Positions 1 through 39,763 of a DNA stretch of 39,763 bases are shown here, in pieces (within the stretch, counting starts at the first letter, position 1; each line of letters starts with the position of its first letter). The notes under the pieces were generated by a model. That model was not told the origin of the DNA. It worked only from the letters and a program-made list of their open reading frames with translations, and searched no databases. The translations under genes and the position numbers were made by a program. Source of the stretch: Deltaproteobacteria bacterium (GTDB lineage: Bacteria; Desulfobacterota; Desulfuromonadia; Geobacterales; Pseudopelobacteraceae); the NCBI GenBank assembly GCA_021779135.1, contig JAJYBH010000015.1:1-39763 (forward strand). The letters are read 5' to 3'.

Positions 1-508
1 AGGTCTTGTTGGCAGATTTCTGCCCCGGTCCCGGGTCTTTCGACCGTATTGACGGAATCCGGGTCGGCCTTGTCTGTGGCCGATAACTACTCCCCTTTAA
101 CTTACAGGGAAATATTAAGCACTGAGTCAGAGGATGTCAAGAGATTCTGGAAGAGATTCTGGAAGACATCGCTATTCAAAACGTCAAGCGGCAAGAAAGT
201 GAATTTCCGGTCTGCTGCCCTAATGTGTCGAGCCAACATATATCTGTATCATATAATCACTACGGTTAGAATCCTGAAAGCGCGCTCTATCAAATTGTTC
301 GAAATATTGTAACTTATTGAATCTTATTATCAAATGTGTGTGTGGGGGGGGATTTGGGTATATTTAATTCTGCAAGTACTAAGTTGTCATATTTCACTGT
401 ACCCAAAATACACATGTTGTATGTGTCACCAAGCGGAAGTAATAATTACAAAACACTTAAAGAGTGATATAGATATGTCGAGTAAATATCCAGTACCCGT
501 GTTTTAAT
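1..508. other. AT-rich stretch without a convincing gene
   Basis: I see no supported gene here. A TTG-started frame at 49-312 has no ribosome binding site, an unnatural composition and a local direct repeat (agattctggaag twice near 143-168). A short hairpin (ACACAT/ATGTGT) lies near 410-426 and a G-run near 342-350. The stretch ends in the target duplication of the transposon at 509, so it was continuous with the DNA after 3538 before insertion. Confidence 0.5.
501..508. repeat. 8-bp target-site duplication, left copy
   Basis: GTTTTAAT sits directly before the transposon left end and the same 8 bases (3531-3538) sit directly after its right end. ISL3-family elements characteristically make 8-bp duplications, so the insertion is complete and probably recent. 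Confidence 0.85.
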
Positions 509-532
509 GGCTATCCGTAAAAAGTCGTTGAT
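509..532 (+). repeat. ISL3 transposon left terminal inverted repeat
   Basis: It matches the right end 3507-3530 in inverse orientation with mismatches only at the third and fifth base. The core GTAAAAAGTCGTTG recurs internally in degenerate form, which suggests that this is the transposase recognition core. Confidence 0.9.
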
Positions 533-567
533 CTGAGTTTTCAGGCTCATTTCGTAGTTGTGCTGCT

Positions 568-632
568 AAATCGTATAAAGTCGTTGACATGCCCCGTATG
601 TGCCTATATAGTCAAATCGTATTAAGTCGTTG
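568..632 (+). repeat. Subterminal repeats of the transposon end motif
   Basis: Two 19-bp direct repeats, AAATCGTATAAAGTCGTTG (568-586) and AAATCGTATTAAGTCGTTG (614-632), differ at one base. Both resemble the inner part of the terminal repeat (TATCCGTAAAAAGTCGTTG at 512-530). They lie 46 bp apart, in the same orientation as the left end. They are likely extra transposase binding sites; I see no equivalent set at the right end. Confidence 0.75.
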
Positions 633-644
633 TTAGGAGCGCTT

Positions 645-800
645 ATGGCCCGGCGATCTTTTGAACAGTTACGAGCGTCGATCCTCTACAATGAAAGCCT
701 TCATAAGATTGTAGACGGCGTGAACTATGGCGTAGACATTGATAAACTGTGCCGCCTGCTAGAGAGCGAATGCAAGCAGGCTCGCAAGAGAGCGAAGTAG
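645..800 (+). CDS. Small basic protein in transposon, unknown function
   Basis: A 51-residue frame starts at ATG 645 behind a good Shine-Dalgarno (AGGAG, 634-638) and ends at TAG 800. The product begins MARRSFEQLRASILYNESL, continues through a stretch resembling a helix (DIDKLCRLLESECKQARKR), and is rich in Arg and Lys towards its C-terminus. It lies 12 bp after the subterminal repeats at the left end. I recognise no family. A small DNA-binding or accessory transposition role would fit the location but is only inference. Confidence 0.5.
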   Translation: MARRSFEQLRASILYNESLHKIVDGVNYGVDIDKLCRLLESECKQARKRAK

Positions 801-922
801 GTTAATTCATGGGATAACCGCCATGACGAAACCCGTCTGAAACGCAGTAACATAAAAATATCCGGAATTATACCGCTGCGGCATATTCACCCAATATGGG
901 GTGATTATATTGCAAATACAGC

Positions 923-1023
923 ATGGGTTGTGTCGTTACCGCCACATATTTTGATTGAATTTGGTTGAAATTAAACCCGAAATACAATAATTAGAAACAA
1001 ATAATCGCTGCGACATAACCCAT
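923..1023. repeat. Long inverted repeat before cassette half-site
   Basis: Arms 923-935 and 1011-1023 are complementary at 12 of 13 positions (ATGGGTTGTGTCG against CGACATAACCCAT) with about 75 bases between. A second short hairpin (CACCC/GGGGTG) lies near 888-903. The right arm ends 1 bp before GTTAGAC (1025-1031), which has the shape of an integron R' half-site, so this may be the stem of a long attC site. No matching RYYYAAC box was found on the left. Confidence 0.4.
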
Positions 1024-1025
1024 AG

Positions 1026-1389
1026 TTAGACCAACAAAGAAAGAATAGAAAACGATGAATGAAAAACTGAAAATAATTGAGTCAAAAATTCTTACAACGG
1101 TTTTCTTTATTATTCTCTTGGCAGCAATTGTACTTTTTTCAATGGCAACATTAGCAACACTCAGAATTAATTCTTCCGCAGCCTATTCGGTTACATATTT
1201 TGCACTCTTAGGCGTAGGAGTGCTTTTTATCAAATACATCTATTGTTCTATGTTACGGGTTTATCAATATGCCGCACTCGTTATAACAGCAGCGATCAGT
1301 GGGTTATGTTTTATGTGGTTGCAATATTTGCACTGAGAAAGGTCTAACAACGGAATGCTGCGGATAAAGCCCGCAGATTCCTTGAACCG
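1026..1389 (+). other. Putative integron gene cassette inside the transposon
   Basis: The unit starts at G/TTAGAC (1025-1031) and ends with an attC-like site starting at GTCTAAC (1342-1348). The start box GTTAGACC (1025-1032) and the end box GGTCTAAC (1341-1348) are exact 8-base reverse complements, as expected for the two halves of one attC site split by insertion of a circular cassette. It holds one gene (1055-1336), with 23 bp before it and 5 bp after it, which is the compact layout typical of cassettes. Confidence 0.6.
1055..1336 (+). CDS. Small integral membrane protein, cassette cargo
   Basis: The 93-residue product has about three hydrophobic segments: near residues 14-36 (TVFFIILLAAIVLFSMATLA), 44-65 (YFALLGVGVLFIKYIY) and 73-90 (AALVITAAISGLCFMWLQYL). 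The first begins after a short charged N-terminus (MNEKLKIIESK). The gene is AT-rich compared with the core genome. It lies between two integron-type half-sites within the ISL3 transposon. I recognise no family. Small membrane proteins of unknown role are common in integron cassettes; some act in phage defence, but nothing here shows that function. Confidence 0.6.
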   Translation: MNEKLKIIESKILTTVFFIILLAAIVLFSMATLATLRINSSAAYSVTYFALLGVGVLFIKYIYCSMLRVYQYAALVITAAISGLCFMWLQYLH

Positions 1390-1395
1390 TTAGCG
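1342..1395 (+). other. Putative attC recombination site (inside transposon)
   Basis: The order is GTCTAAC (1342-1348), a stem GGAAT + CTGCGG pairing with CCGCAG + ATTCC around the loop ATAAAGC, one unpaired G on the left arm (1358), and GTTAGCG (1389-1395). The 54-bp length, RYYYAAC box, hairpin with an extrahelical base and GTTAG end fit the attC architecture of integrons. The loop and right arm closely match the site at 4924-4975. The last box departs from the GTTRRRY consensus. Confidence 0.6.
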
Positions 1396-1480
1396 TGACC
1401 GGTCAGCTTGTTGTAACTGAGGTCAAGTCAATATCGGACGGGCTGGTCAAATTCGTCGGAATACGCAAGGAGAACATCTC

Positions 1481-1792
1481 ATGGCAACTATTACAGATAT
1501 AGAACAAATATCGGCATCTATTGCCCGTGAGTTCAAGCCGCAAAAAATTGTGCTTTTTGGTTCCCATGCCTGGGGGACGCCGACTCCGGATTCAGACGTG
1601 GATATGCTGGTGATACTCCCTTTCGAGGGCAAAGGATGGCGGATGGCAACGGCAATCAGAGAGAAGATAAAGGTCACCTTCCCGCTTGACCTCATTGTTC
1701 GCACCGAAAGCCAGATTGAAGATCGCCTGAATAAGCACGACTCCTTTATTTCCGAGATCGTTGAAAAAGGGAGAGTGCTCCATGAAGCCTGA
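1481..1792 (+). CDS. mntA: MNT-domain nucleotidyltransferase antitoxin (MntA-like)
   Basis: This 103-residue protein is a minimal nucleotidyltransferase. The hallmark GSHAWGTPTPDSDVDMLVIL (residues about 27-46) supplies the GS loop and the D-x-D metal-binding pair; a third acidic residue lies in FPLDLIVRT (about 68-76). In characterised MntA/HepT systems this protein transfers AMP to the HEPN partner and silences it. A Shine-Dalgarno (AAGGAG) precedes ATG 1481, and the 3' end overlaps the HEPN gene by 11 bp, so the two are co-translated. It is cargo of the ISL3 transposon, which is an unusual place for the pair. The family call is firm; antitoxin activity is inferred from homologues. Confidence 0.88.
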   Translation: MATITDIEQISASIAREFKPQKIVLFGSHAWGTPTPDSDVDMLVILPFEGKGWRMATAIREKIKVTFPLDLIVRTESQIEDRLNKHDSFISEIVEKGRVLHEA

Positions 1793-2162
1793 AACAACGG
1801 AGTGGGTTCAGAAGGCCGAAGGGGATATGAACACGGCACAGCGGGAATTCGCGGTACAAGAGGAACCGAACCATGATGCCGTCTGTTTCCACGCTCAACA
1901 ATGCGCCGAGAAATACCTCAAGGCCAAGTTGATTGAAGAGGGCTTGCCCGTCATGCGGACACATGACCTGGAAATACTCTTGGACCAGCTCTTGCCCTTT
2001 GAAGCAGGCCTGGCTGATTTGCTGCAGGCGGTCCGTATCCTGTCAGCGATGGCCGTTGAAGTTCGTTATCCTGGGATGGCTGCCGATGAGGATGATGCAG
2101 CAGAAGCCTTGCGATCGTCGGAAAAGATTCGCAATGCCATACGATCATCTCTCAACCTTTGA
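1782..2162 (+). CDS. hepT: HEPN-domain protein, HepT-like toxin
   Basis: The start chosen is ATG 1782 (MKPETTEWVQKAEGDMNTAQ), 126 residues, with a GGGAG ribosome site inside the end of the MNT gene. The sequence shows the HEPN core of alpha-helices: CFHAQQCAEKYLKAKLIEEG (about 34-53), THDLEILLDQLLP (about 60-72) and a late VRYPG. HEPN toxins of this type are RNases whose partner is an MNT protein. The classical R-x4-6-H motif is not clear, so whether this copy is nucleolytic is open. It is followed after 21 bp by the transposase gene, so the pair may stabilise the element or its host replicon. Confidence 0.85.
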   Translation: MKPETTEWVQKAEGDMNTAQREFAVQEEPNHDAVCFHAQQCAEKYLKAKLIEEGLPVMRTHDLEILLDQLLPFEAGLADLLQAVRILSAMAVEVRYPGMAADEDDAAEALRSSEKIRNAIRSSLNL

Positions 2163-2183
2163 TAATCGTACAATGAGACTGCA

Positions 2184-3500
2184 ATGCCCAACAAACTGAA
2201 TCTCTCCCGCTATAACATCCTCGGCACTTCCGAAACAGACCACGATCTCCATATCGATGCAGAAACAACCACCCCCCCAAGATCATGTCTTGCCTGTGGA
2301 TCGGACAATATTGTTGGTGGAGGCCGCCAGGAAATATTGATCAAAGATACCCCTATGTATGGGAAGCGAGTCGGCATCTACGTTAAAGCCCGACGCATCC
2401 GGTGTCTTGACTGCGGCAAAACGCTCACCGAGCGGCTACCCGACGTTGCTGAAAGCCAACGAATGACCACCAGACTCTATCGTTGGATTGCCGAGAGATC
2501 CATAGACAAGACCTTTATCAGCATTGCCCATGATGTAGGTGTTTCAGAGGGTACAGTCCGCAAGATCTTCAACGAGTACACCGCTGAACTGGCTCGCACG
2601 TTGGTCTTTGAAACTCCTGAATGGATGGGTATTGATGAAATCCATATCATTGGTAAACCAAGGGGTGTCATCACTAATATCGAGTCGAACACAGTCGTAG
2701 ACTTGCTTGTAGACAGAAGCAAGGTATTGATTACCAACTACTTCATGAGACTTGAAAACCGGCGTTCCATCAAGTGCGTCACAATGGATATGTGGCAACC
2801 ATACAAAGATGCTGTGTATAGCGCACTGCCCCAGGCGTTTGTTGTGGTAGACAAGTTCCATGTCGTTAGAATGGCCAATGCTGCCCTGGAGGTAATTCGC
2901 AAAGGCATACGTGCCGACCTCACCCAGAAGCAAGCCAGAGGACTTATGCATGATCGGTTCATCCTTCTAAAGAGAGAAGACAAGCTCGAACCTTTCCAAC
3001 GCTTGATATTGGAAACCTGGACTAAAAACTTCCCGGCCCTTGGTGATGCTTATCGGGCTAAGGAAGATTTCTTTGCTATTTACGATGCCATGACTATACC
3101 CGAAGCCAAGGCAGCTTATGACAGGTGGCAGAGAAACCTTTCCCCAACTATAAACGAAGCATTCAAGCCCCTTCTTACCGCGATGAGCAATTGGGAAACC
3201 GAGATCATGAATTACTTTGAGCATCCGGTGACGAATGCCTATACAGAGTGTTTAAATGGATTGATCCGGGTGATTGAATGCAGTGGCAGGGGCTATTCGT
3301 TTGATGCGCTCAGATCGAAGATTCTCTACACCGCCGGTGCTCACAAAAAGGTTGTGCCACCATTCCAGCGCAAAAGACCTTCTGATGCGTTCGAGAGATT
3401 CACTGGTTTCAGTTCACCAACATCTGATCGGCCCAGAGAAAAGAACTTTGGAACTGACATATCAACATTATTGCAAATCATACAAACAGGTAGTTCTTAA
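2184..3500 (+). CDS. ISL3-family DDE transposase
   Basis: The 438-residue product has an N-terminal zinc-binding part (CLACGSDN and CLDCGK, residues about 35-80), a helix-turn-helix stretch (HDVGVSEGTVRKIFNEYT, about 116-133) and the DDE_Tnp_ISL3 catalytic domain. The likely catalytic residues are D151 (GIDEIH), D202 (MDMWQPY) and E355 (NAYTECLNGLIR). The length is normal for ISL3 transposases and no frame disruption is seen, so the element is probably active. The stop lies 7 bp before the right inverted repeat. Translation follows the HEPN gene after 21 bp, so it may share a transcript with the toxin-antitoxin pair. Confidence 0.93.
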   Translation: MPNKLNLSRYNILGTSETDHDLHIDAETTTPPRSCLACGSDNIVGGGRQEILIKDTPMYGKRVGIYVKARRIRCLDCGKTLTERLPDVAESQRMTTRLYRWIAERSIDKTFISIAHDVGVSEGTVRKIFNEYTAELARTLVFETPEWMGIDEIHIIGKPRGVITNIESNTVVDLLVDRSKVLITNYFMRLENRRSIKCVTMDMWQPYKDAVYSALPQAFVVVDKFHVVRMANAALEVIRKGIRADLTQKQARGLMHDRFILLKREDKLEPFQRLILETWTKNFPALGDAYRAKEDFFAIYDAMTIPEAKAAYDRWQRNLSPTINEAFKPLLTAMSNWETEIMNYFEHPVTNAYTECLNGLIRVIECSGRGYSFDALRSKILYTAGAHKKVVPPFQRKRPSDAFERFTGFSSPTSDRPREKNFGTDISTLLQIIQTGSS

Positions 3501-3506
3501 ATCTTC

Positions 3507-3530
3507 ATCAACGACTTTTTACGGAGAACC
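3507..3530 (-). repeat. ISL3 transposon right terminal inverted repeat
   Basis: This is the inverse of 509-532, with the inner 19 bases (3507-3525) perfect. It is followed by the target duplication GTTTTAAT at 3531-3538. Confidence 0.9.
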
Positions 3531-3554
3531 GTTTTAATGATCATAAGCTAAATG

Positions 3555-3615
3555 ATCAGTTTCGGTAAATCACCATTTCACGAGCGCGCGTGAACTGCTC
3601 AATAGGGAGTTGGCG
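3555..3615 (+). other. Possible degenerate attC site before Toprim gene
   Basis: A hairpin TTCACG/CGTGAA (3577-3582, 3589-3594) sits within weaker outer pairing CAGTT/AACTG, followed by GTTGGCG (3609-3615), 10 bp before the next gene. The box CGCCTAAC (4923-4930) after that gene is complementary to GTTGGCG except for one extra base, which supports the two as half-sites of one cassette. The left box is not recognisable; the transposon inserted only about 20-70 bp away. Confidence 0.4.
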
Positions 3616-3624
3616 AGAAATTAA

Positions 3625-4887
3625 ATGGGATCATACACAGACCTGTCAATATCAGGATACACATTTTTAGAAACGAAAAGCCGTGTCATTCCTGAGGTGA
3701 TGACAATTTATCGTGAATCGGACAAGTGCATCTTTACTCAAAATGTACTTGACAGCATGGATGACGAACAAGAAACAGCCATAATCTATAGTTGCGAAAC
3801 TAGCAAGGTCATTGATCGACTTAATGTAATGGGATTTTCTATTCGTCGTGCACGTAAAGATTTTGAGTCGATACGGCAATCTGAGCTTGAAAAATACGCG
3901 TCTTGGGCTGAAGAAGAGAGCGAAGCAGATTGGTTCTCAAAGGAGTGGGAATTATTAAAAACCCTTACCTTTGAGGAATATATGCAAGGACTCAACACTG
4001 TCTTAACAAGGAAACTCAGTGTATGGCCACTTGAGAACGAGCAGCGCGAGCAGTTAGACCCAATAGTAAATTATATTCTAGGAGGAAGTGAGGAATACTA
4101 TTTTGGATTTCTCTGCACTGATATACGCTCCTTCTTGAGAATTGCATGTGAGTTGGTGGAACCACAGAGTAAGGTCGTACAGGATATTACAGAGTTGGTG
4201 TCTGCTGGCTACTACAGCGAAGATGAAGCGGTATGTAGTAGCGCCATCCTTGCCCTTACAGCTGGCCACCCTGAGAACTCATCACGAATTATACTTACTG
4301 AAGGATCCACTGATGCGGCAATATTGAGCAAGACGCTCGACCTTCTGTACCCACATCTTTCTGGCTATTATTCCTTCTTGGATTTTGGTGGTTCACGTCC
4401 TCAAGGTGGTGCAGGTAGCCTAGTTACAACCATAAAGGCTTTTGCAGCCGCAGGCATTACAAACCGATTGATTGCAGTTTTCGATAACGATACAGCTGCA
4501 TTTGATGCTAGGCGGTCCCTAGATCAAATCCGTCTTCCTGCCAATATAGCAGTTCTCAATTATCCGGATTTAGAATTGCTCCGCAGTTATCCCACTCTCG
4601 GCCCAGGAGGGGCTTCGGTGCTTGATGTTAATGGGTTGGCCGCTAGCATTGAACTTTATTTAGGGGAGGATGTGCTGTCAGACGGGGGCACGTTTGCACC
4701 GGTCCAATGGAAAGGCTATATAGAATCTGTAGGCAAGTATCAGGGGGAGGTGATGCACAAGAGTCGACTTCACACGGCATTCCAGCAAAAACTTGAACGC
4801 TGTAAATCTGATAGAAATGCAATGGATTCAGCCGATTGGTCTGGCCTGAGATCAATTCTACAGGGTATTTTCACTGTTTTTGAATAA
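3625..4887 (+). CDS. HEPN/Toprim-type Toprim protein, candidate defence effector
   Basis: The 420-residue product starts MGSYTDLSISGYTFLETKSR, which resembles the N-terminal domain that Pfam calls HEPN/Toprim N-terminal domain 1. A charged helical middle (about 75-200) follows. A Toprim catalytic domain spans about 220-300: the first acidic motif is LTEGSTDAAI with E226, and the second is VFDNDTAAFD with D287 and D289. Toprim domains bind Mg2+ and act in OLD-family nucleases, primases and topoisomerases. Proteins with this N-terminus are mostly uncharacterised and occur in defence-type islands. The gene stands alone between integron-type half-sites and is AT-rich against the core genome. Toprim is well supported; nuclease activity and a defence role are inferred. 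Confidence 0.75.
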   Translation: MGSYTDLSISGYTFLETKSRVIPEVMTIYRESDKCIFTQNVLDSMDDEQETAIIYSCETSKVIDRLNVMGFSIRRARKDFESIRQSELEKYASWAEEESEADWFSKEWELLKTLTFEEYMQGLNTVLTRKLSVWPLENEQREQLDPIVNYILGGSEEYYFGFLCTDIRSFLRIACELVEPQSKVVQDITELVSAGYYSEDEAVCSSAILALTAGHPENSSRIILTEGSTDAAILSKTLDLLYPHLSGYYSFLDFGGSRPQGGAGSLVTTIKAFAAAGITNRLIAVFDNDTAAFDARRSLDQIRLPANIAVLNYPDLELLRSYPTLGPGGASVLDVNGLAASIELYLGEDVLSDGGTFAPVQWKGYIESVGKYQGEVMHKSRLHTAFQQKLERCKSDRNAMDSADWSGLRSILQGIFTVFE

Positions 4888-4923
4888 GCTAACTTGATGA
4901 TATTCTTAGCATAAAATGCATAC

Positions 4924-4975
4924 GCCTAACCATCGGATGGTGCGGTGAAGCCCGCATACCTCATAACCGTTGGCT
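4924..4975 (+). other. Putative attC recombination site
   Basis: GCCTAAC (4924-4930, a perfect RYYYAAC) opens the site. A hairpin TGCGG/CCGCA (4941-4945, 4952-4956) is followed by outer GG/CC pairs with unpaired bases. GTTGGCT (4969-4975) closes it. Three blocks, TGCGG, AAGCCCGCA and AACCGTT, occur with nearly the same spacing as in the site at 1342-1395, showing common descent. Confidence 0.6.
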
Positions 4976-4990
4976 GCATAGGAGCATAAG

Positions 4991-5737
4991 TTGCGTGTTT
5001 ATTATATGACTTCGCTCGAAGTAGCGCTCAAACACATTATTTCTGAACAGCGAATGAAGGTTTCTCGATTTAAAGACCTGAATGACCCTTTTGAACTAAC
5101 TTCTCATGACATCGGAGATAAGAATGTTCGAGCAAAACTTAGAGTCTTTATTGCAGAAGCTGACAAACGGTTCGGCTTAATCTGCTTCAGCGACAACTGG
5201 AAAAGTCCGGTCATGTGGGCACACTACGCAGATAAGCATGATGGGGTGTGCCTAGGGTTTGACATCTCTGATGGCTACCTGACTCCTCTCCAGTATGTGG
5301 ATGCCCGCATCTTGCATATCTTCGACAAGAAAGTCCCTACCAATGATCAGTTAATTGACCAGATGCTTTACCACAAGGCAACAGAATGGAAATATGAGCG
5401 AGAAATCCGGGCAATTGTTCTATTAGATGGGCCACAACTCCCAATGTATCACATACCCTTTGGGCATGATCTGCAATTGCGTGAGGTAATCATTGGGTGC
5501 AGAAATCCGATGAGCCCAAGAGACCTAGAACCATTTATTCTTGCACAAGAAACCTCTGTCCAGATCATCAAGGCTCGTCCAGCTTTCAAGAAATTCGAGA
5601 TAGTTGAGAATCGTAAATACAAGAGTGTATCTATCCCAGCTACAAGAGACTGCAGAAAACTGCACGGGATACCGCGGACAGGCCCTCGCTTCCTGATAGG
5701 CGCAGGTAAGGAGAGCAAGGGATCAGAAACAACATAA
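4991..5737 (+). CDS. DUF2971 family protein
   Basis: The start is TTG 4991, placed by AGGAG at 4979-4983; an ATG five codons in is the alternative. The 248-residue product shows the DUF2971 landmarks: an N-terminal YYMTSLEVALKHIISEQRMK, then FKDLNDPFELTS (about 28-39), then LICFSDNWKSPVMWAHYADKHDGVCLGFD (about 62-90, split here by continuous reading), then HKATEWKYEREIRAIVLLDG. The function of the family is unknown. Members are common in mobile and defence-rich DNA. The gene is a lone unit bounded by attC-like sites on both sides. A C-terminal tail (about 205-248) rich in Arg, Lys and Gly runs past the usual domain. Confidence 0.8.
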   Translation: MRVYYMTSLEVALKHIISEQRMKVSRFKDLNDPFELTSHDIGDKNVRAKLRVFIAEADKRFGLICFSDNWKSPVMWAHYADKHDGVCLGFDISDGYLTPLQYVDARILHIFDKKVPTNDQLIDQMLYHKATEWKYEREIRAIVLLDGPQLPMYHIPFGHDLQLREVIIGCRNPMSPRDLEPFILAQETSVQIIKARPAFKKFEIVENRKYKSVSIPATRDCRKLHGIPRTGPRFLIGAGKESKGSETT

Positions 5738-5748
5738 GGGAAATGGAT

Positions 5749-5814
5749 TCCCAACGAGACCAGTGGACCCGGTCGCGATAAACCTGCGCCGGGTCACCGG
5801 CCGAGCCGTTGGAC
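5749..5814 (+). other. Putative attC recombination site
   Basis: TCCCAAC (5749-5755) opens and GTTGGAC (5808-5814, a perfect GTTRRRY) closes a 66-bp imperfect hairpin. The left arm GTG-g-ACCCGG-t-CGC pairs with GCG-CCGGGT-CAC, leaving two unpaired bases (g, t) on the left arm only. Extrahelical bases on one arm are the structural hallmark by which integrases choose the strand of attC. Confidence 0.6.
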
Positions 5815-5845
5815 ACCTATACCCGATTATCGCACGAGGAAGTAA

Positions 5846-6883
5846 ATGAACGCTTATATTGCAGAATATAAGGGCAAGCCCACCGCCTACCTTGATCAGA
5901 ATATTTTAGATCTTTTCGTCAAAGGTATCGCCATTGACTTCGCAGTGGCTCTTACACAGAGTTTCCAAATAGTATTTTCAGACGAAACATTGAAAGAAAT
6001 AAGGCGCTCTGGTGATCACGCCCAAGATTTTCTGGTCGTATTGAGGCGGCTAAATGCACACCATCTAAAAAACTATCTTGAACAGCCAGGATTCATACCA
6101 ACAGATCGAGCTACTATCACTGTATGTGATCCATTTGTAGCCTATGACCAGTATTGTGAAAATGTAGGTAGTTACCTCGATATTATGAAATCAATGGAGC
6201 AATGGCTATATAAGTTTTCTGGTGGACGAGTCGGAGATGGAATCGCTGAAATAAATGCAGAACAAAAAGCAGCCTTCAGAGGTCTTATGGGACAGATGCA
6301 ATCCAGTGCCACAGTATTGGCTAACGCTATCCCAGGAATAGAAGAAGTTCTAAGGCAATGTTCTGTCCTAATGGAGCAACAATATAGTGATACCCTCAAT
6401 GAGACAGAACGACTGATGAAACAGAATATTGTTGATGACAAATATTGGTCTGGGATAAAGGAATTTCGAAAAGCCGTGGACATAGGCCCAAAAGAACTAA
6501 ATAACATTGAACCGCCGGGTGTGCTGCAGCAAATATGGGAGAGTTATCGGTCGATTCCGCCTTACTCCGATATGGAGATAACTATCGAGACCTTCTTTGG
6601 AGTTTCGAAAAATCCGATTTATCCAGACCAGCCTTACTTCAAGCACCAGAAGGTCACCGGAATTTACAACATGCTCAACACCTTAGGCTATTTTCCAGAT
6701 TCCAAAGTACACAAAGAACGCAGGTTCGTAGCCTCCCTTAGCGACACAAGCCATGCTTCAATGGCCTCCTTCTGCAACTATCTTTTCTCAAGAGACGAGT
6801 ACTTTGTTAAGAAAGTGAGAGCAGCATATGAGTTTCTTGAAATACCGACTTCAGTTCAGCTTGTAGTTCTTGAAAATGCATAA
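5846..6883 (+). CDS. PIN-like-fold protein, candidate ribonuclease
   Basis: The 345-residue product begins with a strand ending in an acidic residue followed by polar residues (AYLDQNILDLF, D17), then IVFSDETLKEIRRSGD (about 43-58), and ends with DTSHASMASFCNYLFSRDEYFVKKVRAAYEFLEI (about 302-335, contiguous in the protein). A first-strand Asp, a mid Glu, and a late S/D-x-x-H...F-x-x-R/D-D-x-x-F block are the pattern of PIN-like nucleases. A long helical insertion with the coiled look of QMQSSATVLANAIPGIEEVL separates the halves. There is no antitoxin gene beside it. The TAA stop lies inside the next attC-like box. The fold call is by eye and moderate; a defence role is inference from the cassette context. 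Confidence 0.5.
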   Translation: MNAYIAEYKGKPTAYLDQNILDLFVKGIAIDFAVALTQSFQIVFSDETLKEIRRSGDHAQDFLVVLRRLNAHHLKNYLEQPGFIPTDRATITVCDPFVAYDQYCENVGSYLDIMKSMEQWLYKFSGGRVGDGIAEINAEQKAAFRGLMGQMQSSATVLANAIPGIEEVLRQCSVLMEQQYSDTLNETERLMKQNIVDDKYWSGIKEFRKAVDIGPKELNNIEPPGVLQQIWESYRSIPPYSDMEITIETFFGVSKNPIYPDQPYFKHQKVTGIYNMLNTLGYFPDSKVHKERRFVASLSDTSHASMASFCNYLFSRDEYFVKKVRAAYEFLEIPTSVQLVVLENA

Positions 6884-6939
6884 CATGCCGCAAGAGCCGT
6901 TTCGCTGACGCTCTCGGCTCAGAGGTCGCACGGTTGGTC
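6878..6939 (+). other. Putative attC recombination site
   Basis: GCATAAC (6878-6884) overlaps the stop codon of the PIN-like gene. A hairpin GAGCCG/CGGCTC with a 15-base loop follows, and GTTGGTC (6933-6939) closes the 62-bp site. Both boxes depart from consensus by a base. It is weaker than its neighbours and is called mainly on position between two lone genes. Confidence 0.45.
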
Positions 6940-6969
6940 AGAAATAGAAAAAGGTCTTGAGGAGTGAAT

Positions 6970-7782
6970 GTGCCTTCAATTGATGACGTCAAACCAAACG
7001 AACTACATCATTTATACGACTTGCTTGCTGAAGTTGGTGTCGATGTCAGCGACTGGCCTAATTATAATGGTTCAAATATACGGACTAACCCAAGATACTG
7101 TTATAAATGGTCATTTGTTGAGCCAAGGAAAGTCGTTGTTTTGTGTATCTGGTTTGAAAATATGAAAATTGAAGATGGTGTCATCTTCCAAGACAGGAAT
7201 GTGCGGCTGTTAGCGCAAGCACTTGATGCACCGGCAAGTGGTCGAGCGCTTCAAATGGACCGTGATATTCATACAGCATGGGCAACAGGGCTACCTGTCC
7301 GCGCTATCATCTGCGACAAAAACCCAAACAGGCCAACAAGGGCTACAAAAAGAATCCTAGATCCTCTCCCTTGGTCAATAGCCTATTATGATGAGGCTAC
7401 AGGGAAATGCAGATTAGTTAGGGGACTTGAATTACCTCGTTTTGTTGATCAATTCTCGATTCAGGAAATGGAAGCATCCGAAGCGAAACGTCGAGATAGA
7501 ACTGGAACTGAACCTGTCAGAAAACCTGAAGTAAAGCAACGTGCCCTAGACAGAGCCCAAGGAAAATGTGAATTCTGCTGTGAAACGGGATTTATTACAG
7601 TTAGTGGTCAAGTGTACCTGGAATCACATCACATAATTCCATTTTCTGAAGGTGGCCAAGATATCGATGGTAATGTGGCAGCACTTTGTCCCAACCACCA
7701 TAGACAAGCACACCATGGAGTTAACAAAGACATAATCCGTGAAACCCTCCAAAGAACATTGTCCGATATTGTCGTCACGTGA
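6970..7782 (+). CDS. HNH endonuclease with N-terminal unknown domain
   Basis: GTG 6970 is preferred because GAGGAG (6959-6964) then lies at proper distance; GTG 6964 overlaps that site. The product (about 270 residues) has an unassigned N-terminal domain (about 1-170) containing RTNPRYCYKWSF and VVVLCIWFENMK, a linker rich in charged residues, and a C-terminal HNH domain: KCEFC, then LESHHIIPFSEGGQDIDGN, then ALCPNHHRQAHH. The CxxC, HH, N and H residues that bind zinc and the catalytic metal are all present. A modification-dependent or defence restriction nuclease is plausible because such enzymes pair a reader domain with HNH, but the N-terminal domain is not recognised. Confidence 0.78.
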   Translation: MPSIDDVKPNELHHLYDLLAEVGVDVSDWPNYNGSNIRTNPRYCYKWSFVEPRKVVVLCIWFENMKIEDGVIFQDRNVRLLAQALDAPASGRALQMDRDIHTAWATGLPVRAIICDKNPNRPTRATKRILDPLPWSIAYYDEATGKCRLVRGLELPRFVDQFSIQEMEASEAKRRDRTGTEPVRKPEVKQRALDRAQGKCEFCCETGFITVSGQVYLESHHIIPFSEGGQDIDGNVAALCPNHHRQAHHGVNKDIIRETLQRTLSDIVVT

Positions 7783-7805
7783 AATGTGTCGAAACTAATG
7801 AATGA

Positions 7806-7896
7806 GGCCAACCAGATAGAAGCAGCAGCCTAAAACCGCCGCTGTTCTGCCAAGCCGTGTGCGCCCAGCATGGCGCGTACTTATGGACCAGAACAG
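7806..7896 (+). other. Possible last attC site of cassette run
   Basis: GGCCAAC (7806-7812) differs at one base from GACCAAC, the complement of the GTTGGTC box that opens the HNH cassette. A large hairpin follows: CTGTTCTG (7842-7849) pairs perfectly with CAGAACAG (7889-7896), with an inner GCGCC/GGCGC stem. No GTTRRRY box was found after it. The size and shape resemble a longer attC; it could also be a terminator-like structure without a T-run. Confidence 0.4.
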
Positions 7897-7955
7897 TAAG
7901 CCGGGTCACACTAGGCGAAGAAGAACCTGAAGAAGGATAGTATCGAAACATACAA

Positions 7956-7989
7956 AAAGAGCCGACCTCACTCAAGGGGCCGGCTCTTT
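7956..7989 (-). terminator. Rho-independent terminator of the HU gene
   Basis: Arms 7956-7967 and 7978-7989 (AAAGAGCCG with GGCTCTTT as the core) form an 11 of 12 bp stem. Read leftward it ends in a T-run, so it serves the minus-strand HU gene 35 bp away. Read rightward it could also stop transcription leaving the cassette run. Confidence 0.85.
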
Positions 7990-8023
7990 GGTTTAAAAAA
8001 GGTCATCTTCTCCTGAGAGGCTA

Positions 8024-8290
8024 CTACAAACCTTTCAGGTCTTTTTCTGCGGAGAACTTTCCGCTCTTCGACGCCGCAATCTTGAGTTCGGCGCCTGTCT
8101 GCGGGTTACGACCAATACGGGCCGCTCATTCAGCTACTGAAAACGCTCCGAAACCCGGGAATGTGATCTTGTCACCGGCTTTGAGTACCTCGGTCACCGT
8201 GCAGATAAATGCGTCGACCGCTTCGGCTGCAGCACTTTTGGTGAGTCCGTTTTTTTCTGCCATTGATGCTACAAATTCTGCTTTTGTCAT
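8024..8290 (-). pseudogene. HU-family DNA-binding protein interrupted by TGA
   Basis: Reading leftward from ATG 8290 behind GGAGG gives MTKAEFVASMAEKNGLTKSA and continues through FPGFGAFSVAE to codon 54. Codon 55 (8126-8128) is TGA, after which the same frame runs on as AARIGRNPQTGAELKIAASK to TAG at 8024. HU proteins have Arg at this spot (consensus VxERAARxGRNPQTG), so CGA to TGA is the simplest change. The whole would be 88 residues, normal for HU. The break falls just before the DNA-binding arm, so the 54-residue product could not bind DNA normally. A sequencing error is the main alternative. The terminator and ribosome site remain intact, suggesting a recent event. Confidence 0.85.
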
Positions 8291-8401
8291 ACTGCCTCCT
8301 GTGTGGTGTTATGGGCTTGTGCCCAATTGATGAATATCATCCCTGTCTCAAAGAGTGGGCATACCATACACGAAAGTCGTTGAACCAGCAATACCGACCT
8401 A

Positions 8402-8431
8402 TTGACAGACAGCTGAGATATTATGTATGGT
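8402..8431 (+). promoter_or_regulatory. lexA promoter
   Basis: TTGACA (8402-8407) and TATGGT (8426-8431) are spaced by 18 bp, giving a perfect -35 and a fair -10 directly before and overlapping the LexA operator. Transcription would begin near 8438. A start codon at ATG 8423 would lie inside this -10 region, which argues for the ATG at 8438. Confidence 0.6.
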
Positions 8432-8446
8432 GTCCATATGGATACC
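8429..8446 (+). promoter_or_regulatory. LexA operator (SOS box), autoregulatory
   Basis: GGTGTCCATATGGATACC fits the reported Geobacter sulfurreducens LexA motif GGTTN2CN4GN3ACC at every defined position but one (G for the fourth T). It lies in an 11+11 bp near-palindrome. Placed over the -10 and start of lexA, it would let LexA repress itself, with release during the SOS response. Confidence 0.75.
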
Positions 8447-9067
8447 ATTAGGCGAAAAAGAGATAACGCTCCCACCGCCCGACAGTTGCAGGTTCTGGAG
8501 TTCATCACGTCCTACCTGGATAACAATGGCTATTCCCCCAGCCAGAGGGAGATCGCCCAGCATCTGGGTGTCTGCAGCAATTTGCCCGTCTCCAAGCACC
8601 TGGTGGCCTTGGAGAAGAAGGGTTACCTCAAGCTGGATACGGTCAACCGCGGGATTGCCCTGACCGGTTCGGGCAGTAGATCCATCTCCCTCCCAATAGT
8701 CGGCACCGTCCGGGCCGGACATCTGTCGCCGGCCGTTGAGGACATTCAGGGCTACTTCTTGGTTGACCAACAGTCCGTCAAGGGCAAGGGTTGTTTCTTC
8801 CTGCGGGTCAGAGGCGACTCCATGATCAATGCCGGCATACTGGATGGCGACCTGGCCCTGGTGCATCCCCAGCCGACCGCAGACAACCGGGACACCGTCG
8901 TAGCCATGCTGGACGGCGAAGCCACCCTTAAAGAGTTCTTCAAGGAATCGGACCATATCCGCCTGCAGCCGGCCAACCCGGTCATGCAGCCGATCATCAT
9001 CCGACCGGAAGACGGAGAGGTCACCATCATCGGCAAGGTCATCGGCATTCACCGTATCCTGAAATAA
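8438..9067 (+). CDS. lexA: LexA SOS repressor / autoprotease
   Basis: LexA represses DNA-damage genes and cleaves itself when bound by RecA filaments. The winged helix-turn-helix is visible in RQLQVLEFITSYLDNNGYSP and REIAQHLGVCSNLPVSKHLV. Counting from ATG 8438, cleavage would fall at Ala93-Gly94 (VRAGHL), with the catalytic dyad Ser128 (GDSMINAG) and Lys165 (ATLKEFF). ATG 8423 would add five residues but lies in the likely promoter. The 209-residue length is normal. Two downstream genes follow with 2-bp and overlapping spacing, so they are probably in the same SOS-regulated transcript. Confidence 0.95.
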   Translation: MDTIRRKRDNAPTARQLQVLEFITSYLDNNGYSPSQREIAQHLGVCSNLPVSKHLVALEKKGYLKLDTVNRGIALTGSGSRSISLPIVGTVRAGHLSPAVEDIQGYFLVDQQSVKGKGCFFLRVRGDSMINAGILDGDLALVHPQPTADNRDTVVAMLDGEATLKEFFKESDHIRLQPANPVMQPIIIRPEDGEVTIIGKVIGIHRILK

Positions 9068-9069
9068 TT

Positions 9070-9315
9070 ATGGAACGTCTCAGGGAACCCATACGGATTG
9101 CCACTGTCTTTTCACCGGGCCGGCAGATCAAGCCGGTCTGGTTCGACTGGCACAACCGCAAACACACCATCCTGGAAACCTGCTATGCCTGGGATGTACA
9201 GTCGGGCAATACCAAGCTGAAGCACTTCTCGGTCAGAACGGAAGAAGCCCTGTACGAGCTGGTCTACAACACCAAGGAGCTGAGCTTGATGATCAATGGT
9301 ATCGAGGTTAAGTGA
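9070..9315 (+). CDS. Small conserved protein downstream of lexA
   Basis: The 81-residue product starts 2 bp after the lexA stop, so it is translationally linked. It contains KPVWFDWHNRKHTILETCYA and then FSVRTEEALYELVYNTKELS, a beta-rich pattern like the small DUF6504-type proteins that occur next to translesion-synthesis genes (imuB, dnaE2) in other bacteria. No imuB is present here. Co-regulation with the SOS repressor is likely from position. The family resemblance is by eye and the function unknown. Confidence 0.75.
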   Translation: MERLREPIRIATVFSPGRQIKPVWFDWHNRKHTILETCYAWDVQSGNTKLKHFSVRTEEALYELVYNTKELSLMINGIEVK

Positions 9316-10490
9316 TGAGTGCTGACGCACCCCGCATGGATCTGCGACTGGCTGCGCTGGTGATCGGTGTCATCCTTTCAACGGTTGATTCCAGCGCGCT
9401 TAATCTGGCTCTGCCATCCCTGGCTGCCCACTTCGGGACCGATGCAGCCGCTGTTCAGGGTGCCGCATCACTCTACCTGGCTGGTTCGGCCATTTCCTTT
9501 CTGCCAATCTCAAGTATTGCCTCCCGTTATGGCACGGTCAAAGTCTACCGTATCTCGCTGCTTGCCTTTGCCATTATCTCCCAGTTCCTCGCCTTCTCCC
9601 CCAACCTGCACACCCTGCTGGTGCTCCGCTTTCTGCAAGGCATTGCCGGGGCCGGTATCGTCGGTCTGGTTCCCGGTTTGACTGCCGCCACCTTCAAGGT
9701 TCATCGCGGCTGGGCGCTGGGGATGATCTCTGCATCGGTGGCCGCCGGCACCCTGATTGGACCACCCTTGGGGGGCTTTCTGGTGGAGTGGTTCGGCTGG
9801 CGTTCCATATTCTATATTAACCTCCCCTTTGGTCTGCTGGCTTTGCTGCTCTCAAGCCGCCTGGACGAACTGCGCGGTGTCGGCATGCTTGAAGGATTGC
9901 GACGTGCCGTCCATGCCCCCCGCTTCATCCTGGCCCTGCTCTCCACGGTCTGCTTCTTCATCCAGTCCTTCGGCACCAATCTGCTCTGGCCATTCTATCT
10001 GGAAGCAGGCGGCATGACACCGGCGAGGGTAGGTCTAATGATGCTGGCCCCACCAATCATCCTCATGGCAGCCGGACCACTTTGCGGCCGTTTTTCCGAC
10101 AGTGTCGGCTATGACCGGATAAGCTGGTTGGGAAGCATGGTACTGATGTCTGCTGCACTGTTGCAGGGGTTCAGCGGTTCGGTAGCCATTGGACTGGTCG
10201 GCATCGGTCTGGGACGGGCGCTGTTCCAGGCGGCCAACAATGCAGCCGTATTATCTCAGGCTCCTGAAGATACCGGCCCGGTGGCTTCGGGGCTACTCTC
10301 GATCGCCCGAGTGAGTGGCCAGGCCTTGAAAAGTCTGCTGGCCGGTACTATGTGGGCTCACCTGGAGCACGGCGGCAGCCGTCAGGCTTTCCTGTCGATC
10401 AATCTGGTTCTGGGTGGCATTGCCGCCCTGGCAGGGATGCTGATCATCGGGCGTGGCCAATGGGGAAAGAAGAGGCCGGCCAGTGCTTGA
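9315..10490 (+). CDS. MFS drug-resistance-type transporter (DHA2-like)
   Basis: ATG 9315 overlaps the preceding stop by one base (TGATG). About 391 residues with 12 hydrophobic helices form a major facilitator exporter. The N-terminal motif STVDSSALNLALPSLAAHFG (helix 1) and the loop RYGTVKVYR between helices 2 and 3 are typical of the QacA/EmrB group, and AAGTLIGPPLGGFLVEWFGW holds the motif C characteristic of proton antiporters. It acts in the inner membrane, exporting small toxic molecules; the substrate cannot be told. It is the last gene of the lexA transcript, an unusual partner for an SOS repressor. Confidence 0.87.
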   Translation: MSADAPRMDLRLAALVIGVILSTVDSSALNLALPSLAAHFGTDAAAVQGAASLYLAGSAISFLPISSIASRYGTVKVYRISLLAFAIISQFLAFSPNLHTLLVLRFLQGIAGAGIVGLVPGLTAATFKVHRGWALGMISASVAAGTLIGPPLGGFLVEWFGWRSIFYINLPFGLLALLLSSRLDELRGVGMLEGLRRAVHAPRFILALLSTVCFFIQSFGTNLLWPFYLEAGGMTPARVGLMMLAPPIILMAAGPLCGRFSDSVGYDRISWLGSMVLMSAALLQGFSGSVAIGLVGIGLGRALFQAANNAAVLSQAPEDTGPVASGLLSIARVSGQALKSLLAGTMWAHLEHGGSRQAFLSINLVLGGIAALAGMLIIGRGQWGKKRPASA

Positions 10491-10770
10491 ACGCACCGTC
10501 ATGCACCTGGATATGAAATGTAGCCCCCATTTGTTACATCATCGTGACAGGGGATTGATTTGAAAAGGAACTTGAGAATCAATAGTCTCTTCACTTCATG
10601 CCCGATTGATGATGGAGATGAGCTGTAGGGGAGACTTAAATCGAATGACCCGAATCAACCTTCCTGTTTCCTTCACGGCCAATTGATGGCAATCGGCTCC
10701 AGCCCCCATTAATACTGGCTCTGTACGAGCTTACTCAAAATGCGTGACAAAACGTGACAAATTGAAAAGA
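10491..10770. other. Intergenic stretch, no gene seen
   Basis: I find no coding frame or clear element between the MFS gene and the tRNA-Phe terminator. Two short direct repeats are present: AGCCCCCATT (near 10522 and 10701) and CGTGACAAA (near 10743 and 10753). No repeat of the tRNA 3' end that would mark an integration site was seen. Confidence 0.4.
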
Positions 10771-10774
10771 AAAA

Positions 10775-10801
10775 AGCACCTACGGATTAACCGTAAGTGC
10801 T
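10775..10801 (-). terminator. Terminator after tRNA-Phe
   Basis: AGCACCTACGG (10775-10785) pairs with CCGTAAGTGCT (10791-10801) with one mismatch. Read leftward it is followed by TTTTTTCTTTTC, so it ends the minus-strand tRNA-Phe transcript. Confidence 0.8.
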
Positions 10802-10810
10802 CAATTTTTA

Positions 10811-10886
10811 TGGTGCCCAGGGACGGAATCGAACCGCCGACACGAGGATTTTCAATCCTCTGCTCTACCGACTGAGCTACCTGGGC
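10811..10886 (-). tRNA. tRNA-Phe (GAA)
   Basis: A 76-base cloverleaf reads on the minus strand from GCCCAGG to encoded CCA. The anticodon stem GAGGA/TCCTC encloses TTGAAAA, giving anticodon GAA. The D-loop GCTCAGTCGGTAGAGC and T-arm GGTTCGATTCC are canonical. Confidence 0.97.
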
Positions 10887-10948
10887 GAAAAGGATTTTTC
10901 TTATAACGCGTCGCTGTGTAGCCTGTCAACAGGAAAGTTGTTTTTCTG

Positions 10949-12025
10949 CTATTTAGATGATTCGCGCTGCAACTTTATCGGTACGTAATTGCAGAAGGGC
11001 TCCTCTTCCATGTAGTCGCCGTGTACCGCATCCGCTCTGGCACGGCATCCCCCGCAGACATTAATGTACTCGCACTGTCCGCATTTCCCTTTATAGGATT
11101 TGAAGTCGCGCAGGTTGCGGAAAATCTCGGAGTTTTCCCATATTTCACGAAAAGGGGTTTCCTTGACATTGCCGGCTGTACGGTGAAAGTAGGAGCAGGG
11201 CTTGACGTTGCCGAAGCAGTCGATCAGGCAGATGGTCTGGGCAGCGATGCAGCCTTTGCCGCCTCCGGTGGAAAACGTCAGCGAACGCCGCTCGAATTTG
11301 ACCCCTTCGGCCTTGGCTTTTTGGGGTACGATCCGGTAATAGTGGGGCGCGCAGGTAGGACGCATGAGAATGTCGTCTTCCAATTTCTCCTGCTGGTAGT
11401 GCCAGTCCAGGATTTCCTCGTAATCATCCTTGGAAATCAATTCGTTCATAATCTCTTCGCCCCGCCCGGTGGGCACAATCATGAACATGTACCAGGCAGT
11501 CGCCCCCAGGCCCTTGGCAACTTTGAAGGTGTTGGCGATGTCGTGCTGGTTGCGTTTTGTAAAGGACGAGTTGATCAGGAATTTCTGGCCGTTTTTTCTG
11601 AAAAGCTCGGCTGCCCGGACAACGCCCTCGAATGAACCGGGGCACTGGCGAAAGTTGTCATGGACCTCTGCTGTTGATCCGTCCAGGGAGAGCGAAACCA
11701 TCTTGATGTCGGCCCGCTTCATCTTTTTGCAGACTTCATCGGTGACCAGGGCGCCGTTGCTGGCCATGCACATACGCAACCCGAGCGATGTGCCGTATTC
11801 CGCCAACTCAAAGATGTCCGGTCGCAATAATGGTTCACCACCGGATAGGACAATAACCGGTTTGGAAAAGTCGGAGATTTCCTTGAGGAGCTTTTTACCT
11901 TCCTCGGTCGTGAAGTCTCCCTCTGATGATGTCATTTCTGAAGAACAGCGGCAGTGCACGCAACGCAGATTACATTTTTGAGTGGTTTCCCAGGCGATCC
12001 ATTTGGGGATAAATTCGGCTTGCAT
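10949..12025 (-). CDS. Radical SAM/SPASM protein, AhbD/NirJ-like
   Basis: ATG 12025 ([20 protein letters not shown]) is preferred because GGAG precedes it; a TTG at 12109 would add 28 residues. The radical SAM cluster motif CNLRCVHC (CxxxCxxC) is followed by [13 protein letters not shown], and a C-terminal SPASM region carries [19 protein letters not shown] and [17 protein letters not shown], which would bind additional Fe-S clusters. CAPHYYRI and VPTGRG match the AhbC/AhbD/NirJ group, which modifies haem precursors (siroheme-dependent haem b or haem d1 synthesis). AhbD, converting Fe-coproporphyrin III to haem, is the best fit for a cytochrome-rich anaerobe, but other SPASM maturases cannot be excluded. 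It is a single gene divergent from mglB. Confidence 0.8.
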
Positions 12026-12266
12026 ATGACTCCAGTCGATACTGAATGTGGGTGTTGAAAGCTTCCGAGCCCTTTTAAAAAGCCTACCCGAAAGGGCGGA
12101 TAAACTCAAGAATATTTCAGGTTCACGCCTGACGAATGATAAACATCCCCAGCGGTTTGTTTAATAAGCTTGAAAGAGCCGATCGATTCTGCTATATACA
12201 CTCGATCAAATGATCCCCCTTAACTTATTCGACGGTATTTCATGCCGTCAGGGCTAGGAGAGTAAC

Positions 12267-12758
12267 ATGTCCAATCCACAGATGGTCATGTACGAAGAAG
12301 AATTCCATGAGATAAATGTTGTGATCGAGCGCCTTCTTCAGGAAGCCAATGCGAAGGTCATCTTTCTGGTGGATAAGAATGGCCAGCTCATATCAGGCGT
12401 AGGGGATACGGAGCGCTTTGATACGACTTCACTTGCATCTCTGACAGCCGGAAACATCGCAGCGACTGGGGGGCTTGCCAAGCTCATCGGTGAAAAGGAG
12501 TTTTCCATCCTGTTTCACGAGGGCGAAAAAGATAATCTTCATATCTCTATTGTGGGTGGCAGGGTAATACTGGTCGTCCTGTTCGACAGTCGTTCGTCCC
12601 TCGGCCTTGTTCGCTTGAGGGTTAAAAAATCATCCGATGAGCTCTCGGCGATTTTTGACAAATTGCTTAAAAAAGCCGAGGACAAGGAGAAGAAGGGGAC
12701 ATCTGATTTTCCCTTTGCCGAAATTACCGACGACGATATTGATAATTTGTTCAGCTAG
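12267..12758 (+). CDS. mglB: Roadblock/LC7 protein MglB-like (GTPase regulator)
   Basis: A 163-residue roadblock-fold protein. The pattern INVVIERLLQEANAKVIFLV with GQLISGVGDTERFDTTSLAS and the late LHISIVGGRVILVVLFD is typical of MglB. In Myxococcus MglB is the GTPase-activating partner of MglA and controls cell polarity. It has a good ribosome site (GGAGAG) and lies 21 bp before mglA in one operon. The charged C-terminal extension (about 125-163, KKAEDKEKKGTSDF) fits longer MglB forms. The exact role in this organism is not shown by the sequence. Confidence 0.88.
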   Translation: MSNPQMVMYEEEFHEINVVIERLLQEANAKVIFLVDKNGQLISGVGDTERFDTTSLASLTAGNIAATGGLAKLIGEKEFSILFHEGEKDNLHISIVGGRVILVVLFDSRSSLGLVRLRVKKSSDELSAIFDKLLKKAEDKEKKGTSDFPFAEITDDDIDNLFS

Positions 12759-12779
12759 TGATCACGGGGTAAGCAAACG

Positions 12780-13367
12780 ATGTCTTTTATCAACTATGCC
12801 TCTCGCGAAATAAATTGCAAAATCGTTTATTACGGCCCTGGTTTGTGTGGCAAGACTACCAATCTTCAGTATGTCTACCAGAAAACCGCGCCGGATGCCA
12901 AAGGCAAGATGATCAGTCTGGCGACTGAGACAGAACGCACACTGTTCTTTGATTTTCTTCCGCTTGCGTTGGGTGAGATCAGGGGCTTCAAGACCCGCTT
13001 TCATCTCTATACCGTTCCCGGTCAGGTTTTTTACGATGCATCACGCAAGCTGATTCTGAAGGGGGTTGACGGGGTCGTATTTGTGGCCGATTCCCAGGAA
13101 GAACGAATTGATGCGAATATTGAGTCCCTTGACAATCTGAGGTTTAACCTCAAGGAACAGGGATATGACCTGGACAAACTGCCGTATGTGATTCAGTATA
13201 ATAAGCGAGACCTGCCCGGCGCCATGCCGGTAGAGGAAATGCGCCGCGATTTGAACCCGACCAATGTTCTTGAGTACGAAGCATGCGCCACAACAGGTGA
13301 AGGGGTTTTTGAGACACTCAAGGCAATCGCGAAGCTGATTCTGATCGATCTGAAAAAAGGAAAATAA
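12780..13367 (+). CDS. mglA: MglA-type small Ras-like GTPase
   Basis: The 195-residue protein has the MglA P-loop [10 protein letters not shown] (G19 to about N28), a switch region around [24 protein letters not shown] in place of the DxxG motif as in MglA, and the guanine-specificity motif QYNKRDLP (about 139-146). MglA cycles between GTP and GDP and directs polar localisation of motility machinery; MglB, encoded just upstream, is its regulator. A Thr precedes the PG of the G3 motif instead of Asp, which is normal for this family. Full length. Confidence 0.93.
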
Positions 13368-13418
13368 CTGCTTGATATATTGAACAAACTGCCCTGATGC
13401 AAGGGCCGTGTTAAGTTT

Positions 13419-13511
13419 GGAGAGATGGCCGAGTAGGTCGAAGGCGCTCGCCTGCTAAGCGAGTATACTGGGAAACCGGTATCGAGGGTTCGAATCCCTC
13501 TCTCTCCGCCA
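13419..13511 (+). tRNA. tRNA-Ser (GCT)
   Basis: A 93-base tRNA with acceptor GGAGAGA/TCTCTCC, an anticodon loop CTGCTAA giving GCT, a long variable arm (TACTGGGAAACCGGTA) typical of serine tRNAs, T-arm GGTTCGAATCC and encoded CCA. Confidence 0.97.
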
Positions 13512-13535
13512 CTTACCACCTGATCGGGTATTTAT

Positions 13536-14036
13536 TTGAAGATTGCGGTGCCTTCCCAAACAGTGTTGTTTGTCCTGACCTTGCTATGCACGGTGTTGAC
13601 AGGTTGTCAGCAGGACCAACAGCCCCCCCCCACAGTACAGTCAGGTTCCTTGAATTCCCATGCTGCCAAGAAGGTCGCGACTATTGTTGTCCCGCCGTTT
13701 GTCGCCGGCAAGTGGAAGGCCGTTAACATAGCTGTCATCGATAAGTCGAAAGCAGCCCAAAAAACCTACTCGATTCCCATTGGCGGCGAACTGGCCATTC
13801 CTGAAACCACTCTTGTGGTCAAGGTTGAAACGTTCCTGCCGGCTTTTATCATGGAAGGTCCAACGATAACCTCGGTCTCCAATGACTTGACAAATCCCGG
13901 GGCCAAGGTCCAGATTTCTGAAAAAGGGGCGGTCATATTCAAGGGTTGGCTTTTCTCGCTATTCCCAAACACGCATGCCTTTATGCACCCCAAATACGGA
14001 TTTACCCTGGTTGATGTAGTCCCGGCCGACAAATAA
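13536..14036 (+). CDS. DUF2155-domain lipoprotein
   Basis: The 166-residue product starts at TTG 13536. A signal sequence (TVLFVLTLLCTVLTGC) ends in the lipobox LTGC, so it is probably a lipoprotein with Cys24. A Pro/Gln-rich linker precedes the domain. The C-terminal part has GAVIFKGWLFSLFPNTHAFM followed by HPKYGFTLV, the signature of DUF2155 (a tryptophan-containing FxGWxF and HPxY). The family is of unknown function and periplasmic. It follows tRNA-Ser by 25 bp and is convergent with rnhA. Confidence 0.8.
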   Translation: MKIAVPSQTVLFVLTLLCTVLTGCQQDQQPPPTVQSGSLNSHAAKKVATIVVPPFVAGKWKAVNIAVIDKSKAAQKTYSIPIGGELAIPETTLVVKVETFLPAFIMEGPTITSVSNDLTNPGAKVQISEKGAVIFKGWLFSLFPNTHAFMHPKYGFTLVDVVPADK

Positions 14037-14076
14037 ACCGCCACACAAATTCTCCCCGACTCCTCTGTTTAGCGAG

Positions 14077-14526
14077 TCACCTCATTGCCAACGCTTCACG
14101 CGCCAGAAAGTCGCAGCGTTCATTTTCCGCGTGGCCGTCATGCCCCCGAACCCATTTCCAGGTGATCGAATGCTGCCGAGATGCGTCCAGAAGGGCCTCC
14201 CACAGGTCGCGGTTCAGCACCGGTTCCTTCTTGCTGTTGCGCCAGCCATTACGTTGCCAACCGCCGATCCACTCGGTCATCCCCTTGACTACATACTGGG
14301 AATCGGTCGTGATGGTGATGCGGCAGGGACGCGTCAACTGCCGCAGTGCCTCGATGACGGCGGTCAGTTCCATACGGTTGTTGGTGGTCTCGGGCGCCCA
14401 GCCGCTGATCTCCTTCTCCCGCCCTCCACAGCGCAGGATGGCGCCGTAGCCGCCAGGCCCGGGATTGCCGCTGCAGGCGCCGTCACTGAAAATTTCCACG
14501 CTGGTCATTTCAGGCTTCGCCGACAT
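14077..14526 (-). CDS. rnhA: Ribonuclease HI
   Basis: RNase HI cuts the RNA strand of RNA-DNA hybrids. The 149-residue protein has the full acidic set: D15 ([16 protein letters not shown]), E53 (NNRMELTAV), D75 (TTDSQYV), D139 (ENERCDFLA), and H129 in VRGHDGH. Length and order match the bacterial type 1 enzyme. Its start overlaps the end of the acyltransferase gene by 17 bp, so the two are one transcript running leftward. Confidence 0.95.
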
Positions 14527-15163
14527 AGGCCCCCTCTTTCTTCAGCAATTCCGCAATGGCCTGCATGACACGTCCGACAATCAGGTTATGGGTTTCTTTG
14601 CAGTCCTCGAGCACGTACAGGTCGCTGAAGTCGAGCGCTGTACCGAAGACAACCGTGGCGGGTTGTCCAAAACCGGGGAATTTCCAGCAATTGAAGCCGA
14701 TCAGGGCGGTGGGGATGACGGACGGACGGGTGTCGTAGATGATCTTGCCGACGCCGCGGTTGCCCGGACCCAGTCGGCCGTCCTTGTGGCGGGTTCCCTC
14801 GGGAAAGAGCATCACCTTCTGGTCCCTGAGCAGGTCGTTGAGCACCCCGGCAGCCTTGACATCCCGTTTGCGCCTGACCGGAAAGGCGCCCCAGGAAGAG
14901 TAGAGAAAGCGCTGAAACGGTTTCTCAAAGAGCTCTTCCTTGGCCGGAGCCCAGAGCATCTGCATTGGGTGCTGCCGGATGACGGCCCAGGGGAGAAAGA
15001 TCGTCTCATAGGCCGAGATATGGTTTGAAGCCAGCAGTACTCCCCCCTTGGCGGGGATGTTGGCGGCGCCTTTGATGACGAAATGGTTGAGGGTCGAGGC
15101 ATAAAAACCGACCACGTAACAGGAAAAGGTGACCCATAACCGTTGAACAAATGATACGCGCAC
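14510..15163 (-). CDS. Lysophospholipid acyltransferase (PlsC family)
   Basis: The 217-residue membrane-associated protein has a hydrophobic N-terminus ([17 protein letters not shown]), the acyltransferase block [12 protein letters not shown] (H-x4-E, as in many PlsC proteins in place of H-x4-D), the substrate motif [10 protein letters not shown] and the third motif [11 protein letters not shown]. The family acylates lysophosphatidic acid at position 2 in phospholipid synthesis. Gene name plsC is probable, but paralogues with other acceptors exist. It is upstream of and overlapping rnhA. Confidence 0.87.
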
Positions 15164-15381
15164 AGTAGTGACTTCCTTGCAGGCTGCTCAGGGGCAGGTC
15201 TCTTGTGTAAATGTACCCGAAGCTTATACCACCTCGGACGGTTTACGGCAACCGCGAAGACCGGCTCTGGAAGAGCGGCTGAATAGTCATTGGAAAACCC
15301 AAGCGGTATTGTTATAGTAACAAATTACACCGGCCCTGAAAAACATTGCCGGATAAACATCAACCATTCAGGCATCTGACT

Positions 15382-15924
15382 ATGAAATCCTATAACCGCA
15401 CCACCGTCTTCAGCGGACTGGTCATCGACATCGAGCAGATGGAGGTGGAGATCGGCCAACGCGGTCGATATACCTATCAGATCATCCGTCATCCGGGAGG
15501 TGCGGCCGTCCTGCCGGTCCACGACGACGGGACCGTTTCCCTCATCCGCCAGTTGCGACCTGCGGTGGCAGCCGTCATGCTGGAGATCCCGGCCGGCCGG
15601 CTGAGCCCGGGTGAAGCGCCTGCTGTGTGCGCCGGCCGCGAATTGCGTGAAGAGACCGGCATTACGGCTGCGCAGCTGATCCCGCTGGGGTCGATCTACT
15701 CATCACCGGGTGTCTTCGACGAAATCATCCACCTGTTTGCCGCCACCGGCATTTCGCAGGGAGACGCCCAGCCGGAGGCGGATGAGGAGATCGAGGTTCT
15801 GCGACTGCCGCTGGCCGAAGCCCTGCAGATGGCTTCGGACGGGCGCATCAGCGATGCCAAGACCTTGGCGGCGCTTCTGCGCTGGGAGCTGCTGAGCCGT
15901 TCCGGGAAGCCGCGCCATGCCTGA
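15382..15924 (+). CDS. Nudix hydrolase, ADP-ribose pyrophosphatase type
   Basis: ATG 15382 (MKSYNRTTVFSG) is preferred to a TTG at 15346. The 180-residue protein has the Nudix box GRLSPGEAPAVCAGRELREE TGI (G-x5-E-x7-REL-xEE-x-GI; written in two parts) at about residues 74-96, preceded by IPAG and followed by YSSPGVFDEIIHLF, as in ADP-ribose / sugar-nucleotide pyrophosphatases (NudF). It hydrolyses the pyrophosphate bond of ADP-ribose-like compounds. It overlaps the RF-like gene by 8 bp, and that gene overlaps mutS2, making a three-gene operon. Confidence 0.88.
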   Translation: MKSYNRTTVFSGLVIDIEQMEVEIGQRGRYTYQIIRHPGGAAVLPVHDDGTVSLIRQLRPAVAAVMLEIPAGRLSPGEAPAVCAGRELREETGITAAQLIPLGSIYSSPGVFDEIIHLFAATGISQGDAQPEADEEIEVLRLPLAEALQMASDGRISDAKTLAALLRWELLSRSGKPRHA

Positions 15925-16270
15925 ATTTGCCGTAAGCGAGGAAAAGAACCGCTGGCTGCGGTTGAAGATGGCCGAGCTGCAGGTGCGCGAGGAGGATCTG
16001 CAGGAGAGCTTCGTACGCTCTTCCGGCAATGGCGGTCAGCACGTCAACAAGACCTCCAGCTGTGTCCAGTTGCGGCACATCCCCAGCGGAATCTGCGTCA
16101 GCGCTTCGCGGGAACGGAGCCAGTCGGTCAACCGCTTTCTGGCCCGACGGGAGCTCCTGGAGCGCATCGAGGCCAAGAGCGGCGTACTGACGCCGGAGAT
16201 GAAACGGATTGAACGCCTGCGCAGGCAGAAAGACCGCCGTCGCAGACGAACCGTGAAGAAGGACGCATGA
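15917..16270 (+). CDS. Release-factor-like peptidyl-tRNA hydrolase (GGQ protein)
   Basis: The 117-residue protein has the class I release factor catalytic motif GNGGQHVNKT with GGQ at residues 39-41, but no codon-recognition domain. A basic C-terminal tail (RRQKDRRRRRTVKKDA) resembles ArfB/YaeJ, whose tail probes the empty mRNA channel of stalled ribosomes. It would release nascent chains from stalled ribosomes. ArfB is the close model, but GGQ proteins of this size form several subgroups, so no symbol is given. ATG 15917 overlaps the nudix gene, and the stop overlaps the mutS2 start (ATGA). Confidence 0.87.
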   Translation: MPEFAVSEEKNRWLRLKMAELQVREEDLQESFVRSSGNGGQHVNKTSSCVQLRHIPSGICVSASRERSQSVNRFLARRELLERIEAKSGVLTPEMKRIERLRRQKDRRRRRTVKKDA

Positions 16271-18642
16271 TTACCCGCGAAACCTTGAAAAGACTGGAAT
16301 TCGACAAGATCCTGGCCGAGGTCGCCACCCGCGTCCACAGCGACGTCAGCCGTCGGCGACTGCAGGAAACCATGCCGCTGGGCGAGTTGGAATCCATCCG
16401 CCTGATTTCCGGGAGGGTCGCCGAGATCCGCACCCTGACCGGATTCGGCATCGGCCTGCGCCTGACTCAGTTCGAGGATATCCGGCCCCTGCTGGAGACC
16501 CTGCGCCCGTCGGGAGCCTTTCTGGCGCCCCAGGAGCTGCTGTTCTTCCTCCCGGTGCTGCGGATCTTCTACGACGTCTCCCGCCAGTTCGGGCCGCGGA
16601 GCGATATTCCGTTGCTGAAGTCGATCGAGCCGCCGCTGGCCCCCTTCTCCGATATCCTTGAGCCTCTGGCGGCCTCCATCGACGCCGACGGCAGCATCAT
16701 GGACAGCGCCTCGCCGAAGTTGCGTGAAATCCGCCGGGGCAAACGCTCCCTCTCGGCACGCATCCGCAAGAAGATCGAGGAGATCGTTCGCGACAGTAAT
16801 ATCGAGATATTTCTCCAGGACGATTTCATCACCCAGCGTTCCGGTCGCTGGGTCATCCCGGTGCGCATGGACTCCAAGGGGATGGTCAAGGGTGTTGTGC
16901 ATGACGTTTCGTCCTCGGGTGAAACGGCCTTTATGGAGCCGCTGGAGATCATCCCCTTCGTCAATGAGCTGGAAAACCTGAATGCCGAGGAAAAGGCCGA
17001 GGAGATCCGCATCCTGCGGCAGCTCTCGGCCTGGATCCGTGAAGACGCCATTGCCCTCGGGGGTTGTTTCGAGACCCTGCTGACCCTGGACGGGCTCAAT
17101 GCAATCGCTGCCTTTGCCGACCACTTCGGCCTGGAGGCGGCCCAGATGAATGCCGATGGCCGGCTGAGGCTGGCCGGGGCGCGTCACCCGCTGCTGCTGA
17201 TGCTGGAGCGCCAGGGCATCCTCCCGCGGGTGGAACCGCTCGACCTGCGGTTGGGAGGGGACGCCCAGGCTTCGGTCATGGTCATCACCGGTCCCAATGC
17301 CGGCGGCAAGACCATCGCCCTCAAGACGGCCGGGGTGCTGACCCTGATGGCGCTGTGCGGCATACCGGTGCCGGCCGACGGCGCCCGCTCCAGTTTCCCG
17401 TTGCTGGACACGCTGCTGGTGGATATTGGTGATGAGCAGTCCATCGAAGAGAGTCTCTCTACCTTCTCCGCCCATGTGGCCCGCATTGCCGCCATCCTCC
17501 ACCAGGCCGGTCCGCGCACGCTGGCGTTGCTGGACGAACTGGGGGCCGGGACCGAACCCCAGCAGGGGGCGGCCATTGCCTGCGGCGTGCTGCGCGACCT
17601 GCAGCAGCGGGGGGCTTCGGTTATCGCCACGACGCATCTCACCGAGATTATCGGCTTTGTCCATCGCTCCGAGGGCATGCTCAATGCCGGCATGGAATAC
17701 GACGCCGAAACCTACACCCCGCTCTACCGCCTGATCAGCGGCGAACCGGGGCACTCCCACGCCATCGCGATCGCCCGGCGATTCGGCATGCCCGAGCGGG
17801 TGATCGCTTTTGCCCGCGAGATGCTGGGCACGGCCGGTGCCGATTTCACCTCGCTGCTGGCCGAGCTGCACCGCAAGCGGGAAGAACTGGTCGAGTCCCA
17901 GCGCCAGCTGGAGCGGCAGCAGGGTCAGCTGCGTGCGAGGCAGCAAGAGCTGGATGCCCGGGCCGCCGGCATGGAGCAGGCCCGCCGTGAGGTCAGGGAA
18001 AAGGCCTGGGGCGAAGCCCGCGAGCTGATCTCCGCCAGCCGCCGCCGCATGAATGAACTGCTGGACGAATACAAGCGCGAGCGGCGCAGCGAGATCATCG
18101 ACCAGCTGCGCCTCAGCGCGGAGGAGATCACCGCGCAGCTCAAACCGCTGCCGGGAGATGCCGCTGAATTTGTGCCCCTGCGGGATGTCCAGCCGGGCGA
18201 CAGCGTCCATGTCCGTTCCCTGGGGCATAACGGCATCGTGGTCCAGGTCGCCGCGAAACAGGGCAAGGTGCGGGTCAGGGCCGGCAGCATCGAGCTGGAC
18301 GTAACCCTGGCGGACCTTTTCGCCCCGCTCAAGAAGGGCAGTGACAAGAGCCCGAAGGCTGCCAGGGGCACCTGGAAGGTCGATGCCGGCGACGACGGAG
18401 AGCGCGAACTGAAGCTGATCGGCCTGCGGGTCGATGAGGCGCTGGACCTGCTGGAGCCCTTCCTCAACCATGCCTCCCTGGGCGGCCTGCGCGAGGTCCG
18501 GGTCATCCACGGCCTCGGCACCGGCCGGCTGCGGGATGCAGTGCGGGAGTTCCTGGCACGCCACCCGCTGGTGGATTCGTTCAGGGGCGGGGAACCGCAT
18601 GAGGGGCGCGATGGGGCTACAGTGGTGAGCTTGCGGCAATAG
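16267..18642 (+). CDS. mutS2: Endonuclease MutS2
   Basis: A full-length 791-residue MutS2. The N-terminal core/lever region has QDDFITQRSGRWVIPVRMDS and VSSSGETAFMEP (about 180-225). The ATPase has Walker A GPNAGGKT (342-349) and Walker B LALLDELGAGTEP. A coiled coil (about 520-600, LVESQRQLERQQGQLRARQQ) follows, and a C-terminal Smr nuclease domain has VIHGLGTGRLRDAVREFL (about 755-772). MutS2 does not do mismatch repair; it suppresses recombination or, in Bacillus, splits collided ribosomes, which makes its place behind a ribosome-rescue factor notable. Last gene of the nudix / RF-like operon. Confidence 0.96.
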   Translation: MITRETLKRLEFDKILAEVATRVHSDVSRRRLQETMPLGELESIRLISGRVAEIRTLTGFGIGLRLTQFEDIRPLLETLRPSGAFLAPQELLFFLPVLRIFYDVSRQFGPRSDIPLLKSIEPPLAPFSDILEPLAASIDADGSIMDSASPKLREIRRGKRSLSARIRKKIEEIVRDSNIEIFLQDDFITQRSGRWVIPVRMDSKGMVKGVVHDVSSSGETAFMEPLEIIPFVNELENLNAEEKAEEIRILRQLSAWIREDAIALGGCFETLLTLDGLNAIAAFADHFGLEAAQMNADGRLRLAGARHPLLLMLERQGILPRVEPLDLRLGGDAQASVMVITGPNAGGKTIALKTAGVLTLMALCGIPVPADGARSSFPLLDTLLVDIGDEQSIEESLSTFSAHVARIAAILHQAGPRTLALLDELGAGTEPQQGAAIACGVLRDLQQRGASVIATTHLTEIIGFVHRSEGMLNAGMEYDAETYTPLYRLISGEPGHSHAIAIARRFGMPERVIAFAREMLGTAGADFTSLLAELHRKREELVESQRQLERQQGQLRARQQELDARAAGMEQARREVREKAWGEARELISASRRRMNELLDEYKRERRSEIIDQLRLSAEEITAQLKPLPGDAAEFVPLRDVQPGDSVHVRSLGHNGIVVQVAAKQGKVRVRAGSIELDVTLADLFAPLKKGSDKSPKAARGTWKVDAGDDGERELKLIGLRVDEALDLLEPFLNHASLGGLREVRVIHGLGTGRLRDAVREFLARHPLVDSFRGGEPHEGRDGATVVSLRQ

Positions 18643-18816
18643 AAAAAATATACCTGACTTCGACAAACCTGAACCAACATTGGATTGTTCACGCGGAGTC
18701 AATTGGGTTAAAAACGTAACTCTATAGATTTAAACATAAATTAGTTTAATTAGTTTTTCTCTGCGTCTCTGCGTGAGACCGTTTTAGATTTATGGGAATT
18801 TTCTTTTGGAGGTATT
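18643..18816. other. Intergenic stretch with repeat-like motif
   Basis: Between mutS2 and the HNH gene the DNA turns AT-rich. TCTCTGCGTCTCTGCGTGAGACC (18757-18779 region; two copies of CTCTGCG 9 bp apart) resembles a short sequence that recurs between genes in many Desulfuromonadia and other bacteria. Whether it is repeated in this genome cannot be judged here. A strong ribosome site (TTGGAGG) for the HNH gene closes the stretch. Confidence 0.35.
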
Positions 18817-19116
18817 TTGGACCATTTCATCGTCGACATCAGCGAGCAGGAGATCAAGCGCGAGCGTGACAAATCCCGCGACCTGCGGCGCAGCCGCTGG
18901 TGGCAGAACCGCCTGGCGCTGGGGCTCTGCCACTGGTGCGGAGGCAAGTTCCCGCCGGAAGAGCTGACCATGGATCATGTCATCCCCCTGGCGCGGGGGG
19001 GCAAGGCCTCCCGCAACAACGTCGTGCCCTCCTGCAAGGAGTGCAACTCACGCAAGAAGTACCTGCTGCCCATGGAATGGGAAGACTATCTGAACAATCT
19101 CGGAAAAACGGAGTAA
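18817..19116 (+). CDS. Small HNH endonuclease domain protein
   Basis: TTG 18817 is set by GGAGG at 18808-18812. The 99-residue protein is basic at its N-terminus (KRERDKSRDLRRSRWWQNR) and consists mainly of one HNH domain: LCHWCGGKFPPEELTMDHVI, then PLARGGKASRNNVVPSCKEC, then NSRKKY. Two CxxC pairs bind zinc and DH...N...N/K form the nuclease centre. Stand-alone HNH proteins of this size are found beside core genes in many Geobacteraceae; the biological role is unknown. It lies 8 bp before the HAD gene, likely the same transcript. Confidence 0.85.
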   Translation: MDHFIVDISEQEIKRERDKSRDLRRSRWWQNRLALGLCHWCGGKFPPEELTMDHVIPLARGGKASRNNVVPSCKECNSRKKYLLPMEWEDYLNNLGKTE

Positions 19117-19124
19117 CTGAAGCT

Positions 19125-19754
19125 ATGAATCCGATCAATAGCCGCTACAAGCTGGTCATCTACGACTGTGACGGGGTCCTGCTCGACACGCTCGAATCGA
19201 ACTATATCTTCTACGACAGCGTGATGGAATTCCTGGGGAGACCGGCCCTGGACCGCTCCGACCTGAAGGCCCAGCGTGTCCTGCACACCTATTCCTTTCA
19301 CAATGTCATGGACTATTTTTTCGCCGGTGATGACCGCCGTGACGAGGCCTGGTCATTCGCCAAGACCATCCATTACCGGGATCTGGCCCCCTTCATGAGG
19401 ATGGAGGAGGGGCTGATCGAGACCCTGGACCGGTTGAAAAGCAGCGTGGCGCTGGCGGTCTGCACCAACCGGGCCACCTCCATGGAGATGATCATCGAGG
19501 ACTTCGGACTGAGCGGATATTTTTCCTGCGTGATGACCGCCTCCCAGGTCAGCAATCCCAAACCGCACCCGGAACCACTCTTAAAGGTCCTCGATCACTA
19601 CGGCATCGAGCCGGACGAGGCGCTCTTCGTGGGGGATGGCGAAGTGGACATGCTGGCGGCGCGGGATGCCGGTGTGCCCTTCATCGCCTACAAATCCGAC
19701 CTGCCGTCGCTGGCCCGCATCCAGCAGCACACGGAGATCTTCCGGCATCTCTGA
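19125..19754 (+). CDS. HAD-family hydrolase, phosphoglycolate-phosphatase-like
   Basis: ATG 19125 has GGAG (19110-19113) before it; the 209-residue protein begins MNPINSRYKLVIYDCDGVLL. HAD motif I is YDCDGVLLDT (two Asp), motif II CTNRATS, motif III lysine in NPKPHPEPLLKVL and motif IV VGDGEVDMLAARDAG. A helical cap (about 25-85) identifies subfamily I, as in Gph-type phosphatases. It removes phosphate from a small metabolite; phosphoglycolate is the usual guess, the true substrate is not evident. The stop-start spacing of 8 bp links it to the HNH gene. Confidence 0.87.
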   Translation: MNPINSRYKLVIYDCDGVLLDTLESNYIFYDSVMEFLGRPALDRSDLKAQRVLHTYSFHNVMDYFFAGDDRRDEAWSFAKTIHYRDLAPFMRMEEGLIETLDRLKSSVALAVCTNRATSMEMIIEDFGLSGYFSCVMTASQVSNPKPHPEPLLKVLDHYGIEPDEALFVGDGEVDMLAARDAGVPFIAYKSDLPSLARIQQHTEIFRHL

Positions 19755-19882
19755 CCGGCCGGGGGCTGCCGTTCCTTGCCCCCGAAGCGTCCATATTTAT
19801 TGACCTTTCCCGCCGCACTGTGCTATAAATATCCACTTTTTTCTCCGGTATCCGAGATGGTTTTCCACAGGGGGCTTCACCT

Positions 19883-20317
19883 ATGAGTCACCTATTCCTG
19901 ATGCGCCTGGTATGCACTGCCGCAGTGATCATGCTGCTGGGCAGTGTTGGTATAGCCCGGGCCGACCGTTTTGACGATGACCTGCTGGCCCTGATCAACC
20001 GCTACCGCTCGACGAAGGGGTTGAAGGCGCTGGCCAGCTCTCCGCTGTACAACGATCTGGCCAGGGAACACAGCCGAGCCATGCAGGAGCAGGACCGCAT
20101 GAGCCATGACGGCTTCGAAGGGCGATTCGACCGCGCCGCTGCCGCGGGCGCCCGCAGCTGCGTAGAGAACGTGGCCTGGAACCACCTGACGCCGCAAAGC
20201 CTGTTCGACGGCTGGCGGAGGTCGCCCGGCCACAACCGCAACATGCTCGAGAAGAAAATCAACCGGGCCGGGATCAGCAAGGCCGGGCCGTACGTCACCT
20301 TTTTCGCCTGTTACTAA
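19883..20317 (+). CDS. Secreted CAP-domain (SCP/PR1) protein
   Basis: The 144-residue protein has a signal peptide (LVCTAAVIMLLGSVGIARA, cleavage near residue 27) and one CAP domain: LLALINRYRSTKGLKALASS, then LAREHSRAMQEQDRMSHDGF, then SCVENVAWN and WRRSPGHNRNMLEKKINRAG. The His and Glu that form the CAP cavity are present. Bacterial CAP proteins are extracytoplasmic with mostly unknown roles. It sits just upstream of dapA (33 bp) in the same direction, but belongs to no known part of lysine synthesis. Confidence 0.88.
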   Translation: MSHLFLMRLVCTAAVIMLLGSVGIARADRFDDDLLALINRYRSTKGLKALASSPLYNDLAREHSRAMQEQDRMSHDGFEGRFDRAAAAGARSCVENVAWNHLTPQSLFDGWRRSPGHNRNMLEKKINRAGISKAGPYVTFFACY

Positions 20318-20350
20318 TCACTAACCCATCCCCTAGAGGAGGTATGAACC

Positions 20351-21223
20351 ATGTTTAAAGGAAGCATCGTAGCCATCGTGACCCCGTTCAAAAGCGGAGC
20401 TGTCGACGAAATGAAACTGCGTGAGCTGGTGGATTTCCAGATCGAGAACGGGACCGACGCCATTGTGGCCTGCGGCACCACCGGCGAATCGTCCACCCTG
20501 GATAACGAAGAGCACCTGAATGTCATAAAGATCGTATTCGATCAGGCCAAAGGGCGCGTACCGGTCATCGCCGGCACCGGCTCCAATTCCACCGCCGAGG
20601 CCATCAACCTGACCCGCGAGGCAAAGGAAATGGGCGTGGCCGGCGTGCTGCTGGTGACCCCCTATTACAACAAGCCGACCCAGGAAGGGCTCTATCGCCA
20701 CTACACCGCCATCGCCGATGCTGTCGAGATCCCGCAGATACTCTACAACGTACCGGGCCGTACCGGAGTCAACCTGCTGCCGGAGACCGTGGCACGCCTG
20801 GCTTCTCACAGAAATATTGTCGCCATCAAGGAGGCCACCGGCTCCCTGCAGCAGGCCTCCGAGATCCTGGCCCTGTGCGGCAGCCAGATAGACGTCTTCT
20901 CCGGCGACGATTTCATCACCTTTCCGATGATGGCCTGCGGAGCCAAGGGGATCATCTCCGTGCTGGCCAACATCATGCCCAAAGAGGTCGGCGACCTGAC
21001 CGACGCCTTCTTTGCCGGCGACCTGGAAACAGCCCGCCAGCTGCACCTCAAGACGCTCAAGATCGGCAACGCCATGTTCATGGAGAGCAACCCGATCCCG
21101 GTCAAGACCGCCCTGGGGCTGATGGGCAAGTGCTCGGACGAGGTACGTCTGCCGTTGTGCCCGATGAGTGCTGCCAATAAAGAGAAACTTGCTGCGATCA
21201 TGAAAGAGTACAAGCTGGTCTAA
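20351..21223 (+). CDS. dapA: 4-hydroxy-tetrahydrodipicolinate synthase
   Basis: DapA condenses pyruvate with aspartate semialdehyde, the first step of the diaminopimelate/lysine branch. The 290-residue protein has GTTGES (about 43-48), YYNKPTQEGLYRHY (about 106-119), and the Schiff-base lysine K160 in VAIKEATG. An Arg in YNVPGRTG binds the aspartate semialdehyde carboxylate. Length matches the E. coli enzyme. A strong GGAGG precedes it. First of the dapA-dapB-dapL cluster. Confidence 0.97.
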   Translation: MFKGSIVAIVTPFKSGAVDEMKLRELVDFQIENGTDAIVACGTTGESSTLDNEEHLNVIKIVFDQAKGRVPVIAGTGSNSTAEAINLTREAKEMGVAGVLLVTPYYNKPTQEGLYRHYTAIADAVEIPQILYNVPGRTGVNLLPETVARLASHRNIVAIKEATGSLQQASEILALCGSQIDVFSGDDFITFPMMACGAKGIISVLANIMPKEVGDLTDAFFAGDLETARQLHLKTLKIGNAMFMESNPIPVKTALGLMGKCSDEVRLPLCPMSAANKEKLAAIMKEYKLV

Positions 21224-21228
21224 AAACG

Positions 21229-21307
21229 TTGAGTGATGAGGGATAAGAGACGAGGGTAAAGACGGAGAGTTTTTGCCCTCATCTCGCAACTCTCATCCCT
21301 CACTCAA
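21229..21307. repeat. Imperfect inverted repeat between dapA and dapB
   Basis: A GA-rich left arm starting TTGAGTGATGAGGGAT (21229) faces a right arm ending ATCCCTCACTCAA (21307). The outer 8 bp are perfect and the rest pairs with bulges. It would form a long hairpin in the dapA-dapB mRNA. Each arm contains short GATGAGGG-type repeats, so it may be a small mobile or REP-like insertion; it could also set relative expression. Confidence 0.5.
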
Positions 21308-21318
21308 ATGAGGTTTTT

Positions 21319-22119
21319 ATGATAAAAATAGCCGTCTGCGGCGCTGCCGGACGTATGGGACAGCGCATCATCGTTGCAGCAAAGGAAGCAGGATGCACGA
21401 TCTCCGGCGCCCTGGAGCGTCCCGGGCATGAGCTGATCGGCCAGGATGCCGGCCTGATCGCCGGCTGCGGTAACCTGGGAGTCGCCATCAGCGACGACCT
21501 GAACAAGGTGGTCGAAGGGTGCGATGTCCTCATCGACTTCACCTCCCCCAAGGTCTCGCTGAAGAACCTGGAGGTCTGCTCCCTCAAGCGGAAGTCGATC
21601 GTGATCGGCTCCACCGGTTTCACCCCCGAGGAGCGCGCCCTGGCAGCCGAACTGGCCAAGACCATCCCGGTTGTGCTGGCCCCCAATATGTCGGTGGGGG
21701 TCAACGTCTGCTTCAAGGTGCTCAAGGATGCGGCCAAAATCCTGGGGGACGACTTCGATGTGGAGATCGTCGAGCTGCACCACAACAAGAAGAAGGACGC
21801 CCCCTCCGGCACCGCCGTCCGTATGGGCGAAGTGGTGGCCGAGGCCTTGGGGCGCGACTACAACAAGGTGGCCAATTACCACCGCGAGGGGATCTGCGGC
21901 GAGCGCACCAAGGAAGAGATCGGCATGCAGACCGTGCGAGGCGGGGACATCGTTGGCGAGCACACCGTCTATTTCATCGGCCAGGGCGAGCGCATCGAGA
22001 TCTCCCACCGCGCCATGACCCGTGACATGTTCTCGCGCGGTTCCGTCCGTGCGGCCAGGTGGGTGGTCGGCCAAGCACCGGGCATCTACGACATGCAGGA
22101 TGTTTTGGGATTGAAATAA
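21319..22119 (+). CDS. dapB: 4-hydroxy-tetrahydrodipicolinate reductase
   Basis: DapB reduces the DapA product with NAD(P)H to tetrahydrodipicolinate. The 266-residue protein has the nucleotide-binding loop GAAGRMGQRI (about 7-16), IGSTGFT (about 98-104), the catalytic ELHHNKKKDAPSGTA (His pair and Lys, about 153-167) and a C-terminal ISHRAMTRDMFSRG. Length is standard. It lies 95 bp after dapA across the inverted repeat. Confidence 0.97.
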   Translation: MIKIAVCGAAGRMGQRIIVAAKEAGCTISGALERPGHELIGQDAGLIAGCGNLGVAISDDLNKVVEGCDVLIDFTSPKVSLKNLEVCSLKRKSIVIGSTGFTPEERALAAELAKTIPVVLAPNMSVGVNVCFKVLKDAAKILGDDFDVEIVELHHNKKKDAPSGTAVRMGEVVAEALGRDYNKVANYHREGICGERTKEEIGMQTVRGGDIVGEHTVYFIGQGERIEISHRAMTRDMFSRGSVRAARWVVGQAPGIYDMQDVLGLK

Positions 22120-22126
22120 TTGACAT

Positions 22127-22158
22127 GGGCGGCTCAGGCCGCCCGAATTTTATATAAT
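22127..22158 (+). promoter_or_regulatory. Hairpin and possible -10 between dapB and dapL
   Basis: GGGCGGC (22127-22133) pairs with GCCGCCC (22138-22144) around TCAG, followed by GAATTTTA, a weak terminator or RNA-stabilising hairpin. A perfect TATAAT (22153-22158) follows 26 bp before dapL, but no -35 is well placed. Partial read-through control is possible. Confidence 0.35.
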
Positions 22159-22183
22159 AACGAAACTGGAGGAATTACCAAAG

Positions 22184-23416
22184 ATGGCAAAGATCAACGA
22201 CAACTATCTGAAGCTCAAAGCTGGTTACCTGTTTCCGGAAATCGGCCGCCGCGTGCGCGAATTCAGTGCCGCCAACCCTGACGCCAAGGTCATCCGCCTG
22301 GGCATCGGCGACGTGACCCGTCCGCTGGCACCGGCCGTGCTGAAGGCCTTCCACGCAGCAGTGGACGACCTGGCCACCACCGACCACTTCGCCGGCTACG
22401 GCCCGGAGCAGGGCTACGACTGGCTGATCAACGCCATCATCGAGAAATCCTACCAGCCGCTGGGTGTCTCCCTGAAAACCGAGGAGATGTTCATCTCCGA
22501 CGGCTCCAAGTGCGACTGCGCCAACATCCTGGACATCTTCGCCCTGGACAACGTGGTAGCCATCGGCGACCCGGTCTACCCGGTCTACAACGACACCAAC
22601 GTCATGATCGGCCGCACCGGCGAGGCCGACGCGAAGGGGTACTACAAAGGCATCGTCTACATGCCCTGCAACGAGGCCAACGGTTTCATCCCGTCGCTCC
22701 CCACAAGCAAGGTGGACATCATCTATCTCTGCTTCCCCAACAACCCGACCGGCGTGGTGGCCAGCAAGGCCGAGCTGAAGCGGTGGGTCGACTACGCCAT
22801 CGCCAACGACTGCGTGATCTTCTTCGACGCCGCCTACGAGGCCTTCATCACCAACCCGGAGATCCCGCACTCGATCTACGAGATCGAAGGGGCCAAAAAG
22901 TGCGCCATCGAGTTCCGCTCCTTCTCCAAGACCGCCGGCTTCACCGGCGTGCGCTGCGGCCTGGTGGTCGTGCCGGAAGAGGTCATGGGCACCACCAGCA
23001 CCGGCGAGCGCTACAGCTTCAACAAGCTCTGGCTGCGTCGCACCACTACCAAGTTCAACGGCGCCTCCTATCCGGTCCAGCGCGCCGCCGCCGCGGTCTA
23101 CTCCGACGAGGGGTGGAAGCAGACCAGGGAGATCATCGATTATTACATGGAGAATGCCCGCATCATCCGTGAAGGGCTGCGGGAAGTCGGCGTGACCTGT
23201 TTCGGCGGTGTGGATGCCCCCTACATCTGGCTCAAGACCCCGGGCGGGATGAGCAGTTGGGACTTCTTCGACAAGCTGCTGACCGAATGCAACGTGGTCG
23301 GCACTCCCGGCAGCGGTTTTGGCCCGAGCGGGGAAGGGTACTTCCGGTTGTCGGCCTTCGGCCATCGTGAGAATGTGATTGAGGCGGTGGAGAGGATAAG
23401 GAAGAATTTGAAGTAG
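22184..23416 (+). CDS. dapL: LL-diaminopimelate aminotransferase
   Basis: DapL converts tetrahydrodipicolinate directly to LL-diaminopimelate with glutamate as donor, bypassing the succinylase or acetylase steps. The 410-residue class I/II aminotransferase has the PLP lysine K249 in [16 protein letters not shown], the cofactor motifs [10 protein letters not shown] and DAAYEAF, and the N-terminal family stretch [22 protein letters not shown]-type bacteria are known to use this route. A GGAGG ribosome site and a strong terminator 5 bp after the stop mark the end of the dap transcript. Confidence 0.96.
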
Positions 23417-23421
23417 ATTAG

Positions 23422-23451
23422 AAGGGCACCCGTTGCGGTGCCCTTTTTTTT
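23422..23451 (+). terminator. Terminator of the dap cluster
   Basis: AAGGGCACC (23422-23430) pairs perfectly with GGTGCCCTT (23437-23445) around CGTTGC, followed by seven more T bases. Confidence 0.93.
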
Positions 23452-23476
23452 ATCGACTTGCGCTAACATAACAAAT

Positions 23477-23818
23477 ATGTTACATAAATATATAGCGTGG
23501 ACAATTGAATATTACAGCGAAGACGTCAGGCTTGAGATTGCGGCCATGCCGGTTGGCATTCGGGCAGCTTATGTCCGCCTGACTGAAATGCTGGAGAAGT
23601 TCGGGCTTGATCTCCGCATGCCCCATTCGCGGGCCATGGGAGGCGGACTGTTTGAGTTGCGCCCACGAGGCAAGGAAGGGATTGCACGGGTTTTCTATTG
23701 TACGATGGTTGGCCACAGGATTGTCGTGCTTCATTCCTTTATCAAGAAAACCCAGGAAACGCCAAAGCGGGAGTTGGACGTGGCACTGAAACGACAGAAA
23801 GAGGTGTGTGGATCATGA
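23477..23818 (+). CDS. higB: HigB/RelE-type toxin (phage Gp49-like)
   Basis: ATG 23477 is chosen since an earlier in-frame start would lie in the dapL terminator. The 113-residue protein shows the HigB/Gp49-like pattern: an N-terminal EYYSEDVRLEIAAMPVGIRA, LEKFGLDLRMPHSRAMGGGLFELR (about 35-58, here one run in the protein), ARVFYCTMVGHRIVVLHSF and KKTQETPKRELDVALKR. Such toxins cleave mRNA on the ribosome. It overlaps the antitoxin gene by 4 bp (ATGA), the toxin-first order of higBA. Confidence 0.88.
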   Translation: MLHKYIAWTIEYYSEDVRLEIAAMPVGIRAAYVRLTEMLEKFGLDLRMPHSRAMGGGLFELRPRGKEGIARVFYCTMVGHRIVVLHSFIKKTQETPKRELDVALKRQKEVCGS

Positions 23819-24132
23819 GTACAAAATCCCCGACCAAATCACATCAGCAGATGGTAGCCGAGTGGAAGCAGGACCCGGAGTTTGTGGCCGTCTATGATGA
23901 GTTAGAAACCGAGTTCACCCTGCTGCGGGAATTGCTACAGGCGCGCCAGCGGGCCGGCCTTACCCAGGCCGATGTGGCCGAGAAGATGGGAACTAAGGCC
24001 CCTGCCGTTACCAGGCTCGAAACGGCGCTTTCAGACAACAGGCATTCGCCTAGCATTGCCACCTTGAAGAAGTATGCCCAAGCGGTGGGGTGCAAGCTGG
24101 AGGTTCATCTGGTACCGGCAAAAGTGGTTTGA
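23815..24132 (+). CDS. higA: HigA-type antitoxin with XRE helix-turn-helix
   Basis: The 105-residue protein starts at ATG 23815, within the toxin stop. The helix-turn-helix domain reads QRAGLTQADVAEKMGTKAPA and VTRLETALSDNRHSPSIATL, followed by KKYAQAVGCKLEVHLVP. It neutralises the toxin and should bind its own promoter. Both proteins look intact. A BrnA-like gene fragment starts 12 bp later. Confidence 0.9.
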   Translation: MSTKSPTKSHQQMVAEWKQDPEFVAVYDELETEFTLLRELLQARQRAGLTQADVAEKMGTKAPAVTRLETALSDNRHSPSIATLKKYAQAVGCKLEVHLVPAKVV

Positions 24133-24144
24133 AAAGTGAACACT

Positions 24145-24426
24145 ATGAAAAAGGAAGCTTCTGAAAATATAGTCATGGTCAAAGGGGTCCCAAAACTGAC
24201 AGAGGCGCAGCTTGAAAATCTGAAGCGTCTCGCTGAACGCCCGGATGATGAAGTTGATTATTCAGACATACCGGAAATCACCGACTTCAGCGGTTTTGAG
24301 GTGGGTAAGTTCTACCGCCCCATGAAAGAGGCGGTCACGGTCAGGCTGGACGCGGATGTTGTCCATTGGCTCAAGCGTGATGGCAAGGGGAAACCTACGG
24401 CAGAAACCTACGGGGTCAGGTCTTGA
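24145..24426 (+). pseudogene. BrnA-like antitoxin, 3' end replaced by RAYT repeats
   Basis: The frame starts at ATG 24145 (or GTG 24136) and reads MKKEASENIVMVKGVPKLTE to AVTVRLDADVVHWLKRDGKG, the conserved core of BrnA antitoxins. After GKG, where BrnA proteins continue Y-Q-T-R-I-N and end in a short helix, the frame enters the repeat at about 24391 and ends KPTAETYGVRS. A frame reading MRREMEKSRKAA and stop (25435-25473), just after the transposase unit, looks like the lost C-terminus. BrnA normally follows a BrnT toxin; none is here. The product is probably unable to form its DNA-binding ribbon-helix-helix. Confidence 0.65.
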
Positions 24427-24527
24427 AATATAAGCAGAAACCTACGGGGTCAGGTCTTGAAATATAAGTATTTGGTGTTATAGAAACCTACGGGGTCAGG
24501 TCTTGAAATATAAGTATTTGGTGTTAT
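24402..24527 (+). repeat. Three tandem REP-type repeats
   Basis: Units begin at 24402, 24436 and 24482 (AGAAACCTACGGGGTCAGG...), with periods of 34 and 46 bp. Each holds the same 21-bp core (24411-24431, 24445-24465, 24491-24511). Units two and three also share TATTTGGTGTTATAG. A partial copy, AAACCTACGGGGTCAG, lies at 25488-25503. They are the likely recognition ends of the RAYT enzyme. Confidence 0.85.
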
Positions 24528-24536
24528 AGTCCACCC

Positions 24537-25391
24537 ATGGCTCGCCCATTACGCATAGAATTCCCCGGTGCCGTCTATCACGTTACCTCTCGCGGCAACG
24601 CTCGGGCGGACATCTTCGACGATGACAACGACCGCCAGCTGTTCCTCTCCATCCTCGGCCAGACCGTAAAGCGCTTCAATTGGCTCTGTCACGCCTACTG
24701 CCTGATGGGGAATCACTATCACCTCATGATCGAAACCCCGGAAGGGAACCTTTCCGCCGGCATGCGCCATTTAAACGGCGTCTACACCCAGGCATACAAT
24801 CGGGTACATCACAAGGACGGGCATGTTTTCAAGGGTCGGTTCAAGGCTGTCCTGGTGGAAAAGGAGAGCCACCTTCTTGAACTCTGCCGCTATGTCGTGC
24901 TGAACCCGGTGCGTGCCCACATGGTTGAACGGGCAGAACAGTTCCCATGGAGCAGTTATCTCCCCACTGTTGGCAAGGCTGTTGTGCCGGAGTTTCTCAC
25001 GACGGAATGGGTCCTTGCCAATTTCTCGGCTTCACTGGCGGAGGCGCGCCGTCTCTATCGTGACTTTGTGAAAGAGGGGTTGGTGGCCAAAGAGACTCCA
25101 TGGGAGAAACTCTCCGGGCAGATCATCCTTGGGACTGAAGGATTTATTCTGCAGGCAAAGGAAATGATCGGCGGGCGGGAGGAAATTCCCGAGATACCTC
25201 GAACGCAGCGCCATGTGGGGCGTCCCGCTGTTGCAGATTTATTCTCGACGGAAACGAATATTACGAAGCAGGAGCGTAACCGCATGATCCGTCACGCCTA
25301 TGGTGTGCATGGCTACACGCTCAAGGAGCTAGCGCAGGCACTTGGGGTTCATTACACGACGATCAGCAAGGTGATCAACAGTAAAAACTGA
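24537..25391 (+). CDS. REP-associated tyrosine transposase (Y1/HUH type)
   Basis: The 284-residue protein begins MARPLRIEFPGAVYHVTSRG, the standard start of this family. The HUH motif is GNHYHLMIETPEG (H60 and H62) and the catalytic tyrosine is Y119 in LCRYVVLNPVRA. A C-terminal helix-turn-helix (about 255-284, YTLKELAQALGVHYTTISKV) resembles the DnaA-like end found in longer RAYTs. It cuts single-stranded DNA at palindromic REP ends. The gene is intact and lies directly behind three tandem REP repeats; its stop codon overlaps the inverted copy. Confidence 0.92.
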   Translation: MARPLRIEFPGAVYHVTSRGNARADIFDDDNDRQLFLSILGQTVKRFNWLCHAYCLMGNHYHLMIETPEGNLSAGMRHLNGVYTQAYNRVHHKDGHVFKGRFKAVLVEKESHLLELCRYVVLNPVRAHMVERAEQFPWSSYLPTVGKAVVPEFLTTEWVLANFSASLAEARRLYRDFVKEGLVAKETPWEKLSGQIILGTEGFILQAKEMIGGREEIPEIPRTQRHVGRPAVADLFSTETNITKQERNRMIRHAYGVHGYTLKELAQALGVHYTTISKVINSKN

Positions 25392-25411
25392 TATTTCAAG
25401 ACCTGACCCCG
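25391..25411 (-). repeat. Inverted REP core at right side of RAYT gene
   Basis: This 21-bp sequence is the exact reverse complement of the core in the three left repeats and overlaps the transposase stop codon. Confidence 0.9.
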
Positions 25412-25434
25412 CACCCCATCTGACCCCGCACCCC

Positions 25435-25473
25435 ATGCGGCGGGAGATGGAGAAGAGTCGGAAGGCGGCTTGA
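25435..25473 (+). pseudogene. Probable detached 3' end of the brnA-like gene
   Basis: The frame reads MRREMEKSRKAA then TGA. This is the kind of basic C-terminal helix that ends BrnA proteins (typically ...INAILRxxM...). It directly follows the last RAYT repeat. I read it as the rest of the split gene; the stretch is too short for certainty. Confidence 0.45.
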
Positions 25474-25577
25474 TTGTCGGTGGACAAAAACCTACGGGGT
25501 CAGCCAAAAAGGATACGTGCGTTAACGGTGTCGGTATTTTGGTGCATTTCCCGTGATTACGTTCCTTTTGTATTGGC

Positions 25578-25611
25578 TTGACAATCGGTAATTAAATGAT
25601 ATTCAATATCA
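25578..25611 (+). promoter_or_regulatory. Promoter with Fur-like palindrome before multicopper oxidase
   Basis: TTGACA (25578-25583) is followed by weak -10 candidates (TATTCA, 16-bp spacing; TTCAAT, 18-bp spacing). Overlapping them is a perfect 7-1-7 palindrome TGATATTCAATATCA (25597-25611), which matches the Fur consensus TGATAATnATTATCA at 12 of 14 positions. A repressor bound here would block the promoter. The multicopper oxidase gene begins about 160 bp downstream. Confidence 0.45.
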
Positions 25612-25771
25612 ATAAAGAGTAGAAAGTTCATGGCAGAGGTGCAGGTGGAGATAAGGCAGGCTATCAAGAGTAATAGGGTCAAGTGAACAGATACTATCTT
25701 GCTTTGCTTGCGAGAACCTCTGCTCGGATATGGGCAGAAGAAAGGAGAATGCCCAGGAAAGGAGAATAGCC

Positions 25772-27991
25772 ATGAATCCGCATTGGAAATACCCCCTCAT
25801 GGGACAATGGTTTTCTATAGCCGTGCTGTTCCTGCTTTTTGCCGGTTCCAGCAGTTTTGCCAGCACCCTCGTAACCCAGATCCCCCTTCCCGCAGCAGAT
25901 ATCCCCAAATACATAGATCCGGTACCAATCTTCGGACCAGGTGGCATGCACCGTGTTGACGGCACCAAGCCGGTGACGGTGCGAATGGAAGAGTATGCCC
26001 AGCAGGTCCTGCCCGTGGTGGACGCATCGGGCAAACCGACCGGTTTCGGCAAAACCAAGGTCTGGACCTACAAGGTCGGGAATGCCCCGCTCTTTTACCC
26101 GGGAGTGACGCTGGAGGCCAAACGCGGCATTCCCACCAACATCACCTACGTCAACAATCTGCCGGGCTGGTCCGAAGGCGGCTTGGTCGAGGGACTGCTC
26201 ACTGTTGACCAGACAATTCACTGGGCGGACCCGTTTGATACGATGTGCGCCCTCGATCCCACCGGCAGCGGCTGTCAGGGACCGTACTTGGCCGCCGTGC
26301 CGGCCGTAGTCCATCTCCATGGGGCTGAAGTCCAGTCGGATTTCGACGGGACCCCCGACCAGTGGTTTACCCCCAGCGGGCTGAACGGCGTGACATACCG
26401 CAGCTATGACCCGGGTCTTACGGACCAATCTACAACCATCCCTCCTGAACCCGGAACAGCGGTGTACCACTATCCGAACGGCCAGGAGGCCACCACCCTG
26501 TGGTTCCACGATCATGCCCTGGGTGTCACCAGGCTGCATGTCTACGCGGGACTGGCGGCGTTTTACCTGATCCGGGACAATCGGGATACCGGTCGTATCA
26601 ATAATCCCATTGGGCTGCCGGCAGGAGACCGGGAGATCGAACTGCTGATCCAGGACCGCCAGTTCGATACCTCGGGGCAATGGTATTTCCCCGACGGCAG
26701 CAACACGGGGCTCAACGGCACACCGCCAAATCCGTCCATCCATCCCTTCTGGATTCCCGAGTTTCTGGGTGATGCCATAGTCGTGAACGGCAAGAGTTGG
26801 CCATACCTGGAAGTGCAGCCGATGCGTTACCGTTTTCGCCTTCTCAATGCATCCAACTCTCGCTTTTTCAACATGTTTATCCCCGGGGGACCGCCTTTCT
26901 GGCAGATCGGCACAGATGGCGGATTCCTGGATACCCCGGTCAAGGTCACGCAGCTGTTGCTGGCCCCTGCCGAGCGGGCCGATGTGATCGTCGATTTCTC
27001 CCGGTACGCCGGACAAACCCTGACGGTGATGAATGACGCCAATGCGCCATATCCGGATGGCGATCCGGTCGATCCGGCGACCAATGGCCAGATCATGCAG
27101 TTCCGCGTTGCCCCGAACCATGACACACCTGGAAATGGCCAGCTCCGTTTCGGCAGCATGCTGTCTTCAGGAGGCCGGATCGACAGGACCTGTGATCCGG
27201 CAATCAGCGCGTGCAAGTTGCGGGCACAGCCAATTATCCGGCTGGCCGAGGGAATCAACGGCAAAGGCAGAGGCGGCAAGGGCGGCCCTGACCTGATCCG
27301 GCAGCTCACCCTCAACGAGGAAGAGGGCGCCGGAGGGCCGGCCATGGTCATGCTCAACAACACCCGGTGGAACGGCCAGAAGAACGGCTTCGGTACGCCG
27401 ATCAGCGGTGCGGAGCGGCTCTATGGCACCCCATCCCCCAGCATGCACGACACCTATGCAACGGAACTTCCACGGGTCGGCTCCACCGAAGTCTGGGAAC
27501 TGGTCAATATCTCGGCTGACGCCCACCCGATCCACCTGCATCTGGTGCAGTTCCAGCTCATCAACCGTCAGAGCTTCGACGAGAATGCCTATCTCGCTAC
27601 GTACGCAGCGGCCTACCCCAATGGCGTTTTCACGCCCGAGGTGGGACCGTCCAACAACTACCTGACGCCCAACGGCGACGGTGCCGTTGGTGGTAACCCG
27701 GCAATTTCGCCATACCTCATCGGGCCGGTCCTGCCGCCTGACAAGAATGAAGCCGGCTGGAAGGATACCATCAAAGCCTATCCCGGCCTGGTAACGCGCA
27801 TCGCAGTGCGGTTTGCGCCCCAGGATATCCCGGTGGGCGCAGTTGCTGCCGGCGACAACCTATTTCTGCACCGCAGGAGCAACCCCGCGTCGGCTTTTGA
27901 TGCCACCCTGGGGCCGGGATACGTATGGCACTGCCATATCCTGGACCACGAAGACAACGAAATGATGCGGCCGTATGCGATCAGGCCGTAG
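25772..27991 (+). CDS. Secreted multicopper oxidase
   Basis: ATG 25772 follows GGAGAA; the 739-residue protein has a signal peptide (FSIAVLFLLFAGSSSFAS). All four copper-binding clusters are visible: VHLHGAE, LWFHDHALGVTRLH, HPIHLHLVQF and YVWHCHILDHEDNEMM (the last with the type 1 copper Cys, His and Met). The layout, with a long insertion near 470-560, resembles CotA/bilirubin-oxidase-like enzymes. It would oxidise metals or phenolics outside the cytoplasmic membrane with O2 as acceptor, and is considerably smaller than Geobacter OmpB. A short secreted protein follows after about 107 bp. Confidence 0.9.
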   Translation: MNPHWKYPLMGQWFSIAVLFLLFAGSSSFASTLVTQIPLPAADIPKYIDPVPIFGPGGMHRVDGTKPVTVRMEEYAQQVLPVVDASGKPTGFGKTKVWTYKVGNAPLFYPGVTLEAKRGIPTNITYVNNLPGWSEGGLVEGLLTVDQTIHWADPFDTMCALDPTGSGCQGPYLAAVPAVVHLHGAEVQSDFDGTPDQWFTPSGLNGVTYRSYDPGLTDQSTTIPPEPGTAVYHYPNGQEATTLWFHDHALGVTRLHVYAGLAAFYLIRDNRDTGRINNPIGLPAGDREIELLIQDRQFDTSGQWYFPDGSNTGLNGTPPNPSIHPFWIPEFLGDAIVVNGKSWPYLEVQPMRYRFRLLNASNSRFFNMFIPGGPPFWQIGTDGGFLDTPVKVTQLLLAPAERADVIVDFSRYAGQTLTVMNDANAPYPDGDPVDPATNGQIMQFRVAPNHDTPGNGQLRFGSMLSSGGRIDRTCDPAISACKLRAQPIIRLAEGINGKGRGGKGGPDLIRQLTLNEEEGAGGPAMVMLNNTRWNGQKNGFGTPISGAERLYGTPSPSMHDTYATELPRVGSTEVWELVNISADAHPIHLHLVQFQLINRQSFDENAYLATYAAAYPNGVFTPEVGPSNNYLTPNGDGAVGGNPAISPYLIGPVLPPDKNEAGWKDTIKAYPGLVTRIAVRFAPQDIPVGAVAAGDNLFLHRRSNPASAFDATLGPGYVWHCHILDHEDNEMMRPYAIRP

Positions 27992-28098
27992 GACAGGTGT
28001 GCGCCGGGGAGGAATACAGTTATCCCCCTCGGTGTACTCCTGAAGTACGGGGTGGCATGTGGTGATAGTGAAAGTCAGAGAGGAGAAAGGACGCACCC

Positions 28099-28437
28099 AT
28101 GAAATACGCAACCTCAAATCGAATCGCTCTTTTGGCACTGGTCCTTGTTGTGAGCCTAGGCTTGGCAACCGCCTATGGCACCCAACCCGCCCAACCGCCT
28201 TCCGGGCCGGTGAGCGGACAGCAGGAACAGATTATTACAGTCATCGGTGTAGTGCTGCATGACGCGCGTGGCTATTTTATTCGTGGCCATGTTCCGGCGG
28301 AGGTTTTCCGAATTACCAACCCCAATCCCGCAATGCTGGACGGAATCGTCAAGTCAGGCCAAGGTGTCAGGCTGCAGGTGCGCAGCATGGTAGGGGATAA
28401 TGTGGCGATAGTGTCCATCGATGGGGCACCTTACTGA
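28099..28437 (+). CDS. Small secreted protein of unknown function
   Basis: The 112-residue product has a signal peptide (LLALVLVVSLGLATAYG), a Pro/Gln-rich linker (TQPAQPPSGPVSGQQEQ) and a small likely beta-rich domain (ITVIGVVLHDARGYFIRGHV, then GQGVRLQVRSMVGDNVAIVS). It reads like an OB-like or lipoprotein-like fold but I do not recognise the family. It probably shares the transcript of the multicopper oxidase and is followed by a terminator. Confidence 0.7.
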   Translation: MKYATSNRIALLALVLVVSLGLATAYGTQPAQPPSGPVSGQQEQIITVIGVVLHDARGYFIRGHVPAEVFRITNPNPAMLDGIVKSGQGVRLQVRSMVGDNVAIVSIDGAPY

Positions 28438-28458
28438 TATAGTCTGATCAAGACATGA

Positions 28459-28492
28459 AAAAAGCCGGTCTCATTGCTGAGACCGGCTTTTT
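28459..28492 (+). terminator. Terminator of the multicopper oxidase unit
   Basis: AAAAAGCCGGTCTC (28459-28472) pairs perfectly with GAGACCGGCTTTTT (28479-28492) around ATTGCT. It can work in both directions. Confidence 0.95.
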
Positions 28493-28592
28493 GGGAAAAA
28501 GGAGGAGAAATCGAGCGGACGCCCTGTTGGGTGATGTGGTGTGGATAACCTGGGGCAACCACTTCGAGTCTGTAGGGTCACGAGTCTGTAGG

Positions 28593-28630
28593 TAGAGTAG
28601 AGAGCAGGGTGATACCTGCTCTCTACTCTA
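28593..28630. repeat. Perfect 16-bp hairpin in intergenic DNA
   Basis: TAGAGTAGAGAGCAGG (28593-28608) pairs perfectly with CCTGCTCTCTACTCTA (28615-28630) around GTGATA. No T-run follows, so it is not an ordinary terminator. GAGTCTGTAGG is repeated just before it (near 28565 and 28582). The stretch 28493-28797 holds no gene. Confidence 0.75.
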
Positions 28631-28797
28631 ACAGATTTGTGTGACGGTATGTGCGTAAATGAGGAATACAGTTGAACTTGCAAGAATGGCAGAAAGACGG
28701 GACTGCCCCCGGACACGACCTTTTTCTTACAGAGACATCTATTGGTGTGCTATTCTCAAGCCTTCGTGAGGTTAGATGACCCAAAGGCAATAAACAA

Positions 28798-30108
28798 ATG
28801 ACAAAACGACGGGTAAAACTGGCTCGTAAGTTCAAGGTATCTCCGCACCTTTGGCAGCGGCGCCTCGTTTTCTGGGGGGGGGCCGTGATGGTGGGATGTG
28901 TTGCCTCCCTCTTTTCTCTCGGAAGTGAGTATGCCAACCATTTCTTTCACAAGATATTGGAAATATCACCCTACCTGCCGCTGGCCATTACGCCGATAGG
29001 GCTGGCAACGGTCGCGTACCTGACCCGGAAATTTGTCCCGGGCGCCGCGGGAAGCGGCATTCCGCAATGCATTGCCGCCATCTCTCTCGAGACAAATGAG
29101 GAGCGGAGTAAGTTGCTTTCTGTGCGCATCGCCATCGGCAAAGTGTTTCTGACCCTCTTGTCACTTCTGTCCGGGGCTTCGGTTGGCAGAGAGGGTCCAA
29201 CTGTCCAGGTGGGTGCATCAATAATGTTTTTCATGTCCCGTTTTGCCCGATTTTCGCGTATCGAGCTGGAAAAGGGGTTGATTCTTGCCGGCGGTGCTTC
29301 GGGGGTGGCCGCGGCTTTCAATACGCCTCTGGCCGGGATTGTCTTCGCCATCGAGGAGATGAGTCGATCATTCGAGGAGCGGACCAGCGGCACCATGATT
29401 ACCTCCGTGGTCATCTCCGGTGTGGTTTCACTCTACTTTCTTGGCAATTACACCTATTTTGGCCGTACATCGGTATCTATTCCGCTGAACGCCAGTTGGC
29501 TGTCGGTTGCTGTCTGCGGATGCATCGGCGGGGTGCTGGGAGGGATTTTCAGCCGCCTGCTGGTTTATTGCTCCACCAATGGTTTACCGGGTGTGACCGG
29601 AAAACTGATGCGGTCCAGGCCGGTACTGTTTGCCGGACTCTGCGGGCTTCTGCTGGCGGGCATCGGTTTGGCGTCGGGCAACCTCACCTATGGTACCGGG
29701 TATGCGGAAGCCAAGAGCATTATCGAGAGAACCGGGGAGGCTTCACAAGCCTACGGCCTCCTGAAATTCCTGGCATCGCTGGTATCCTACCTGAGCGGCA
29801 TCCCGGGCGGTATATTCGCCCCTTCGCTGGCAATCGGAGCCGGTTTTGGGCATAACCTTGCCGGACTGATCCCATACGCGACCCCCGGCGGTATTGTCAT
29901 GTTGACCATGGTGGCGTATTTCTCGGCGGTCGTCCAGGCGCCGATAACGGCCTTCGTGATCGTTATGGAGATGACCGACAATCACACCATGATCCTGCCG
30001 CTCATGGCTGCTTCATTCATTGCTACCGCCGTCTCGAAGAAGTTATGTCCCCGTCCTCTCTATAGGACGATGGCAGAAGGGTTCCTCGGCAAGCCGAAAG
30101 CAACGTGA
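28798..30108 (+). CDS. CLC-family chloride channel / H+-Cl- antiporter
   Basis: The 436-residue integral membrane protein has the CLC anion-filter motifs GSGIP (85-89), GREGP with the gating glutamate E132 and GIFAPSLAIGAGFG. The proton-pathway glutamate of antiporters has a candidate in FAIEEM (E186/E187), so a transporter rather than a channel is likely. There is no C-terminal CBS pair. Members move chloride or fluoride; the SG(x)IP variant with Ser suggests chloride. It stands alone between two terminator-like hairpins. Confidence 0.93.
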   Translation: MTKRRVKLARKFKVSPHLWQRRLVFWGGAVMVGCVASLFSLGSEYANHFFHKILEISPYLPLAITPIGLATVAYLTRKFVPGAAGSGIPQCIAAISLETNEERSKLLSVRIAIGKVFLTLLSLLSGASVGREGPTVQVGASIMFFMSRFARFSRIELEKGLILAGGASGVAAAFNTPLAGIVFAIEEMSRSFEERTSGTMITSVVISGVVSLYFLGNYTYFGRTSVSIPLNASWLSVAVCGCIGGVLGGIFSRLLVYCSTNGLPGVTGKLMRSRPVLFAGLCGLLLAGIGLASGNLTYGTGYAEAKSIIERTGEASQAYGLLKFLASLVSYLSGIPGGIFAPSLAIGAGFGHNLAGLIPYATPGGIVMLTMVAYFSAVVQAPITAFVIVMEMTDNHTMILPLMAASFIATAVSKKLCPRPLYRTMAEGFLGKPKAT

Positions 30109-30186
30109 TCTCTTCCAAAGGATACATGTTTTCTGGATGACATGCCGTCAGGCGAAGTATTCAGGGGACATCCTAACATAATTCCA

Positions 30187-30206
30187 GGGCGGCCAATCAG
30201 CCGCCT
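30187..30206 (+). terminator. Possible terminator of the CLC gene
   Basis: GGGCGGC pairs with GCCGCC (one unmatched base) around CAATCA, followed by TCTGTTGTTT. The hairpin resembles the one at 35660-35680 in sequence, so it may be a repeated terminator type. Confidence 0.5.
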
Positions 30207-30272
30207 CTGTTGTTTCTCTGATTCTCCCCTGTCCGCCGATTGTGATCGCAGCCATTTAGCTGCTACACTGAC

Positions 30273-30631
30273 ATGACAATGAAGCCATTCCTCACGTACC
30301 GGATATTCATCCTCGGCATGGTCTGCGCAATCTTCGGCGCCTTTACCCTGTTCCTGGTCATCGGTGGCATGGTCAGCCTGTTGTTCCGCTACTACATCAT
30401 CCCGATCTTGCGGATGTCGGAATCGAGCAGGTGCTCCCCCACTTCCACGACTTCGTCGAGGGGCGGGTCAAATGTCCTGTATGGATTCCTGCCGGGCTGC
30501 AGTCTCCTCCAAAGGCCCACAACCGCTCAGATATCACCTGCCAGCTGAAAGAGCCTGGCAATAGCCATTCCCTCCATGTATGTCACCAGATGACGACCCA
30601 ACGTAAGTTTTCCGCATCCCGTTTGCCGTAA
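30273..30631 (+). pseudogene. Possible frameshifted small membrane protein
   Basis: From ATG 30273 the frame reads MTMKPFLTYRIFILGMVCAI and a strong membrane segment to FRYYIIP. It then turns into low-complexity sequence (SSRCSPTSTTSSRGG). The next frame continues as DLADVGIEQVLPHFHDFVEG then RVKCPVWIPAGLQ, which looks more like protein, and runs to 30631. A single indel near 30405 would join the two. No ribosome site is evident. The rest of 30109-30723 holds no other gene. The call is tentative. Confidence 0.3.
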
Positions 30632-30723
30632 CAGGCGTACAATAAAACAGTAACAAAAAGTATGTCAATACACGTTACAGCGTTGGTACGGACCCGGCAG
30701 GAACGGGTGGAAAGGAGTCAATA

Positions 30724-31629
30724 ATGTACGCAATTATCGGAGCAACAGGGAATATAGGGAGCCGGGTGGCGGACATCCTGCTCAGTAAAGGTGAGAAGGT
30801 GCGGGTCATCGGCAGGGATACCGGCAGATTGCAGCAGTATGTCGACCGGGGAGCCGAGGCGGCGGCCGGGGATTTGCAGGACACGTCGTTCTTGACAGGT
30901 GCCTTTAAGGGGGTGGAGGCCGTTTTCGCCATGATCCCCCCAAATTATTCCGCTCTCAATTTCCGCGCCTATCAGGATGTCGTCGGCCTAAGCATCGCCA
31001 CGGCCATCAGCACTGCCGGCGTCAGCCATGTGGTGAACCTGAGCAGCCAGGGAGCGGATTTGCCCCGGGGCACCGGGCCGATCCTCGGACTGCGCGATCA
31101 GGAAATACGGCTCAATGCGCTGCACGGGGTGCAGGTGCTCCATCTACGCCCAACCTACTTCATGGAGAATCTTTTGGCGAATGTGCCGCTCATCCACGAG
31201 CACGGCTTTGCCGGTTCGGCGGTGCGCGGCGACCTGAAATTCGCCATGATCGCCACGGCCGACATTGCCGAACGGGTTGCCGGTCATTTGCTGGCCCGGG
31301 ATTTTACCGGCTCGTCCGTTAGGGACCTGCTTGGCCAGCGTGATCTTTCCCTGCAGGAGGCGTTCACCATCATCGGCCGGCGGATCGGCATCCTCGACCT
31401 CGCTTATCGTCAGTTCGGCTATGACGAGTTCGGCCAGGCGCTGCTCGATATGGGGATGAGCCGTGACGTGAGCCGGCTGTTCATCGAGATGAGCGATGCC
31501 CTGAACCGCGGGCTGTTCGCGGTCAACCGGCCGCGGAACGCCGACAACACCACGCCGACCACCATCGAGACGTTCGCCGGGTGGTTTGCCGAGGTCTACC
31601 GCGGCGCGGAACTGCGCCGCGCGGCCTGA
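30724..31629 (+). CDS. NmrA-like NAD(P)-binding protein
   Basis: The 301-residue Rossmann-fold protein begins MYAIIGATGNIGSRVADILL with the GxxGxxG dinucleotide loop, then VIGRDTGRLQQYV, VFAMIPPNY and VVNLSSQGAD, which is the atypical short-chain dehydrogenase / NmrA / quinone oxidoreductase 2-like group lacking the YxxxK pair. Members sense or reduce with NADPH; substrate unknown. A ribosome site (GGAAAGGAG) lies 10 bp upstream. The gene stands alone and is GC-rich like the core genome. Confidence 0.87.
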   Translation: MYAIIGATGNIGSRVADILLSKGEKVRVIGRDTGRLQQYVDRGAEAAAGDLQDTSFLTGAFKGVEAVFAMIPPNYSALNFRAYQDVVGLSIATAISTAGVSHVVNLSSQGADLPRGTGPILGLRDQEIRLNALHGVQVLHLRPTYFMENLLANVPLIHEHGFAGSAVRGDLKFAMIATADIAERVAGHLLARDFTGSSVRDLLGQRDLSLQEAFTIIGRRIGILDLAYRQFGYDEFGQALLDMGMSRDVSRLFIEMSDALNRGLFAVNRPRNADNTTPTTIETFAGWFAEVYRGAELRRAA

Positions 31630-31637
31630 ATGGGCCC

Positions 31638-31674
31638 GGGGACAGGCTGCGTGGTAACGAAACAGGCTGTCCCC
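31638..31674. repeat. REP-like hairpin
   Basis: GGGGACAGGCTG (31638-31649) pairs with CAGGCTGTCCCC (31663-31674), 11 of 12 bp. Such GGGGACAG palindromes are typical of RAYT-associated sequences, which fits the transposase relic 330 bp away. Confidence 0.6.
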
Positions 31675-32001
31675 GCTGCCATCCCCTGCCCTGAGGGATT
31701 CCCAGGACAGTATCCTTCCTGCATAATGCGGCTCTGTGGCCGCATTATTTTTTTTTGCAACATGCTGATACGGCCTGCATCCACGCCCGCCCCGGGCTCT
31801 GATTGTGACGGTGGCCGTCAGCGGCGGCGGGGGGGGGTGTAGAGCTGGAGAATGTGGCGGTGACGGGCAATCTGACGGTAAGGGGGGGAAGTCGGCGGGT
31901 GCGGGAGGTGACGGTGCAGCGGGAGAACTCTCCGGGGGAGGTTGTTTTTACTCCGGCAAGGCCCAGATACACACCTGGCCCCAGATGCTCCCCATGTCGC
32001 G

Positions 32002-32232
32002 ATGGGTCACGATCCGATGTTGTCAGAGGAATCGTGGCTTTCAGAAGAGGAGCGAAGCGTGTACCGGGATCTTGCCGGCATGGGAGACGGTGATACTGAT
32101 AACGCCATTCGCAAAGCCGCCAACTCCAAAGGCCCTTTTGGCCCGAAATCTTTTGTTGGCCGGCTGGGACTGCTGTTGAACCAGGTACGCAAATCGAGAA
32201 GACCGGGCCGGCCATGGAAGAAGAAAGCGTAG
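32002..32232 (+). pseudogene. Decayed C-terminus of a RAYT-type transposase
   Basis: The frame includes WLSEEERSVYRDLAGMG, AIRKAANSKGPFGPKSFVGR and RKSRRPGRPWKKKA. A G(R)P(L/F)G...FV...L...GRPxK ending is the usual C-terminus of REP-associated transposases. The N-terminal HUH domain is missing; upstream DNA (31675-32000) is repetitive and G-rich without coding character. It differs from the intact RAYT at 24537. Recognition is by eye. Confidence 0.4.
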
Positions 32233-32418
32233 TTTGGCTAGTATTATTTAATTATATGTTTCCAATTGACTGCAACCAGAAGAAATGACATACTTTGGCC
32301 GCTCAATGACAACTGGCAGCAAGACGAGCCCCGTCGAGATGCGCGCACATATTTACCCCCCGCCCATAGTGGTGGCGATGGGAGATCACATGAATACTGC
32401 AGGCAAGAAGGAGGTCAA

Positions 32419-33276
32419 ATGAAAGTAGTAAAAGGGTTCAAGCTGCTTGGTGTTCTGGGTCTGGCGTTGGGTGTTTCCCTGATACTCGGTGCAACTAACC
32501 CCGCAAGCGCAGAGAGTCCGGCCAATGTTACGCTCACCAGCAGCGACTGCGTCAAATGCCACGCCGGCCCCTCCGCCGACATCGCCAAAGACGGTGCCGG
32601 TCACAAGAAGATTACCTGTCAGGACTGCCACACCGGTCACCGCCCAGAATCGAAGAACAACATCCCCCTGTGCAGCCAGTGCCACAGCGGCAAGAAGCAC
32701 TATGAGCTGAAGGGTTGCCTCGGCTGTCACAAGAACCCGCATGCCCCGCTCAATATCATTCTTGCCCGCAACATTACCGATGCGTGCCTCACCTGCCACA
32801 CACAACAGATGGCGCAACTCCGCGAATTCAAGAGCAAGCATACTAATCTGTACTGCAGTACCTGCCACGACGTACACGGGAAGATCCCTGCATGTACCCA
32901 GTGCCACAAAACGCACTATGCCGAGCAGAGTGCGGCTGACTGCAAGAAGTGTCACAAGGCGCACCAGCCGAAGAATGTGGTTTATGGCAAGGACATCCCC
33001 AACAAGGATTGCGGCGCCTGCCACAAGAAGGCTCTTGAGCTCCTGAGCGCCAGCACCGTCAAGCACAAGTCACTTGCCTGCGTCTACTGTCACCAGAACA
33101 AGCACAAGGTGGTGCCCAAGTGTCAGGACTGTCACGGCGTGCCTCACTCGGCTTTAATGATGGCCAAGTTCACCAAGTGCGCTGATTGCCACACCATCGC
33201 CCATGACCTGAACCACTGGTCGACTACTAAGAAAGAAGAGGTCAAACATACCCGTCGCACCAAGAAAAAGAGGTAG
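32419..33276 (+). CDS. Periplasmic 12-heme c-type cytochrome
   Basis: ATG 32419 is set by GGAGG (32410-32414). The 285-residue protein has a signal peptide (LLGVLGLALGVSLILGATNPASA) and twelve CxxCH haem sites: CVKCH, CQDCH, CSQCH, CLGCH, CLTCH, CSTCH, CTQCH, CKKCH, CGACH, CVYCH, CQDCH and CADCH. That is one haem per about 22 residues, a wire-like density. The lysine-rich C-terminus (KEEVKHTRRTKKKR) is very basic. Such cytochromes carry electrons across the periplasm to metals or other acceptors in Geobacteraceae. It stands alone and ends in a terminator. Confidence 0.93.
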   Translation: MKVVKGFKLLGVLGLALGVSLILGATNPASAESPANVTLTSSDCVKCHAGPSADIAKDGAGHKKITCQDCHTGHRPESKNNIPLCSQCHSGKKHYELKGCLGCHKNPHAPLNIILARNITDACLTCHTQQMAQLREFKSKHTNLYCSTCHDVHGKIPACTQCHKTHYAEQSAADCKKCHKAHQPKNVVYGKDIPNKDCGACHKKALELLSASTVKHKSLACVYCHQNKHKVVPKCQDCHGVPHSALMMAKFTKCADCHTIAHDLNHWSTTKKEEVKHTRRTKKKR

Positions 33277-33299
33277 TCATCCCGATTGACTGGTAACAA

Positions 33300-33334
33300 A
33301 AAGGCTTGCGGAATAAGATTCCCGCAGGCCTTTT
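33300..33334 (+). terminator. Terminator of the cytochrome gene
   Basis: AAAGGCTTGCGG pairs with CCGCAGGCCTTT (one mismatch) around a 11-base loop, followed by a T-run (TTTTTTATTG). Confidence 0.88.
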
Positions 33335-33518
33335 TTATTGTTGCTGTCGAAGCTCATGCGCTGAACCCATAAGCTGGCGCCATTCTGGTATCCCCCTGAC
33401 CACAAAGTACTCCCACTCTAATCTGGCACATTGGAGTTCCGTGGACAGTTTGCTTGAATTGCGGCTAACCGGCCGCCTCCAGAGTTCGGGACTCAGCTGG
33501 CACGCCCTCCAGCCTGTT
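33335..33518. other. Intergenic stretch, no gene seen
   Basis: Between the cytochrome terminator and the convergent small gene I see no coding frame or clear signal. Confidence 0.35.
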
Positions 33519-33719
33519 TTATCCCCTGCGCCTGCCGATGGCGATTGCCAAAATCGGCACGGTTGTAGCGACGCCGACCAGAAAAAGGGTCCAGCCGATC
33601 GATTTCTTCTGTTCCCTGCCCAGACGGTCACTTAAAATCAAGGCAGCACCCGCACCGAGTGCTGCCCTGGTGCCGGCAATGAACGCCAGTTCCGGCATGG
33701 ATAGATATGTCTTTTTCAT
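33519..33719 (-). CDS. Small membrane protein of unknown function
   Basis: The 66-residue product begins MKKTYLSMPELAFIAGTRAA and has two hydrophobic stretches (AFIAGTRAALGAGAALIL and WTLFLVGVATTVPILAIAI) separated by SDRLGREQKKS, then RRRG. It would form a small hairpin in the membrane. A strong AAAGGAGG precedes ATG 33719, which lies in the 4-bp overlap (ATGA) with the upstream gene, so the two are co-translated. Family not recognised. Confidence 0.65.
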   Translation of the reverse strand: MKKTYLSMPELAFIAGTRAALGAGAALILSDRLGREQKKSIGWTLFLVGVATTVPILAIAIGRRRG

Positions 33720-34255
33720 CTGTTGCCTCCTTTTGCGTGCAAAGAGTGGCCTATCGCCGGGACAATACGGTAGTCGCTCTGGAAAACCAGGTTGTGCAGG
33801 TCGGCGCTCGCAATCGCCCGTAGCGTAGGCAACTCGGCGGCGGCATCAGCTGTGCTGAAGACGTTGAGGGGCCAGACCCCCACACTCCCGCCGCGCAGGT
33901 GCGGATGGTGAAAGGCGTGGCCGAAGAACGCTTCCAGAGTGACGGGGGGGATGCCCGCCTGCGCCTGTTCCGGCCAGCCCAGAGTCCAGATTGCTGTGCT
34001 GTCGCCGTTTGGCGATCTGATGATGCCGCTATAAGTGACGGTGCCACTCCCCAGCAGCAGGGCTTCGTTCATCTCAGCCAGGGTCTGGCGGCTGAAGGGG
34101 TCGAGGTAGCCGACGGCAGCGGCAAAGAGCTGCTCCTTGTCGGCACGGCTGACTGCTCCGTCGCCATGGGTGCCGTCACGCAAGTCGGCAAAATGCCTCA
34201 ACAGCCCACGTAGATAGAGCGGAGGCTGGTCGTTTTCGCACGATTTCGTGGTCAT
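33716..34255 (-). CDS. Hypothetical soluble protein, His-rich motif
   Basis: The 179-residue product starts at ATG 34255 behind AGGAGA. It contains AVSRADKEQLFAAAVGYLDP, LEAFFGHAFHHPHLRGGSVG (a cluster of four His) and IASADLHNLVFQSDYRIVP. No signal peptide is seen. I do not recognise the family. The histidine cluster suggests metal binding, but this is inference. It is the first gene of a two-gene leftward unit with the small membrane protein. Confidence 0.6.
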   Translation of the reverse strand: MTTKSCENDQPPLYLRGLLRHFADLRDGTHGDGAVSRADKEQLFAAAVGYLDPFSRQTLAEMNEALLLGSGTVTYSGIIRSPNGDSTAIWTLGWPEQAQAGIPPVTLEAFFGHAFHHPHLRGGSVGVWPLNVFSTADAAAELPTLRAIASADLHNLVFQSDYRIVPAIGHSLHAKGGNR

Positions 34256-34446
34256 GATCCCGCTCTCCTGGTGTCGCGCTGACGCCTTACAGTGTTATTA
34301 TAGCCTGTATTTGAGCATGTGCGAAGACAGGTCTTCGCAATACGGGGAATGCCGGCTTCATACCGAATTATGAAGCCGGGAATTGACAAGGCGAAAGGCT
34401 TCCTTTTGACAGGTATTCTGACCCCGTTCGTTTTAGCAGTTCCGGG

Positions 34447-34941
34447 TCAAGGGGTTTTGACAATTTTGGTATAGAGATAGTCGTTATTGGCAACCGGTAT
34501 GTGGCAGCCGAAGCATTCGCTGACGAAACCGGCATCCTTGCCGTAAGGCTTCAGATCGTTCCCCACAAAACGGGCAAATCCCCAGCCTCCGGTATCCTTG
34601 TACTTTTTAGAGTCTTTGACCATGAACTCTACCTGCGCAAATGCTCCCGGCTGGGTAGCCAAGGGGAAGGCCGGATGTTTAACCGCTTTCCAGGCCACCT
34701 TAGCCAGCACGCTGCCGTCCGGGAGAGGCTTGGTGCCGGCATGCAGTGCTGCGATGGCAGTCTGGTTGCCGGTGATAATGCGGATTTGCCCCTTGTCTTC
34801 GCGGTATGAAGGAGCGATTACCGTCCAGGACATGTAGTCAGGATAGAGAGCAATTCCGTTGGGTGCCACAGGCCGACCGTTGGCCCCAACAGAACCTGCA
34901 ACCAGCAAGAGTGCAACACCAGCCAACACGATTTTCATCAT
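34447..34941 (-). CDS. Cytochrome P460 family protein
   Basis: The 164-residue protein has a signal peptide (IVLAGVALLLVAGSVGANG) and the P460 domain: NGIALYPDYMSWTVI at the N-terminus, QIRIITGNQTAIAA, WAQVE-like FAQVEFMVKD and the single haem site CFGCH near the C-terminus. P460 haem is cross-linked to a Lys in the studied enzymes, which oxidise hydroxylamine or NO; non-catalytic relatives exist. Function here is not fixed by the sequence. It stands alone; a GAGG ribosome site precedes it. Confidence 0.87.
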   Translation of the reverse strand: MMKIVLAGVALLLVAGSVGANGRPVAPNGIALYPDYMSWTVIAPSYREDKGQIRIITGNQTAIAALHAGTKPLPDGSVLAKVAWKAVKHPAFPLATQPGAFAQVEFMVKDSKKYKDTGGWGFARFVGNDLKPYGKDAGFVSECFGCHIPVANNDYLYTKIVKTP

Positions 34942-35150
34942 AAAAGCCTCCTCGCTTTAAAATTACGCATACGCATAATAGTAACAGTTATTTGACTGGT
35001 TACAACTGGAGAAAATTCCGGGGGGCGGCATGTCTATTTAATTCAAAATGGTAGCCAGTTATACTTTCTTCATATCTTACATGTCTCTCGCATTTCGCAA
35101 TCAACAGTACTAAAATTAATTATGACTGTATAGTACGGGAGGTGGTTGAG

Positions 35151-35609
35151 ATGGTAGACATTATTCATCGGATCGGAATCAAGGCCCCTGTAGCTCAGGT
35201 CTATAACGCGCTGACAACCTTGGAAGGACTGGGCCACTGGTGGACCGAGGAGGTTCTGGGCGATACCCGGGTCGGAGGAAGGATCGACTTCCGCTTTCGC
35301 ACGAAAACAGGCGAGCTCCTGGGCGGAGCGGTGATGGAAGTACAGGAACTGGGCGAAAATAAAGTTGTTCACTGGCGCTGCGTAGAGGGGCCCGAGGAAT
35401 GGGTTGGAACAGAGATCACGTTCCAACTGTCAGAGCAGGACAACCAGACCATAGTCCTCTTCGGCCACAGGAAGTGGCGCGAGGCGGTTGAGGCGACTTA
35501 TCACTGCAGTATGAAGTGGGCCACATTCCTGTTAAGCCTGCGTGAGTATGTGGAAACAGGCACAGGAAAGCCCGCGCCGAATGATCTGAAAATCGATAAC
35601 TGGAATTAG
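35151..35609 (+). CDS. SRPBCC (AHSA1-like) domain protein
   Basis: ATG 35151 is placed by GGAGG at 35138-35142; a GTG at 35142 would overlap that site. The product (about 152 residues) shows IHRIGIKAPVAQVYNALTTL, EGLGHWWTEEVLG, RVGGRIDFRF, and late HCSMKWATFLLSLREYVETG, the AHSA1 helix-grip pattern. Such proteins bind hydrophobic ligands or act as Hsp90-activator-like proteins; the role is unknown. Its last 60 coding bases recur at 37043-37106. Confidence 0.87.
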   Translation: MVDIIHRIGIKAPVAQVYNALTTLEGLGHWWTEEVLGDTRVGGRIDFRFRTKTGELLGGAVMEVQELGENKVVHWRCVEGPEEWVGTEITFQLSEQDNQTIVLFGHRKWREAVEATYHCSMKWATFLLSLREYVETGTGKPAPNDLKIDNWN

Positions 35610-35613
35610 TATC
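35550..35613 (+). repeat. 64-bp direct repeat, copy 1
   Basis: The 3' end of the SRPBCC gene from GTGGAAACAGGC to four bases past its stop is identical to 37043-37106. Confidence 0.95.
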
Positions 35614-35652
35614 TCCATTCCGGAGAATTCGGGGTGGCACAATGCTCGATAA

Positions 35653-35686
35653 ATTCAAAAGGCGGCCAATCGGCCGCCTTTTGAAT
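35653..35686 (+). terminator. Terminator after the SRPBCC gene
   Basis: ATTCAAAAGGCGGCC (35653-35667) pairs perfectly with GGCCGCCTTTTGAAT (35672-35686) around AATC; it works in both directions. Confidence 0.85.
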
Positions 35687-35745
35687 TGTTATCCCCTGGT
35701 ACTGGGGATCTAGCTGCCTACGTTTCGCTCGACATCCTGGCCACA

Positions 35746-35770
35746 AAAAACCCGCCTCAGGCGGGTAAAA
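35746..35770 (-). terminator. Terminator of the CHRD gene
   Basis: Read leftward, ACCCGCC (35760-35766 complement) pairs with GGCGGGT around three bases and is followed by TTTTTTG. It ends the minus-strand CHRD transcript. Confidence 0.85.
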
Positions 35771-35811
35771 ATACAGTTCATCGCAGTATAAACTATTTCA
35801 TAGTATTGATG

Positions 35812-36285
35812 CTACCTGATCTGGCCGCGCAGTTCTCCTCCCGGGTATTTGTCCGTGTGTACGTTCACATAGGTGCTACCCGACTTGATGAGCTTGACCA
35901 ACTCCGTGAGCGGTTTATCCTTCACGCTTCCAATCAGGTCCTTCTCGGTAAGTATTCCCGCGGCCAGCACTCCGCTGAACTTGCCTTCTTTCTTGGGACC
36001 GGCAAAGAGGCCGGCAAGCGGCGGACCATCTTTCCCTTTTTTACCCAGATGGATATGGGCCGCGGTGACGTTCTCGATATCAGTGACAGTCAGTTTATAG
36101 GTTAACTCCTTACCATCCTTGCTTAGCTTGAACTCCGCCTTCCCGGTAGCTTGTGTCGTTACCCGGGGGACGGCCTCCCTGCCGGAGAGCTTGGCAGTGA
36201 AGCTGCCCTTTTCAGCAGAGTAGCCGAAGGACGCCGTACATACGACTGTCAGCAGCGCAACAAGCGCATAACCTAGTCTTCGCAT
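35812..36285 (-). CDS. CHRD-domain secreted protein
   Basis: The 157-residue protein has a signal peptide (LGYALVALLTVVCTASFGYS) and one CHRD domain: FTAKLSGREAVPRVTTQATG, LTYKLTVTDIENVTAAHIHL, GKFSGVLAAGILTEKDLIG and the end YVNVHTDKYPGGELRGQIR. The AHIH and HT(D)..PGGE(L/I)RGQ motifs are characteristic. Bacterial CHRD proteins are extracytoplasmic and of unknown function; the His residues are suggestive of metal or ligand binding. It stands alone with its own terminator. Confidence 0.93.
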   Translation of the reverse strand: MRRLGYALVALLTVVCTASFGYSAEKGSFTAKLSGREAVPRVTTQATGKAEFKLSKDGKELTYKLTVTDIENVTAAHIHLGKKGKDGPPLAGLFAGPKKEGKFSGVLAAGILTEKDLIGSVKDKPLTELVKLIKSGSTYVNVHTDKYPGGELRGQIR

Positions 36286-36500
36286 TGTATTGCTCCTTTC
36301 TCGTGACTTCGTACTACTCTAATTATCTCACCACAAATCAGGAAGAATAACAAGCAGGGTTTAGCGGGATCAAGAGCTATATCTGGCCGATTTTACGAGG
36401 TTTTGTCGTCCCGTTTGTGCTGCCTTTTTTAGCTTTTGGGTATGCAGAACGAGATGGAGTACACTGAAAGCATGCATGGGCAATACAAGGAGGTGTCACC

Positions 36501-36995
36501 ATGGCAACGTCACGTGGAAATCAGTTGGCTCAGGAAATACTACAGAAGGTAGCTGCCCTGAAACAGGTGTGCGAGGGAGTGGACGAGAACCAGGCCTCGC
36601 GCGCTCCGGCGAACCGGTGGTCACCCAAACAGATCCTCTCTCACCTGTGCGGTCCCGAGGGGGAGGGGCACCTGCAGTTCCTCAGGGCCTTCGTCAATAG
36701 AGATATCCCGCTGTTAGATCTTGATACCGAGAATCCGTTTTTCAGCGAACATCGTGCAGCCATGAGCTTCGAAGAGCTTGTCGCGGAGTGCGAGCTGAAT
36801 TACCGGCGGGTAGCCAATTTCTCAGCGGAACTGACCGAGGAACAACTGGCACGAACAGCGCATATCCCGAAGCTTAAGGATTCTCCGCTGGGCGAGTACC
36901 CCACGCTTGACGGGATGATCGGCGCCCTGGGCGATTTCCACGTCCAGTTTCATACCGATCATCTGCGCGAGATTCTGGCGGCTCTTGAAAGTTAG
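36501..36995 (+). CDS. DinB family (four-helix bundle) protein
   Basis: The 164-residue product starts at ATG 36501 behind AAGGAGG. It has RAPANRWSPKQILSHLCGPE (first metal-site His in LSHL), EGHLQFLRAF and the late FHVQFHTDHLREILAAL with further His, matching the DinB_2 type with a three-His site. These proteins bind a divalent metal and include thiol-dependent transferases; substrate unknown. It is GC-rich and intact. A 64-bp repeat from the SRPBCC gene lies 48 bp downstream. Confidence 0.87.
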   Translation: MATSRGNQLAQEILQKVAALKQVCEGVDENQASRAPANRWSPKQILSHLCGPEGEGHLQFLRAFVNRDIPLLDLDTENPFFSEHRAAMSFEELVAECELNYRRVANFSAELTEEQLARTAHIPKLKDSPLGEYPTLDGMIGALGDFHVQFHTDHLREILAALES

Positions 36996-37042
36996 TGGCG
37001 CTTTGGTGGGCAGGCTTGCTGCAATGGAATCCATAGGGCGGA

Positions 37043-37106
37043 GTGGAAACAGGCACAGGAAAGCCCGCGCCGAATGATCTGAAAATCGATAACTGGAATT
37101 AGTATC
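37043..37106 (+). repeat. 64-bp direct repeat, copy 2 (gene remnant)
   Basis: This is an exact copy of 35550-35613, containing the last codons and stop of the SRPBCC gene, but the rest of that gene is not present upstream. It is a scar of a duplication or recombination. Confidence 0.95.
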
Positions 37107-37138
37107 CCCCTTCCAGCCATCAGTCGATCTTGAATAAA

Positions 37139-37171
37139 AAGAGGCCAAGGGACGCATACCCTTGGCCTCTT
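37139..37171 (-). terminator. Terminator of the lysA-type gene
   Basis: AAGAGGCCAAGGG (37139-37151) pairs perfectly with CCCTTGGCCTCTT (37159-37171) around ACGCATA. Leftward it continues as TTTTTATTC, so it ends the minus-strand decarboxylase transcript 23 bp away. Confidence 0.93.
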
Positions 37172-37193
37172 CGTTCAACTATTGATCGATTGC

Positions 37194-38513
37194 TTACAGC
37201 TTAACATCCAGCTCATTCTGGACAATCTGCTCACGAGACTGCTTCTTCCTGATCAGCACCAGTTCACCGCTACGGGTTTTCATGACTGCACCCGGCTTGC
37301 GGTGCGAGTTGTAGTTTTCCGGCGACATGCTCTCGGAATAGGCGCCCGTGCCTCCGATGACCACAAAGTCGCCGATTTCCGGTTCGGCGATCATGACCGG
37401 TACGATGTTGCCGTCGTTATCGAGGCGCACCGAGTCACCGCTTTCACAGCAGCGCCCCACGACCCCGAATGATTTCAGGCTTGCCGTCGGCGTCTGGTCA
37501 TACTCGCTGGAGAGGAGCGTGCCGTCCTGGCGCACGATGGCAATGGGATGCTCGGAACCGTACAACAGCGGCCGGGTCAACAGCTCCATGCCGCCGTCGA
37601 CGATCAGGAAGTTCAGCTCGTTGGTCAGCTTCTTGTCGATGATGCGGGTGACAATGTGCCCCGAGTTTGCCACGACAAAGGTGCCCGGTTCGATCTCCAT
37701 CTGCAGTTCGCGGCCGGTCACGGCCTTGAACTCCTCGATCCGCTGTTTGGCATAGGCACCCAGCGAGGCGATGTCGGCCTGCTTTTCCCCCGGCATCCGG
37801 GCCACCTTGAGTCCCCCGCCGAAGCTGACGGTGGTGGCATCCGGGAAATAGGTCCTCACAAAGCCCAGTTCGCGGTCGATGTTCTCCCGCCACTTTTCCG
37901 GGTCGCCTCCTGAGCCGATATGGACATGCACCTGGGTGAAACGCAGGCCCAGTTTGTCAGCCATGTCTTTGACCTTCGGGACATCGTTCAAGTGGACGCC
38001 GAAGCAGGAGTATTCGCTGCCGGTGTCGCGGGTAGCGCTCTCACCGCCGCCGGTGGCTCCCGGATGAACCCTGATGGACAGGTCCAGGTTGATGCTTTTG
38101 GCAAAGTCGGCAATCAGTTGGAACTGGGTCATGGAGCAGACGTTGTACTTGAGGCCCGCCCGGATCATCTCCTCCAGTTCGGTGCGCTCCTCACCGGCAG
38201 GCACCTCCTGGGTCGTCAGCATCATCCTGCCATAGGGGATCCCGGCGGCAAAGGCACGGGCCGCTTCATTGATTGAAGAGCAGTCCAGATCCAGTCCCTT
38301 ATTGGTTACGACACGCAGTACCGTGCGATCCGAGTTTGCTTTCATGGCGTAACGGACATGCAGGCCGTAGGCATTGGGCATGTTCAACAGTTGGTCACAG
38401 CTGTTTTCTATGTATGCCTGATCATGCAGATAGACCGGCGTCCCCCACTTCCGGGCTATTTCCGGAATCAGCGCTGCGTCCAGTTTTGTCGGACCAAAGT
38501 ATTGCATTGTCAT
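37194..38513 (-). CDS. lysA: Diaminopimelate decarboxylase-type PLP enzyme
   Basis: ATG 38513 (MTMQYFGPTKL) is chosen; an upstream frame to 38603 has no good start. The 439-residue fold III PLP enzyme has K58 in VRYAMKANSD, the glycine-rich phosphate loop SFGGGLKV with EIEPGTF, HVHIGSGG, the active-site Cys region GVVGRCCESGDSV and GGTGAYSESMSPENYN. These match diaminopimelate decarboxylase, the last lysine step. Relatives act on carboxynorspermidine or other amino acids, and divergent features (SCFGVHLNDV) leave some doubt. It would complete the dapA-dapB-dapL route, 14 kb away. Confidence 0.82.
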   Translation of the reverse strand: MTMQYFGPTKLDAALIPEIARKWGTPVYLHDQAYIENSCDQLLNMPNAYGLHVRYAMKANSDRTVLRVVTNKGLDLDCSSINEAARAFAAGIPYGRMMLTTQEVPAGEERTELEEMIRAGLKYNVCSMTQFQLIADFAKSINLDLSIRVHPGATGGGESATRDTGSEYSCFGVHLNDVPKVKDMADKLGLRFTQVHVHIGSGGDPEKWRENIDRELGFVRTYFPDATTVSFGGGLKVARMPGEKQADIASLGAYAKQRIEEFKAVTGRELQMEIEPGTFVVANSGHIVTRIIDKKLTNELNFLIVDGGMELLTRPLLYGSEHPIAIVRQDGTLLSSEYDQTPTASLKSFGVVGRCCESGDSVRLDNDGNIVPVMIAEPEIGDFVVIGGTGAYSESMSPENYNSHRKPGAVMKTRSGELVLIRKKQSREQIVQNELDVKL

Positions 38514-38792
38514 GCTTTCAACCTCACAAATTTGATATGAGCCCCATTCCCGATCCCCTTGGTACGTAAGAAAGGGACAGGGCAGGGTGAAGGGGTTGCA
38601 CAATGTAGCATTTTCAACCGGCGCGGCGCAACATCTCTCTGGAAGTTTGTTGCGCAGTGATGGAGTTACGGGAACAGTCGATTTAATTCACAAGAAGGCC
38701 AACCGGGATATAACACACCAGCCGAAGTGGGTAGTCGAGTGACATGTATTAATGCTTGCCATGTGTTGATATGGCCGGTAAAGATTAAAACC
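38514..38792. other. Divergent intergenic region
   Basis: This region separates the leftward decarboxylase gene from the rightward EamA gene. I see no gene and no palindromic operator that stands out. Confidence 0.35.
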
Positions 38793-39692
38793 ATGCACTT
38801 CAAGGTTTCCCCCTATATCCTTCTGATTCTGACCACACTATTCTGGGCCGGCAATTTTGTGCTGGGCCGGGCGGTGAACGCGGTTATCCCCCCGATCACC
38901 CTATCGTTCTGGCGATGGGCCCTTGCACTTCTGATTCTTATGCCGTTTTCCATACGGCACCTGATTTCCCAACGGTCCCTGATCCTGAGGAACTGGAAGA
39001 ACCTGGTTGTTTTCGGAATACTGGGGATTTCCTGTTTCAATACCTTTGTCTATATCGGCCTTCACTCCACGACCGCTACCAATGCGTTGCTGCTGAACTC
39101 AATCATTCCGGTGCTGATCGTAATCATCTCAAGGATATTCGCGGCAACACCGGTCTCACGAACTCAGGCCACCGGCATACTGATGTCTCTCGTGGGAGTT
39201 GTTACCATTATCTGTCGGGCCGATATCGATCGATTGCTGACCATGCGGATTAACGGAGGGGATTTGTGGGTATTCCTGGCGGTAATCTGTTGGGCTATTC
39301 ACAGCTTCCGGCTGCGGTTGCGTCCTGCAGAACTCCATCCGTTGAGCTTTCTCTCCGCAATCATCGCCATCGGACTTGTATTCATATTTCCGTTTTATCT
39401 TTGGGAGATCAGTCGTGAAGGCGGGATTACCCTTAATTTCGTTTCCTGTGCAAGCATGCTGTACGTAGGCGTTTTCCCATCGGTACTGGCATATCTCTTC
39501 TGGAATCAGGCTATTGTCGAACTGGGACCAAACAAGGCAGGACTGTTCATTCATCTGATGCCGGTCTTTGGGACCATCCTGTCTATTGTGTTTCTGGGAG
39601 AGTCGCTTCAGCTATTCCATGTGGTGGGCATCTGTCTGATATCACTCGGTATTTACATGACTACTGCACGCCCGGAGCTTGATGCCGAGTAA
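38793..39692 (+). CDS. EamA/DMT-family transporter
   Basis: ATG 38793 (MHFKVSPYILLILTTLFWAG) is chosen because the first membrane helix begins right after it; an upstream ATG at 38727 adds a non-family tail. The product (about 299 residues) has ten predicted helices in two EamA repeats: FWAGNFVLGRAVNAVIPPIT in the first, and VICWAIHSFRLRLR to LAYLFWNQAIVELGPNKAGL in the second. Members export amino acids or metabolites across the inner membrane; the substrate is unknown, though the divergent lysine-pathway gene makes an amino acid plausible. Confidence 0.87.
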   Translation: MHFKVSPYILLILTTLFWAGNFVLGRAVNAVIPPITLSFWRWALALLILMPFSIRHLISQRSLILRNWKNLVVFGILGISCFNTFVYIGLHSTTATNALLLNSIIPVLIVIISRIFAATPVSRTQATGILMSLVGVVTIICRADIDRLLTMRINGGDLWVFLAVICWAIHSFRLRLRPAELHPLSFLSAIIAIGLVFIFPFYLWEISREGGITLNFVSCASMLYVGVFPSVLAYLFWNQAIVELGPNKAGLFIHLMPVFGTILSIVFLGESLQLFHVVGICLISLGIYMTTARPELDAE

Positions 39693-39739
39693 CTGCAAGG
39701 CCAGCGACAGCCTTTTGGGAGGTGTCTTGAAATACGAAA

Positions 39740-39758
39740 GCGCCCCTATTAAGGGCGC
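39740..39758 (+). terminator. Probable terminator hairpin at window end
   Basis: GCGCCC (39740-39745) pairs with GGGCGC (39753-39758) around CTATTAA. The window ends 5 bases later, so a T-run cannot be judged. Confidence 0.5.
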
Positions 39759-39763
39759 CCGGT

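Follow-up and report, generated by a model that had tools for sequence, protein, structure and literature searches.

Class 1 integrons carried by Tn402 are described as chromosomal integrons captured by a transposon, and clusters of attC sites lacking an integron-integrase (CALINs) have been proposed to arise from stray insertions, from loss of intI or from rearrangement, both in one account (PMC8618304). In the Shewanella prophage M16-3 a single attI type starts both an integron and a CALIN (PMC9892861), and intI genes have been named in Geobacter metallireducens and G. lovleyi (PMC2426708).

The locus described here lies in a window of 39,763 nucleotides, the whole stretch of DNA that was analysed. 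It resembles the Tn402 class 1 integrons in having an attI with cassettes on a transposon. The carrier, however, is an ISL3-family element, no intI is aboard, the attI region is related to the integron heads of this order, and no resistance gene is found among the ORFs identified in the window's transposon. Right of the transposon, the array at 3610–7862 has the hallmarks of a CALIN, at least two same-strand attCs with no intI near: three attCs score E 0.0054 or better and the contig carries no intI. It departs from the CALIN description in that it starts with a conserved, dispersed attI-like head (head B), which itself holds a transposon with another head (head A). The nearest precedent for head B is the attI-type site that heads an integrase-less array in M16-3, yet that case concerns two arrays of one prophage, whereas the hairpin family of head B has matches in 82 of the order's 141 genomes, counting that of the window.

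ISL3-family elements can carry passenger genes. The present element shares with such elements the transposase family, terminal inverted repeats, an 8-bp duplication and a passenger slot, and differs from them in that its passenger is an integron head with a cassette. We interpret the locus as an integron head and cassette carried by a transposon that inserted into the head of another array, itself integrase-less, a reading to which we assign a probability of about 0.85. The open-licence literature yielded no description of head B or of an ISL3 transposon that bears an integron head, and two head B probe words (9 and 8 bases) do not occur in the main text of PMC2700814.

The transposon and its passenger slot

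The features of the transposon (509–3530) and its flanking duplication are given below; C denotes contigs of the window's own genome, G genomes and L fetched loci.

501–508, no strand: left copy of the target-site duplication, GTTTTAAT, present once at the C220 site
509–532, plus strand: left terminal inverted repeat, GGCTATCCGTAAAAAGTCGTTGAT; same end in L045 and L046
645–800, plus strand: left-module ORF of 51 aa, 81–87% identical over 47 aa to L045 and L046, whose homology ends at 785; no Pfam match
849–1024, plus strand: integron head A, homologue of the region from the intI start codon to attI, with the intI coding sequence absent
1026–1389, plus strand: integrated gene cassette 1, with G^TT crossovers at 1025/1026 and 1389/1390
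1055–1336, plus strand: cassette 1 ORF of 93 aa, a membrane protein, its translation hydrophobic by eye
1341–1395, plus strand: attC of cassette 1, with R'' box GGTCTAAC and R' box GTTAG
1390–1480, plus strand: stretch after cassette 1, whose sole match is 23 bases in one other of the 141 genomes
1481–1792, plus strand: MNT-type nucleotidyltransferase, antitoxin-like (PF01909, E 2e-11)
1782–2162, plus strand: HEPN protein, partner of the MNT protein (PF05168, E 2.7e-24)
2184–3500, plus strand: ISL3-family transposase, 438 aa (PF01610, NF033550)
3507–3530, minus strand: right terminal inverted repeat, an imperfect inverse of the left end
3531–3538, no strand: right copy of the duplication, an exact repeat of 501–508

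The element combines a DDE transposase, terminal inverted repeats and an 8-bp target duplication, a length that we take to be an ISL3-family trait. Its transposase scores 281 bits against NF033550 (cut-off 180) and E 4.2e-57 against PF01610, and the transposase stretch occurs only once in the genome. An empty site on contig C220, a paralogue in the same genome rather than the same locus of a sister strain, joins the equivalent of 398–508 directly to that of 3531–3613 (97% and 94% identity) with one GTTTTAAT between them, which fixes the ends of the transposon. Movement of the transposon into its present place is supported by the duplication and by this empty paralogous site.

Two related elements, in metagenome-assembled genomes labelled Geobacteraceae (L045 and L046), share the left module as far as 785, and their homology resumes at 2169 or 2174 with the transposase module. 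The DNA between their modules is different and has no match to 786–2168, which identifies 786–2168 as a variable passenger slot. The original prediction had looked to ISL3 relatives lacking exactly 1026–1389; these two do not bear it out, since they match no part of the slot and hold other DNA there.

Beyond cassette 1, the slot contains the stretch at 1390–1480, which may represent the right flank of the old attI or the beginning of another cassette, and then the MNT/HEPN pair. The MNT protein scores 33 bits against the MntA model, under its cut-off of 60, and has a 98% identical counterpart in L081; similar MNT/HEPN pairs also occur elsewhere without the context of an integron head. With the covariance model described below, no attC was found between the HEPN gene and the transposase, and the pair might be a second cassette that has lost its attC. 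As the assembly is a 221-contig draft, a chimera is possible at the inner junctions of the slot.

Cassette 1 and integron head A

Cassette 1 opens with the start box GTTAGACC (1025–1032), which is complementary at 8/8 bases to the R'' box at 1341–1348. The R'' box is followed by the hairpin arms GGAAT[G]CTGCGG and CCGCAGATTCC, with a single unpaired G, and GTTAG closes the attC at 1389–1393. The box pair, the ORF, the hairpin and the closing GTTAG are thus all found where the original prediction had placed them. A box pair of this kind with a nearby GTT occurs once in the whole window. The chance expectation is 0.12 per window length, and 7 of 60 first-order random sequences contained at least one pair. 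As this makes the boxes alone weak proof of a cassette, we built a covariance model for attC.

The model was trained on 15 hand-picked candidate attCs, each positioned downstream of its attI-type head and sharing its orientation, from five contigs: C204 of the window's own genome (two), G067 (two), G026 (two), G024 (three) and G059 (six). The window's own sites were excluded, and the frame of one training site, L079:746–807, may be a base or two off. A simple genome-wide R''/R' pattern had been dropped after giving 37 matches against 140 for the reversed control pattern, as had heuristic attC scans, which returned many false pairs.

The attC of cassette 1 (1342–1395) scores 38.6 bits (E 1.9e-9) and ranks first in the window, far above background; the next-best score below the four attC matches is 9.5 bits (E 2.8). 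Over 1338–1393 it is 80% identical to an array attC of the same-genus genome G067 (L042 670–616), and the array of G026 also has an attC with this stem, both of these attCs being members of the training set. In another genus of the family (G118, L022), a homologue of cassette 1 is 80% identical over 1025–1353 and keeps both the start box and the R'' box while diverging inside the attC. This differing attC, which lies outside the training set, is likewise detected by the model (L080 8691–8765, 29.7 bits). Profile searches with the cassette 1 protein gave no family above cut-off; relatives were found neither on plasmids (E 0.01) nor in viral contigs. Rfam has no match in 400–3700 (E up to 5) or in 1–600 (E up to 1).

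Judged from its sequence, then, 1025–1395 is an integron gene cassette: RYYYAAC...GTTR boxes surround an imperfect hairpin, and the start and R'' boxes are halves of one attC. Its excision by IntI as a circle is a prediction only. The attC score, together with the ISL3 ends, duplication and transposase, confirms the proposal of a gene cassette within a transposon.

Upstream of the cassette, head A (849–1024) aligns with six other heads, two from the window's own genome (C204 and C25) and one each from G024, G067, G059 and G026, and the conserved block ends at the GTT crossover. The position of an intI start codon would be 852–850 on the minus strand. BLAST pieces starting at 849–850 cover 68–121 bases over the six heads and 68–106 in five of them. 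For these five, the crossover is matched through the multiple alignment; a longer G024 piece (850–1042) reaches about 17 bases beyond the crossover. The G067 head has extra bases near the crossover in the alignment. IntI similarity adjoins the heads of C204, G067 and G059, partial each time and covering at most about residues 31–173 of the C32 protein. None was found in the stretches fetched around the C25 and G026 heads, and the G024 head is some 280 bases away from the end of its contig. The homology of 849–1024 to intI-start/attI regions indicates that the transposon carries an integron head, with an attI at the head of its array, in which intI is lacking. The window's contig has no TIGR02249 match and hence no linked intI of a complete integron; nor does the element match a class 1 integron with its intI1 and attI1, given that no intI is aboard and that head A aligns with heads of other arrays in this order.

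On C25 (L133 15897–16002, minus strand), the copy of head A is accompanied by a cassette-like gene and a weak attC (15.1 bits, E 0.1). A serine-recombinase-like ORF, recognized by eye at 16605–18209 of L133, lies on its other side.

Several alternative accounts of this region can be set against the evidence. That 1341–1395 is a chance hairpin or a terminator draws on the frequency of box pairs expected from chance, and its probability is negligible given the E-value of the model and the same-stem array attCs in two other genomes. The main inference of the original prediction was that an integrase placed a lone cassette in an ordinary GTT of the transposon. Secondary-site insertions of cassettes are known in general, and one would fit a lone cassette whose boxes pair perfectly on a contig that lacks intI. 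It is very unlikely here, however, because the crossover is preceded by 176 bp that align with intI-start/attI regions in six other heads, and because nothing equivalent to 849–1024 is present in L045 or L046. A genuine cassette in the transposon, inserted or captured, stands from that inference; the stray site does not, since the cassette sits at an attI-type head. A decayed integron is also conceivable, although we think it rather less likely than not. An ISL3 element would have inserted beside an integron, and deletions and recombination between copies would have fused the left module with attI, leaving a fossil block instead of a functional landing site. Such a history would agree with the intI coding sequence that is missing here and partial beside the C204, G067 and G059 heads, with the unexplained junctions at 786–848 and 1390–1480, and with an MNT/HEPN pair that may be a cassette without its attC. 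Yet the boxes, the attC and the transposase ORF are all intact, and the exact target-site duplication implies that the element moved after, or with, the assembly of its present ends.

Head B and the second cassette array

Right of the transposon, the window contains head B and the cassettes that follow it, with three more attCs found by the covariance model on the same strand.

3531–3613, plus strand: integron head B, a dispersed hairpin repeat with its 5' edge split by the transposon; 398–508 is the upstream flank shared with C220
3610–4969, plus strand: head B cassette with ORF 3625–4887 (HEPN/Toprim-N domain; PF18871, E 1.4e-19) and attC 4924–4975 (21.9 bits, E 3.4e-4)
4970–5808, plus strand: cassette with ORF 4991–5737 (DUF2971; PADLOC candidate PDC-S31) and attC 5749–5814 (18.1 bits, E 0.0054)
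5809–6932, plus strand: probable cassette with ORF 5846–6883 and an attC-like site at 6878–6939 (7.3 bits, E 3.0 with filters off)
6933–7857, plus strand: cassette with ORF 6964–7782 (HNH endonuclease, type IV restriction-like; PF01844, mREase_IV) and attC 7807–7862 (27.3 bits, E 7e-6)

Start and R'' boxes correspond less closely here than in cassette 1, and imperfectly in two of the cassettes. The start box at 3610 is GTTGGCG, one base short of the GTTAGGCG expected from R'', and that of the cassette at 4970 is GTTGGCTG against GTTGGGAA, with agreement limited to GTTGG. The attC-like site at 6878–6939 is not significant alone, its box and stem having been recognized by eye. The last attC (7807–7862) has counterparts on C220 and C6 with 88% identity across 51 bases.

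The left flank (1–508) was also considered as array sequence and rejected, since it gave no attC match even with E values of up to 10 allowed. A query with 1–508 matched 114 of the 141 genomes, mostly within 1–99; this repeat of about 99 bp, often in several copies per genome, is spread across the order and has no Rfam match at E 1.

We analysed 60 loci of the head B family (L139–L198), drawn from the matches listed. They comprise a first set of 20 loci, including the genome's own C220 copy and leaving aside the window's own rows, and 40 others taken nearly in rank order, with a few skipped (for example at contig ends) and the genome's own C90 copy taken out of order. The core of head B is a near-perfect palindrome. 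A GTT lies at or near the conserved 3' edge in 57 of the 60 copies, exactly at the edge in 53 and offset by 1–5 bases in four, and there is none within reach of the edge in L151, L164 and L198. Conservation is high up to the GTT, persists for one base and then falls, and upstream it is gone beyond about −83; each copy was aligned by whichever GTT lay closest to the predicted edge, which makes the GTT columns conserved by construction. In the stem, cells with two-sided changes number 20 against 9.5 in shuffled data, and pairs with such changes 5 against 4.3, for a set of 33 sequences, the copy in the window plus 32 from the 60, mostly chosen for lack of length variants. These counts are suggestive only of compensatory change.

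The flanks of the head B loci extend up to 3 kb (mean 2.2 kb upstream and 2.3 kb downstream). At E 0.05 or below, attC matches are found in 30 of the 60 loci, and all 40 of these matches lie downstream and on the same strand; the fetched flanks of the other 30 loci have none at this threshold. Three sites above E 0.05 are left out of the 40/40: L152:2888–2939 and L153:1927–1987, both downstream and on the same strand, and L140:640–673, on the opposite strand (13.3 bits, E 0.27). When the five loci from genomes that supplied training attCs (L139, L148, L171, L191 and L198) are removed, the result is 36/36 in 27 of 55 loci. Across the 30 loci with attCs, the five variable bases after the head B GTT were compared with the reverse complement of R'' in the closest attC downstream. 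They agree at 110 of 150 positions, against a mean of 61.5 when the pairings are shuffled, and 0 of 20,000 shuffles reach 110. This correspondence, which extends the two-halves reasoning of the original prediction to a whole family, indicates that the G^TT of head B was the point of cassette entry.

Tblastn with two IntI queries (E 1e-3) detected no similarity in the 60 loci, flanks of up to 3 kb included. Head B has the junction of cassettes at G^TT that is expected of an attI, as judged by comparison, and has no adjacent intI; it thus appears to behave as an attI without a linked integrase. Searches did not find the family on plasmids or in phages, nor its exact consensus in viral contigs. 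Head B has no match in 31 transposase loci, which are hence a poor test.

Two features of individual copies may be added. Beside the C220 copy, a divergent serine resolvase gene (L131 9637–10257; PF00239) lies about 360 bp from head B, in the place where an intI might be expected. In short copies (for example L150, L152, L156, L179, L181 and L184), GGA is often seen by eye before TAAATG at the 5' edge and might mark how the heads spread.

An attC that has lost its R'' was considered as an identity for head B and set aside, with no RYYYAAC partner seen by eye on the 5' side. It is also unlikely that head B is a leader, promoter or terminator element of the host, outside recombination and placed before cassettes by selection for expression. 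The strong hairpin near the first gene would suit such an element, as would the 30 of 60 copies with no attC match in the fetched flank, and Geobacter genomes are reported to have many multicopy intergenic sequence families in two accounts of such families (PMC2700814, PMC2996986). Against it stand the GTT at or near the edge, with a drop in conservation right after, and the match to the next R'' far above shuffles, which is not predicted for a transcription element.

Integrases of the genome and a model for the two heads

TIGR02249 has nine matches in the window's own genome, on C32, C3, C60, C204, C11 and C196. Across the order, IntI is matched at E 1e-45 or below in 64 of the 141 genomes. 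Among 29 intI loci examined (L199–L227), 17 fit the long C3 IntI far better than the C32 IntI (536–674 against 213–241 bits), and 3 show an attC match in their short flanks. Head B and intI occur together more often than chance would give: genomes with both number 47, with head B but no listed intI 35, with intI only 17 and with neither 42 (Fisher p 0.001, a value that ignores relatedness and completeness). Among the matches listed, four genomes have head B and intI on one contig, the nearest pair being about 160 kb apart (G125), a comparison made by eye in many-contig drafts that hence says little.

The long, N-terminally extended IntI (L013 3397–4758; L211–L227) recurs in the order, with an attC in the flanks of 2 of 17 loci (L211 and L219). 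A Mu-like prophage on C32 (L012, C32:4000–20000), with GemA, Mor and terminase, encodes an IntI at 7722–8753 on the plus strand (375.6 bits, over the family cut-off). Four attCs on the minus strand run away from it, at 5417–5479, 6490–6546, 6940–7001 and 7301–7362 (32.0, 23.0, 24.0 and 25.5 bits), apparently a complete integron inside a transposable phage.

We infer a solitary integrase acting in trans on the dispersed heads as the simplest model. Its main rival is loss of a once-linked intI at each head B site, against which stands the result that no IntI remnant is detected at E 1e-3 beside 60 heads. For the window, the sequence of events under our main reading would be as follows. The passenger slot at 786–2168 holds an attI region without intI, the first cassette and the MNT/HEPN pair, and the cassette would have been inserted at the attI of head A by integron recombination. 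The whole element, probably with head A already aboard, would then have transposed into the 5' edge of head B, making the 8-bp duplication. Head B starts a distinct array of three or more cassettes that lacks an integrase (3610–7862). An integrase encoded elsewhere in the genome may work both heads in trans, and the transposon would thereby move a usable landing site. That the order, Geobacteraceae included, runs a dispersed integron in this way, with scattered head B sites filled in trans (for example by a C3-type IntI) and carried onward by transposons, is in our view close to an even proposition, falling a little short of one.

If many integrase-less arrays start with a conserved, repeated landing site, as head B suggests, a trans-acting integron becomes directly testable. 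A transposon that carries a landing site and a cassette would be a simple route by which parts of a chromosomal integron become mobile, the kind of step that precedes clinical integrons.
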